Below, piece by piece: positions 1 to 41,558 of a stretch of 41,558 bases of DNA. The stretch covers positions 1 to 41,558 of the IMG/VR virus record IMGVR_UViG_3300037153_000079; one strand, written 5' to 3'. The notes below the pieces were generated by a model. The model ran no database searches. It was not told the origin of the DNA and saw nothing but the letters and a program-made list of their open reading frames with translations. The position numbers and the translations under genes are program-made. Every line of letters begins with the position of its first letter. Within the stretch, counting starts at the first letter, position 1. This stretch comes from a virus.

Positions 1-233
1 GAGATCCAAGTAGCGTAGCCACTCTGCTGCGTGAACTCGCCGCTGTAGGCTACGTCGCGCTTGCCTATTTGCCCGGATCCGCCGGAACTGCCGTAAACAG
101 TCTTGTGATGCTCGGTCTTTCCGTCGTGCCGGGATTTGAAGTCCTTGATGAACCTATCCAGGACGGCCTTCAGATCCGCTGTGCGAACTACCAGCGGATC
201 GAAGGACGCCCTGTATCCTTTCGCGTCAGGCAC
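1..233 (-). CDS. Hypothetical protein, C-terminal part cut by window edge
   Basis: An open minus-strand frame starts at a GTG at 231-233 and runs off the left edge, giving at least 77 residues. The start overlaps the end of the thyX gene (stop at 226-228 lies just inside it), the same close packing used by the other leftward genes. The protein opens with VPDAKGYRASFDPLVVRTAD and continues with a helix rich in Lys/Asp (LKAVLDRFIKDFKSRHDGK) and a Gly/Ser stretch. No family recognised. The coupling to thyX suggests it belongs to the same operon. It could begin at a later codon, but the composition is convincing from the GTG onward. Confidence 0.6.
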   Translation of the reverse strand, partial: MPDAKGYRASFDPLVVRTADLKAVLDRFIKDFKSRHDGKTEHHKTVYGSSGGSGQIGKRDVAYSGEFTQQSGYATWI

Positions 234-1158
234 CGATCCGATGATGTTCGGAGCGGAACTGCCGGTTACTCTCCCGTGCCCAAGCGAACGGGCACTGACC
301 TTCGACCGACTCCCAGCCCTGCCACCGACAGGTATGGTGCGTCCGAGGATCGTTTTCGTCGTACGGCATATCTTTGGCCCCGTGCGTCTGTTCACAGGTA
401 ATTTTGATGTACGGCTCCAGGAACGGATAAGCCCGGACGAGAATCTGTCCCATCATTCGGAAGACCGTGACGATTTCATGTTGGAACATCGAACAGGCTC
501 GATAAGCGTATGTGTCCAAGAATACCCGCAAAGGATACTCGCAGAGTATGTAATTAGTTGTTGCCTCGGGGAGCACAAAGCGCGCGTCTTGGTAGCTCAC
601 GTCCGCTTCGCAGGCGAGCTTGTACGCGCGCCGTGCGGCCTCGAACGCTCCGAACCACGCCTGCCTAACCTCCTCGGGTGCGTTCCAGACCGACTCGGGC
701 ATCCGTAGTTCCGGGCCGTTCCCGTAGAACGAGGCACGCATCGACTGTTGATGAAACGCCGCCTTGCGAGTTCGGACAAGCTGGTGGGTACAAGCCCTGG
801 AGACGCCGCCGACTTCGAACACGACGACTTGCGTCTCCAGGGCCGTCTGCAATCCACCCCTCAGCATCTCTTCCCAGTCGCGGTTATCCTCGTCTGGGCC
901 GTAAAGGTCGATGCCGATAGTCGCCCGCGTCGCCTTGGACAAGACCCGTTCGAACTCGGGGTTCAGACCCTGGACGAGCTTGACGGTGATCCCGTCGTCG
1001 CCTACCTGGATCAAGTCGTTGTCGGTCGGAGATACGTGGTGACCGTCGTTCATCGAGTGACGGTTGAATGCCACGTCGCGCAGGAGCGGAGTCTCGGAAC
1101 GATCCTCCCAACTGCGGGACGCCTGGTAGGGCTTCGGTATGCGAGGGGTGTATGTCAT
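226..1158 (-). CDS. thyX: FAD-dependent thymidylate synthase ThyX
   Basis: The 310-residue product matches the flavin-dependent thymidylate synthase family, which methylates dUMP to dTMP using methylenetetrahydrofolate and FAD/NADPH. The visible signature is the ThyX motif region, here HQLVRTRKAAFHQQSMRAS. The family form is RHR-x7-S, so His of the RHR triplet is replaced by Thr while the two Arg and the Ser are kept. A C-terminal helix with RACSMFQHEI and the ITCEQTHG segment also fit. At 310 aa it is slightly longer than typical bacterial ThyX (about 220-260). The ATG overlaps the HU-like gene stop in a TAATG, so translation is probably coupled. It would supply dTTP for phage replication next to the DnaE polymerase. 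Confidence 0.88.
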   Translation of the reverse strand: MTYTPRIPKPYQASRSWEDRSETPLLRDVAFNRHSMNDGHHVSPTDNDLIQVGDDGITVKLVQGLNPEFERVLSKATRATIGIDLYGPDEDNRDWEEMLRGGLQTALETQVVVFEVGGVSRACTHQLVRTRKAAFHQQSMRASFYGNGPELRMPESVWNAPEEVRQAWFGAFEAARRAYKLACEADVSYQDARFVLPEATTNYILCEYPLRVFLDTYAYRACSMFQHEIVTVFRMMGQILVRAYPFLEPYIKITCEQTHGAKDMPYDENDPRTHHTCRWQGWESVEGQCPFAWARESNRQFRSEHHRIGA

Positions 1159-1514
1159 TACTTCTTTCCGTTCGCCTCGATAGTTGCGATCAGCTTCTTG
1201 CTCTCCTTCGAGGCTGGGTCAGGCAGGACGCGCTTCAGTCCCCTCATCGGGTAGGCCCGCACCGTCAGCTTCGCAGGACGGCCCGGATGAGGCTGTGTGC
1301 CTCCTGTCGAGGGATTCCGAGTCAGCGTGCCCTTCTTGATCGCGGGGCTGACGCGGAGCTTGAATTTGACGTAGGGCGTCGTAACTTCGTTGCCCTCAGC
1401 CAGTTCGTCGGCGGCGATTTGGAAGAACATGTTGATGCACTCCTTGACCTCTCCCTTCGGCCAATCGAGTTCCGCCGCCACCTCTTCGATCAGATACGCC
1501 ATACTAGCTGCCAT
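1158..1514 (-). CDS. HU/IHF-like DNA-binding protein
   Basis: A protein of about 118 residues that reads as a divergent bacterial histone-like (HU/IHF) protein. The N-terminal helical part (LIEEVAAELDWPKGEVKECI) is followed by the typical strand/arm region with TPYVKFKLRVSPAIKKGTLT, NPSTGG and a second Lys/Arg-rich strand. The NPxTG-like segment corresponds to the DNA-intercalating arm of HU. The start at 1512-1514 is chosen because AGGAGGGAG sits directly upstream; an upstream ATG at 1530-1532 lacks a ribosome-binding site. The gene overlaps its upstream neighbour by 11 bases and thyX by one. It probably bends or packages phage DNA or assists replication initiation. Confidence 0.7.
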   Translation of the reverse strand: MAASMAYLIEEVAAELDWPKGEVKECINMFFQIAADELAEGNEVTTPYVKFKLRVSPAIKKGTLTRNPSTGGTQPHPGRPAKLTVRAYPMRGLKRVLPDPASKESKKLIATIEANGKK

Positions 1515-1773
1515 GCTCCCTCCTGAGTTCAAGAACGGCGGTGTACGCCTCTCCGATTTGTCCTCCTACGATTTCACTCGCAACGTCTCCGTTGAAGAAG
1601 TCGAAGCCAGGAAACCTCTTGCGTAGGGTTACGATGTCGATGCCGTTGTCTCCGTGCATTAGCTCGTATGGAGTCATCGAAGCGACTTCGTACGCGCCCT
1701 GGAGGCCGCGCTTGATAGCCGCCATGATGAATACATCAGCCGGGTCTTCGGTGCTGAACCTGACCCTTGCCAT
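1504..1773 (-). CDS. Hypothetical protein, 89 aa
   Basis: A small soluble protein beginning MARVRFSTEDPADVFIMAAI, acidic in its middle (ELMHGDNGIDIVTLRKRF) and with a charged C-terminal helix. It is preceded by the same AGGAGGGAGC leader as the HU-like gene, so the two probably form a translational pair. The stop overlaps the HU-like start. No domain is recognised. Length, codon usage and the ribosome-binding site make it a real gene. Confidence 0.65.
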   Translation of the reverse strand: MARVRFSTEDPADVFIMAAIKRGLQGAYEVASMTPYELMHGDNGIDIVTLRKRFPGFDFFNGDVASEIVGGQIGEAYTAVLELRREHGS

Positions 1774-1791
1774 GCTCCCTCCTACTCCCTT

Positions 1792-2115
1792 CTAGATGAG
1801 GCCGCACATCCGTGCGGTGTTGGGCCACGGGTACCAGCCACTTCTGCGATAAAGGATCCTCCCTCTGTAGAGTTGTTCGCCCACCGACGCTTGGTGTGGA
1901 TATCCTCTGCCTCCGACGCTATGCCATGTGGAGAGCATGAACTGGAGCCCACCGTAGAATCCGTTGCCGGTGTTCGCGTTCCATGCTCCTTCGTAGCGAT
2001 GTATGCAGAGTAGTCCACGAGTGATGTAGTCCTGCTTTTGTGCTAGTGCTGCCTCAGTTCCCATGGCCCCTCCCAGGGCCAGGAGGAGCATGGTTAGTAG
2101 GAGCAGTCTATGCAA
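1792..2115 (-). CDS. Secreted Rpf/transglycosylase-like (lysozyme-fold) protein
   Basis: A TTG-started protein of 107 residues with a Sec-type signal peptide (MHRLLLLTMLLLALGGAMG, then an AxA-like AALAQ site). The mature part matches the resuscitation-promoting-factor/transglycosylase-like domain: CIHRYEGAWNANTGNGFYGG, LQFMLSTWHSVGG and a C-terminal WPNTARMCGL. The Glu in HRYEG corresponds to the catalytic Glu of the family (usually RHEG/RxES), and two Cys could form the family disulfide. It would cleave peptidoglycan outside the membrane. Rpf-type domains are mainly actinobacterial, so this gene is one pointer to the host. It sits between dnaE and the HU gene, far from the endolysin, so an entry, growth-stimulating or accessory lysis role is possible. 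Confidence 0.78.
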   Translation of the reverse strand: MHRLLLLTMLLLALGGAMGTEAALAQKQDYITRGLLCIHRYEGAWNANTGNGFYGGLQFMLSTWHSVGGRGYPHQASVGEQLYRGRILYRRSGWYPWPNTARMCGLI

Positions 2116-2134
2116 GGTCGTCTCCCCTATTCGT

Positions 2135-2197
2135 TTACTGGGTACGCAGTTCCATCCTGCGACTTACCAGTTGTCTACCTCGTATCACCTCCTTTCT
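2135..2197 (-). promoter_or_regulatory. Perfect Shine-Dalgarno stretch before the Rpf-like gene, with a possible 17-codon leader ORF
   Basis: Reading the minus strand, AGAAAGGAGGTGATAC lies between the dnaE stop and the Rpf-like gene. It is complementary to essentially the whole 3' tail of bacterial 16S rRNA. No normal start codon lies 5-10 bases downstream. The only in-register choice is the GTG inside GGAGGTGATA (2186-2188), which would give a 17-residue peptide ending at TAA 2135-2137. It may be a leader peptide, a standby ribosome site, or chance. Confidence 0.35.
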
Positions 2198-2212
2198 CTC
2201 CCCCGATTGTGG

Positions 2213-5200
2213 TCAAGGCTGAAGAATCCACATGTTGTTGACGTAGATCTCGCGCGCCGCGCGCCATCCGGGCTTCGTGCCCCGGATGAGAACGATGTCA
2301 TCATTCAGCGCGATCTGCCAGAGCAGATTCTTGAATTTTGGATATTTCCAGCGAGTGATGCGGATTGAGACGATATCGGTCGTGTCGTAGCCCGCGAGCA
2401 GCATCCACTCGTTTAGCTCCGGATGCTTCACCGTCGCCGGGTCTAACTCCTCGCCGGTACGAGCGCGGTTGACTTCGAAGATGTCGCGCAGGTTCTTGTG
2501 GACGATGATCCCCAGCCAGACGATCTCTTGATCCTCGCCGCGCTCGTAGGGAACCTCGACCGCGTTGTGCGTCGGTGTCGGTAGGTTAAGCCGCGGCAGG
2601 TCGGAGCGAACAGACGCGATCTTCTTGTTGAGCGTCTCGATGCCGAACGGATCCTCGGCTGTCGTGTAAGACTTGATCTTCTCAATCGTCTTTGGGCCGA
2701 TACCTTGCACCTCTATGAGATTGTCCCACGTAGGCTGCCAGCGCTTGAAATCCGGGTCGTTCATCAGACGGGACATCCGCTTCTCGGGATGATCTCTCCA
2801 GTCGATGATCTTTGTAGCGATAGCGGGGCCGATGCCGTCGATCTGGTCGAAGCCGGGACGGAGCGCGCGACGGCCCTCCAACTCCCAAGTCAGTCCGGAC
2901 TTACGCAGGTCGTACGGGAGGATCCGGAAGCCGTGCCGGATCGAATCCTGAAGCATAATGACCTGACCGTCGAGCTTGGCCTTGGACGTTACGGTCGCCT
3001 TCGCGTTAGCGCTGCCGCCCGCGCCGCCTCCTTGCGAGGTCTTCTTGTCGGCGCGTCGCAGCATCGCGGTATAGAACGCGCCCGGATGGTGCACCTTGAA
3101 CCACATCGTCCACCAAGCTATGTAGCCGTAGCTTACGGAATGGGCTGCATTGAATGCGTATGACCCGCTGGTTGTGAGGTCGCCCCAGATCGAACGGGCC
3201 AAGTCCTGGTCGATGGGCGGGAAGTCCGTCCGCTTGTGGATCGTCCGCGCGCCCTCCCAGAACCGCTCCCACTGGCGGTTGAACTCCTGGTCGCCTAGTT
3301 TCCGGGAGATGATCTTTCGGATGTAGGCTGCGTGAGTCCAGTCGAAGTTTCCGATCTCTCGGACGATCTGGAGGATCTGTTCTTGATAGACGATCTGATG
3401 CTGGGTGAATCCCGTGATGTGGTTAAGTGCAGGGTGACGGAGATGTGGCTGTTTCTCTCCTCGCTTGATGTCAACGTAATCGGCAACAGCGCCATTATGG
3501 AGCGGGCCAGGTCGCGCGAGAGCAGTAACGTGACAGACTTCGTTGAAGTCATTCGGTCGCACGGAGCCGTTGACCATTCGCATCGCTCGACCCTCAAACT
3601 GGAAAATTCCGACGACATCGTTCCTCCTGAACCCCTCGATGGTGCGTTCGTCCTCAAGCGGGATCTCGTAGAGGAACGACGCTGGCTTGTCAATCATCTT
3701 GCACATCAGGACGAGCGCATCGAGCGCGGAGATACCGAGCAGATCGATCTTGAGGACGCCCAGGTACTCTGCGTCGTACTTGTCGATAGCGACGACCTGG
3801 ATCATTCTCTTCCGAACCTCGCGCTCCAAGATCGCCGTCACGTCGGTGATCGGCTCGTTCGAGATGGCGACTCCGGCCGCGTGGACACCGAAGCCGCGAA
3901 CGTTACCTTCCAGCGCAGTCGCGTCCATGATCTGCGGATAGCGGTTGACTACGTCCGCGGCCTGCTCGAATTGCTCGATGGTGTCCTCGATAGTCGCGCT
4001 CGCGCGCAGGTCGCCGGACGACCGCTCTAGCAGAACTCCCTTGATTGTCTCGACCTCGTACTTGGGGATGCGGTGGACGCGGGCTACGTCGTCGAGCGCG
4101 AGCTTCGACTTGAAGACCTGGAACGTCCCGATCTGGTTGACCTGTTCTCGGCCGTACTTTGAAACCAGATAGTCAATGATCTCGCCACGCCGAACGGATT
4201 CAAAGTCAAGGTCGATATCCGGCAAGTCCATCCGGGTAATGTCGATGAACCTCTCGAACACGAGATGGGGGAACCGCATCGGGTTGACCTCCGTGATACG
4301 CAGAAGCCAGCAGACAAGGCTAGCCGCCGCCGACCCACGCGCAGGCCCAACTCCAATCCCCGCGTTCTTCGCAAACTTAACGAGGTCGGATACGATGAGG
4401 AAGTAATCGACAAAATCCTTCTCCTCGATGATCGACATTTCGTACCGCAGTCGCTTGGCGTAACTCTTCCGCTCGGCGTACGAGAGACGGTCGCATCCTC
4501 GGAAGGCCCATCCTTCCTTGATCCAGGCGCGGAACGTCTCCGCGCCGGACATCCCGCGCGTAGGGAAGCGTACCATCGGGAGGCGCGGTAGCTCGACCGT
4601 ACAATCCTGCGACAGTTCCTCGGTCATCAGGATGGCGTTGATCGCCTCCTGCCGAGTCAGGCCGGTCTCGGTTAGTCGCTTCAGGATGGCTCGGTCTGTC
4701 ACCGGCGGACAAAGCTCGGCAGTGTAGCCCCAGGACTTCGCCAGATCCTCGGGCGTCTTGCGCCCGCCGTTCCGGAGCGAGTGGAGTACCTTCTGCAGTT
4801 CCTTCTCCGTCGGCAACGTGTAGTGGCAATCGAGCGTCGCTACGAGCGGGATGCCAAGCTCCCGAGCAATCCTAGCAAGCTGTGGGTTGGCCTTCCGGGT
4901 ATCGGCAAGCTCAGGAAAGGCTTGAATCTCGATGAAATAGTTATCGTGAAGCGCCCGCTTGAATCGTTGCGCAACGGATAGAGCACGCCGATAACCCGCA
5001 TCCCGAGGATGTATGCCCTTGCCTCCCAGCAGCGATGTGAAAAGGAGTCCTGACTGACAGCCCGATAAGACCACGAGATCCTTTTGATGGGCGGTAAGCA
5101 TAGACCCGTCAACGGTTGCTTCATAGTAGAAGCCCTCCATATACGAGCGGGTTACGAGTTGGAGGATGTTCTGGTATCCGGCCGCGCTGCGCGCGAGGAT

Positions 5201-5644
5201 CGTGAGGTGATTCTTCAGCTGCTGCCGACGGTCGGGGTCGATCTCGCCGGTGTACAACTCGATCCCGAAGATCGGCTTGATCCCTTCCTCGCGCGCAGCC
5301 TGCTCGAACTTCACATGGGACATTACGTTCCCATGCTCGGTTAGCGCGAGGGCGCTGCCTCGGAGTTCTCCAATTCTTCGACAATGTGCGTCAGGCAGCT
5401 GAAAGCCGTCGAGGAAGGAATAGGTGGAGTGGTGATGGAGTGAAACGAATCGCATTGGTCGCACCACACGATTATTTCGATCTGTACCTTTCTCCTTCCG
5501 AACAAGTGCCGGAGTTTCCGCATGCGCGCACTCCTTCCTGCCGAAAGCGGAGAGCTTGGCGTGATCGGGTGACTCTCCGCGCTGTACCTTCTTCCCGAAG
5601 GCGGATAGCTTGGCTCGGTCGGGGTTCTCGCCGCGCTGAATCAT
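2213..5644 (-). CDS. dnaE: DNA polymerase III alpha subunit (DnaE-like replicative polymerase)
   Basis: A C-family DNA polymerase of up to 1143 residues. The PHP domain starts at MRFVSLHHHSTYSFLDGF (about residue 64), with EHGNV and GIELYTG following. The palm carries GPARGSAAASLV (about 431), the catalytic PDIDLDFE (about 474) and KIDLLG (about 630). Two helix-hairpin-helix motifs near 933 and 983 (IDGIGPAI, VQGIGPKTI) bind DNA. No epsilon-type exonuclease is seen nearby, so proofreading would rely on PHP or the host. The start is uncertain. The ATG at 5642-5644 overlaps the upstream stop in an ATGA, but the first 63 residues contain a duplicated 17-residue unit not part of PHP. An internal ATG at 5453-5455 begins exactly at the PHP domain but has no ribosome-binding site. 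Confidence 0.93.
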   Translation of the reverse strand: MIQRGENPDRAKLSAFGKKVQRGESPDHAKLSAFGRKECAHAETPALVRKEKGTDRNNRVVRPMRFVSLHHHSTYSFLDGFQLPDAHCRRIGELRGSALALTEHGNVMSHVKFEQAAREEGIKPIFGIELYTGEIDPDRRQQLKNHLTILARSAAGYQNILQLVTRSYMEGFYYEATVDGSMLTAHQKDLVVLSGCQSGLLFTSLLGGKGIHPRDAGYRRALSVAQRFKRALHDNYFIEIQAFPELADTRKANPQLARIARELGIPLVATLDCHYTLPTEKELQKVLHSLRNGGRKTPEDLAKSWGYTAELCPPVTDRAILKRLTETGLTRQEAINAILMTEELSQDCTVELPRLPMVRFPTRGMSGAETFRAWIKEGWAFRGCDRLSYAERKSYAKRLRYEMSIIEEKDFVDYFLIVSDLVKFAKNAGIGVGPARGSAAASLVCWLLRITEVNPMRFPHLVFERFIDITRMDLPDIDLDFESVRRGEIIDYLVSKYGREQVNQIGTFQVFKSKLALDDVARVHRIPKYEVETIKGVLLERSSGDLRASATIEDTIEQFEQAADVVNRYPQIMDATALEGNVRGFGVHAAGVAISNEPITDVTAILEREVRKRMIQVVAIDKYDAEYLGVLKIDLLGISALDALVLMCKMIDKPASFLYEIPLEDERTIEGFRRNDVVGIFQFEGRAMRMVNGSVRPNDFNEVCHVTALARPGPLHNGAVADYVDIKRGEKQPHLRHPALNHITGFTQHQIVYQEQILQIVREIGNFDWTHAAYIRKIISRKLGDQEFNRQWERFWEGARTIHKRTDFPPIDQDLARSIWGDLTTSGSYAFNAAHSVSYGYIAWWTMWFKVHHPGAFYTAMLRRADKKTSQGGGAGGSANAKATVTSKAKLDGQVIMLQDSIRHGFRILPYDLRKSGLTWELEGRRALRPGFDQIDGIGPAIATKIIDWRDHPEKRMSRLMNDPDFKRWQPTWDNLIEVQGIGPKTIEKIKSYTTAEDPFGIETLNKKIASVRSDLPRLNLPTPTHNAVEVPYERGEDQEIVWLGIIVHKNLRDIFEVNRARTGEELDPATVKHPELNEWMLLAGYDTTDIVSIRITRWKYPKFKNLLWQIALNDDIVLIRGTKPGWRAAREIYVNNMWILQP
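5341..5523 (-). CDS. Possible small protein overlapping the dnaE 5' end
   Basis: This frame has the better ribosome-binding site of the region (AGGAAGGAG, 6 bases before the ATG at 5521-5523) and begins MRKLRHLFGRRKVQIEIIVW, followed by a CxxC (CDQC). The first 33 residues look like a small zinc-binding protein. The rest is Ser/Pro-rich and overlaps the PHP-coding part of dnaE in another frame. It may be a true short gene, a leader whose translation feeds the internal dnaE start, or chance. Confidence 0.33.
   Translation of the reverse strand: MRKLRHLFGRRKVQIEIIVWCDQCDSFHSITTPPIPSSTAFSCLTHIVEELENSEAAPSR
5527..5635. repeat. Direct repeat of about 51 bp ahead of the polymerase PHP domain
   Basis: Two adjacent copies of a 51-base unit code, in the dnaE frame, for QRGENPDRAKLSAFGKK and QRGESPDHAKLSAFGRK. 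The period is a multiple of three, so the duplication keeps the frame. The copies differ at several bases, so the duplication is not very recent. It is either an N-terminal extension of DnaE or a duplicated leader. Confidence 0.6.
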
Positions 5645-5988
5645 CCTCTATGTCCCCGCCGGATCTGCTTGATCAGAAAATTGGCGTAGTTGATGACGTC
5701 GAGACAGTCTTCGATGATCACTCGGTCGTAGGCTGCTTGAGGCTGCTCGGGGCCGACGACGGTCGGGTACACTCTCTCGCGTCCTTGGTACGCTGCCTTG
5801 ATCCGCATTACTCGTTCCTCTAGCTCGCGGATCTTGTCCGAGGGCGGCCACTCTAGCCACATCTGCCCTCGAACCTTGCTCTTGTCGAGGAAGATTTTGT
5901 TTGCGGCGACGAGGACTGCGAGGTGCTCGTCTCCGTAGTCAGTCCTTGCCGTGCTTGCGGTACCACTGCTCTGTGAGGAACTCGACAT
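5641..5988 (-). CDS. DUF1599/nucleotide-modification-associated-domain-like protein
   Basis: A 115-residue protein with a pattern resembling the DUF1599 (Nmad1) family: an early YGDEH after a charged start, an R/K-rich helix (DKSKVRGQMW), DKIRELEERVMRI in the middle and a C-terminal EDCLDVINYANFLIKQI helix. In that family Tyr-Gly-Asp and ExxxDxxNYA are typical, and members often lie next to phage thymidylate synthase-like or base-modifying genes. Here the neighbours are ThyX, a HAD phosphatase and an FAD enzyme. The start at 5986-5988 lies inside the upstream gene; no later start precedes the conserved YGD. The family assignment is tentative. Confidence 0.55.
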   Translation of the reverse strand: MSSSSQSSGTASTARTDYGDEHLAVLVAANKIFLDKSKVRGQMWLEWPPSDKIRELEERVMRIKAAYQGRERVYPTVVGPEQPQAAYDRVIIEDCLDVINYANFLIKQIRRGHRG

Positions 5989-6583
5989 CCGCGATGATCT
6001 CCCCTATTTCGAAGCGGTCATTGTGGGCGGTGTTGTACGGATTCGCAATCAGGATCGCTACCTCGCGTCCGAATACGGCGTCAGCTGCCTCGCACATATC
6101 TGGTAAATCGTCTATGACGGCAGCGACCCGATCCGCGTTGACGCGCCGAACTAGCTGCTCGTACTTGTCCTCGTCGAACAACATCCCCTCGTACTCAATA
6201 TCGTGTATATCGCACCACCAGACGGTATCCGGGACTATGTTGTCGAGCGAGAGGTAGGGGCGCGTCGTCGTGATCCAAAGCTCGGCTCCCTGCTTCTTGA
6301 TCTCGTAGCAGAGGTTCCAGGCGTAGTCGTACGCAGGCATCGTTCGCTTCATTCCGCCCTGCCGGTAGGCGAGCTTGACGTCGTGCCAGTCCTTGTCTGT
6401 CTTCCCGGTCATCGCCGTCCACCAAGTACGGAAGGGCGAGTCTCCGACGTAGCCGGTCGGAGCCTCCATATCGAAGTAGTTTGCGGAGAACTCCAGGAAA
6501 TGCCCGTGGTAGTCTCCGAGCGTGCCGTCGATATCGACCGCGATGATCGGCTTCACGATACGGCTACAGACTGAGCAGTGCAT
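5939..6583 (-). CDS. HAD-superfamily phosphatase / 5'-(deoxy)nucleotidase-like
   Basis: A HAD hydrolase of about 214 residues. Motif I is IIAVDIDGTLGDYHGHF, carrying the nucleophile/acid Asp pair (DxDGT). Motif II is in ELWITTTRP, and motif IV is in AAVIDDLPDMCEAA. The cap region is aromatic (PFRTWWTAMTG). Size and layout suit a small deoxynucleotidase or polynucleotide 3'-phosphatase-like enzyme acting on nucleotides. ATG 6581-6583 is chosen because AAAGAGGT lies 6 bases upstream; GTG 6554-6556, just after the upstream stop, is the alternative. It overlaps the FAD enzyme gene upstream and the DUF1599-like gene downstream. Confidence 0.75.
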   Translation of the reverse strand: MHCSVCSRIVKPIIAVDIDGTLGDYHGHFLEFSANYFDMEAPTGYVGDSPFRTWWTAMTGKTDKDWHDVKLAYRQGGMKRTMPAYDYAWNLCYEIKKQGAELWITTTRPYLSLDNIVPDTVWWCDIHDIEYEGMLFDEDKYEQLVRRVNADRVAAVIDDLPDMCEAADAVFGREVAILIANPYNTAHNDRFEIGEIIADVEFLTEQWYRKHGKD

Positions 6584-7358
6584 CCTGAACCTCTTTGTAG
6601 CTGTGGTGGGTGAAGGCGTTCTTGCTCCACTTCCCGAACCGGCCCAGGCGGACGATGCCCGGGTAGCAGTCGCAATCGGTGCCGAGCGGCTTGACTCCTC
6701 CGGATACCTCCAGTCCTTCGACGGCCCGCTGCGCCTCAAGGTAGCGCGGGGCGTGCTTGACCGAGAACTCATAGCTGTGGTAGCCGTTGATGACTGAGTA
6801 TCGGTACCAAGATGGGATTGTAAGTGGCTCATGTTCGAGGCCGTTGTAGACCATCAGGTCATTCAGCTTCTGCTTCGCTCGCCCGTGTAGAACCCAAATC
6901 GGCACGTCCTCGAACGAGTGCTGCCAGTTCTCGCAGAGCATCCGGATAGGGACAGTCGAGAACACTTTGCCATAGTCGTCGGTGATCTCGTGGACGAGGC
7001 GCGGGTAGATGTCCGTGTCGATGATCCTACTACCGTACTTCGCCCAAAGCTTCCGGTACATCTTTCCCATATCCCATCCGGACGTGAGTCCGTCCTCGAA
7101 CTTGTCCCAAGAGACCGGCGCGTTGCGGTCGCCGTAGACGTTGCGCGCGTAGCCCTCGCGCGTACCAATCTTGTTGACGAGGATCGATAGCTCGGGCTCG
7201 TCGGGACAAAGGCCGGGGATCGGCTCGTGAAGGTACATCGCGCCGAACATCTTGCTCGACCGGCGACGCGAGTAGATCGTGACCGTATGGCCTAGCTGCT
7301 CGGCCGCATAGGCGGCGATAAGACCCGCGGGGCCGCATCCCAAGACCGCGACTCGCAT
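6564..7358 (-). CDS. FAD/NAD(P)-binding oxidoreductase-like protein
   Basis: The 264-residue protein opens with a dinucleotide-binding fold: MRVAVLGCGPAGLIAAYAAE shows the GxGxxG glycine motif, followed by a Glu/Arg-containing second strand (VTIYSRRR). The remaining sequence (HEPIPGLCPDEPELSI, GRAKQKLNDLMVYNG) resembles thioredoxin-reductase/monooxygenase-like folds, but no CxxC redox motif is seen. The start overlaps the upstream stop in TGATG. Together with ThyX, the HAD protein and the DUF1599-like protein it could act in nucleotide or base modification; that role is inference from context. Confidence 0.68.
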   Translation of the reverse strand: MRVAVLGCGPAGLIAAYAAEQLGHTVTIYSRRRSSKMFGAMYLHEPIPGLCPDEPELSILVNKIGTREGYARNVYGDRNAPVSWDKFEDGLTSGWDMGKMYRKLWAKYGSRIIDTDIYPRLVHEITDDYGKVFSTVPIRMLCENWQHSFEDVPIWVLHGRAKQKLNDLMVYNGLEHEPLTIPSWYRYSVINGYHSYEFSVKHAPRYLEAQRAVEGLEVSGGVKPLGTDCDCYPGIVRLGRFGKWSKNAFTHHSYKEVQDALLSL

Positions 7359-7663
7359 CAGTAATCCACTCTCATCCCGAGGCCGGTGATCTTCACATCC
7401 CTCTGCTCGTTGTCTCTCATGATGATGAAGGTAAGCTCTTGGAGAGTACCGTCTCCAAGATTTCCCACGATATCCCTAACCCCCATGATAGTCCACCCGA
7501 TGAGGTGCAGATTTCGGTCGGTACTGCGGAGAACGGACTGCTCGATCCCTTGGGCTCCGCCCCCGATAAGAAGCTGCTCGTGTTCTCCCTCGCGCTCAAA
7601 GCGGACTCGCTCTGGCGCGTCTTCAGGGCGAGTAGCCGGTGTGTACTCTTCATCGTTCTCCAT
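7358..7663 (-). CDS. Hypothetical protein, 101 aa
   Basis: An acidic N-terminus (MENDEEYTPATRPEDAPERV) is followed by a beta-rich half (LHLIGWTIMGVRDIVGNL, GTLQELTFIIMRDN). The start lies 14 bases inside the end of the primase-MCM gene, in another frame, and the stop overlaps the FAD enzyme start. No family recognised. The operon position suggests a role linked to replication or nucleotide metabolism. Confidence 0.65.
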   Translation of the reverse strand: MENDEEYTPATRPEDAPERVRFEREGEHEQLLIGGGAQGIEQSVLRSTDRNLHLIGWTIMGVRDIVGNLGDGTLQELTFIIMRDNEQRDVKITGLGMRVDY

Positions 7664-10427
7664 TTATCCCCCTAAGCGATCCGTCGAGAATACGCAGCAA
7701 ATCGAGGAGGACTGGCTCGACTACATGATCGGCCCCCTCCTTGCGCAGCATCTTCCAGGCGTAGAACGAGTTGATGGTCGAGTTGGCTTCACCTCGCTCC
7801 ATGTTCATGATCTCCTCAAGATCCTGCCGTCGCAGCCGAGGCGTCGTGCGAAAGAGCATAGCGAGCATAGGTCTCGTCTTGAGATACGACTCAGCAGCGT
7901 CTACGTTGCTACGGGCGAGGTTAGCGTCCGCAATGCGCGCCGCCGATCTCTGCGCATACCCGAACGCGGGCATCCCGTAGATCAGATCCATGAAAGCTAC
8001 CGCGTCCTCGACGTGATCCTCTGTGATGATGATTTTCTCGCATTCGGCATCGGTCGAGAACGTCCGAGCCGCGATAGCTGCCGAGAGCCGCGCCAGCTTG
8101 ATGCGGACATTCGCAGCTTGTACGAGGGGCGGATCTTCGACGTATCTCGTTCCCATGTCGATAGCGAGCCGGTAGATCATCTCTTCAGCGGCCTCTGTCC
8201 AGAAGATCTGATCCGGCTGCCTAGTCCAGACCCACATCAGCAGAGTATGACAGGCTTCGCTCGTGTAGTGAAGCTCGCCCGAGAGAGAGCGCTGGTTGAT
8301 GGCCTCTGCGGACACGTCGAACTTCGACACGGCCATAGCGAGGTCGAAGCGCGCGATGTCCTCCGGGTTGCCTATCAGCTGTGGGAGCGCATCGACCCCG
8401 AACGCGAACTGATCCATCCCGCCCTGACGCGGGTTCCCCATCCAGACGAGGCGCGTCCTGGCGAACGTTACCTCCTGCTGGATCTTGGTTAGTCGGGCCA
8501 TACCGGACGCCCGCACATCGGACATCTTTGCGATCTCTTCTGGCTGGAGTCCAGAAAGTTCATCAATGACGACGAGGCGGCGGTCATTGATAGGTATGAC
8601 ACCCCAAGTAACTGCCCAATCTCTTCCACCAATCTGTTGTAATCCACCCACCAATCCAGCAAGGGTGGCCGCCTCTCCTCCAACAATTTCTCCGGCTCCA
8701 AAATGTCTAACGAGTCTTTCAGCCGTCTCAGACTTGCCAGTGCGAGTATCGCCGACGACCAAAGATTCAAGCCAGCCTCTGTGGACAAACTGACCTCCGA
8801 ACTTGAAAGAGAGGGGCGAGTGGAAGGTAAGGTCGATGATCGCGTGCATCTCGGGGCGTCCGATGATCCGGGTGACGTGCGCAGCTAGCTCGCGCTCTAT
8901 CTCTCCAATCTTCTGGAGCGGACTCTGGTACTCGCGCGGACGGAACCGGCGCATAAGCTCTTGCGCCTCGGGCGTCATCTCGAAGTGATCGACGTTCGTC
9001 TGCTGGCGCTCGATCTCCCAGGCGAGGAACTCGTTGCGATGCTCGCGGGGCGAGGGATAGAGAGCGCCGGTTACGACGACGGTCGTGTTGCTCATCGTAT
9101 CGTGACGACCGACCGACGTGACCTTTATGTTCTTGTAGTCCTTCGCCTTGGTACCGTCGGAGTGGTCGATAGACGGGCGCGCGAATAGCTGCTCAACCGC
9201 CTGATACTCCTCCACATCGATCTCAAGCTTGTTACACTTCTGCGCCCCGTACTCCTGGCGCATCATCTCGAACACTGCCCCGGTCGTATTGTCGATCATC
9301 GCCAAGACGATGGGACTAGACGGCGGGATCTCGACTGTGGCCTCGCCGCCCGCGTCGTTCAGCGGACAAATGTTACACTTCGCGCCCGCGTCCTGCGTAC
9401 AAAGAAGCTTCGCTCTGCGCGGGATGGAGTAGCCGGGATCCTTCCGGCCTTTGACCGTGACCTGGACGCGGACAGTATCGGCTACTCGGCGCGCGTCGAA
9501 CGAGTCCAGGACGGTGATGATCTCGGGCTCGCCTGGACTCTCCGGAGGCGGCGTCTGCGCCAAAAGCTTCTCGAAGTCGGCGTTGTCGTGTTCGAGCCAG
9601 TAGTCGGTCAGATCCTTGCCGTGCTTCGGCTGAAGATTGTAGGGCAGGTCGATGACGCGCACGTCCGCGACCTTCCGCAGCGCTCGCGCGATCTTGCGCG
9701 CGCCGTTCGATCCTTCCCTGTCTCGATCCTGAATGACGTAGACGAGCTTGTCCTTGAACAAGCTAGCCCAACGGGGGTTCCACACGTTCGCTCCCGAGGT
9801 TCGCGTTACGGCTGCGAAGCCGTGTTGTATGGTTACGAGCGCGTCCCATTCCCCCTCGCAGAAGATGATGCGATCAGCCTTCAGTTGCGAGATAGGATAA
9901 AGCTCGGTCGTGCGCATTCCGGTGACGCTACGGATCTTTGTAGCTGCGTCGGCGTTGGGCGTGTAGCGGCGGACGTTCCAGATCTCGCCCTCGGGGCCGC
10001 GCACAGGTATCGTGTAGACGCTGCGCCGTCGATCCCATCCGATGTCGAAGTCGGCGATGGTCTTTGTTTGTATCCCCCGCCCCAGGAGGTAATCACTGAT
10101 GGCTTCGTCGTCAAGAAGCGCCGCGTTCCAGCCCTTGATCTTGCCTTCGGTGATCACCTCCCGGACGGAGCCTGTTCTACCTGGCCGGTAGCCGTTCAGG
10201 TTCTTGGGAGGATCGACCCAATGCTCCTTCTGATCGATCAGGCTCTGGATACTACCGCCGCCGCATCCGGCGAAGCAGTACCATTCGCCGGTGAGAGTAT
10301 TCAGAGACGCAGAACGGTTCTCGTCCTCGTGGAGCGGGCAACAAAGATCCCATTCTCCGTTTGGCTTCGGACGACCCAAGAGATAAGCTCTCAGGAGCCA
10401 GGCGTGACGGCGCTTAATCTCTGACAT
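7650..10427 (-). CDS. Fused CHC2/TOPRIM primase and MCM-like AAA+ helicase
   Basis: A 925-residue replication protein with two modules. The N-terminus has a CHC2-type zinc finger (Cys30, His33, Cys51, Cys55 in CCPLH and CFAGC) and a TOPRIM domain (FCEGEWDAL near 185, VIQDRDREGSNGA near 230), as in DnaG-type primases. The C-terminal half is not DnaB-like. It has an MCM-like AAA+ motor with Walker A GDTRTGKSETAERL (about 558), Walker B LVVIDELSGLQ (about 618), sensor WMGNPRQGG (about 659) and arginine-finger region IARFDLAM (about 690). Between the modules lie four Cys (LLCTQDAGAKCNICPL) that may bind zinc, as in MCM N-terminal domains. It would prime and unwind DNA for the DnaE polymerase. Confidence 0.85.
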   Translation of the reverse strand: MSEIKRRHAWLLRAYLLGRPKPNGEWDLCCPLHEDENRSASLNTLTGEWYCFAGCGGGSIQSLIDQKEHWVDPPKNLNGYRPGRTGSVREVITEGKIKGWNAALLDDEAISDYLLGRGIQTKTIADFDIGWDRRRSVYTIPVRGPEGEIWNVRRYTPNADAATKIRSVTGMRTTELYPISQLKADRIIFCEGEWDALVTIQHGFAAVTRTSGANVWNPRWASLFKDKLVYVIQDRDREGSNGARKIARALRKVADVRVIDLPYNLQPKHGKDLTDYWLEHDNADFEKLLAQTPPPESPGEPEIITVLDSFDARRVADTVRVQVTVKGRKDPGYSIPRRAKLLCTQDAGAKCNICPLNDAGGEATVEIPPSSPIVLAMIDNTTGAVFEMMRQEYGAQKCNKLEIDVEEYQAVEQLFARPSIDHSDGTKAKDYKNIKVTSVGRHDTMSNTTVVVTGALYPSPREHRNEFLAWEIERQQTNVDHFEMTPEAQELMRRFRPREYQSPLQKIGEIERELAAHVTRIIGRPEMHAIIDLTFHSPLSFKFGGQFVHRGWLESLVVGDTRTGKSETAERLVRHFGAGEIVGGEAATLAGLVGGLQQIGGRDWAVTWGVIPINDRRLVVIDELSGLQPEEIAKMSDVRASGMARLTKIQQEVTFARTRLVWMGNPRQGGMDQFAFGVDALPQLIGNPEDIARFDLAMAVSKFDVSAEAINQRSLSGELHYTSEACHTLLMWVWTRQPDQIFWTEAAEEMIYRLAIDMGTRYVEDPPLVQAANVRIKLARLSAAIAARTFSTDAECEKIIITEDHVEDAVAFMDLIYGMPAFGYAQRSAARIADANLARSNVDAAESYLKTRPMLAMLFRTTPRLRRQDLEEIMNMERGEANSTINSFYAWKMLRKEGADHVVEPVLLDLLRILDGSLRGINGER

Positions 10428-10447
10428 GACGGCGAAGTCACGCGCCG

Positions 10448-11452
10448 TTAGAAGGGCTGGGCCTCCTTGTCATCCTCACGCAGGGCTGCGATCATCTTCT
10501 CCTTCGTTTTGCGTCCGCTGATCTTGATCTCTGCGCCCTGCTCGTTACGGGTAGCGACTTCGTCTGTCAACTCGTCTGCCGACCACTCTTCGTAGTCGTC
10601 CGAAGGCTCTCCAGACTCGGAGCCTGCGCCGTTCATGAGAGCTTCCGAGTTGGAAGCGAGGGTCGTGATTGCCTCGATGACCTTGGGTCGCGTCTTCCGC
10701 CCGGTCGGCAGCACCTTGAGATCCTCGGCGTACGCCTTCAGATCCTCGTCACTCCAGTCTGCGTAGAACTCCGGGTCTGTGCGGAGGTCTTGGAGCAACT
10801 CGGGATCGAGGACATCGGTGGGCTCTTCCTCGGCATCCTCGGACTCTTCAGCCTCTTCCTCGTCTTCCTCGTCGCCCCCACCTTGGTCTGCGAGGATAGC
10901 CGCGATAGCCTTGATCTGCGAGAACCGTCCCTCCAGGGTGATCTCGCGCGCCTCTAGCTCTTCCTTGAGGTCGGCGGTAGACCACTCCTCCAGTTCCTCG
11001 CGCGTCAGGGGAGCCTCGTCGTCCGTCTCCGGGAGCCCTGCGCCGTCCTCGGAGACCTTGCCCGGCGGGTAGATAGAGCGCGCCCGCCCGCGGTACTCGC
11101 CGTCCAGGCCGGACTCGGCCGTCACCTTGACCTTGACCGGCTTCCCGACCGCTTTGGCCGTATCGATCTCGCCCTTGTCCTTGAGCCCGAGCGCGTCTAT
11201 CAACTCGCGCAGCTTCCAGCCGTGGGCGGTCTCGTTGTAGTTGGGATCGTCGGGCGTCTTGATGTACGTCCAGAGATTCGCGTACTCGGCTCCGACGCTG
11301 AGAACGATCTCCAGATCTCGAATGGCCGTGCCGTCGGCCTTCTCCGTGCGCGGGGTCATCGCCTGAATGGTGCCTTCGTAGAGCCCCGGTGGCGGCTGTT
11401 CTCCTCCACCCCCGGTAGGAACGTTAGAAACGTCATACTTGACCTTTGCCAC
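10448..11452 (-). CDS. ssDNA-binding-like protein with three SAP-like motifs
   Basis: The 334-residue protein has an N-terminal beta domain (LYEGTIQAMTPRTEKADGTA, LEIVLSVGAEYANLWTYIKT, VGKPVKVKVTAESG) like phage single-strand-binding or DUF669-type proteins. An acidic linker (EDEEEAEESEDAEEE) follows. Three short repeats have the form W-S-x2-(D/E)-L-K/T-x-E ... G-R-x4-K-x-I-x-A-I, at about residues 175-210, 235-265 and 293-328, and look like SAP DNA-binding helices. The start is GTG 11450-11452 with AGGAGGGAG upstream. It follows the ATPase gene with no gap, so the two probably act together in replication/recombination. Confidence 0.65.
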   Translation of the reverse strand: MAKVKYDVSNVPTGGGGEQPPPGLYEGTIQAMTPRTEKADGTAIRDLEIVLSVGAEYANLWTYIKTPDDPNYNETAHGWKLRELIDALGLKDKGEIDTAKAVGKPVKVKVTAESGLDGEYRGRARSIYPPGKVSEDGAGLPETDDEAPLTREELEEWSTADLKEELEAREITLEGRFSQIKAIAAILADQGGGDEEDEEEAEESEDAEEEPTDVLDPELLQDLRTDPEFYADWSDEDLKAYAEDLKVLPTGRKTRPKVIEAITTLASNSEALMNGAGSESGEPSDDYEEWSADELTDEVATRNEQGAEIKISGRKTKEKMIAALREDDKEAQPF

Positions 11453-12253
11453 TTACTGCTCCCTCCTTCTCCTGCGTCTAGTCGTTTGACCCCTTCCCAT
11501 CTCCTCCATCATCCCGGGCAGCGTCGGGTTGATGAGTTCCCCGTTTGAAAAGACCGGGCTGCCGTCCGGCCGTTTGATCTGGTTCTTGGCATAGTAGTGT
11601 TCGTCGGCGTTCACGTGTAGCACCCGCATCTGGCGCGTTTTGCCCCGGTGATCGCGCGTACGGATATCGCCGTACGCGACGAGATTCATCATGCCGCAGA
11701 TCTTCGCGGGCATCATCTTCCCCTGAACCCAGGGCCACATACAGGACGGCGTAACCCCGTTGTCCATGGGATCCCAGTAGAAGGCGTGGGCCGTGATGCC
11801 GAGGTTAACGGTACCCGCGCCTACGGTATGGCGAACCCACTGCGCCAAACGCCACATATTCACGCGGTACTCGCCGCGGTCGGGGCCGAACTGTTCTCGA
11901 TCCTTGCGCGCGAGCGACCCGCGCGGGCCTTTCCGATCCAAGACTCCCTCGTACACGTCGTCGAGGCCGACATCTTGGAGCAGGGAGATCGAGTCGAGCC
12001 AGACCCAGTCCCAGTTGTGGCCATCGTGCTGTACGAACTCCAGCGCCTCGAAGATCTCCTCCCAGGTACGGACGACCATCTCTTGGACGCCGCTGCCGAT
12101 GATCGGATCGACGTGATCGACGGGCGGGCGGATGATGAGCGTCTTGTACTTCTCTCCGCCCGTGCCGATGAAGGTAGTTTTTCCCCAGCCGATATCTGCG
12201 TACAGCAGCATCGATAGCTTCGCGCTCGCGCCTACGGGACGAATCTCCGGCAT
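11453..12253 (-). CDS. RecA-like P-loop ATPase (AAA_24/Sak4-type)
   Basis: A phage recombination-type ATPase of about 266 residues. Walker A is in LLYADIGWGKTTFIG near the N-terminus, and Walker B is in WDWVWLDSISLLQDVG. The central region (MWRLAQWVRHTVGAGTVNLG) and the late polar strand resemble single-domain RecA-like proteins of the AAA_24/Sak4 group, which aid annealing or strand exchange with an ssDNA-binding partner. The start ATG 12251-12253 shares its A with the upstream TAA (TAATG), which decides the start. It lies between the SSB-like and nuclease genes. Confidence 0.78.
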   Translation of the reverse strand: MPEIRPVGASAKLSMLLYADIGWGKTTFIGTGGEKYKTLIIRPPVDHVDPIIGSGVQEMVVRTWEEIFEALEFVQHDGHNWDWVWLDSISLLQDVGLDDVYEGVLDRKGPRGSLARKDREQFGPDRGEYRVNMWRLAQWVRHTVGAGTVNLGITAHAFYWDPMDNGVTPSCMWPWVQGKMMPAKICGMMNLVAYGDIRTRDHRGKTRQMRVLHVNADEHYYAKNQIKRPDGSPVFSNGELINPTLPGMMEEMGRGQTTRRRRRREQ

Positions 12254-13395
12254 TATCTCGTCTCGTCCGTGTAGACTTGATGCTCGGCGTAGGGATCCCA
12301 ACCTCTGGCTACGAGCCCACGCATTTCATCCCAATCCTTTCCTATCTCGTGTAGCTCGCAGAAGTCGAAGCACCAGCATCCTGGGCACGTGAACTGTCCT
12401 TGGTTCTTGTACGCTCCCTCGGGCGGCGCAGCGATACCTTCGAGGCGCTCGCTGTTGCGCACTGCCTCCATATCGAAGAACTCGGAGATGGCCTGGTATC
12501 TCGCGCGCTCGCGCTCGTTCCAGTCGCGGAAGATCGGCGTGCGCGAGAAGTAGGGAGCGGGCTGTCTCTTGGACACGGAGCCATCCCGGTTGAGCGCGAA
12601 TCCACCCTCGTCTTTCGGGCGGTCGTCCGGGAACGCCTTACGCAGATGGTTGTAGATCATTCCAGCTGGACGCTTGTCGGGCGCGAGTAGCTCGTTCTCG
12701 TAGATCCAATCGAGCCCCCACGTCCAATAACTGGTAGCTTGCAAATCCAAGCTTAAGTATTGGACTGAAATCGTCTTGGCTGACTTGTGATCTACTACAT
12801 GGATGCGCTTCGTTAGGCGGTCGAGGACGATCAAGTCCATCACCCCGACCGCCCAAAACAACGGTTTACGGGTAGCCGGGTGGTGTACTAGCTGGCGGAA
12901 GGGTTGTTCCGTCACTAGCACTTCCCACTGGTTGTCCGAGCCCCAGTGCTCGACGTAGCTTGTCAACATAGCGACGCCAAGCTCGCCTGCCTCGGCCCAT
13001 ACCTCGTCCTCCTCCAAATCGTGAACGCGAAAGCCGAACTCGCCCTGCGCCTTGATCTCCGCGTTGTAGTATTTGGTAAAGCTCTTCGCCGGATGTGGCC
13101 CCCGCTTTACGCCTTTGACGTAGTAGTCCGCGAGGGCCATGTGGATGAGCGAGCCGAAGCGAAGAGGTGGGACAGCCGTCTTCGGTTTGAGTTGCTCTTC
13201 GAACTCGTGCCACCACTTCCAGCGACATCTCTTGAACGTTCCGCGCTCGGACGTTCGCAAGAGGGGGAGACCGCCGACCACGGGTGAGACATCGAGCGGG
13301 GAGGGAGCAACCTCGACTCTCGATGGCCCCGGCGGTCTCCCGCTCTCGCGCGTACCAGCGCGGCGCGTGCGACGGACGATTTGTTTCTGACTCAA
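12253..13395 (-). CDS. Cas4/RecB-like PD-(D/E)XK exonuclease
   Basis: A nuclease of about 380 residues. The catalytic core shows GVMDLIVLD followed by VVDHKSAK, the D ... D/E-x-K pair of PD-(D/E)XK enzymes, with LQATSYWTW as the QxxxY-like motif. One Cys near the N-terminus (FKRCRWKWWHEFEE) and a C-terminal cluster CPGCWCFDFCELH match the Cys set that binds an iron-sulfur cluster in Cas4/AddB. The TTG start (13393-13395) is chosen because AGGAGGGAGCA lies just upstream. It would resect DNA ends together with the RecA-like ATPase. Confidence 0.82.
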   Translation of the reverse strand: MSQKQIVRRTRRAGTRESGRPPGPSRVEVAPSPLDVSPVVGGLPLLRTSERGTFKRCRWKWWHEFEEQLKPKTAVPPLRFGSLIHMALADYYVKGVKRGPHPAKSFTKYYNAEIKAQGEFGFRVHDLEEDEVWAEAGELGVAMLTSYVEHWGSDNQWEVLVTEQPFRQLVHHPATRKPLFWAVGVMDLIVLDRLTKRIHVVDHKSAKTISVQYLSLDLQATSYWTWGLDWIYENELLAPDKRPAGMIYNHLRKAFPDDRPKDEGGFALNRDGSVSKRQPAPYFSRTPIFRDWNERERARYQAISEFFDMEAVRNSERLEGIAAPPEGAYKNQGQFTCPGCWCFDFCELHEIGKDWDEMRGLVARGWDPYAEHQVYTDETR

Positions 13396-13490
13396 TGCTC
13401 CCTCCTGATGTACGCTCTCCCCCGCCAAATCCCCCGCCTCCCTCGGTCGCGCCCGAGATCAACAGCGGGGGATCCGACGAGCGTCCGAGT

Positions 13491-13519
13491 ACCCTACCGG
13501 ATTCTAGCGCCGAAGTCTA
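13491..13519 (-). promoter_or_regulatory. Candidate promoter upstream of the nuclease operon
   Basis: On the minus strand TAGACT (13514-13519) is followed after 17 bases by TAGGGT (13491-13496). The -35-like hexamer matches the other candidate promoters; the -10 is weaker. A small hairpin (CCCCG ATTTC CGGGG, 13521-13535) sits directly upstream, after the preceding gene's stop. Confidence 0.38.
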
Positions 13520-13538
13520 CCCCCGATTTCCGGGGATT

Positions 13539-13982
13539 TTAGAGACCCTCTGCTTTTCGAAGCTTTGTTTCACGCGCGTCGAGGTCAAGAAGCTTCTTCG
13601 TCATTCGTTGGTGTCGCATGTATTCGTACTGCCATTCTGGAATGTCTGCTTCTTCGACTCCGGCCCTGATACAGATCTCACTGAGGACGATTTGTGTCTC
13701 AGTGACACCAATACCAAGACGCCGCCCACGCAACCATTGCGTCCTGAGTGCGTCCCTGTTATTGCGCGTGAACATAAGGCGATCCATTGTTCCAAGACAA
13801 ACCAGGAAGTATCCTTGGAGATCTAGGTCTGCTCTCTTCCGCGCGACCGTACGCGGGCCATAGGCAAACTTGTGGCGATCCGCGTCGATGTTCGGGTCGA
13901 GGTCGAGGAACCTCATGGCCTCGTCCATCGAAAACTCTTTCTCCTTGCCGAAGTGCTTGAATAGCTTGATATGATCTTCCAT
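13539..13982 (-). CDS. Hypothetical protein, 147 aa
   Basis: A helical, charged protein (MEDHIKLFKHFGKEKEFSMD, AMRFLDLDPNIDADRHKF) with a basic middle and a C-terminal Lys/Arg-Glu helix. The region DPNIDADRHKFAYGPRTVAR and a later ETQIVLSEICIRAGVEEADI could form an HTH-like fold, but no family is recognised. It sits between the 14.0-kb inverted repeat and the nuclease operon promoter. Confidence 0.62.
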   Translation of the reverse strand: MEDHIKLFKHFGKEKEFSMDEAMRFLDLDPNIDADRHKFAYGPRTVARKRADLDLQGYFLVCLGTMDRLMFTRNNRDALRTQWLRGRRLGIGVTETQIVLSEICIRAGVEEADIPEWQYEYMRHQRMTKKLLDLDARETKLRKAEGL

Positions 13983-14003
13983 GCCGCAGTCCTTTCGAGG
14001 CCG

Positions 14004-14039
14004 GGTTTACGCTAGGCGTATATAGGGCTAGCGTAAACC
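14004..14039. repeat. 12-bp perfect inverted repeat
   Basis: GGTTTACGCTAG (14004-14015) and CTAGCGTAAACC (14028-14039) are perfect complements around a 12-base AT-containing spacer. The element lies between two leftward genes, 6 bases after one stop. There is no T-run, so it is an operator or an RNA hairpin rather than a normal terminator. Confidence 0.7.
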
Positions 14040-14044
14040 GAACG

Positions 14045-14482
14045 TTAGTTCTGGCGCTTTCGCTTCTTGTTAGCCATCACAGCGTGGCTGCGTTTACAAA
14101 ACCTTTGATCTGAACGTCCCTTTACATACCACCTCCCGCAATGCTCACATTTCGCTCGTCGCTTCTCGGGTAGGAGCGCGGGAATATCGCGCTGGAGATC
14201 TAGGTCGTGCTGGATGTGATGGATGATCCAATCGGCGTTCGCCTTGTGCTGTTCAAGCCAGTCGATCACATCTTGATACGTGAACGTGGCTCGCGTATCG
14301 TTAGCCTCAGCTTTAGCTAATTCTTTGAAAGCCTTGGCGTAAAGGCCATCGTCCGCCTCTTTCATCGCTCCGTGCACGATGATGTAGACCGAGTTCGGAG
14401 ACGGATTCGACCACAAGGTTTTGTGTTCAATGATTACTTCTTTGGGCTGCGAGTCATCGCTCGTAGCCTTGCGGACAGGCAT
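14045..14482 (-). CDS. Hypothetical protein with C-terminal zinc finger
   Basis: A 145-residue protein with a conserved-looking central helix pair (FKELAKAEANDTRATFTYQD) and a C-terminal putative zinc finger CEHCGRWYVKGRSDQRFCKRSH (Cx2C...C-x3-H), followed by a basic tail (NKKRKRQN). The finger resembles those of CGNR/FLYWCH-like or recombination proteins, but the fold is not certain. A ribosome-binding site (AAAGGAG) precedes the ATG and a candidate promoter lies 46-74 bases upstream. Probably a DNA-binding or regulatory protein at the head of this operon. Confidence 0.62.
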   Translation of the reverse strand: MPVRKATSDDSQPKEVIIEHKTLWSNPSPNSVYIIVHGAMKEADDGLYAKAFKELAKAEANDTRATFTYQDVIDWLEQHKANADWIIHHIQHDLDLQRDIPALLPEKRRAKCEHCGRWYVKGRSDQRFCKRSHAVMANKKRKRQN

Positions 14483-14527
14483 CTCCTTTCTACTCCCTCC
14501 TACGCTCGGACGGGCCGAGATCCGGCG

Positions 14528-14556
14528 ACTCTACCTGAATACAAAAGAAAAGTAAA
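14528..14556 (-). promoter_or_regulatory. Candidate promoter for the 14.5-kb leftward operon
   Basis: Minus strand TTTACT (14551-14556), 17-base T-rich spacer, TAGAGT (14528-14533), about 46 bases before the ATG. The spacing equals that of the other promoters. Confidence 0.45.
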
Positions 14557-14670
14557 GGAATCCCTTTGCAGCGGCTCGTTAGCCCTAGGAATCCCGTCCG
14601 CGTCGCGCCCGGGCGCGCGTATAGGCGCGCGCAATACTGCGGGCGTATACGCGCGCTACAAAACGCGCGC

Positions 14671-14781
14671 TATAAGGCACGCGAGGGCTCTCCGCTAGGG
14701 CTCGGAGCGACCGACTCTCGGAACATCGGGATCCGATCAACTTTTCTCGCGGATAGCGACTAGCCTCGCGCGTGCCTTATA
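14671..14781 (-). ncRNA. Large inverted-repeat element A (possible structured RNA)
   Basis: Outer arms TATAAGGCACGCGAGG (14671-14686) and CCTCGCGCGTGCCTTATA (14764-14781) pair except for a CG insertion. Inside are smaller palindromes (CTCCG/CGGAG, ATCGG/CCGAT). A related element (B) with the same arm core lies at 29311-29460. Could be a transcribed multi-branched RNA or a DNA cruciform/replication element. Confidence 0.5.
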
Positions 14782-14793
14782 GAACGTATTCAA

Positions 14794-14840
14794 ACGCGCG
14801 CTACATACGCGCGCTATATACGCGCGCTATATACGCGCGT
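14794..14840. repeat. 13-bp tandem repeats ACGCGCGCTA(C/T)AT
   Basis: The unit ACGCGCGCTA recurs at 14794, 14807 and 14820 with a period of 13 and a partial copy at 14833. Two further copies sit left of element A at 14649 and 14663. The sequence alternates purine and pyrimidine, so it may unwind or form Z-DNA, and may bind a protein cooperatively. Confidence 0.75.
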
Positions 14841-14855
14841 AAATAAGGTGCCCCC

Positions 14856-15020
14856 TCATTCTTCCAGCTGCCATCGAGTGGCAGCCTTGCGCTCAGCGGG
14901 GGTCTGCGGAGGGCTCGGCGCTGTCGGTGGCTTCGGGTCTCCCTTCAGCTTTCGCAGCGCGTTGCTCACCCCGCAGAACCCGCCAAACACGAGAGCGATA
15001 CAACCTAGTACCTGGATCAT
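14856..15020 (-). CDS. Small single-pass membrane protein, 54 aa
   Basis: The ATG overlaps the helicase stop in an ATGA (15017-15020), indicating coupling. An N-terminal hydrophobic segment (MIQVLGCIALVFGGFCGVSN) is followed by a Pro-rich, charged tail (KGDPKPPTAPSPPQTPAE). One transmembrane helix or a lipoprotein-like signal (LGC) is possible. No function assigned; it is the last gene of the operon carrying the SNF2 helicase. Confidence 0.6.
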   Translation of the reverse strand: MIQVLGCIALVFGGFCGVSNALRKLKGDPKPPTAPSPPQTPAERKAATRWQLEE

Positions 15021-16792
15021 TGTGCCGCCTTCCTCATCTGGCGTCGAAGGTCGAGCACGTTCCGGTTCACGTCGAACTTGTCGTCGTTCACCTTCTTGAT
15101 ATATTCCTCGACCGTTCCACGCGACCGATACACCAGCGCAGTTACCTGCTTCGTGCTGGACGCATCGACCGCGCGATCCGTGACCTGGATCTGATCATCC
15201 GGATTCCAAGTCTCGTCGAGGACGTGGACATCTGACGCCCGACTCAAAGTGATCCCCACCCCGGCCGCAGCCGTGACGAGGATCGCAACCCGAACCTTGC
15301 CGCCCTGGAAGTCGGCCATGATCCGGTTTCGCTCTTTCTGCGTGACCTTCCCCGAGATGATCTCTGTGTTTATGCCGTAACGTCGTAGGTAGTTGTAGAT
15401 CATCTCGGCGGTCTCGCGGAACTGGCTAGCGATGATGGCTTGGTCGTCGCCGTCGGGGTCGTCCGGATCGATGCCCCGCTCTGCCAGGTTCTCTAGCAGA
15501 GCCGGGATCTTGCCGGACTCCTCGGTGGCCTTGACCTTCAGTTCCATGTGACCCGTCTCTTCATCTAGGCTCAGAGCCTCGATCTTGCACATGTGGTTGG
15601 CGAACTGCTTCAACCGTGTGTACTCAGCGAGGATCGAAGTGGCGGAGAGATGGTACTCATCGATGCGGATCTCAGCCATCTCATGGAACTCGTAGTACTG
15701 CCTGGATTGCTTCTCTGTCATCGGACACCAGACATCGACCCAGAGCGTCTCGGGCAACTGCGGCAAGACTTCAGTCCGCAGCCGTCGGATAGCATGGGGA
15801 GCGAGAGACTCGTAGAACGCATCCTCGCGCCCCGGGATGACCTTGCCGATCACCTTGTGATTACCCCAGACGTTATCAATCACCAGCCACTGAGCCGCCC
15901 ACCTCCACTTCGAGGTGTACTTCTGCGGCTCAAGCCAGTGAAGAGCGCCCCAGAGCTTAACCGGCTTGCCTCCCATCGGAGTGCCGCTCAAGGCAAACTT
16001 ACGCTTCGCCTTGACCTTACTCGCCTCCTTGGGAAAGCGGTTCTTGACCTCTGGTAGGCCGGTCTTGTGGAACTCATCGATAGTGAACGAGTTCCATTCC
16101 TTCACCTTCGGGAAGTTCCCGCGTCGGATCATGTCCGCCGTCGTAACGAACCAAAACGGCTTATCGTGTTCACGACACTCCTCGATCTGATCTTCGGCAG
16201 CAATCTTCTCTGCTTGGCTCAGATCTCCGGAGAATGTCACGACCGTATGATTAGTCCATCGCTCGATCTCCATGCGCCAAACGCTGTCGAGTGTAGACTT
16301 CGGCGCGACGACGAGGTGCGGCCCGTTCTCCAAGTCAGCCTCGAAGATCGCGCCAATCACTTCAGTCGTTTTGCCGAGCCTCGGCTCCAACAAGTTCAGG
16401 CAGTTGGTCGTAGCCATGAACATCACGTCGGCCCGCTGGTAGGGACGGAACCACTTGGCGAGCTTCGGGAGCTTCTTCGCAAGCTTCATCCCTTTCAGCG
16501 AAGCGTCGTCCGCTGTAGAGAGAGACTTGAGGGTGTTCTCCTTCCGCACTGCCGTCCGACCCCATTCGGTCAGTGCCGCCCCGAGTTGGAGATCGTTGCC
16601 GAACTCCTCTCGAAGACGACGCATGACGACGAGGTCGAGCGGCAGCGTCCATAGTGGCCCACCGTTGTCCTTGTTAACGAAGCGAGCACCGAGGGGCTTG
16701 AGGCGGTTCATTGCTGCGACCGCCTCAGGCGTGTAGTGGAAGTGAACCGCACAGCGGTCGCCTCCCTCAGTGAGTTCAGCAAACGCCTTCAT
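15017..16792 (-). CDS. SNF2-type DNA helicase/translocase
   Basis: A 591-residue superfamily 2 helicase. Motif I is in LLEPRLGKTTEVIGAI (about 130), motif II is IDEFHKTG (about 237, DEFH form), motif III is LSGTPMGG (about 267). The C-terminal RecA lobe carries TAAAGVGITLSRASDVHVLD (motif V) and WNPDDQIQVTDRA (motif VI, about 535, with the final Arg). This arrangement is that of SNF2/SWI-like phage DNA remodellers. The ATG overlaps the upstream stop (ATGA). Likely role: translocation on dsDNA in replication restart or recombination. Confidence 0.85.
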   Translation of the reverse strand: MKAFAELTEGGDRCAVHFHYTPEAVAAMNRLKPLGARFVNKDNGGPLWTLPLDLVVMRRLREEFGNDLQLGAALTEWGRTAVRKENTLKSLSTADDASLKGMKLAKKLPKLAKWFRPYQRADVMFMATTNCLNLLEPRLGKTTEVIGAIFEADLENGPHLVVAPKSTLDSVWRMEIERWTNHTVVTFSGDLSQAEKIAAEDQIEECREHDKPFWFVTTADMIRRGNFPKVKEWNSFTIDEFHKTGLPEVKNRFPKEASKVKAKRKFALSGTPMGGKPVKLWGALHWLEPQKYTSKWRWAAQWLVIDNVWGNHKVIGKVIPGREDAFYESLAPHAIRRLRTEVLPQLPETLWVDVWCPMTEKQSRQYYEFHEMAEIRIDEYHLSATSILAEYTRLKQFANHMCKIEALSLDEETGHMELKVKATEESGKIPALLENLAERGIDPDDPDGDDQAIIASQFRETAEMIYNYLRRYGINTEIISGKVTQKERNRIMADFQGGKVRVAILVTAAAGVGITLSRASDVHVLDETWNPDDQIQVTDRAVDASSTKQVTALVYRSRGTVEEYIKKVNDDKFDVNRNVLDLRRQMRKAAQ

Positions 16793-17067
16793 TTCCTTGA
16801 TCCCCGTTTCCTGCCTCGATAGACAGCGTAGACAATGCAGCCGCGCGCAGCGAACTGCCAGACGTGATCCGGCTCAGGAATATGTACCTGCCGTTGGGTG
16901 AGGTTGCTCTGGATCTTGTTCGCTTCCCGCGGATTCTTCGCGGTGTGCACCAAGGCCCAGACACCGGGTCTTTCTAGAAGTGGTAAGAGGCGATTCGCCC
17001 AAGGCTTTCTGAAGATCCTGGGCGGTATGGTTTCGCCTACGAACTCCACCTCCTGGTTTAGTGACAT
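16789..17067 (-). CDS. Hypothetical protein, about 92 aa
   Basis: The start ATG 17065-17067 follows AAAGGAGGGTACT, the standard leader of this region; an upstream frame extension would run through the tRNA-like element and is rejected. The protein (MSLNQEVEFVGETIPPRIFR ... LVHTAKNPREANKIQSNLTQ) has an alternating helix/strand pattern and ends basic (RGRKRGSRK). It is coupled to the helicase gene by ATGA. No family recognised. Confidence 0.65.
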   Translation of the reverse strand: MSLNQEVEFVGETIPPRIFRKPWANRLLPLLERPGVWALVHTAKNPREANKIQSNLTQRQVHIPEPDHVWQFAARGCIVYAVYRGRKRGSRK

Positions 17068-17090
17068 AGTACCCTCCTTTGTTACGGCAT

Positions 17091-17159
17091 GGAGCGGGAA
17101 GGGATCGAACCTTCCTGGCATATGGATAGTGTCAGATCCACGCCATCACCAGCCGCTCC
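17091..17159 (-). tRNA. tRNA-like element without a normal D arm (possible anticodon GAC)
   Basis: Minus strand, 69 nt. The acceptor stem GGAGCGG/CCGCTCC is perfect, and the T arm is canonical (GAAGG, loop TTCGATC, CCTTC). The anticodon-like hairpin TGGAT-CTGACACT-ATCCA has an 8-base loop; GAC (Val) is the likely triplet. Only 12 bases link the acceptor to this hairpin, too few for a D arm. The hairpin extends further (TGGC/GCCA). No CCA is encoded. It lies in the leader just ahead of a ribosome-binding site. Either an aberrant tRNA, a decayed one, or a tRNA mimic. Confidence 0.55.
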
Positions 17160-17167
17160 TTGTTGGG

Positions 17168-17242
17168 GGCGTAGGCGGAGGGTACCAGTCTCATACCTAC
17201 GCCCCCTCATTGCGGGCTGCGCGTCCGGCTAAGAACTGCGCC
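17168..17242 (-). other. Two hairpins between the zinc-ribbon gene and the tRNA-like element
   Basis: GGGGGCGTAGG and CCTACGCCCCC form an 11-bp perfect stem around a 20-base loop that includes GGTACC. A second pair GCGGGC/GCCCGC lies nearer the upstream stop. There is no T-run, so RNA processing or folding is more likely than termination. Confidence 0.5.
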
Positions 17243-17252
17243 CGCAAGCTTT

Positions 17253-17513
17253 CTACTTCTCGATGCTCCTCGGTAGTCTACCGGAGCGCGAGCAGTAGGG
17301 ACATGTTCGTCCATAGATCACGGTCTTTTGCCCGGTACGCTTATTGACGAGACGGCGCGGTCGCAGCCACTCCTTGCGGGCTACGATGAACGGCCGTCCT
17401 GCTAGCTTACCGGGACAATCCTCTCGGCTGCACATTACGATGACGAACTCGGGGTATTCCGGGCTTGTCGTCGCCTGGTACTCTGGCAGCTTTGAATGAA
17501 AGCTATCAGTCAC
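17253..17513 (-). CDS. Small zinc-ribbon protein
   Basis: About 86 residues with two Cys pairs: CSREDC in the first half and CPYC near the end, a zinc-ribbon-like pattern. The basic segment ARKEWLRPRRLVNKRTGQK between them could contact nucleic acid. The GTG start at 17511-17513 is chosen because GGAGGGTGCC precedes it. An 11-bp imperfect hairpin lies between this start and the upstream stop. Possibly a transcription- or DNA-associated protein; exact family unknown. Confidence 0.62.
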   Translation of the reverse strand: MTDSFHSKLPEYQATTSPEYPEFVIVMCSREDCPGKLAGRPFIVARKEWLRPRRLVNKRTGQKTVIYGRTCPYCSRSGRLPRSIEK

Positions 17514-17572
17514 TCGGCACCCTCCTCTGGATGAATTCCGAGCCACCCGCCGTTACGCGGGCGACTCGCAAC

Positions 17573-17887
17573 TCAGCTTCTTACTCGGCCAGGATCCTCG
17601 AACCGGATACTAGCAGCGGTCACGGTTCGCATCCCGCCCGGGTCAGTGATGACCTGGATGAGAGTCTTCTTACGATCCAACATGTGACCGTCTTTCTCGT
17701 ACACTCCCGCCGGTAGCAACCTCGGCTTCTTGCCAATTAGAAGCAGAGGGCCGATAGAGAACGGGGTGTAGCCCGGTTGATCGATGATGAGCCAGATCCG
17801 GTGACCAGGAGCGAGAAATTGATCTACCTCCTCCTGGTCACCAGATCGCGCGGCTCTGACGACCGCCGCTAGGAAGGGTTGCCCGAC
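17573..17887 (-). CDS. Protein-coding frame without a normal start codon (possible -1 frameshift product)
   Basis: This minus frame reads as a good protein: AAVVRAARSGDQEEVDQFLA, PGHRIWLIIDQPGYTPFSIG, VYEKDGHMLDRKKTLIQVIT, then SIRFEDPGRVRS and a stop. Yet from the in-frame stop at 17888-17890 there is no ATG, GTG or TTG until codon 57 (TTG, 17717-17719). It overlaps the tail of the 17869-18372 gene in the -1 frame, around AAC CCT TCC TAG. It may be a C-terminal extension made by frameshifting, start at an unusual codon, or reflect a sequencing error. A 12-bp inverted repeat (17800-17842) lies within it. Confidence 0.5.
   Translation of the reverse strand, partial: VGQPFLAAVVRAARSGDQEEVDQFLAPGHRIWLIIDQPGYTPFSIGPLLLIGKKPRLLPAGVYEKDGHMLDRKKTLIQVITDPGGMRTVTAASIRFEDPGRVRS
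17800..17842. repeat. 12-bp inverted repeat masking an AGGAGGAGG site
   Basis: GGTGACCAGGAG (17800-17811 on the plus strand) and CTCCTGGTCACC (17831-17842) are perfect complements with a 19-base loop. In the minus-strand transcript the stem includes the start of an AGGAGGAGG Shine-Dalgarno-like run, so folding could hide it. Confidence 0.65.
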
Positions 17888-18372
17888 CTAGCCCGGACTC
17901 GCTCGGCGCGCGTGCGCGAGCGCCGCTGACCGCCGCTGACCTTGGAGGCCGCGCCGGTCTTCTTCACGGAAGCGCGCTTGCCAGACGCGCCGCTCGTCTT
18001 CGCACTCGAACCGCTCTTGGCCCGAGGGCCAGCGCCGTTCCGCCGCATCTCGGGAGGGATGACCTCCCTGACGTGGGCGACGGTCGTGCCAGTGCGTGCT
18101 GCGACCAGTTCGAAGCGGTCGCCGCCAGCGTAGAGCTTCTTGATCGAAGCTTCGGTGCCCGGAGCAGTCTCGTACCATCCTGCCGAAACCAGCGCGCGGC
18201 AGTACGCCGCGATGGGAACGGCACTCAGCGGAACGCCAAGAGACTTGGCGACAGCCGACTGGCCGAGCTTCTCCTTCTTCACCGCGGCAACGATCTCTGC
18301 CTCGGTGACACCGTTGGCCGACGCGCGCTTGGCGACGCGCGCCGCGCCCGCAGTCTTGCGGGCTCGTGGCAT
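17869..18372 (-). CDS. Basic DNA-binding-like protein with HTH-like repeats
   Basis: A 167-residue protein starting MPRARKTAGAARVAKRASAN, with helix-turn-helix-like units (EKLGQSAVAKSLGVPLSAVP and FELVAARTGTTVAHVREVIP) linked by EASIKKLYAGG, and a very basic, Ala/Ser-rich tail. The SIKKLYAGG unit resembles TIKRLYAAGG in the 28427-28978 gene across the divergence, suggesting paralogs. It has AGGAGGGAGC upstream of the ATG and its own candidate promoter with an inverted repeat. Probably a nucleoid- or transcription-regulating protein, perhaps autoregulated. Confidence 0.65.
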   Translation of the reverse strand: MPRARKTAGAARVAKRASANGVTEAEIVAAVKKEKLGQSAVAKSLGVPLSAVPIAAYCRALVSAGWYETAPGTEASIKKLYAGGDRFELVAARTGTTVAHVREVIPPEMRRNGAGPRAKSGSSAKTSGASGKRASVKKTGAASKVSGGQRRSRTRAERVRARSGNPS

Positions 18373-18400
18373 TGCTCCCTCCTAACGGATGGGGTTACTC

Positions 18401-18440
18401 GGTACAGCAGTAGTATACTGTACCGGCAACACGGCGTCTA
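18401..18440 (-). promoter_or_regulatory. Promoter with operator-like inverted repeat
   Basis: Minus strand TAGACG (18435-18440), 17 bases, TATACT (18412-18417). The -10 lies between two 7-bp complementary arms, GGTACAG (18401-18407) and CTGTACC (18418-18424). The layout is that of a repressor site covering a promoter. It drives the basic HTH-like protein. Confidence 0.55.
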
Positions 18441-18508
18441 CCCCGTTTCCCGGGATAAACGAGAGGTGGTTGGCCTCCGGGCAAGGCCGCTTCCGGCCCG
18501 CCCGCAGG

Positions 18509-18802
18509 TCAACGGACTCGATAAGCCCCGTATCTCGGCTTGATCTCGCTGTTGAGGTACTGCCCGCTGCTCGTGGCGTGAGCAGCGGCGACCGCCTTCT
18601 GGCGGCTGACGCCGAAGTAGACGTAGATGCTTCCGTCCCGGAAGCAGACGAACATGAGCGGCTGCTGTCCGGTCTTCGGCCATCCGATCCAGTTGATGTT
18701 CGTAGATCCGATCAGACGAGCGTTGACGGGCACAGGCCCAACCTTCGTCTGAACCTTGAACTCAACGTAGTCTCCGTGGCTGCCGTTATGCATCAGAGGC
18801 AT
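18509..18802 (-). CDS. KTSC-domain protein
   Basis: The 97-residue product carries a pattern like the KTSC domain: FRDGSIYVYFGVSRQKAVAA followed by ATSSGQYLNSEIKPRYG (family: strand, Y-x-Y-x-x-V, then S-x-G-x-y-x-n-x-x-I-x-x-x-Y). The N-terminal half (MHNGSHGDYVEFKVQTKVG) forms another beta segment. KTSC proteins are small and of unknown biochemical role, some next to lysyl-tRNA synthetase. A ribosome-binding site AGGAG precedes the ATG. It directly follows the XRE-type regulator gene. Confidence 0.6.
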   Translation of the reverse strand: MPLMHNGSHGDYVEFKVQTKVGPVPVNARLIGSTNINWIGWPKTGQQPLMFVCFRDGSIYVYFGVSRQKAVAAAHATSSGQYLNSEIKPRYGAYRVR

Positions 18803-18823
18803 TCATTCATCTCCTCGGCAGGA

Positions 18824-19057
18824 CTAGTCGTCTCGTGACACGAGCGTCACCTCGAAGCGCAGCCCGAGCAGCCAAGCCCAGTAGTCCAGCTGTCCCTGCT
18901 GCGCTCCCGCCGCTCCGTTCAAGACCTGGTTCACATGCTTCAGCGAGAGGCCCGCTTGACGGGCTAGCTCGGCCTGCGAGATTCCCTGCTGGTCGAGCGC
19001 CTCGCGGAGCAGCTGCGCCATGTGCATCTGCGTGGTGCTCACCAACTGCTTCCGCAT
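18824..19057 (-). CDS. XRE/Cro-family HTH regulator
   Basis: A 77-residue protein with a clear helix-turn-helix: QQGISQAELARQAGLSLKHV followed by NQVLNG, the pattern of Cro/CI-type XRE domains. The C-terminal part (YWAWLLGLRFEVTLVSRDD) may mediate dimerisation. The ATG begins immediately after the upstream TGA (TGAATG), so it is coupled to it. It could control the divergent or early promoters, including the operator-like repeat at 18401-18424; that link is inference. Confidence 0.82.
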   Translation of the reverse strand: MRKQLVSTTQMHMAQLLREALDQQGISQAELARQAGLSLKHVNQVLNGAAGAQQGQLDYWAWLLGLRFEVTLVSRDD

Positions 19058-19597
19058 TCACTCGTCTCCTCGGCATACTGGTCCAATTCCTAGCGACCGG
19101 CTGTACTCGTCGGTGAGAGTCCGGCCGCAGACGTAGCAGCGGCCGATCTCGCGGCCAAAGCGCGGCCCCGCATCGGGGTCGGCCTTGATCGCCTTCAGGA
19201 TCCGCACCCGCTCCGTGTGGTTCTTGATCGGGTAGCGGGTGTCGGAGGCCCAGACATCCACGAACGTCACGTGCCGCCCGGTCTTGACCGAGTAGAACAT
19301 GAGAGTCCCGTCTTCCTTCTCGACCGCATAGCGGCCGTCGGGCACGTCCGGGAGATCTGAGCCCCGAGGCTTCCAGTCGAGCTTCTTGAGCTTCTCGATC
19401 ACCTCACCCATCCGGGTGAGGCTGAGTTGCGAGGGGAAGGTGTCGAAGTCCGCTTTGGCGAGCCAGTCGCGTTGCTCCTGGGTCAGCGAACTGAGATCCT
19501 TCCTCTCCCGCAGCGTCCTCAAGTAGCTGAGCTGGGGCTCGGTGGCGGTCGGGCCGTTGTTCCGGAACTCAGCCGGAACGTCGGTTCTCTTGACCAT
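19058..19597 (-). CDS. Hypothetical protein with C-terminal zinc motif (DUF6011-like)
   Basis: The 179-residue protein begins with a helical part (QLSYLRTLRERKDLSSLTQE, WLAKADFDTF), a basic beta part (DGRYAVEKEDGTLMFYSVKT, GRHVTFVDVW) and ends with CYVCGRTLTDEYSRSLGIGP, VCRG, a Cys3 motif seen in phage DUF6011-type proteins. The start uses the AAAGGAGGGTACC leader and is preceded by a hairpin module. Function unknown; a nucleic-acid-binding role is plausible from the zinc motif. Confidence 0.68.
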   Translation of the reverse strand: MVKRTDVPAEFRNNGPTATEPQLSYLRTLRERKDLSSLTQEQRDWLAKADFDTFPSQLSLTRMGEVIEKLKKLDWKPRGSDLPDVPDGRYAVEKEDGTLMFYSVKTGRHVTFVDVWASDTRYPIKNHTERVRILKAIKADPDAGPRFGREIGRCYVCGRTLTDEYSRSLGIGPVCRGDE

Positions 19598-19660
19598 GGT
19601 ACCCTCCTTTGTTGGAGCAGGATTACTCCGGGCTAGGCCATTGCTGGCCCGCCCGCAGTA
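19598..19660 (-). promoter_or_regulatory. Intergenic module 1: two hairpins plus SD leader
   Basis: Transcript order: upstream stop, strong hairpin (GGGC..GGCCA / TGGCC..GCCC, 19630-19654), weaker hairpin (GGAG/CTCC, 19614-19629), then AAAGGAGGGTACC (19598-19610) and ATG. First of a series with the same architecture but different stem sequence. Confidence 0.65.
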
Positions 19661-19978
19661 TTACTGCTTCGCTGTTACATAGGCGAGAGCCTCATAAGAG
19701 GCAATCGACCAGTCCTCGCCGTCGTCTTCCAACGACGAGACGATGGCATACCACCGACCCTTGAAGCCGACGGCATCGTTGAGGTCGCGTTGAGTCCAGG
19801 CGTGTTCACCTACCGGATCCCACGACTCAGCAAGCGAGTCGTGTGTCCAGAGAACCTGAACCCTTCTCGTGATGCCCTTGTTGATCTCCATATCCCGGAG
19901 GTAGAGAACATCTCCGGGCTCGGGCTTCGGCAGGGTATCGCCGGGCATGAACGGGTTCTTGGTATCATCCTCGAACAT
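19661..19978 (-). CDS. Hypothetical protein, 105 aa
   Basis: An acidic protein with a compact beta pattern: PEPGDVLYLRDMEINKGITR, VQVLWTHDSLAESWDPVGEH, FKGRWYAIVSSLEDDGEDW. It overlaps the upstream gene by 14 bases (the start lies inside its last codons). No family recognised. Confidence 0.65.
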   Translation of the reverse strand: MFEDDTKNPFMPGDTLPKPEPGDVLYLRDMEINKGITRRVQVLWTHDSLAESWDPVGEHAWTQRDLNDAVGFKGRWYAIVSSLEDDGEDWSIASYEALAYVTAKQ

Positions 19979-20237
19979 CGGTATGCTCCGGAAGCCCGTC
20001 GAACAGGTCGGGATCTACGTCGATGAATACAGCTGCCGGCTCCATCGTGCCCTTTTGCTTACAGAGGATCTCACAGCGGAACTCTTCCCCATCGTTGTGT
20101 GGGAAGGCCCATCGGATGAGATGGATTCCAACCGGGTCGAGAGTCTTCATGAACTCGGGGGTAAGCGAGCGGTTGTAGCTCCGCTTTACCGCGAGTCTGT
20201 TGGCCTCGACCAGCAGTTCGGTCGTGATGACCTTCAT
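19965..20237 (-). CDS. Hypothetical protein, 90 aa
   Basis: Starts at ATG 20235-20237 after AGGAAGCATC, overlapping the upstream stop (ATGA). Sequence: MKVITTELLVEANRLAVKRS, then TLDPVGIHLIRWAFPHNDGE and AAVFIDVDPDLFDGLPEH. Mixed alpha/beta, acidic at the end. A longer reading in the same frame runs antiparallel through other genes and is not supported. Function unknown. Confidence 0.65.
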   Translation of the reverse strand: MKVITTELLVEANRLAVKRSYNRSLTPEFMKTLDPVGIHLIRWAFPHNDGEEFRCEILCKQKGTMEPAAVFIDVDPDLFDGLPEHTDVRG

Positions 20238-20440
20238 GATGCTTCCTGGATGAGCTTCTGAAGCCGATCTTGTAGCTTCTTCGTCTCTTCGATGAGCATC
20301 TCGAAGTGCTCCTTGAGCCACGCGATCTCCTGCGGGGTCATCTCGTCTAACCGCTCCGGATGCTCCACGAGATCCTTGAGGGTCGCGGTCATCTCCGCGA
20401 TGGCCTCTTTCGCTCGCTGGATCTCTTCGTGAGTAGCCAT
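20234..20440 (-). CDS. Small coiled-coil protein, 68 aa
   Basis: Almost wholly helical and charged: MATHEEIQRAKEAIAEMTAT, LKDLVEHPERLDEMTPQEIA and LIEETKKLQDRLQKLIQEAS, the last with heptad-like Leu/Ile spacing. The TGATG overlap with the upstream gene and the ATGA with the next indicate a coupled set of three. Function unknown. Confidence 0.65.
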   Translation of the reverse strand: MATHEEIQRAKEAIAEMTATLKDLVEHPERLDEMTPQEIAWLKEHFEMLIEETKKLQDRLQKLIQEAS

Positions 20441-20763
20441 CAGTCTCTCCCGAAGCCGAGCGGAAGATCCATTCCTTCCGCCATCTCGACCGCGTTGACG
20501 ACCTCGCCCCAACTCTCCAGGGGCGAGTCCAAGTAGGACTCGATGTCCAACTCGATGACCTCCGTGAGCTTCTCGCCGGTGGCTCCAGCCTGGCCGCCCT
20601 CGTTGAGGTTGTCGTACCACTCTTCGTATTCGTACTGGAGATCGCGCAGATGCGCGAGTCCATTGCTGAGGTCGGCTTCCAACTGCTGGATAGCCTCCAT
20701 CGCGGCCTGACATTCAGCCACGGCTTCGGCCCAGCGTGAAGATCTGCTCTTCTGCTTTGCCAT
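20440..20763 (-). CDS. Hypothetical helical acidic protein, 107 aa
   Basis: Basic start (MAKQKSRSSRWAEAVAECQA) and then a long acidic helical region (AIQQLEADLSNGLAHLRDLQ, YEYEEWYDNLNEGG, LTEVIELDIESYLD). Leader AAAGGAGGGTACC upstream. A coiled-coil partner of the following 68-aa protein is possible from the matching features. No family recognised. Confidence 0.65.
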   Translation of the reverse strand: MAKQKSRSSRWAEAVAECQAAMEAIQQLEADLSNGLAHLRDLQYEYEEWYDNLNEGGQAGATGEKLTEVIELDIESYLDSPLESWGEVVNAVEMAEGMDLPLGFGRD

Positions 20764-20838
20764 CTGGTACCCTCCTTTCGGTAACGGACATTAGCGTCCA
20801 GACCGGGCCGCATCACTGGCCCGACCTGCGCGCTACCG
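20764..20838 (-). promoter_or_regulatory. Intergenic module 2: two hairpins plus SD leader
   Basis: Strong hairpin CGGGCC/GGCCCG (20804-20823, 8-base loop), weaker GGAC/GTCC (20786-20799), leader AAAGGAGGGTACC at 20766-20778 on the minus strand. Confidence 0.6.
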
Positions 20839-21270
20839 TCAGTTCTTGATACGGTAGAGTCGTGTGTTCCCGCGCTTGGCGACGACTTCGATCATTCCCT
20901 CGTCTTCCAGGAAGTTCAGCGAGTTGAGCACGTAGCTCCTGCTGTACTTATGCTCGAAGTGAGTGTTGACCGACTTCGTAACCTGCCCCGAGTCCATCGG
21001 CTTCGACGCTGCCGCTAGCACTTCGAGGCAAGCGTCGTCGAGCTTCGGATTGTGAGGCTCGTTGCGAGCGTTCATCGGCAAGCCCGGCTTGCCCGACTTA
21101 CGCGGCTTGCTGTTAGACCGGCTCAAGTAGCCGTCGATCTTCGCAAGCGTCGTGTCGATCTCCTTGAGGCGAGCCGTCAATACAGCCCGCTCTTCGCGTA
21201 GCTGCTCACGACCCTTACGGAATTGATCTTCGAATTCCGCGATCTTCGCCTCGATGTCGAGATCGCTCAT
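20839..21270 (-). CDS. Coiled-coil plus winged-helix-like DNA-binding protein
   Basis: A 143-residue protein. Residues 1-50 form a coiled coil (IAEFEDQFRKGREQLREERA, TARLKEIDTTLAKIDGYL). A basic linker follows, and the C-terminal part (DDACLEVLAAASKPMDSGQV, TKSVNTHFEHKYSRSYVLNS, LNFLEDEGMIEVVAKRGNTR) reads as a winged helix with recognition helix and wing. Likely a dimeric DNA-binding regulator. Leader AAAGGAGGGTACC; hairpin module 3 lies between it and the upstream gene. Confidence 0.7.
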   Translation of the reverse strand: MSDLDIEAKIAEFEDQFRKGREQLREERAVLTARLKEIDTTLAKIDGYLSRSNSKPRKSGKPGLPMNARNEPHNPKLDDACLEVLAAASKPMDSGQVTKSVNTHFEHKYSRSYVLNSLNFLEDEGMIEVVAKRGNTRLYRIKN

Positions 21271-21340
21271 AGGTACCCTCCTTTCGTTGGTTGTGCGGTG
21301 TACCAGACCGCCCCGCGTTACTGGGGCGACCTGCTACATC
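21271..21340 (-). promoter_or_regulatory. Intergenic module 3: overlapping hairpins plus SD leader
   Basis: Strong hairpin CGCCCC/GGGGCG (21309-21328); an alternative GCGGT/ACCGC stem (21295-21311) overlaps it by three bases, so the two cannot both form fully. Leader AAAGGAGGGTACC at 21272-21284. Confidence 0.6.
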
Positions 21341-22303
21341 TCACTTCCCAAGGCTCTTCGTGCTTCCGAGCCCCTTGCCGGGGTTCACCGAGATGTTGGC
21401 CTGATTGCCAGCCCTCTGCCCACCGCTGAACGCGGCGGAGTCGAACCGACGAGTGTCGGTCGAGAGAGCGCGCGACCGCCTGTTGGTCGGCTGGCCGAAC
21501 ATCTCATCCATGAACTCCGCGTTCCGCTTCCGCTGATCGACCAGGACAAGCTCCATCCCGGTACCGACAGCGGTTTCGGTGTGCTGCCGCATCTCGGCGA
21601 GACGACCGCCAACCCGCGATGCGAACCCATAGGCGAAGTTCCGCCTGTAGGTCTTGAAGTGGGCGTAGTTCTGCTCAATGCCCATCTTCTTGCAGTAGCT
21701 CCGGTAGGCCCGCGTCATCTTGTCCGCCGCGGGCTTACCGGCCGGCATGTCGGTGTCGTAGCCAGCCGCCTGCATCACCTTGGCGACTTCGAGCCAGCCC
21801 CATCCCGCCTCGCGGAACATCCGCAGGTTCTCGTGATAGGACTTGCTCTTGTCCACCCTCGGATGCGTCGCTTCGATCAGCTGCGTCATGAGAGACGTGA
21901 ACAGCAGGGTCAGGTAGCCGAGATCAGCTTCCGTTCCGATGACCGGAACGACGTAGCCCTTGTACTCCTGCTTCTCGCCGCTGAAGTGCTGCTTGTGGTA
22001 GACGATGGAGCAGTTCGTGTGCCGGGCCACATCGACGAACAGCGACCAAAGAGAGTCGCAGATCTCAGGGAACGGGCCGTTGCTGAACGCCCAATCGTAG
22101 TCGAAGTCGCGGATGACCGGCTGACGCTGGTCAACGCGCTTACCCGTCTGGGCAAGCTCCCACAACTCGATCTGGTAGCGAGCCATCAGCTCATCGGCCT
22201 TCTCCATGAAGACCTGTCGTTCGCCTTCGAACTCGGTCTGCTCGGCCTTGGCCAGCAGTCCGGAGATCTTCCGAAGAAGATCATCCTTCTGGTGTGAAGA
22301 CAC
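21341..22303 (-). CDS. DUF2786-domain protein
   Basis: A 320-residue protein with an N-terminal DUF2786 pattern: HQKDDLLRKISGLLAKAEQT, EFEGERQVFMEKADELMARY, the two-helix signature of that family. The rest is helical with aromatic clusters (FVDVARHTNCSIVYHKQHF), then YKGYVVPVIGTEADLGYLTL and a basic C-terminus. GTG 22301-22303 is chosen because AAAGGAGGGGTATCA precedes it; the ATG upstream crosses a hairpin. DUF2786 proteins occur in phages and plasmids with no settled function. Confidence 0.78.
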   Translation of the reverse strand: MSSHQKDDLLRKISGLLAKAEQTEFEGERQVFMEKADELMARYQIELWELAQTGKRVDQRQPVIRDFDYDWAFSNGPFPEICDSLWSLFVDVARHTNCSIVYHKQHFSGEKQEYKGYVVPVIGTEADLGYLTLLFTSLMTQLIEATHPRVDKSKSYHENLRMFREAGWGWLEVAKVMQAAGYDTDMPAGKPAADKMTRAYRSYCKKMGIEQNYAHFKTYRRNFAYGFASRVGGRLAEMRQHTETAVGTGMELVLVDQRKRNAEFMDEMFGQPTNRRSRALSTDTRRFDSAAFSGGQRAGNQANISVNPGKGLGSTKSLGK

Positions 22304-22382
22304 TGATACCCCTCCTTTGGGTATGGGCACATACCTACTGTATGCACTCCCGCCTCTCCCCAATCGGAGAGGCGGCAGGGCA
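22304..22382 (-). promoter_or_regulatory. Intergenic module 4: two hairpins plus SD leader
   Basis: Strong 10-bp perfect hairpin CCGCCTCTCC/GGAGAGGCGG (22350-22375) and a weaker 6-bp GGTATG/CATACC (22320-22335). The leader is the variant AAAGGAGGGGTATC. Confidence 0.68.
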
Positions 22383-22658
22383 CTAGCGCAGTTCCTCAAA
22401 CGGAGGCTCTGCTTTTCCGTTCCCTTGCTTACCTTCGATGTCGTTCAGCCGCTTCTGTAAGAAGAGGATGGCTGAACGAGCATCTTCCAGCGTACCAAGT
22501 ATCGGTTCGGCTTGCTTCCAGGCGTAGTTCTCATCTACGCTGGCCATACATTGCTCGCCAATATACTTGATGGCCTTATCGATCATGTCGAGGTCGCTTT
22601 GTACTGAGGGGCTTATCGGCCCCACATCCCAGTACGGATCGTCCTCGTGTTCAGTCAT
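22383..22658 (-). CDS. Hypothetical acidic protein, 91 aa
   Basis: Acidic N-terminus (MTEHEDDPYWDVGPISPSVQ) and helical remainder (DLDMIDKAIKYIGEQCMASV, ILGTLEDARSAILFLQKRLN). It follows the 68-aa gene with ATGA overlap. No family recognised. Confidence 0.65.
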   Translation of the reverse strand: MTEHEDDPYWDVGPISPSVQSDLDMIDKAIKYIGEQCMASVDENYAWKQAEPILGTLEDARSAILFLQKRLNDIEGKQGNGKAEPPFEELR

Positions 22659-22861
22659 GCCTCTTCCACATCCGAGACATCCCAGCCGCTGTCGCTGACG
22701 TTGCTTGCGTCATTGACATCGACACCGAACTCGAAGGCGTGCTGACCAGTGACTAGAGCGTTCTCGACATCGAACTTGGCGGACTCTTCATCTTCAGCCC
22801 ACACCTCGAACGTTGCCTGGATCGTCGTAGTCGCCGTCACTTTGAACTGCTTGTCGCTCAT
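22655..22861 (-). CDS. Hypothetical beta-rich small protein, 68 aa
   Basis: MSDKQFKVTATTTIQATFEV, WAEDEESAKFDVENALVTG and a C-terminal acidic tail (SGWDVSDVEEA). The pattern of a beta strand followed by A-x-x-x-A-x-x-D helix resembles small phage DUF-type (DpnD/PcfM-like) domains, but the match is too short for a firm claim. It overlaps its upstream neighbour by four bases (ATGA). Confidence 0.62.
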   Translation of the reverse strand: MSDKQFKVTATTTIQATFEVWAEDEESAKFDVENALVTGQHAFEFGVDVNDASNVSDSGWDVSDVEEA

Positions 22862-23034
22862 GACTTCGCCTTCATCAGGACATCGCTGGCGATGGACATC
22901 TCTTCCGCGAGAGTAGAACGCTCTACATCAGAGACTTCCTGATACTCGGCCTTGAGGTGGCCGATGTAGTGCTCCAACGCTCGCTTGATGACAGCGGCTT
23001 CGTTGAACGACATCTTCCAGTTCACTGTAACCAT
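22858..23034 (-). CDS. Small helical protein, 58 aa
   Basis: Start ATG 23032-23034 after AAAGGAGGGTACCA, stop TGA 22858-22860 overlapping the next ATG. Sequence: MVTVNWKMSFNEAAVIKRAL, EHYIGHLKAEYQEVSDVERS and MSIASDVLMKAKS. Helical and charged, with no recognised family. It is clearly a gene from its leader and overlaps. Confidence 0.68.
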   Translation of the reverse strand: MVTVNWKMSFNEAAVIKRALEHYIGHLKAEYQEVSDVERSTLAEEMSIASDVLMKAKS

Positions 23035-23111
23035 TGGTACCCTCCTTTCAGTGCTTATGGAACGCTTATGCGCTCCCGCCCCGGATCCAGCCGGGGCGGC
23101 AGAGCATCAGC
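23035..23111 (-). promoter_or_regulatory. Intergenic module 5: hairpin plus SD leader
   Basis: Strong 9-bp perfect hairpin CCGCCCCGG/CCGGGGCGG (23076-23099, 6-base loop). Direct repeats GCTTATG..GCTTATGCG lie between it and the leader AAAGGAGGGTACC (23036-23048). Confidence 0.65.
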
Positions 23112-23363
23112 TCATACGGGGAGACCCGCTTCCTTGAGGAACGTCTCGTATTGAGCGAGGACGTTCTTCTTCGTGCGATGGCGACACTCGACTCCGCAGG
23201 ACGCCATGATGGCGATGGCCTGCTTCATCGGGCTTCCATGCCAGCGCGGGCCGTTCGGCCGGTCAACCTCCATCTTGAGCTTACGATGGACTTGCATCAA
23301 CGCGAAGGCGTTGATCTGGTCGCGGGTGTCGAGGACGAATCCTCCTTCATGCCAACTTGGCAT
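23112..23363 (-). CDS. Hypothetical protein, 83 aa
   Basis: Begins MPSWHEGGFVLDTRDQINAF, then ALMQVHRKLKMEVDRPNGPR and a basic helical tail with two Cys (IMASCGVECRHRTKKN). The Arg/Lys-rich C-terminal half could bind nucleic acid. The start at 23361-23363 follows AAAGGAGGGTACCGC. No family recognised. Confidence 0.65.
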   Translation of the reverse strand: MPSWHEGGFVLDTRDQINAFALMQVHRKLKMEVDRPNGPRWHGSPMKQAIAIMASCGVECRHRTKKNVLAQYETFLKEAGLPV

Positions 23364-23439
23364 GCGGTACCCTCCTTTCGTTACGTGCTGTCGTCCGACA
23401 ACACGAGGCCATCCCCTCGCGGGGGATGACTTCCTGCTG
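23364..23439 (-). promoter_or_regulatory. Intergenic module 6: two hairpins plus SD leader
   Basis: Strong 7-bp hairpin CATCCCC/GGGGATG (23410-23428) and a second pair around TGTCG/CGACA (23385-23404). Leader AAAGGAGGGTACC at 23366-23378. Confidence 0.62.
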
Positions 23440-23622
23440 TCAAGCGAGGTAATACTCGACCATCGGGATGATGTAATCCCCGGCGGTATCAAGCTCCTCA
23501 TCCTTGATGAGGCCGTGCGAGTACGCCGAGTCGATCACCGACATAGCGATGTCGTTCACGTTCAGATCGAGTTCGTTCTCTGCGAAGACCTTGATGGTCT
23601 CCTCGATGATTTCCTCGATCAT
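23440..23622 (-). CDS. Hypothetical protein, 60 aa
   Basis: ATG 23620-23622 overlaps the upstream stop (ATGA). MIEEIIEETIKVFAENELDL, NVNDIAMSVIDSAYSHGLIK, DEELDTAGDYIIPMVEYYLA: acidic, helical, ending in aromatic residues. No family recognised; a longer frame reading upstream is a shadow of the neighbour. Confidence 0.62.
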   Translation of the reverse strand: MIEEIIEETIKVFAENELDLNVNDIAMSVIDSAYSHGLIKDEELDTAGDYIIPMVEYYLA

Positions 23623-23930
23623 GAGGAGATGCGCTTCCGAAGAAGCTCCTCCATGATCTTGATGACGACAACCTTCGTCGCCAGGTCGGTGTCCTTCGCC
23701 CAACCGCCGTTGTTCTCGGCTCCGTAGACCGGGCCCAAGGCGCGGAAGATGACCGTCGCCTCGTCGGTCTTGAGGATGTCCATCGCGTGCGCGTGCGACT
23801 GCAACTCCTGGAACTTGAAGTGCTCCTCGAAGTTGATGGTCGTCGAGTCGTTGAGAGACTCGACCTTGTTCTTCGGCAGCGTCTCGATGAGCGGCCGAAG
23901 CTCGTCGATGGATCTGGAGATCCTGTTCAT
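23619..23930 (-). CDS. Hypothetical protein, 103 aa
   Basis: MNRISRSIDELRPLIETLPK, then KVESLNDSTTINFEEHFKFQ, ELQSHAHAMDILKTDEATVI and a C-terminal helix ending KIMEELLRKRISS. Alpha/beta, soluble. Start with the AAAGGAGGGTACC leader. No family recognised. Confidence 0.65.
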   Translation of the reverse strand: MNRISRSIDELRPLIETLPKNKVESLNDSTTINFEEHFKFQELQSHAHAMDILKTDEATVIFRALGPVYGAENNGGWAKDTDLATKVVVIKIMEELLRKRISS

Positions 23931-24017
23931 CTGGTACCCTCCTTTAAGGGCTTAACTTGTTACCGTACTCTGGATTGAGCACGAGGAGGCCAACCGTCGC
24001 CGGTTGGCACCTCCTGC
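23931..24017 (-). promoter_or_regulatory. Intergenic module 7: two hairpins plus SD leader
   Basis: Strong hairpin GCCAACCG/CGGTTGGC with a 4-base loop, extended by GAGG/CCTC (23983-24013). A second pair is CGTACTC/GAGCACG. Leader at 23933-23945. Confidence 0.65.
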
Positions 24018-24266
24018 TCAGCTTTTGAGCCAGTCCCGCAGTTGCTTCGGGCCTGTGACAAACTCGGCAAAGCGTACCCGGATGACATCTCCCGGCTTGA
24101 CCTCGTCGCCATGTTCGTCGTTATCAACGAACTCGAACTCGGCCAAGTCAGCGAGATGAAGAACGCCGTCGTAGTCTATCATGAGAGCGGCGTCGTTCTT
24201 CATCATCATGATGATGCCCTCGGTCTTCACCTCGACAAGCGAGACAACAACGCGCTTATTATTCAT
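24018..24266 (-). CDS. Hypothetical protein, 82 aa
   Basis: ATG 24264-24266 is chosen; the frame upstream shadows the 50-aa gene. MNNKRVVVSLVEVKTEGIIM, MMKNDAALMIDYDGVLHLAD, LAEFEFVDNDEHGDEVKPGD, ending in a basic helix. Mainly beta, acidic centre. It overlaps the upstream stop by a few bases. No family recognised. Confidence 0.62.
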   Translation of the reverse strand: MNNKRVVVSLVEVKTEGIIMMMKNDAALMIDYDGVLHLADLAEFEFVDNDEHGDEVKPGDVIRVRFAEFVTGPKQLRDWLKS

Positions 24267-24411
24267 CGCCGTCATCCCATCCGTCTTCGTTGGCCATCCT
24301 GGCCCAAACGGCCTCTTTGATGGCCTGATCGGATCCGTACTTGGATCCGTCGCAATCCCCGGCCTCATGACCGCAGCAGGGGAAGTCTTCACACGCGTAC
24401 ATCTTACTCAC
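24259..24411 (-). CDS. Small Cys-rich protein, 50 aa
   Basis: GTG start (24409-24411) overlapping the upstream TGA and preceded by AAAGGAAT. The first part has four Cys and one His (CEDFPCCGHEAGDC), a likely zinc site, then a helix (SKYGSDQAIKEAVWARMANE) and an acidic tail (DGWDDGDE). Small zinc-binding protein of unknown function. Confidence 0.6.
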   Translation of the reverse strand: MSKMYACEDFPCCGHEAGDCDGSKYGSDQAIKEAVWARMANEDGWDDGDE

Positions 24412-24611
24412 ATTCCTTTCGATAGAGCGTTGTCGATGAGCTGGCCGAACTTTTGCCGCGTCTTCACGCTTACGATGAATCCGAAGTCCTCAAGAGCCTC
24501 GTCCATCACGTTGAGTTCGAGACATCCGAGAACTGCGTCATCGAGGATCTGATCGCGGAAGCTGTCGGCCCGAGGATTGTTAAGCCAATCCTCGACCTCT
24601 GCCCAAGACAT
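24408..24611 (-). CDS. Hypothetical protein, 67 aa
   Basis: Start MSWAEVEDWLNNPRADSFRD, then a helical part (QILDDAVLGCLELNVMDEAL) and C-terminal SVKTRQKFGQLIDNALSKGM. Leader AAGGAGGGTACC. Helical, charged; no family recognised. Confidence 0.62.
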   Translation of the reverse strand: MSWAEVEDWLNNPRADSFRDQILDDAVLGCLELNVMDEALEDFGFIVSVKTRQKFGQLIDNALSKGM

Positions 24612-24686
24612 TTTGGTACCCTCCTTATGTAGCTTACGGTAGCCGATGCTACCGGGATGCCTCCGTGAGGAGGGCACCCGCTAGCT
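24612..24686 (-). promoter_or_regulatory. Intergenic module 8: two hairpins plus SD leader
   Basis: Second hairpin 7-bp CGGTAGC/GCTACCG with loop CGAT (24637-24654). Hairpin near the upstream stop CCTCC/GGAGG (24659-24675). Leader AAGGAGGGTACC. Confidence 0.64.
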
Positions 24687-25034
24687 TCAACTATCGATCC
24701 TTTGGTCGGCCGGAATGCCGAGATCGATGCTGTAGTCGCCCGGCAACAGGCCGATGTCCTTGAGGTAGACGGCAAGGTTGATGACCGTCCGGTAGATCTC
24801 CTCGATGTTGTCCATCGCCCCTGCTTGATCGGGCTTGGTAAAGCGATGTCTCGGGCCATGCCAGAACTCCGAGACTTCCTCCGGAACATCGGCGAAAGGC
24901 GGAAGCTCATTCCACATGTTGTGGCCGACGACGCGCCACAAGACGCATTCGCGGTCATTAGTCGAGCCTTGCGGAACGTCGTAGCGCATCTCGTACTTTG
25001 TTCCGGTATCCGGGTCAGTCCAGATCTGGGACAT
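24687..25034 (-). CDS. Hypothetical protein, 115 aa
   Basis: MSQIWTDPDTGTKYEMRYDV, an aromatic middle (ECVLWRVVGHNMWNELPPFA) and a helical end (IEEIYRTVINLAVYLKDIGL). Overlaps the stop of the 32-aa membrane gene (TAATG). Likely cytoplasmic; no family recognised. Confidence 0.64.
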   Translation of the reverse strand: MSQIWTDPDTGTKYEMRYDVPQGSTNDRECVLWRVVGHNMWNELPPFADVPEEVSEFWHGPRHRFTKPDQAGAMDNIEEIYRTVINLAVYLKDIGLLPGDYSIDLGIPADQRIDS

Positions 25035-25132
25035 TACTTCTTCTCCATATCGAAGAAGGCGATGACGGGAATCGCCATCACGCCGAGGCAAAGCAGGACG
25101 ACCAGGACAACGAGGATCGTGTCCATGATCAT
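25034..25132 (-). CDS. Tiny single-pass membrane protein, 32 aa
   Basis: ATG 25130-25132, stop TAA 25034-25036. The sequence MIMDTILVVLVVLLCLGVMA continues IPVIAFFDMEKK, one transmembrane helix with a short charged C-terminus. It has the AAAGGAGGGTAC leader at a 5-base spacing and hairpin module 9 upstream. It could act as a host-membrane modulator or an accessory lysis peptide. Confidence 0.6.
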   Translation of the reverse strand: MIMDTILVVLVVLLCLGVMAIPVIAFFDMEKK

Positions 25133-25204
25133 TACAGTACCCTCCTTTTGGTTTTGTTTCCGTACCGATTGGTACGAAGCTCCTCCCGATTGAGGAGCTT
25201 CCTA
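25133..25204 (-). promoter_or_regulatory. Intergenic module 9: two perfect hairpins plus SD leader
   Basis: Strong 10-bp perfect hairpin GAAGCTCCTC/GAGGAGCTTC (25176-25201) and a 6-bp second hairpin CGTACC/GGTACG with loop GATT (25161-25176). The clearest example of the architecture; the leader is AAGGAGGGTACTG. Confidence 0.72.
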
Positions 25205-25624
25205 TCAACCAGCGTTGGCGTTCGTCTCGGCGGTCAAGACGTACTTCTCAAAGTACGCCCATGTCGCGCTGTTGACTTCCGTCAAGCGCTCTTCCCCGGC
25301 GACCGCAAACCATTCCGGCCCGCCATTGATGAGATCGACGACAGCCCAAGCGACCGCCCGGGCAACCGAGGCTTCGGTTGTCCGGTTCCACAACTCGTCG
25401 TAGCGGTCGGGCTGGTTGAAGTAGATCTCGTCGTGCTTGTCCCCGAGGAGATTGTAGATGTAGTCTCCGTTCCCGGCGTCATCCTGCGACCACAAGACGA
25501 GATCCCACATCTTCGGGATCGCCTCGTTCATGTACGAGTTCTTGGTCTTGTGCTCATCCGAGAACATCGGGGAGTTGTCTATGAGCTTGATGAACTCGTA
25601 GACGAGATGGAAGTTCACATCCAT
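25205..25624 (-). CDS. Hypothetical protein, 139 aa
   Basis: A mainly helical protein (MDVNFHLVYEFIKLIDNSPM ... EASVARAVAWAVVDLINGGP) with conserved-looking aromatics. The central DAGNGDYIYNLLGDKHDEIY segment is acidic. No family recognised; the single largest unknown in the small-gene array after the DUF2786 protein. Confidence 0.68.
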   Translation of the reverse strand: MDVNFHLVYEFIKLIDNSPMFSDEHKTKNSYMNEAIPKMWDLVLWSQDDAGNGDYIYNLLGDKHDEIYFNQPDRYDELWNRTTEASVARAVAWAVVDLINGGPEWFAVAGEERLTEVNSATWAYFEKYVLTAETNANAG

Positions 25625-25706
25625 TTTGGTACCCTCCTTGTAGGGCTTATCGTATCCGGTTGAATACGCGGAGGGGCCAAGCTCTCCACTTGGCCCTACC
25701 GCCTGC
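25625..25706 (-). promoter_or_regulatory. Intergenic module 10: two hairpins plus SD leader
   Basis: Strong 8-bp GGGCCAAG/CTTGGCCC (25674-25696) and second 5-bp CGTAT/ATACG (25651-25668). Leader AAGGAGGGTACC. Confidence 0.68.
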
Positions 25707-25910
25707 TCAACTCAGAGCCGGAACGCCGTAGATGAGCACGGCGCGTACATTCGGCCCAAGCATCTTACACATAATGCTTGCTTCGGCCGCCATCTCGCGC
25801 GGACTCATGCTTTCGACGTTGCTTCGGGCGACAACCTTCCCGAAGAACCCGTACATCTCATCGTAGTCGATGTACTCGATCCCGACAATATCGAGGTCGT
25901 CGTTCGTCAT
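25707..25910 (-). CDS. Hypothetical protein, 67 aa
   Basis: MTNDDLDIVGIEYIDYDEMY then GFFGKVVARSNVESMSPREM and a C-terminal helix (AAEASIMCKMLGPNVRAVLI). Acidic N-terminus, mixed alpha/beta. Leader AAGGAGGGTACC. No family recognised. Confidence 0.62.
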   Translation of the reverse strand: MTNDDLDIVGIEYIDYDEMYGFFGKVVARSNVESMSPREMAAEASIMCKMLGPNVRAVLIYGVPALS

Positions 25911-25966
25911 CGGTACCCTCCTTGTTGGTGAAGCACAAGGCTCCCCCTAGTTGGGGAGCTTTCTAC
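25911..25966 (-). promoter_or_regulatory. Intergenic module 11: hairpin plus SD leader
   Basis: Strong 7-bp GCTCCCC/GGGGAGC (25940-25959), extended by AA/TT around a bulge. Second pair is only TTGT/ACAA. Leader AAGGAGGGTACC. Confidence 0.62.
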
Positions 25967-26221
25967 TTACCAACTCCGAACCGACTTGCGCTCGGTCGCG
26001 GCCTTCAACTCGTCCGACCACTTGTAGAGGTCGGAGACGTTGACGCGATCCGCCATCGGGATGAAGCCGAGCCGGACTTCCTTGAACGGCTCCTCCTTGG
26101 CAGCCGAGATAATCCGGTTGAACTCGAACATCGCGTCCTTCTTGGAGGCCGTCTCCATGACGATCTCAAAGACGCCCTTTGTCGTCTCGGCCTTAACCTC
26201 GACAATCCAAAAGCCCTTCAT
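25967..26221 (-). CDS. Hypothetical protein, 84 aa
   Basis: MKGFWIVEVKAETTKGVFEI, then VMETASKKDAMFEFNRIISA and FIPMADRVNVSDLYKWSDEL, a beta-alpha alternation. Basic ending (ATERKSVRSW). Leader AAGGAGGGTACG. No family recognised. Confidence 0.64.
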   Translation of the reverse strand: MKGFWIVEVKAETTKGVFEIVMETASKKDAMFEFNRIISAAKEEPFKEVRLGFIPMADRVNVSDLYKWSDELKAATERKSVRSW

Positions 26222-26302
26222 CGTACCCTCCTTGTTTGGCCGTAGCGTTTGACTACGAGGAGCGCGGGCTCCTTTTGGAGCCCGACCTCCTAGCCAACGC
26301 GG
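26222..26302 (-). promoter_or_regulatory. Intergenic module 12: two hairpins plus SD leader
   Basis: Strong 8-bp CGGGCTCC/GGAGCCCG with loop TTTT, extended by GAGG/CCTC (26257-26289). Second 5-bp CGTAG/CTACG (26241-26257). Leader AAGGAGGGTAC. Confidence 0.68.
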
Positions 26303-26689
26303 CTAGACCTCCTTACCATCTCCGCCGACGATGTGCGTTCGTTTCGGCTTCGCCATCGATCGTACAGGCGCGGCCTTTACGGGGCGTCGGGTTCGGGCCT
26401 CCAAGTGCTCGGCGCAAAGTCCCTTAACAAACGCCGTTTTGGCACATCTCACGCCGCCCTTAATGAAGCGGACGGAGTATTCCGTGTTGTCCGGACGGCG
26501 CTTCTTGAAGAACGCTTCCTTGCCGCCGACGATCTCTTCGCATCTCCGGACTTCCAAACGCTCGGCGGGCTTGTTCTTCCGGCCTTGTGACTTTCGTCCG
26601 AAGCCGCTCCAAAGAGCGCTCTCCCCGGGCTTGGCGCCCCGGTCGAGCGCCTTTTGGCGTCTCCGGTAGTCCCTTGTTTTATCGTCCAT
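26303..26689 (-). CDS. Hypothetical basic protein, 128 aa (first gene of the leftward array)
   Basis: MDDKTRDYRRRQKALDRGAK, very basic, with RCEEIV, RCAKTA and GLCAEH giving three Cys and a His, possibly a zinc site. The protein ends RSMAKPKRTHIVGGDGKEV. The ribosome-binding site GAAAGGAAACC precedes ATG 26687-26689. As first gene after the structured leader, it is probably early-expressed; a nucleic-acid-binding role is suggested by charge only. Confidence 0.66.
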   Translation of the reverse strand: MDDKTRDYRRRQKALDRGAKPGESALWSGFGRKSQGRKNKPAERLEVRRCEEIVGGKEAFFKKRRPDNTEYSVRFIKGGVRCAKTAFVKGLCAEHLEARTRRPVKAAPVRSMAKPKRTHIVGGDGKEV

Positions 26690-26820
26690 GGTTTCCTTTC
26701 GGCTTGATTCCGCGGGGCGTTTGTCCGCCCCGTTCGGGAGCCTTTTTTGGCTCCCTAACGGGACGGGCCATTTTCGATGGCCCGCCCCCGCCGTAAGGAG
26801 GGGGTACCATTATATATTTT
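26690..26820 (-). promoter_or_regulatory. Structured leader of the leftward array with TATAAT box and three hairpins
   Basis: On the minus strand a TATAAT (26809-26814) in an AT-rich tract is followed by three hairpins before the first ATG: 26760-26788 (GGGACGGGCCA/TGGCCCGCCCC, one mismatch), 26736-26755 (GGGAGCC/GGCTCCC, six-base homopolymer loop) and 26713-26732 (CGGGGCG/CGCCCCG). No T-run follows them. No convincing -35 hexamer is seen. Confidence 0.55.
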
Positions 26821-27269
26821 TCAAACTCCGATGGAATCGTACCGCGTTCGCCTCTCGGCCACATCGTCGCCGGACTCCCGGAGCGACGGACGGTTTTACA
26901 TGTCCTCCTCCTCGCTAGCGCGAGGGATCGCCTCGATGACTCGCTCGTCGTACGCGCTCTAGAGGGCCGGTAGGCGCGCGGGGCCGGATCGGGGCTACGG
27001 GCGGGCCGAAGCCCCCTCCCGAGCCCCTCCCGCGCGGGAGAGGGCCGTAGAGCGCGCCGTACGGGCGGGCCGCGGCCGGTCTCCCGGGCCGCGTCTCCGC
27101 TTACCTAACGCGCGGGCCTCCGATGTTTCGCTAGAGCTTGTCGAGGTACCCGCGCGGCTAAGATGTGCGCGACTCCCCTTCGGGCGGTTGCCCTTCGGGG
27201 AGCTACGTTCCGGGTTTTCAAGGTACGGCGACCCCGACCTCGGGAGGTCGGGTCTCCCTAACCCTAATT
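26821..27269. other. GC-rich non-coding belt with hairpins
   Basis: Very GC-rich DNA (GGGCGGGCC repeats, CCCCTTCGGG and GACCTCGGGAGGTC palindromes). A 43-codon plus frame (26832-26963) and a short minus tail (coding SAYDERVIEAIPRASEEEDM, near 26897-26959) look protein-like but lack a supported start, so no gene is called. Confidence 0.5.
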
Positions 27270-27548
27270 TTGGTTCGGTTGTTTCGCGTCCCCCTTTAGG
27301 GGGATCTTTAGGTTACTTCTTAGGACTGTTGCTAGCACGATTTTCGAGTTATACGTGTTTGTGTTGGTCGATTTATTTGCCTGATTTCCCTGTGTGAAAT
27401 GGTGATGTTTATGTGTTGGGCGTTTTGTAAATGGGTTACTGTCTGTTGATTTGGTGCGGGTGGATGTTTTGGGATGCCGGATGGGGGGAAAAGCGGGCAT
27501 TTTTGAGATGGAGTTTTTGTGTCGAAAATGTATTATCCCAAGCGTTTT

Positions 27549-28140
27549 TGGAACATAAAATCACCCGTTTTTGTAGCTTAATTTTGTATTGATTTGACAT
27601 GTCCACCGCCCCGGGCGTTTCGCTCGAATTTTTGGAAATTCGCCATGTAGGCTTATGTTTGAGTTGAAAATACTTGTCGAAAGTGAGAAAAGTCTTGATT
27701 TGACTTGGCGCTTGGGCTGGGGCTTGAGCCTTTTTTGACTTGAATTTGAACATGCTTTTGCGACTGAATTTGCGACTGACTTGACATGTTTTTTGGGCTG
27801 GTTTTTGGTTCCCAAAATCAACTCAAAACACCTTGATCTTGAGCATGATCTTGAGCATGATCTTGTGTGGTGATTTGTATTGTAAAAACACACTGTTTAC
27901 CAAGCTTGGATTGCTCATGCTAAACCGCATTAGTTGTACACTGCTCTGAGCAGTGACTTGATTTGTGAATTGCGCTTGTAAATGCGCCTGCGACTGCCGT
28001 GGTGTACCCAAATCATTTCACGCGAAATCACTCTAGATGTAGGCTTATAGCGTGAAATGACTTGGTGCTCGCAAGCTTGACTTATGCTTTGGAAATTTTT
28101 GAAACCCGCTTTGTAGGCTTAGCTTTGAGTTGACTTGTAT
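27549..28140 (+). repeat. Four degenerate TGTAGGCTTA repeats
   Basis: Core TGTAGGCTTA (or TGTAGCTTA) occurs at 27572, 27646, 28038 and 28122, each followed by a TTGA or TGAAATGA then ACTTG, and preceded by an A/T stretch with a CGCC/CGCG-like piece. Two copies share TTTGAGTTGA after the core. The spacing is uneven. Confidence 0.6.
27835..27865 (+). repeat. 12-bp tandem repeat GATCTTGAGCAT
   Basis: Two complete copies (27835-27846, 27847-27858) and a 7-base third copy. Typical of an origin-type iteron or a replication slippage product. Confidence 0.72.
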
Positions 28141-28145
28141 CCCCC

Positions 28146-28426
28146 GAATGGGGGACATTCCAAAGCAAGGTCAGCCCAACGCAAGAGCAAGGGCCAAATC
28201 AACCCAAAGAGTAGGCCACCCGGCCTACCCCTAAAGGGGTAGGCTCGGAGACCTACCCCGAACGGGGTAGGCCATGGGTCTCCGCGCGGCCTACCCCGTT
28301 CGAGGGATTCGCGCCGAAGACAGGTCTAGTCCCCCGTTCGGGGGAGGCGACGGCGCGCCGCGGCGACGATAACGGGAGTAGCCCCGCGGCGAGGATCGCG
28401 GGGAATCGACCGAAAGGAGGCGGACG
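28146..28426. other. Palindrome belt with CCTACCCC boxes before the 28.4-kb gene
   Basis: CCTACCCC-TAAA-GGGGTAGG (28224-28243) and CCTACCCC-GAAC-GGGGTAGG (28252-28271) are perfect 8-bp palindromes, and a third CCTACCCC is at 28290. Similar CCCCC-GTTC/GAAT-GGGGG palindromes flank them (28141-28155, 28330-28345). Likely operators, or transcript hairpins. Ends with AAAGGAGG before GTG 28427. Confidence 0.6.
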
Positions 28427-28978
28427 GTGTCCGCTATCGCTAAGGAAATCGTCTCGCTCGTTCGCGCCGCGGCGCGAAAGCTCTATCTCGCCGAAGAGGC
28501 CGCGGACGCGGACGGCTCGGGGTTCCCCTACTCGCCGGTCTCGACCGCGAAGACGCTCGCCGCGGAGTACGGCCTCCCGTTCGAGCGGATCGAGGCCTAC
28601 GTCTCCCGCGTCTACTGGGCGGAAAACGGCGTCCGCGCGCCGCTCGAATTCGACTACGTCTCGAAGCGGACGGGTCTCCCGACGACGGCTAGCGTCGCTC
28701 GGGCCGTCCGGAAGGCGCGGGACGCTGCTACCCGCTCGAACGATCCGAAGGCGACGACGCTCGGACGGTGGGGGATCCTCCGCTACCGCGTCTCCGCGGG
28801 GCTCGGGATCGAGCCCTACTCCGAGGCGACGATTAAGCGGCTCTACGCCGCGGGCGGAGGCGACCTCGATTCGTCCTATCTCGGAGTCGGGACGAAAGAC
28901 GGCGCGCCGAACGCGCGGATCGCGGGCGGGCTCGACGACGTAGCCGCGACGCTCGGAGACGACGGCTCGGAGGCGTAG
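28427..28978 (+). CDS. DNA-binding-like protein, paralog of the 17.9-kb protein
   Basis: A 183-residue protein from GTG 28427 (ribosome-binding site AAAGGAGG 11 bases upstream). Helical, with YSPVSTAKTLAAEYGLPFER and the segment SEATIKRLYAAGGGDLDSSY, similar to EASIKKLYAGGDRFEL of the 17869-18372 product. This suggests a shared DNA-binding unit. Codon use is strongly CG/GAC biased compared with the neighbouring AT-rich island. It is the first gene of the rightward arm and is closed by a terminator, so it is probably a separate regulator unit. Function is inferred. Confidence 0.65.
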   Translation: MSAIAKEIVSLVRAAARKLYLAEEAADADGSGFPYSPVSTAKTLAAEYGLPFERIEAYVSRVYWAENGVRAPLEFDYVSKRTGLPTTASVARAVRKARDAATRSNDPKATTLGRWGILRYRVSAGLGIEPYSEATIKRLYAAGGGDLDSSYLGVGTKDGAPNARIAGGLDDVAATLGDDGSEA

Positions 28979-29105
28979 CCCTACGCGCCTACGGGAGGCC
29001 CGCTACGGGCCTCCCGGAGCCCCGGACGGTGTTCCCCTCCGATCCGCTCTACGCCGACGCTAGCGGGCCGAGAGACGAGAGGACGACGATCCGAACGGGC
29101 CGACG
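28979..29105 (+). other. Intergenic hairpin after the 28.4-kb gene
   Basis: GGGAGGCCCG and CGGGCCTCCC form a strong hairpin shortly after the stop (28992-29015), without a T-run. The remaining bases show no gene. Confidence 0.5.
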
Positions 29106-29106
29106 A

Positions 29107-29138
29107 AACCCCGGAGACCTAGGCTCCGGGGTTTTTTC
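29107..29138 (+). terminator. Rho-independent terminator
   Basis: Perfect stem CCCCGGAG (29109-29116), loop ACCTAGG, CTCCGGGG (29124-29131), followed directly by TTTTTT. It would end the 28.4-kb transcript before the late region. Confidence 0.9.
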
Positions 29139-29310
29139 GTCCCGGGACTCCGCCCGCCGTCGGCTGCCCGTCTGAAATAAAATCCCATAAAACACTATCA
29201 CCACCAAAACCACCGACTGCCACGGATTGCGCCAGACTGCGCCATGCCCCTTATATACGCCCGCGCGAATACGCCCGCGCGCATGCGTTACGCGCGCCTG
29301 TAGATTAACG
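29139..29310. other. Non-coding stretch with GC-alternating repeats
   Basis: A pyrimidine/adenine-rich part with ACCACCAAAACCACC, then a 14-bp tandem ATACGCCCGCGCGA (29255-29281) and CGCGCGCATGCG, similar in style to the 14.7-kb repeats. No gene. Confidence 0.55.
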
Positions 29311-29460
29311 CTCTAGAAGGCACGCGACCCACTGACTCTATCTCCGCGCGAGTGATAGCGAATTAGCTATATGAAAAGTGCCTGCTGTGCTAGTCTCGGG
29401 AGCCACCGGCGCGGATGCAGCGGAGAGACCTAGATCCGGAGCCTCGCGTGCCTTGTAGAG
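29311..29460 (+). ncRNA. Large inverted-repeat element B (related to element A)
   Basis: Outer arms CTCTAGAAGGCACGCGA (29311-29327) and TCGCGTGCCTTGTAGAG (29444-29460) pair at 16 of 17 positions. Internal pairs include TCTCCGC/GCGGAGA and ATAGC/GCTAT. In transcribed orientation it shares AAGGCACGCG, GCGGAGAG and CCTCGCGTGCCTT with element A (14671-14781). Each sits just upstream of an operon. A structured leader RNA, cruciform or replication site are all possible. Confidence 0.5.
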
Positions 29461-29538
29461 CGAGCTACTAGCGCGCCTATATAAGACCCATCGCCATCTT
29501 AATAGACGATCTATAAAAGCCCCGCTCCCGACATGAAT
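29461..29538. other. Short non-coding region upstream of the late promoter
   Basis: Contains CTAGCGCGCCTATATAAGA and a TAGACG near 29502 without a good -10 partner. No gene seen. Confidence 0.4.
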
Positions 29539-29567
29539 TAGACTTTCGCGGAAAAATCGAGTAGACT
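29539..29567 (+). promoter_or_regulatory. Candidate late promoter
   Basis: TAGACT (29539-29544), 17 bases, TAGACT (29562-29567), 34 bases before ATG 29602. Same form as the 32.4-kb and 18.4-kb promoters. Confidence 0.52.
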
Positions 29568-29601
29568 CCTCGCGGCCCCGTTGGAAAGGAGACACTGATC
29601 C

Positions 29602-29967
29602 ATGACCCATACCCGGCGACGCATCCGCAGCCGACAGCTGACGGCTGAGCAGATGATATACCTCGCGGGCATGACGGGTGGCACGTTGTACGGGATCCGC
29701 GACCCGAACCGTGACCACCCGGTGATCATTGACCGGCGCGAGGATTACATCAACTACCTCGTTCAAACGTACGGCGGCGAGGCGCGGCAGTTCACAGGCA
29801 ACCACAAGAATAAGAGTTGGTGGGGATGGTACTTGACGGCGGAGCGGAAGTACGAACTCTTCAAGATGTTGGAGGAGAGCGGGCATCTTCGGCTGAACAT
29901 CTATACGGTTGATGGCATTAGGTTCAAGCTCCAAAAGGCAGCCGAGCAGGAGGAGCGCAATGGGTGA
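29602..29967 (+). CDS. LAGLIDADG-like protein, probably non-catalytic
   Basis: A 121-residue protein. After a basic start, the segment YLAGMTGGTLYGIRDP matches the place of the LAGLIDADG helix, and REDYINYLVQTYGGEARQF then WWGWYLTAERKYELFKMLEE match the later beta-alpha parts of such a domain. The catalytic acidic residues of the LAGLIDADG motif are replaced (GG), and only one domain is present, so it is probably domesticated, perhaps DNA-binding. It has AAAGGAGACAC upstream and is the first gene after the late promoter. Confidence 0.58.
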   Translation: MTHTRRRIRSRQLTAEQMIYLAGMTGGTLYGIRDPNRDHPVIIDRREDYINYLVQTYGGEARQFTGNHKNKSWWGWYLTAERKYELFKMLEESGHLRLNIYTVDGIRFKLQKAAEQEERNG

Positions 29968-30265
29968 GCTAAGCAAGAACTTGCTTGAGCACGCCATACA
30001 GCAGTCGATCTTGGGCATTATTGACGACACGATGTCGAGTGCAAAGATCCTGCACAACCTGGCGCAGGTCTTGGAGGAGGAAGACCTCGACGCCGCCAAT
30101 CCGAACCAACTCCGCGAGTCCGCTGTCCGCTGTATTGACGTGATTGAGCTTCTGATTGAGGCGGCTACAACCCAGCCCAGCTTCAATGACTACAAGGACT
30201 CGCCCATTGCCCGCGACCTCCAGACGCTCCGCAACATGATCTTGGGAACGGAGGAACAGGCATGA
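29960..30265 (+). CDS. Hypothetical helical protein, 101 aa
   Basis: The start ATG 29960 follows GGAGGAGCGCA and overlaps the upstream stop by 8 bases. MGELSKNLLEHAIQQSILGI, IDDTMSSAKILHNLAQVLEE and later IDVIELLIEAATTQPSF are amphipathic helices. Its end overlaps the next ATG (ATGA). No family recognised. Confidence 0.66.
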   Translation: MGELSKNLLEHAIQQSILGIIDDTMSSAKILHNLAQVLEEEDLDAANPNQLRESAVRCIDVIELLIEAATTQPSFNDYKDSPIARDLQTLRNMILGTEEQA

Positions 30266-30480
30266 CCCAAATCGGAGACCAGGACGGCGTCAAGGCCGCC
30301 ATGAACCGACTCCGCCAACTCGACCCGCAGGGCACCAAGCCCAACAGAAACCCAGACGACCTCGCCACTTGGGGTGCCTGGGACAAGCTGGAGCGGACGC
30401 TCCAGATCTTGGCAGATGACCACGACAAGGGCGGCAGCGGAGGACAATCGGACAACCCTTTTGCCGCGGCATCCTTGTAG
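30262..30480 (+). CDS. Hypothetical 72-aa protein, N-terminal part of a possible -1 frameshift fusion
   Basis: MTQIGDQDGVKAAMNRLRQL, then a Pro/Asn-rich part and a helix (LATWGAWDKLERTLQILADD), ending GGQSDNPFAAASL. Just before the end lies CCCTTTT with a hairpin 6 bases after it. Slippage would join the first 67 residues to the next, 222-residue frame. The in-frame 72-aa form would be the majority product. Function unknown. Confidence 0.62.
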   Translation: MTQIGDQDGVKAAMNRLRQLDPQGTKPNRNPDDLATWGAWDKLERTLQILADDHDKGGSGGQSDNPFAAASL

Positions 30481-30487
30481 GGGATGC
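30456..30487 (+). other. Candidate -1 ribosomal frameshift site
   Basis: In the frame of the 30262 gene the codons read AAC CCT TTT GCC, so C-CCT-TTT is an X-XXY-YYZ heptamer at 30456-30462. A 6-bp hairpin GCATCC/GGATGC with a 7-base loop begins 6 bases later (30469-30487). The 0-frame stop TAG is inside the hairpin loop. The -1 frame is open from here to 31130. Confidence 0.68.
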
Positions 30488-30545
30488 GACCTCAAACTGC
30501 ACCTTCGATGGTCACGATTATTCATATGAGGGCGGTATCAGCAAC

Positions 30546-31130
30546 GTGGTACAGAAGTTCCTTGACCACGGGTACCGCATCTTTGCCGTCAAGTACGGCG
30601 AGCTACGAGGCGACGAGTGGCTCAACGAAGCGAGAAACAGAGGAATGAAGCCAGGACTGTGGGACGACAAGCCCACCGCCGCGAAGGCCGAGACTGCTGC
30701 CGCGTACCTACGCGCGGGCGAGATCTACTGCCCGCAGATGGAGACCGCCGAGGAGCGCGACGGCTGCTGCGAAGCGGCATACTGGATGCGCAGAAACCGC
30801 CCCGACATCTATGTCGCGGTGATCTCGAACCTGTACAACGAGCGCCAGGACGGCACGATTGCCGAGGACTTGGCTTCTCAGGGCGTAGCAGTACTGCTGG
30901 AGGTATACCCGGCCGAGAACACCGCCTGGTACGACGACCCCATCACCTATACCAACAACATGATCTGGGACGCGAAGCGGCACGGCTGGATTATTACCGT
31001 CCCGCTGTTCGGGACGTACCACGATTACCCCTTGAGCAGATTCCAGCCCATGAACTACCCCGGCAGCTGGAACTACCTGGGAGAGACCATGACCGACAGA
31101 GTGGGGGACTGGGACATTGTTTTCCCGTAG
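30546..31130 (+). CDS. TIM-barrel-like protein, probably translated by -1 frameshift from the upstream gene
   Basis: The frame is coding well before the first possible start at GTG 30546: GILVGDATSNCTFDGHDYSY, EGGISN precede it, but no start codon exists between the slip site at 30462 and 30546, and the GTG has no ribosome-binding site. The protein continues QKFLDHGYRIFAVKYGELRG, later PDIYVAVISNLYNERQDG and VAVLLEVYPAENTAWYDD, with a strand-helix rhythm and acidic strand ends like TIM-barrel glycoside hydrolases. Family not assigned. Full fused length would be about 289 residues. Confidence 0.65.
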   Translation: MVQKFLDHGYRIFAVKYGELRGDEWLNEARNRGMKPGLWDDKPTAAKAETAAAYLRAGEIYCPQMETAEERDGCCEAAYWMRRNRPDIYVAVISNLYNERQDGTIAEDLASQGVAVLLEVYPAENTAWYDDPITYTNNMIWDAKRHGWIITVPLFGTYHDYPLSRFQPMNYPGSWNYLGETMTDRVGDWDIVFP

Positions 31131-31134
31131 ACAG

Positions 31135-31455
31135 ATGAAGCCGATGAACGACATCCTGGAAGACCCGGGCCTGCCCTTTATGATTGGCCGCCTGGTGGGC
31201 TCGGCAGAGATGGCCTCACATCTCATGCGCGACCACACGGCCACCGATACTGCCCTGAAAAACCAGGGCGAGCTACTGCAGGCGGTCTGCGACTGGTTCT
31301 TTGACCCGGAGCACACGCCCACCTCCGCAATCAGAACTAACTACGGCCGCGAGATAGGCGTGCCGGACGGCCCCATGCCGCGAGGCATCGAGCAGCACCA
31401 CAAGGGAGTGCCGTTCAACCAGGCCGACACGCAGGTTCGAGAGGAGGGAGTATGA
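31135..31455 (+). CDS. Hypothetical protein, 106 aa
   Basis: ATG 31135 (next ATG 31144 is an alternative). MKPMNDILEDPGLPFMIGRL, VGSAEMASHLMRDHTATDTA, and a C-terminal loop rich in Pro/Gly. Located directly after the frameshift pair; the end overlaps the next gene by ATGA. No family recognised. Confidence 0.62.
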   Translation: MKPMNDILEDPGLPFMIGRLVGSAEMASHLMRDHTATDTALKNQGELLQAVCDWFFDPEHTPTSAIRTNYGREIGVPDGPMPRGIEQHHKGVPFNQADTQVREEGV

Positions 31456-31640
31456 CAGAGGAGCAGGAACAAGCCGACAACCCTTGGGTGTTCTTGAGGA
31501 TTGAAGTCGCCTGCCGCGAAGACGACCGCGACTGGCTGCGCGCCCGTATTGTCCCGGCAGTAGAGACCGAGGTGGATGTGGCCACCTCCGAAGGCCGCGT
31601 AGACATCAACACCGAGGTGACGTGGGAGTACGAGCCTTGA
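31452..31640 (+). CDS. Small acidic protein, 62 aa
   Basis: GGAGGGAGT precedes ATG 31452. MTEEQEQADNPWVFLRIEVA, CREDDRDWLRARIVPAVETE, then a strand-rich end (GRVDINTEVTWEYEP). Beta-alpha-beta character, acidic. No family recognised. Confidence 0.64.
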   Translation: MTEEQEQADNPWVFLRIEVACREDDRDWLRARIVPAVETEVDVATSEGRVDINTEVTWEYEP

Positions 31641-32164
31641 GGGGAATCTTTGCCGTTGACCCCGGAGCGCAGACGGGACTGGCTTGGGGAATTGTGGACG
31701 ACTCTAAGACGGCTATAGCCATCGAGTCGATGGCAAAGCGCATCTACCATGGCAGCGAGACGCTCAAGGGCAGCGAGGCCGAGCAGATTCGACGCCTGTT
31801 CCACTTCTGGACGACCTTCAAGCGCCGCTGCGTCTTCACGCACCTCTTGGAGCCCGACCAGGTTGACCTCGTGATTGAGGACTTCGTGTTGTACCCCGGC
31901 GAGAAGCCGGGCAAGGCGACCACGACCCCGGAGCGGATTGCCTGGGGGTTCGAGGGGTACCGGATGGCGAGCTACGACGACTGGCGGCGCGCGGGCAAGC
32001 ACTACTCCCCAATCCATTGGCAGAAGTCGGCGGCAGCCTCCCGCTTCTACAAAGACCGCAAGCTCATGGAGCTAGCCAACGCCTGGTTCGTGGGCAGGGA
32101 GCACGAGCGCTCGGCGCTCGGCCATATGATCTTAAGGCTGAACGTGATCTTGGACAAGAATTGA
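31637..32164 (+). CDS. RuvC-like Holliday-junction nuclease
   Basis: About 175 residues from the TTG at 31637, which overlaps the upstream TGA (TTGA). The N-terminal strand IFAVDPGAQTGLAWG is the RuvC catalytic-Asp motif, LVIEDFVLYPGEKPG holds the second (Glu), and the end HERSALGHMILRLNV matches the last helix, where the usual HxxDA Asp appears as Ser/Ala, so the active site may be altered. RuvC-like enzymes resolve branched DNA before packaging. GTG 31622 is another start option. Confidence 0.72.
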   Translation: MRGIFAVDPGAQTGLAWGIVDDSKTAIAIESMAKRIYHGSETLKGSEAEQIRRLFHFWTTFKRRCVFTHLLEPDQVDLVIEDFVLYPGEKPGKATTTPERIAWGFEGYRMASYDDWRRAGKHYSPIHWQKSAAASRFYKDRKLMELANAWFVGREHERSALGHMILRLNVILDKN

Positions 32165-32349
32165 ACTGGCGCAAGATCAACCTGGCTCTGACGTGCGTTT
32201 GGCTCGGGATGATCCCGTTATCTATCTTGACGGGCTGGATCTATTCGGTGGCCTTTGTCTCGGCCATCAGCCTGTACGCCAACGTAGCGTCCCATCTCGC
32301 GGCCTGGCGCGCGGACGTGCCCGACGAGGAGACGAAATCCGCCAATTAG
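32161..32349 (+). CDS. Small two-segment membrane protein, 62 aa
   Basis: TTG 32161 overlaps the upstream TGA (TTGA). Sequence: NWRKINLALTCVWLGMIPLS, ILTGWIYSVAFVSAISLYAN, then an acidic tail (DVPDEETKSAN). Two hydrophobic segments with a short turn suggest a holin-like hairpin, though it lies far from the endolysin. A longer upstream reading in the same frame shadows the RuvC gene. Confidence 0.62.
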   Translation: MNWRKINLALTCVWLGMIPLSILTGWIYSVAFVSAISLYANVASHLAAWRADVPDEETKSAN

Positions 32350-32381
32350 CAGGGGTTTATTGCTCTCCCTCGCGGGCGCGC

Positions 32382-32410
32382 TAGACGCCCGCCGACCGGC
32401 GTAGTAGACT
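32382..32410 (+). promoter_or_regulatory. Candidate promoter for the packaging operon
   Basis: TAGACG (32382-32387), 17 bases, TAGACT (32405-32410). Only 8 bases separate the -10 from GTG 32419, so the transcript may be leaderless or nearly so. Confidence 0.55.
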
Positions 32411-32418
32411 CCGCGCCG

Positions 32419-32613
32419 GTGCCTCTAGACCCCAGCCTGCGCGAGCTACCTGTCGAGGATATCGACATCCGCGACCCCGAATGGGAGGTCTTGGAGCGCG
32501 GCGACCCGACGCAGCCCAGCGAGGGCCGTATCGTGTACTGGGATCCCGTCCACGGCTGGATCAAGTCCGAAGGCCCCATCGTGCAAATCAAGCCACCTCT
32601 GAGGCCGTACTGA
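32419..32613 (+). CDS. Hypothetical protein, 64 aa
   Basis: VPLDPSLRELPVEDIDIRDP, EWEVLERGDPTQPSEGRIVY, WDPVHGWIKSEGPIVQIK. Acidic, beta-rich. No ribosome-binding site precedes GTG 32419 and the predicted transcription start is almost at the codon. Its stop overlaps the terminase small subunit start (TGATG). Confidence 0.6.
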   Translation: MPLDPSLRELPVEDIDIRDPEWEVLERGDPTQPSEGRIVYWDPVHGWIKSEGPIVQIKPPLRPY

Positions 32614-33251
32614 TGTCCCGGCCCAACCTGGAGAGGGAGCGCCTGATCCTTTGCGGGTATGTGAACCCAGAGGGCAACAAGTGCCGACTGGCGGCCGGAT
32701 GGGGCACTATGCACCCGGGCGCGGGCCGCTGTAAGCACCACGGCGGCAACGGGAAGAATGGGCGGAAGCGAGCCGTCCCTATCGAGGCTGCGCAGTTCAT
32801 GGGTGCGCCGAAGGACATCAACCCCATTGATGCGATCACGTGGTGCATAAGGATTACGGCGGGGGAAGTCGAGTGGCTGTCTGTACAGATAGCCGAGGTA
32901 GACAAGCAGGAATGGATTGAGTACACCCCCCTTGGTAAGCAGATGAACGTACTCGTCCGAGCCCGCGCCGAAGCGCAAGACCGTCTTGTGCGATACTCGA
33001 AGGACGCCATCCAGCTGGGCCTGACTGCCCGCGCCATCCGACTCGCGGAGCAGTTCGGGGCCACGATTGCGCGGCTGTTGGATGGAGTTAGCCGCGACCT
33101 TGTTCTAACGCCTGCGCAGCAGAAGGTGTGGCCCACCATCGTGCGTAGGCACTTGATTCTCCTGGAGGGTGCCGGAGTCGTGAACAATGAGGCCGACGAG
33201 CCTCCGGTGATTGAGCTGCCCGCTGCGACCCATCGGCAGAAGAGTGGCTAG
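32613..33251 (+). CDS. Terminase small subunit-like protein
   Basis: A 212-residue protein beginning with a Cys/His zinc-like region (LCGYVNPEGNKCRLAAG, KHHGGNG), as in phage terminase small-subunit or HNH-like packaging proteins. A helical middle follows, then LTARAIRLAEQFGATIARLL and a basic end. It is immediately followed by the large subunit, overlapping by 8 bases. Role: recognise the packaging site in the genome. The identification is mainly from gene order and layout. Confidence 0.68.
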   Translation: MSRPNLERERLILCGYVNPEGNKCRLAAGWGTMHPGAGRCKHHGGNGKNGRKRAVPIEAAQFMGAPKDINPIDAITWCIRITAGEVEWLSVQIAEVDKQEWIEYTPLGKQMNVLVRARAEAQDRLVRYSKDAIQLGLTARAIRLAEQFGATIARLLDGVSRDLVLTPAQQKVWPTIVRRHLILLEGAGVVNNEADEPPVIELPAATHRQKSG

Positions 33252-34776
33252 GGCAGCGACCCAGGAGCGTGGGGCGGCGGAGGAGTTTTGGTTCCCGGAC
33301 GGCACTCCGGAACACGCCGCCGCCCCCATTCTCCCCGAGGGCACCGCCGAAGCGGCGCTCCGCTACCTGTTCCCGAAGCCCGCGCCCTACCTCCATTCTC
33401 CCGCAGAATGGATCCGGGACGTTCTGGGCGAGCACATCTGGTCGAAGCAGGAGGAGATCTGCCAGTCTATTGTTGACAACCGCTATACTGCTGTGAAGGC
33501 CTGCCATGGCCCTGGCAAGTCCTTCATAGCGGCCAGGATTGGATGTTGGTGGATTAACGTCCACGAGTTGGGCGATGCGTTCTTGGTCACCACCGCGCCT
33601 TCCTGGCCGCAGGTTCAGGCGATCTTGTGGCGAGAGATCCGCCGCGCGCACCGGCTGGGGAAGCTGCCCGGCCGCATTACCCTGGAGTGCCAATGGCACA
33701 TGGGCGAGTCCCGCGCGGCCGAGGAGCTTATTGCCATGGGGCGCAAGCCCGCTGACTACAACGAGCAGGCCTTCCAGGGACTCCACGCCCGCTATATCCT
33801 TATTGTGATCGATGAGGCCTGCGGCGTACCCGAGAGCCTCTGGACTGCGGTCATGACGCTGATGACGAACGAGAACGCCCGCGTACTGGCCATCGGCAAC
33901 CCGGACGACCCCGGCTCTCACTTCGCAGGGGTCTGTAAGCCCGGGAGCGGCTGGAACGTCATCACGATCCCGGCCTTTGATTCCCCCAACTTCTCCGGTG
34001 AGGAGGTTCCCGACTCTGTTGCGGAGAACTTGGTGACGCCGATGTGGGTGGAGGATCGACGCCGGGATTGGGGCGAGGGCTCCCCGCTCTGGCAGGCGAA
34101 GGTGCTAGCTGAGTTCCCGGACGTCAGCGACGAGTACCTCATCTCGCCCGCGATGATTCAGAAGGGCATCGATACGGAACTGCCGGGTATAGGCAAGGGA
34201 CGGTACGGCGCGGACGTAAGCCGTATGGGGGTGGACAAGACCGTCCTGTACCGGAACCGCGACGGCGTTATCCGGTATGTCGATTCCTGGGGCATGACGG
34301 ACACGATGAAGACAACCGGCAAGTTCAAGATGCACCTCGATGGGCACTTGCACTTGAGCCGACCGGGGTTCGTCGTGGACGTTGTGGGGCTCGGCGCGGG
34401 CGTGTTCGACCGCCTCCGCGAGCAGGGGTACAACGTCACCGGCTTCTCGGGCGCGGAGCGCGCCTACCGGCCGGACAAGTTCAAGAACCGCCGTGCTGAG
34501 ATCTATTGGACGTTCCGGCAAGACCTGGAGAACGGCAACATCGATCTCGACCGTGAGGACGAGGAGCTTCACGCGCAGCTTCAAAACATCAAGTGGTGGG
34601 TGGACTCGGGAGGCCGCATTCAGATTGAGTCGAAGGAGGACATGCGCGAGCGTGGGGTCAAGTCGCCCGACTACGCTGACGCATGCGTCTATTCGACCGT
34701 GGCGAACGCGCCTATGGTCTACCAGCCTACGATGAATGCAAGCATTGCCTCCGACCTGCTGACGATGGACATGTGA
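33244..34776 (+). CDS. terL: Terminase large subunit (packaging ATPase-nuclease)
   Basis: About 510 residues. Walker A is YTAVKACHGPGKSFIAARIG (about residue 86), Walker B with catalytic Glu is YILIVIDEACGVPESLW (about 187), and IGNPDDPGS is the coupling motif. The nuclease half begins GADVSRMGVDKT (about 321), with VVDVVGLGAGVFDRL and YADACVYS supplying later acidic residues. This is the motor that translocates DNA into the prohead and cuts it. GTG 33244 is chosen because it lies in the overlap with the small subunit; an upstream start is possible. Confidence 0.93.
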   Translation: MARAATQERGAAEEFWFPDGTPEHAAAPILPEGTAEAALRYLFPKPAPYLHSPAEWIRDVLGEHIWSKQEEICQSIVDNRYTAVKACHGPGKSFIAARIGCWWINVHELGDAFLVTTAPSWPQVQAILWREIRRAHRLGKLPGRITLECQWHMGESRAAEELIAMGRKPADYNEQAFQGLHARYILIVIDEACGVPESLWTAVMTLMTNENARVLAIGNPDDPGSHFAGVCKPGSGWNVITIPAFDSPNFSGEEVPDSVAENLVTPMWVEDRRRDWGEGSPLWQAKVLAEFPDVSDEYLISPAMIQKGIDTELPGIGKGRYGADVSRMGVDKTVLYRNRDGVIRYVDSWGMTDTMKTTGKFKMHLDGHLHLSRPGFVVDVVGLGAGVFDRLREQGYNVTGFSGAERAYRPDKFKNRRAEIYWTFRQDLENGNIDLDREDEELHAQLQNIKWWVDSGGRIQIESKEDMRERGVKSPDYADACVYSTVANAPMVYQPTMNASIASDLLTMDM

Positions 34777-35684
34777 TGTCAGACTGGTGGGAAGAACCGT
34801 ACCGGGGCGGCCCGATGGTGGCCGTCAAGGGCTTTCCCCGTCCTTTGTACCCACCTGACGCCGCCCCGGAACATAAGGCGTCGGTGGATGGGCCGGACGT
34901 GGAAGCCTACAAGCGAACCGTCTCCCGCGCGGGGCGCTGGGTCTGGCAGGCATTCGACCAATCTTTCTCCAACGGCTTCTCTCACGGCAAGGGGCCAAAT
35001 GTCGAGGACACCGGAATTGCCGGGGTTCAACGGCAGCAGAATCTCGACCCGACCGGATTTGTTGGCAAGAACACGTTCAACCTGCTGCGCTCTATCCGCT
35101 GTCCGAAAGGCCCGCACGAAGGCGAGATGGCGATGGACGCGCGCTCGGTCGAGTTGATTAACGCGGCCTGGGACAAGTTCGGAGGCAAGGAGCCGAGTTC
35201 CTCTCCAAGCTCGTCTTCAGCGGACGCTCGACTGCGGAAAGCGATTGCTGAGATCGGGAACAAGGAGTCGCCGCCCAACTCGAACAACAACAAGTATGGG
35301 TCTTGGTACGGGATGAATGGCGTTCCCTGGTGCGCGATCTTCTGCACCTGGTGCGACCAGATTGGCGGCAGCCCGACCGACGCCTTCGCCAAGGGATCTC
35401 GGTACAGCTATGTCCCGTACGTCGTCAATGACGCGCGTATGGGATACCATGGTCTCAGCATCACGAGCAGCCCGAAGCCCGGTGATCTCGTGTGCTACGA
35501 CTGGAGCCGCGACGGCGAGTACGACCACATCGGCATTTTCGAAAAGTGGACAAACAAGCCTACGTTCAACGCCATCGAGGGGAACACCTCCACCTCGGAC
35601 AACAGCAATGGCGGCCAGGTCATGAGGCGATCCCGGAATACGAACGGCCAAAACACAGTCTTCGTGAGAGTGAGGGAACCGTGA
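34776..35684 (+). CDS. Endolysin with PG-binding-like and CHAP domains
   Basis: A 302-residue protein. The segment NVEDTGIAGVQRQQNLDPTG, FVGKNTFNLLRSI has the peptidoglycan-binding repeat pattern. After a Ser-rich linker, the C-terminal CHAP/NlpC-like domain shows PWCAIFCTWCD (catalytic Cys about residue 184), GDLVCYDW and DHIGIFEKW (catalytic His about 250), then AIEGNTS. It would cleave host cell-wall peptides at lysis. No signal peptide, so it needs a holin. The TGATG overlaps the terminase stop; lysis genes between terminase and portal are unusual. Confidence 0.85.
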   Translation: MSDWWEEPYRGGPMVAVKGFPRPLYPPDAAPEHKASVDGPDVEAYKRTVSRAGRWVWQAFDQSFSNGFSHGKGPNVEDTGIAGVQRQQNLDPTGFVGKNTFNLLRSIRCPKGPHEGEMAMDARSVELINAAWDKFGGKEPSSSPSSSSADARLRKAIAEIGNKESPPNSNNNKYGSWYGMNGVPWCAIFCTWCDQIGGSPTDAFAKGSRYSYVPYVVNDARMGYHGLSITSSPKPGDLVCYDWSRDGEYDHIGIFEKWTNKPTFNAIEGNTSTSDNSNGGQVMRRSRNTNGQNTVFVRVREP

Positions 35685-35764
35685 ACAGAGCTTGGACACC
35701 GACCGAGCTAGCGGTCATCGCTATCGCGGTCATCCTCCTGATCGAGTTGATCCATACCTGGTAA
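35681..35764 (+). CDS. Tiny membrane protein, candidate holin or lysis accessory
   Basis: A 27-residue protein from GTG 35681 that overlaps the endolysin TGA. One transmembrane helix: ELAVIAIAVILLIELIHTW, after a short NRAWTPT head. Its stop overlaps the portal ATG. Smaller than most holins, but single-helix small holins exist and it is directly next to the endolysin. Confidence 0.58.
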   Translation: MNRAWTPTELAVIAIAVILLIELIHTW

Positions 35765-37170
35765 TGGCGCGCCCGCGTAACACCGTACCCGCGACCGGCT
35801 CGAAGCCGCCCATCCGGGAGATCGGCGCAGTCCTACAGGGCAACTTCACGCCCGCCGGGATGGCCCCTTGGACGAGTTGGGTCGATATCGAAGAGACGGT
35901 GCCGGAGTTGAAGTGGCCGACCTCGGTGCGGACGTACCGCGCGATGAGTACCGATTCGCAGATTGCGGCTCTCTACAACGCGACGCTTCTCGCGCTCGGG
36001 AAGATGTCGTGGTTGCTCGACCCGAATGGCTCCGACGACGCGATGGTGCAGAAGCTCAGTGAGGACTACAACCTGCCGATCTTGGGCGACGACACTAACA
36101 ACCGGAAGCGCGGTCGGCTCAAGCGCCGATTCTCTTTCCGGGATCACCTGCGGAAGGCATTCAAAGCCGGGATCTACGGGCACTACTACTTCGAGCAGGT
36201 TGGCTACATCGGAGACGGGACACAGGGCCGACCGGCCGACGGCCTCTGGCACCTGCGCAAGCTCGCGGAGCGCCCGCCCTCGACCATTCAGGACTTCCGG
36301 GTCGCGGACGATGGCGGGCTCGTCTCCATCATCCAGAATGTCCAAGCGGGAACCAACACCTGGCAGCAACCTATCCCGGAGATTCCGGTCGATGTTCTGG
36401 TCGGCTACGTCTGGGATCAAGAGGGCGCCAACTGGGTCGGAAAGTCCTGGTACCGCGAGATCTACAAGAATTGGTTGATCAAAGACCGCCTCCTGCGGAT
36501 TGACGCGGTGAACCACGAGCGTGCGGGCGGTGTCCCGTACATCGAGGCTCACCCAGGGGCAACTGAGAGCGAGATCACCGCGTTGAATAGGATGGCACAA
36601 TCATTCCGGGTCGGTGACACCGCAGGAGGCGCTGTACCTGCCGGGGCAAAGTTCAACATTGCTCGCGGACTTCAAAGCTCCGTGATCGACTCGGTGATCT
36701 ACCACGACGAGGCAATGGCGCGTAAGTTCATGCTGATGATCATGCAGCTGGGTCAGACGCGCTCGGGTTCTCGCGCGCTCGGGGAGACGTTCGTGGACTT
36801 CTGGAGCGCCGGGATGGAAGCCATCGCCTGGTGGTTCGCGGATACGTTCAACGAGCACGTTATCGAGGACGACATCGACTGGAACTGGGGCGAGGATGTA
36901 GACCAAGTTCCACTTCTCGTGTTCGAATTCGATCCGGAATTGATGGTGCAGGATCTCGTCGCGCTGATTGGCTCGGGCGCGATCATCGTGGACGATGGCC
37001 TGGAGGCAGCGATCCGGAAGGAACTGGGTCTGCCCGAGGCCGAATACAAGCACGAGGATCCTGCAATGATCCGCCAGCAGATGCTGGATGTCGCTAAGAC
37101 CTCGGCCGAGGGAAACGCGCCTCCGTCCAACGGGGCCAAAAGTTCTTCACCGAAGGGCAAGGCGCAATGA
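35764..37170 (+). CDS. Portal protein (DUF935-like)
   Basis: About 468 residues. It matches the Mu-type/DUF935 portal class: STDSQIAALYNATLLALGKM, FSFRDHLRKAFKAGIYGHYY, DVLVGYVWDQEGANWVGKSW and RALGETFVDFWSAGMEAIAW. The protein forms the dodecameric ring at the head vertex through which DNA passes. ATG 35764 sits in a TAATG overlap. It has a typical acidic C-terminus with a disordered Ser/Lys-rich tail. Confidence 0.88.
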   Translation: MARPRNTVPATGSKPPIREIGAVLQGNFTPAGMAPWTSWVDIEETVPELKWPTSVRTYRAMSTDSQIAALYNATLLALGKMSWLLDPNGSDDAMVQKLSEDYNLPILGDDTNNRKRGRLKRRFSFRDHLRKAFKAGIYGHYYFEQVGYIGDGTQGRPADGLWHLRKLAERPPSTIQDFRVADDGGLVSIIQNVQAGTNTWQQPIPEIPVDVLVGYVWDQEGANWVGKSWYREIYKNWLIKDRLLRIDAVNHERAGGVPYIEAHPGATESEITALNRMAQSFRVGDTAGGAVPAGAKFNIARGLQSSVIDSVIYHDEAMARKFMLMIMQLGQTRSGSRALGETFVDFWSAGMEAIAWWFADTFNEHVIEDDIDWNWGEDVDQVPLLVFEFDPELMVQDLVALIGSGAIIVDDGLEAAIRKELGLPEAEYKHEDPAMIRQQMLDVAKTSAEGNAPPSNGAKSSSPKGKAQ

Positions 37171-37238
37171 CGGTAGCGGCCCAAGGCTGCGGGCTCCCTC
37201 CCGGCTACGGGCCGCTGCCGCTCACCAAGAGGAGGTAG
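37167..37238 (+). CDS. Possible 23-aa leader-like peptide
   Basis: ATG 37167 overlaps the portal stop (ATGA) and the frame ends TAG at 37236-37238, inside AGGAGGTAGA, the ribosome-binding site of the next gene. MTVAAQGCGLPPGYGPLPLT KRR. Probably couples translation of the portal to the next gene rather than making a functional protein. Confidence 0.3.
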   Translation: MTVAAQGCGLPPGYGPLPLTKRR

Positions 37239-37239
37239 A

Positions 37240-37434
37240 ATGGGCAAGGCAGACACGCAGAATCCGAAGTTCGGTACGTCGAACGAGGGCCAGCGCTCTG
37301 GGCAGGTCAGCCCGACCGAAGGGATGAATGTCGGCGGTCTGACGGATGCGCAGGTTCGGACGAACATGCTCAGTCAGGGCGTCATGCTCATGCGCCAGCT
37401 TAAGAAGAACAAGAGCGGTAGCAGCCCGCTGTGA
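37240..37434 (+). CDS. Hypothetical head-region protein, 64 aa
   Basis: GAGGAGGTAGA precedes ATG 37240. MGKADTQNPKFGTSNEGQRS, then GMNVGGLTDAQVRTNMLSQG and a basic end. Disordered start, short helix. The end overlaps the next GTG (GTGA). No family recognised. Confidence 0.6.
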   Translation: MGKADTQNPKFGTSNEGQRSGQVSPTEGMNVGGLTDAQVRTNMLSQGVMLMRQLKKNKSGSSPL

Positions 37435-37730
37435 TCTACAGCGAGACCCAGAGGCGACGTCACCTCTCCTGGTGGGGCATCGATAAGCGCACCCAACTAG
37501 CGCATCAAAACGGGCGTTGCGCTATCTGCGGCACTATGGAGACGAAGCTCTGGGCTCTCGATCACGATCACGAAACGAACCGGGCACGGGGCGTTCTTTG
37601 CCAGCCGTGCAATCTCGGGCTTCACTACATCGAGACGCCTGGCTGGCTCAGTAAGGCGCTGGCCTATCTCTCGACCGGCGGAGTGATCCCCGTGCCCATC
37701 GTGAGGAGGCGGAGGCGAAATGCCAGCTAA
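37431..37730 (+). CDS. Endonuclease VII-like HNH protein
   Basis: A 99-residue protein with the recombination-endonuclease-VII layout: QNGRCAICG (first Cys pair), ALDHDHETNRARGVLCQPCN (catalytic His region and second Cys pair), and LGLHYIET. Such enzymes cleave branched DNA and are often encoded in head regions. GTG 37431 overlaps the upstream stop. It may also be a free-standing homing-type HNH; the location between portal and head genes fits both. Confidence 0.8.
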   Translation: MIYSETQRRRHLSWWGIDKRTQLAHQNGRCAICGTMETKLWALDHDHETNRARGVLCQPCNLGLHYIETPGWLSKALAYLSTGGVIPVPIVRRRRRNAS

Positions 37731-37845
37731 GAGCCAGAAGCAGCGTGCTTGGGTCTACGCGAACAAAGGGGCTGCGTGGGCCAAGAAGCATCATTTCGAC
37801 AACAAGGGCAAGCTGCCGAGACGCGCCAAGGGAAAGAAGAAGTAG
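37720..37845 (+). CDS. DUF3008-like small basic protein, 41 aa
   Basis: MPAKSQKQRAWVYANKGAAW followed by AKKHHFDNKGKLPRRAKGKK. The opening MPAKSxxQ and Lys-rich tail fit the DUF3008 (ProMN) group often found beside phage structural genes. Overlaps the endonuclease stop by 11 bases; the next gene begins directly after (TAGATG). Confidence 0.62.
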   Translation: MPAKSQKQRAWVYANKGAAWAKKHHFDNKGKLPRRAKGKKK

Positions 37846-38187
37846 ATGCCGCCCGGAGCCTACAACCTGGAGTTGTACGAAGGCGACACTTACAGTGCGC
37901 AGTTCGTGCTGTGGGCGGACGCCAAGAAGACGCAGGTTGTTGATGTCTCCGGATCGACGGCGAAGGCCGAGGTTCGTAATGCGCCCGGAGGAAATCTCCT
38001 CACGACGATGGAGTGCACTGTAACTCCCCCGAACAACATCGGAGTGAGGATGCCCGCCTCGGCCTGGACATCGTGGCCTCCGAACGTCGTCAAGGGCGTT
38101 TGGGATCTTCAAGTCACTTACCCGTCCGGTGACATCTCAACTGTTGTGGCAGGATCCGTCACCGTAACTGCGGACGTGACTCAATGA
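37846..38187 (+). CDS. Beta-rich structural protein, Ig/baseplate-like
   Basis: A 113-residue protein beginning MPPGAYNLELYEGDTYSAQF, with TAKAEVRNAPGG, VRMPASAWTSWPPNVVKGVW and a final strand series (GSVTVTADVTQ). The strand arrangement and the ending resemble BppU N-terminal or Ig-like virion domains. No start motif directly upstream beyond the stop-start contact. Probably a virion accessory protein. Confidence 0.58.
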   Translation: MPPGAYNLELYEGDTYSAQFVLWADAKKTQVVDVSGSTAKAEVRNAPGGNLLTTMECTVTPPNNIGVRMPASAWTSWPPNVVKGVWDLQVTYPSGDISTVVAGSVTVTADVTQ

Positions 38188-38741
38188 CGACGGTCACCGT
38201 GTCCGGGGATCAGATGGCGCTCGACGTTATCACGCCGCCGATCATCAGGGCCGATATTATTACGGGTGGCCCATCCGGCCCTCCTGGATCTGTCGGCCCT
38301 CCCGGCCCCGCAGGCGCAGACGGAACGGATGGTGCGACCGGCCCCCAAGGGCCGCAAGGGGATCCCGGCCCAAAAGGAGCCACGGCGACTCCAATGCTGA
38401 TTTACGCTCTCTCGAATACCACGACGGAGCCGCCCGCCAACGGCCAGATGCGGATGAATGGGCCTCAGACGACGGCTACGTTGATCTGGCTCAATTATCT
38501 GACCGACGACGGCCTAGATGCAGCGGGGTACTACTACATGCTGGCTAAGACGGACGGACAGATCTATGTTCAAGATAAGAATGATAGAACAGTACGACAG
38601 CGGTATCTCTTGACGGCGGATGCAGTGGATAAAGGAACCTATGCTGAGTTTGCCGTTTCTTGGATCTCCGGGAACGGGACTCTGCCAGCGTCTCCGTCCC
38701 AAGATCTCTCGGTCATTCTAGCGGGAGTAGTAACTCCATGA
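38184..38741 (+). CDS. Collagen-repeat virion protein
   Basis: A 185-residue protein. After a beta start (VSGDQMALDVITPPIIRADI) there are about 12 Gly-X-Y triplets (GPSGPPGSVGPPGPAGADGT ...) followed by a beta-rich C-terminal domain (AGYYYMLAKTDGQIYVQDKN). Collagen-like stretches trimerise and are used in phage decoration or fibre proteins. ATGA overlap upstream and ATGA downstream. Likely an exposed fibre of the head. Confidence 0.72.
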   Translation: MTTVTVSGDQMALDVITPPIIRADIITGGPSGPPGSVGPPGPAGADGTDGATGPQGPQGDPGPKGATATPMLIYALSNTTTEPPANGQMRMNGPQTTATLIWLNYLTDDGLDAAGYYYMLAKTDGQIYVQDKNDRTVRQRYLLTADAVDKGTYAEFAVSWISGNGTLPASPSQDLSVILAGVVTP

Positions 38742-40267
38742 GATGGCCCCAAACTCAATCCAGTACGTCCACCAACGTAACGTCCGGATACATACGGGCG
38801 GACGTGGGAGATTTGAAGTCGCCCGGTACGCCGTACAAAGACACCGAGGGGTTGTGGCGCGTTCCTCGTGTGCCGATCTGTTCGACGGGGATCGAGTACC
38901 GGCTCGGCACCGGTAATCACACGTTCACGGAGAAGGAATTGGCCGACGCAGTTCAGGCGGCGAGTGGTAGCGATCCGGCGATCAATGCCCCTCGCATCAA
39001 GCTCGGGCATAAGTCGAAGGCCAACGACTTTTTCCTGGGCGAGGATGAGCCCGCGTTCGGGCGCGTCGAGGCCATGCGCCTCTCTGAGAATAAGCAGACG
39101 ATCTACGGCGACTTCGTGGGAACACCTGAATGGCTGGCGAAGGTCATGCCTACTGCCTTCCCTAGTCGCTCCGTCGATGCGCAGCTGGGCGTCGAAACGG
39201 TCACAGGCAAGCGGTACGCGATGGTCATCACGGACGTGTCGCTGCTCGGCGTGCGCTGGCCCGGATGCTCGGTTTTGGAGGATCTGCCGCTCTGGTACGG
39301 ATCCGAGACGCCTGAGAGCGCCGAGGTTCTAGCAGCATCGCTGGACGTGACGGCGATTCGCAACAAGTTCTACGTCGCGGGGCCGGGCAAGGAGCATGAC
39401 GCCTGGTGGATTCGCGGCGAGAGGTTCGACACGGAGGAAGGTTACAATCTCATCGTAGACGAGGGAACCGGCGATATCTGCCGGGTCGCCGTCAAAGTCG
39501 ATGGCGATGAGGTGTCGTTCGGGCAGCCGGTGCGAGTCACCGAGCAGTACCCGGACAAAACGGTCGCGGCCTCGGCCGTTCTCGCGGGGATGAAGATGGC
39601 GGATCCCGCCATGCTCATTCACGCAAATCGGGCGGAAACTGACCGCTCGACAAACCAGGAAGGAGAGGCGATGGACGAGGAACTGCGTCTGAGCCTAGCC
39701 AAGCGCCTGGGTCTGCCCGAGGATGCGACCGAGGAGCAGATCCGGAGCGAGCTTGCGAAGCCGGTGGGCGAAGAGCAGCCCGCCGAAGACGATCAACCCG
39801 ATCAGGACAACGGTGGCAACGGAGCCGAAGAGCCTGACGAGGGCGCAGAGGAAGAGCAGCCTGCCGAGGGCGAGCCTGCCACGGCGACGGTGACGCTCGA
39901 CCGCGCAACGTTCGATCAGCTCAAGCGTGGTGCGGAACTGGCCGCGTCGCACGAGCAGGATCGGCAGAGGGGTCGGATCACGGAGATGGTCGAGGCGGCG
40001 GTCAAGGATGGCCGGATCCCGCCCGCGCGCCGGGAGCACTGGACAAAGCTCGCCAGGGCGGACTACGACGGTACCAAGACGACGCTCGACGGTCTGGAGC
40101 GCGGTCTGGTTCCGGTCACGGTTCGCGGCAGCGCCGGTAACGGCGGCGAAGAGGGGATGTCAACGGAGCAGGCCCAGGGACTGCCCGAGGACTGGTTCCC
40201 CGAGATCAAGTCCATTCGCGCTCAGGCCAATCGTGACCGGCGGGTCGTGAACGCGAAGGAGGGCTAG
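38738..40267 (+). CDS. Prohead protease-scaffold protein
   Basis: A 509-residue protein. The N-terminal two-thirds has a protease-like part (PRIKLGHKSKANDFFLGEDE, FGRVEAMRLSENKQTIYGDF, VGTPEWLAKVMPTAFPSRSV, ITDVSLLGVRWPGCSVL) similar to Mu gpI/ClpP- or U35-type prohead proteases, with GH, S and D in likely positions. The last 200 residues are acidic and Glu-rich (EEQPAEDDQPDQDNGG) followed by a helix, a scaffold. An internal start at 39671 would make the scaffold alone. ATG 38738 overlaps the collagen-like gene. Confidence 0.75.
   Translation: MRWPQTQSSTSTNVTSGYIRADVGDLKSPGTPYKDTEGLWRVPRVPICSTGIEYRLGTGNHTFTEKELADAVQAASGSDPAINAPRIKLGHKSKANDFFLGEDEPAFGRVEAMRLSENKQTIYGDFVGTPEWLAKVMPTAFPSRSVDAQLGVETVTGKRYAMVITDVSLLGVRWPGCSVLEDLPLWYGSETPESAEVLAASLDVTAIRNKFYVAGPGKEHDAWWIRGERFDTEEGYNLIVDEGTGDICRVAVKVDGDEVSFGQPVRVTEQYPDKTVAASAVLAGMKMADPAMLIHANRAETDRSTNQEGEAMDEELRLSLAKRLGLPEDATEEQIRSELAKPVGEEQPAEDDQPDQDNGGNGAEEPDEGAEEEQPAEGEPATATVTLDRATFDQLKRGAELAASHEQDRQRGRITEMVEAAVKDGRIPPARREHWTKLARADYDGTKTTLDGLERGLVPVTVRGSAGNGGEEGMSTEQAQGLPEDWFPEIKSIRAQANRDRRVVNAKEG
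39671..40267 (+). CDS. Nested scaffold protein (in-frame internal start)
   Basis: Within the protease gene and in the same frame, ATG 39671 is preceded by AGGAAGGAG at good spacing. The resulting 198-residue product begins MDEELRLSLAKRLGLPEDAT, is acidic and helical, and has the features of a head scaffold. Lambda C/Nu3 and Mu I/Z show the same arrangement, so co-production of protease and free scaffold is likely. Confidence 0.62.
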   Translation: MDEELRLSLAKRLGLPEDATEEQIRSELAKPVGEEQPAEDDQPDQDNGGNGAEEPDEGAEEEQPAEGEPATATVTLDRATFDQLKRGAELAASHEQDRQRGRITEMVEAAVKDGRIPPARREHWTKLARADYDGTKTTLDGLERGLVPVTVRGSAGNGGEEGMSTEQAQGLPEDWFPEIKSIRAQANRDRRVVNAKEG

Positions 40268-40714
40268 ATGGCCAACGATCTCATCCCCTACAAGCGACCT
40301 GGCGAAGACGTAACCGGCTACGCTACGGCGGCGGTCACGGGGAAGCGCTGCGTCCAGATCTCGGCGGCCAAGCCGACCGGAGAGAAGGCCGAGGGCGTCA
40401 ACCTGACGGCGACGGCCACGGGCGGCGGCGGGACGTACCGGGTTGCTCTTCCGTCCGGCGCGGGCGCGAATGGCGGCGCGGGCAAGGCGATCTTCGGCGT
40501 CGCCAAGTACGACGCTGCAATCAACAAGCTCGTGGGCGTCGTCCGCGAGGGCATCGTGCCGATCACGGCTTCGGCTGCGATCACGGCGGGACAGGGCGTG
40601 CAGTGCGCGGCCGATGGGACGGTCGTTCCGGTTTCGACCGGCGTTCAGATCGGCACCGCCTGCGATGACTGTGCAAGCGCAGCCGACTGCGAAGTCGCGC
40701 TGATGATCAGCTGA
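40268..40714 (+). CDS. Head decoration protein (DUF2190-like)
   Basis: A 148-residue protein between the scaffold and the capsid gene. MANDLIPYKRPGEDVTGYAT, a Gly-rich beta part (GGGGTYRVALPSGAGANGGA) and AITAGQGVQCAADGTVVPVS fit the DUF2190 decoration/head-stabilising class. It starts directly after the protease stop (TAGATG). A Cys cluster near the end (CDDCASAADC) is unusual. Confidence 0.72.
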   Translation: MANDLIPYKRPGEDVTGYATAAVTGKRCVQISAAKPTGEKAEGVNLTATATGGGGTYRVALPSGAGANGGAGKAIFGVAKYDAAINKLVGVVREGIVPITASAAITAGQGVQCAADGTVVPVSTGVQIGTACDDCASAADCEVALMIS

Positions 40715-40725
40715 GAGGAGGGAAG

Positions 40726-41558
40726 ATGAAAAAGAGCAGCATCGTCCTCGATCAGCAGATCGTCTGGGTACCCGGCCAGCCGGGCATCCTTCGCGCGGCG
40801 GAAGCCATCGAGGCGCAGACGTACCCCAACCCGGTCGCTCATCCGCTCGGCCCGCCCACCGTATCGGGGACAACGATCACGGTGGACATCGCGGCCAACT
40901 CCCCTACGCGAGTCACGCGAACGCTGATGGATCTCACGCTTCAGAGATTCTTCGCGGATCGCGTGTTCACGTCGGCGGGCGGCGTCAGCGGCGGCGCGGT
41001 CGTGTACGATGAGATCGTGGCCAACGATCTCTACTCCGACCGTGACATCCAGCGGGTTGCTCCTGGTGACGAGTTCCCGCTCATCACCAGCAGCAGGCGT
41101 GTCCCGAAGGTGGCCGAGGTCGAGAAGTGGGGCGCCAAGTTCTTCGTGACGGTGGAGGCGCGCGACCGCAACGACGTAGCCGTCTTCACGCGGAACGTCC
41201 GGATGATGGCGAACACCATCGTCCGGAAGATGAACCAGCGGGCGGTCGAGGTTTTGGAGGCCGCTGTTCAGGCGTCTCCGAACCGGCTCGTGACCGGCCT
41301 CAACTGGAGCACCGTCGTCACGGCGGGCGCTTCGGCCAGCAACTCCAACCTCTGGCCTGCGTACGACTTCGCTCGCGCGCAGATGCAGGCGGAGACGGAG
41401 GAACTGGGAATCGTCTACGACCTGTGGATCATGAATCCGCAGGAGTACCTGCAGCTGGCGCGGATCTACGGCCCTGCGCTCAACGACCTGCTGTCGTCGA
41501 TGGGCCTGTCGATCTTCGTCACCAACCGCGTCCCGGCGGGCAACGCCTACGTCGTCCA
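40726..41558 (+). CDS. Major capsid protein, partial (C-terminus beyond window)
   Basis: AGGAGGGAAG precedes ATG 40726. The open frame continues to the right edge (277 codons). MKKSSIVLDQQIVWVPGQPG, a strand-rich N-arm (TVSGTTITVDIAANSPTRVT), then RDIQRVAPGDEFPLITSSRR and the helix EVEKWGAKFFVTVEARDRND. ELGIVYDLWIMNPQEYLQLA resembles the HK97-fold P-domain helix/loop. Position after protease, scaffold and decoration genes supports the capsid call. Confidence 0.82.
   Translation, partial: MKKSSIVLDQQIVWVPGQPGILRAAEAIEAQTYPNPVAHPLGPPTVSGTTITVDIAANSPTRVTRTLMDLTLQRFFADRVFTSAGGVSGGAVVYDEIVANDLYSDRDIQRVAPGDEFPLITSSRRVPKVAEVEKWGAKFFVTVEARDRNDVAVFTRNVRMMANTIVRKMNQRAVEVLEAAVQASPNRLVTGLNWSTVVTAGASASNSNLWPAYDFARAQMQAETEELGIVYDLWIMNPQEYLQLARIYGPALNDLLSSMGLSIFVTNRVPAGNAYVV

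Follow-up and report, generated by a model that had tools for sequence, protein, structure and literature searches.

Intergenic modules and their shared leader

The window analysed here is a whole stretch of 41,558 nucleotides from a soil phage (IMG/VR record IMGVR_UViG_3300037153_000079, positions 1 to 41,558). As the sequence-only reading had proposed, twelve leftward intergenic modules (M1 to M12, 26302-19598) share one architecture: a strong hairpin lies at the stop codon, a second and weaker one follows in most cases, and a leader of the AAGGAGGGTACC type then precedes the start codon. Further modules lie outside this interval (17560-17514, 18508-18373 and 17252-17068). The features are listed below, with fold energies as z-scores.

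26222..26302, minus strand: M1, hairpins and leader AAGGAGGGTACG, 5' of gene 26221-25967 (z -4.1)
25911..25966, minus strand: M2, single hairpin and leader, 5' of gene 25910-25707 (z -1.6)
25625..25706, minus strand: M3, two hairpins and leader, 5' of gene 25624-25205 (z -4.3)
25133..25204, minus strand: M4, two hairpins and leader (TACT), 5' of gene 25132-25034 (z -5.1)
24612..24686, minus strand: M5, hairpins and leader, 5' of gene 24611-24408 (z -4.2)
23931..24017, minus strand: M6, long hairpin and leader, 5' of gene 23930-23619 (z -5.1)
23364..23439, minus strand: M7, hairpin, competing second hairpin and leader, 5' of gene 23363-23112 (z -2.4)
23035..23111, minus strand: M8, two competing hairpins and leader, 5' of gene 23034-22858 (z -2.5)
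22304..22382, minus strand: M9, hairpin and variant leader AAGGAGGGGTATC, 5' of GTG gene 22303-21341 (z -3.9)
21271..21340, minus strand: M10, hairpin and leader, 5' of gene 21270-20839 (z -2.4)
20764..20838, minus strand: M11, hairpin and leader, 5' of gene 20763-20440 (z -2.5)
19598..19660, minus strand: M12, hairpin and leader, 5' of gene 19597-19058 (z -4.3)
18373..18508, minus strand: extra module, two long hairpins and TTAGGAGGGAGCA, 5' of the ATG of gene 18372-17869 (z -5.6)
17514..17560, minus strand: extra module, hairpin and GAGGAGGGTGCC, 5' of GTG gene 17513-17253
17165..17206, minus strand: antisense hairpin, 12-bp stem GGGGGCGTAGGT/GCCTACGCCCCC, loop ATGAGACTGGTACCCTCC
17091..17159, minus strand: tRNA-like acceptor stem and T-arm (GGAGCGG...GGTTCGATCC...CCGCTCC), possible RNase P signal (covariation, six phages)
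16789..17079, minus strand: leader AAGGAGGGTACT and the gene directly 3' of the antisense hairpin (ATG at 17067)
26793..26814, minus strand: array head, TATAAT and immediately GGTACCCCCTCCTTAC, an interrupted reversed leader copy (conserved in six genomes)

The exact AAGGAGGGTACC leader occurs nine times, on a single strand only, with variants at 26222 and 25136 (TACG/TACT) and at M9 (AAGGAGGGGTATC); allowing up to two mismatches gave 16 matches against 2.3 expected, a count reached by none of the shuffles. All leaders sit a few bases 5' of start codons in one orientation. Stem sequences vary from one module to another, and the three pairs quoted in the sequence-only reading were all recovered: GAAGCTCCTC/GAGGAGCTTC in M4 (25204-25133), CCGCCTCTCC/GGAGAGGCGG in M9 (22382-22304), and GGGCCAAG/CTTGGCCC in M3 (25706-25625). 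The second hairpin is present in most modules, but M2 is without one and those of M10-M12 are weak.

Against dinucleotide shuffles, the twelve modules had a mean z of -3.5 (range -1.6 to -5.1), compared with -0.6 for 118 control windows of 80 nt, and the hairpin arms co-vary across 77 modules in 13 genomes. Both results support the proposal that structure, rather than sequence, is under selection, and the second extends the stems' conservation to related phages. Competition between the two stems, first noticed in M3, is found there but is not special to one module: over that whole set of modules, outer-stem pairing in the first hairpin and formation of the second are in competition (strand 1-strand 2, z=8.2; strand 2-strand 3, z=16.4; 0/5000 permutations). 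An H1-arm statistic (z=37.7) was set aside as circular, since the arms had been picked as complementary.

The modules are not a standard terminator array, as had been suggested. Eleven of them carry no T-run on this strand, and the sole exception to the claim that none does is a weak T-rich tail at M2; promoter-like sites are no more frequent in the modules than in shuffles. Terminators and promoters were thus rejected as identities for the modules, this one tail apart. Among the roles put forward earlier, attenuation by sequestering the Shine-Dalgarno (SD) sequence is at best weakly indicated, with strand 3 pairing to the leader only about 2 s.d. above shuffles, whereas a putative processing or stabilising role is plausible and cassette insertion is not needed. 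The hairpin pairs would most likely serve as punctuation between cistrons, protecting the 3' end of the upstream message and protecting or processing the 5' end of the downstream one, an assignment we hold less firmly than the antisense part described below.

An antisense copy of the leader in a hairpin loop

Just 3' of the array on the same strand, a 12-bp hairpin (17206-17165) displays in its loop TGGTACCCTCC, which is exactly complementary to the leaders' GGAGGGTACC(A) / GGAGGGTACCA. A ribosome-binding-site complement displayed in a loop, as in phage antisense RNAs, is thus present, and because this exact antisense copy sits in a nearby hairpin loop, the conservation of the leader's non-ribosomal bases has a reason. 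As in the window, eight further distinct phages each carry one such copy, on the same strand and in a hairpin loop, always 3' of the array and 5' of the replication genes where the contig has both. The stems are 11-13 bp (longer in G009, G012 and G021) and differ among the nine phages, with pairing retained. Perfect loop-leader complements numbered 9/13 in G000, 8/9 in G001, 8/11 in G005, 10/10 in G008, 11/12 in G014, 13/13 in G016 and 14/14 in G019; permuted cores were found in array-strand hairpin loops in 0/7045, 1/1511 and 0/4965 cases. The predicted duplex energy with the loop averaged -21.9 kcal/mol for 15 leader genes versus -9.2 for 24 other starts. Rfam gave no match to any described family for the hairpin RNA. 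The sequence-only reading had overlooked this element.

Three phages with other leaders carry correspondingly altered loops: GGAGGGTACA is paired with TGTACCCTCC in G021, GGAGGGTCA with TGACCCTCC in G009, and CAGGGAGGA with TCCTCCCTG in G012. Leader/loop pairs were compared by a predicted duplex matrix, in which the G008 fold was computed without one bulged T of the arm and the G021 leader paired about equally well with the type-1 loop. Each leader/loop change represents one evolutionary event.

These observations bear on whether the modules do no more than punctuate the mRNA (as RNase III sites do in T7, for instance) and supply a strong common ribosome-binding site, the antisense hairpin being a decoy or one module that became specialised by chance. 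The long, near-continuous stop-codon helices and competing second hairpins suit such an account, as does the antisense hairpin occupying the place of a module's first hairpin in G009 and G021; we nevertheless judge it improbable, since it leaves unexplained the invariant loop, its leader-matched changes in four types, and the conserved leader bases beyond the SD core. We give even less credence to a phage or host RNA-binding protein that binds leader RNA, with the hairpin as sponge or autoregulatory site. A precedent is T4 RegA, a protein whose targets for start-site repression number about 30 early mRNAs (PMC3014915), but the loop is the leader's complement, not the leader, and so could not mimic the bound RNA.

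A hairpin acting only in cis, by pairing with the leader directly 3' of it, is very unlikely. Some gene always follows the hairpin, and in G009 and G021 its leader is a perfect match. However, this leader carries the TACT mismatch in 5/5 type-1 genomes, against 1/41 other leaders (in the window, AAGGAGGGTACT mismatches the loop at its last base); in G007, G008 and G019 its SD is unrelated beyond the core while the loop remains exact to distant leaders, and in G012 it differs from the array leader. Because the adjacent gene has either the TACT mismatch (5/5) or an unrelated SD (three more genomes), we infer that the hairpin acts in trans.

The search among other sequences gave a bounded distribution. 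G020 and G031 have long arrays and no antisense hairpin in the sequence examined, and G025 has only an imperfect one. A partial match at position 57497 of G031 was left uncounted because it lies inside long open frames, and hairpin-pattern matches in L102 and L103 were judged to be chance. A search for additional TCA- and TACA-leader contigs yielded no new array with a hairpin. Isolated relatives (DnaE is about 42% identical to that of Microbacterium phages) had no match to the array region or to the hairpin's neighbour gene, and for the antisense element gave weak chance matches in one search and none in another; Krampus has hairpin loops of the CCTCC type but no such pairing with a repeated leader. 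As to the host, the genome contigs searched contained no useful relative.

Flanking elements and proposed mechanism

Six phages have a covarying tRNA-like acceptor/T-arm fold 3' of the antisense hairpin, which is absent from three. ARAGORN found no tRNA here; only the acceptor stem and T-arm are common to the folds, which do not form a full cloverleaf with an anticodon arm, and neither an ordinary tRNA nor a known RNA family was found as its identity. The fold is possibly an RNase P processing signal, and the hairpin may become an RNA in its own right, perhaps through RNase P cleavage at this site.

At the array head, TATAAT followed by GGTACCCCCTCCTTAC is a probable early promoter and transcript start, at which the reversed leader copy is interrupted by 2-4 bases. 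This second reversed copy could signal a DNA-level role, in which a phage DNA-binding protein reads the repeat as in cluster A stoperators and the reversed copies at promoter and hairpin are further sites. One-way repeats near gene starts together with a reversed promoter copy do resemble operator/stoperator sets (PMC5712189), and an altered protein specificity would likewise shift all sites together. We still consider this unlikely: the reversed copy lies in a strong hairpin loop wherever found, the stems change yet stay paired, the forward copies coincide exactly with the SD, the promoter copy is broken, and the scanned window proteins included no identifiable repressor.

The repeated leader, the lone antisense loop copy, its kept position, the variable but paired stems, and the matched leader/loop changes are the sequence-level basis on which we consider it likely that the phage encodes an antisense hairpin RNA occluding the SD site of many early genes. 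The array genes would be early genes with a common RNA address, the SD and following bases (GGAGGGTACCA). A hairpin RNA encoded on the same strand just 3' of the array, with a loop exactly complementary to the address, would pair with the leaders, cover the SD of 10-15 mRNAs together and turn translation off, putatively repressing the leader genes at the time transcription proceeds into the replication genes. If so, one small RNA could switch off together the dozen or so early genes that share this leader.

Comparison with known systems

In T7, a single long transcript has repeated RNase III hairpins between its co-oriented genes, as the window's array has hairpins; we know of no shared leader or antisense loop in T7. 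The P4 CI RNA is a phage antisense RNA of the C4-like kind. The P1/P7 C4 RNA itself likewise masks a ribosome-binding site through complementary sequence in its loops (PMC12197685). Its role is in immunity and its target a single operon, whereas here one loop matches about 10 or more separate leaders. T4 RegA and RegB also shut off many early mRNAs at start sites, RegB by cutting GGAG within SD sequences (PMC3014915), but both are proteins, whereas the agent proposed here, which would be RegA's counterpart in RNA form, is a hairpin. Early post-transcriptional shut-off in phages is known chiefly through these proteins; a single address-matched antisense hairpin would cost only a few dozen nucleotides, with a loop that can co-evolve with the address. 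Cluster A stoperators are similarly numerous, asymmetric, one-way intergenic sites, one of them at the early promoter (PMC5712189), but they are repressor-bound DNA sites, not hairpin loops, and have no tie to the SD.

The closest likeness is to the start-associated sequences (SAS/ESAS) of cluster K mycobacteriophages (Pope et al. 2011, PMC3203893). Like the window's leader, SAS is a short, asymmetric, SD-containing repeat a few bases 5' of start codons in one orientation; it accompanies non-structural genes with gaps between them, about half have an upstream inverted repeat, and K1 phages hold one reversed copy. The sequences differ, as the 13-bp SAS consensus GGGATAGGAGCCC does not fit AAGGAGGGTACC. 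The inverted repeats of ESAS follow a set consensus, contain promoters and have no RNA-pairing support, whereas the window's stems vary freely and stay paired, and promoter-like sites accompany them only at the level of shuffles. We found a single reversed SAS in a hairpin loop in Anaya, Adephagia, Yunkel11 and Peanam (and Amelie). Beyond these four K1-like phages and Amelie, cluster K gave no significant loop-SAS match; eight of the phages sampled have lost it, and where examined, SAS is unchanged in phages without it.

Late transcription in Adephagia is reported to begin in the gap holding the reversed SAS (PMC11373665), so that in some cluster K phages the late-transcript leader contains a similar hairpin that holds the reversed SAS. 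The texts consulted propose no antisense role for this copy; it has been unexplained since 2011, and a 2024 paper (PMC11373665) still described the function of SAS as unknown. We regard as evenly balanced the broader proposition that actinobacteriophage-like genomes share an RNA-only early shut-off, in which an SD-based address on all early cistrons would be silenced by one complementary-loop hairpin RNA made at the next transcription phase (at the array end here, in the late leader in cluster K1), address and loop evolving as a matched pair. Related phages would then carry mutually insulated address systems, since each address evolves with its own loop. This reading offers a testable explanation of cluster K SAS, and genetic tools exist for those phages in M. 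smegmatis.

The module array and its leaders

The sequence-only reading had proposed twelve intergenic modules (26302-19598, minus strand), all of which we found. They fold more stably than their dinucleotide-shuffled versions: mean z was -3.5 for the modules and -0.6 for 118 control windows. The reading was correct in its central point, that structure is under selection; the match between the module leaders and an antisense loop, which it overlooked, is the more important feature. The leader AAGGAGGGTACC occurs in nine exact copies in the window, on the minus strand only, and three further modules carry the leader variants TACG, TACT and GGTATC. The window belongs to a tailed-phage contig, with leftward genes including thymidylate synthase, DnaE-type polymerase, primase, a Sak4-like protein and helicase, and rightward genes including terminase, portal, endolysin and head protease; ten module-region proteins were scanned, and most had no known family.

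Searching viral contigs with DnaE and with the leader yielded a phage family with uncultured members only. Contigs covering the region held about 10 to 21 leader copies on a single strand, with almost no matches to the pattern read backwards, and we extracted 152 leader sites, each together with the intergenic DNA upstream of it. In the 121 modules that were parsed, the median distance from the first base of the stop codon to the first hairpin was 11 nt, and the median stem length of that hairpin was 9 bp. The stop codon itself often lay within this hairpin's outer stem (e.g., TGAGTA...TACTCA), and the second hairpin was often built from the 3' arm of that stem (TACTC...GAGTA); because this arm is common to both, the two structures are mutually exclusive. 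Both pairings were module-specific when arms were permuted among 77 modules from 13 genomes (outer stem z 8.2, second hairpin z 16.4; 0 of 5000 permutations). Complementarity between the third strand and the leader was only marginal, and we therefore do not claim a classic attenuator; our best guess is that the two hairpins of each module are cistron punctuation.

The antisense hairpin and its matched leaders

The proposed partner of the leaders is a single element:

17206-17165, minus strand: antisense hairpin with a 12-bp stem and ATGAGACTGGTACCCTCC in its loop, just downstream of the array

Within the loop, TGGTACCCTCC is complementary to the leader sequence GGAGGGTACCA. The same hairpin is present in the related contigs G001, G003, G005, G007, G008, G014, G016 and G019; counting the identical element of G003 and G016 once and adding G021 gives nine distinct phages, the window included. 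It sits past the array, and ahead of the replication genes where the contig includes these. In the alignment the loop core is invariant and the stems vary, and permuted cores were essentially never present in comparable hairpin loops. G025 has only an imperfect version, G030 and G033 stop short of the expected position, and no hairpin was found in the available sequence of array-bearing G020 and G031. The latter two carry long leader arrays (G020, sequence pieces L123 and L129-L134; G031, L063, L074 and L126-L128), the hairpin being either lost, off contig or replaced.

Three relatives have other leader types, each with its own loop: G021 (leaders GGAGGGTACA, loop TGTACCCTCC), G009 (leaders GGAGGGTCA, seven sites with AAGGAGGGT, and a single same-strand hairpin with TGACCCTCC) and G012 (leaders of the CAGGGAGGA type, with CAGGGAGG at eight array-strand sites, and a single hairpin with TCCTCCCTG). 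In three of the four types, the leaders paired best, by predicted duplex energy, with the own-genome loop, the exception being G021, for which the loop of the window's type was about equal (-19.1 vs -18.4 kcal/mol). In the window, mean duplex energy with the loop was -21.9 kcal/mol for leader genes and -9.2 kcal/mol for other starts. The G012 hairpin opens a longer stretch (piece L109, about 2180-2430) that seems to be noncoding and contains several more hairpins; this stretch may be an independent RNA.

Proposed action in trans, possible release and the array head

The leader of the gene directly 3' of the antisense hairpin carries TACT in 5/5 genomes, against 1/41 other leaders, a contrast whose probability is only indicative because the genomes are related. 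In three further genomes the adjacent gene has an unrelated SD, and in G012 its SD also differs from the array leader. A loop acting in cis, on its own gene only, would predict the opposite; this mismatch therefore argues for action in trans.

An acceptor-like stem and T-arm follow the hairpin in six of the nine phages:

17159-17091, minus strand: tRNA-like fold of an acceptor stem and a T-arm, not a full cloverleaf; same minimal fold in five relatives

Compensatory changes back this fold: 92.8% of cells were paired, 14 cells had changed on both sides, and all 500 shuffles fell below this. The remaining tRNA arms are missing, except for one hairpin in the window copy, and ARAGORN called no tRNA there. 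Bacterial RNase P cuts minimal acceptor-stem/T-arm substrates, and cleavage just 3' of the antisense hairpin, which would release it, is therefore plausible. The fold is not essential, since other members are without it.

A reversed leader copy also stands at the array head:

26814-26793, minus strand: TATAAT with the interrupted reversed leader copy GGTACCCCCTCCTTAC directly after it

GGTACCCCCTCC adjoins a TATAAT-like box there in six genomes; the interruption spans two to four bases, and the copy is matched to leader type in G009 and G012. It may sit at the early transcript's 5' end or be an operator, and it is mainly for this copy that we retain the alternative of a protein site; antisense pairing remains our preferred reading. 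Window positions 27000-28400, between divergent transcription units, hold few genes and have plus-strand terminator-like sites at 27288, 27612, 27710 and 27939.

Cluster K mycobacteriophages and known antisense control

The 2011 description of start-associated sequences (SAS) in cluster K mycobacteriophages left a single reversed copy, present in four K1 phages, without explanation (PMC3203893). In Anaya, a gap of 385 nt separates genes 96 and 97, and we located the reversed copy there, in a hairpin loop; Adephagia, Yunkel11, Peanam and Amelie share this arrangement. The Adephagia gap holding the anti-SAS hairpin is the gene 92/93 interval, where a late transcription start has been reported (PMC11373665). 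The Anaya region (59689-60069; piece L072, 29690-30070) is conserved, noncoding and also present in 176 other mycobacteriophage records; regions of this type combine two or three strong hairpins with a GGCACAACTGTGCC element and a TTTTAGACT that resembles a promoter, and in several phages the anti-SAS loop stands at the end.

The loop-SAS duplex was significant in all five named phages and not in eight other cluster K phages, the SAS being unchanged in those of the eight whose genomes were examined. Cluster K thus gives supporting but partial evidence for leader/antisense-loop pairing. Antisense control of translation is of a known kind; here, judging from sequence, a shared address would let one RNA match many genes.
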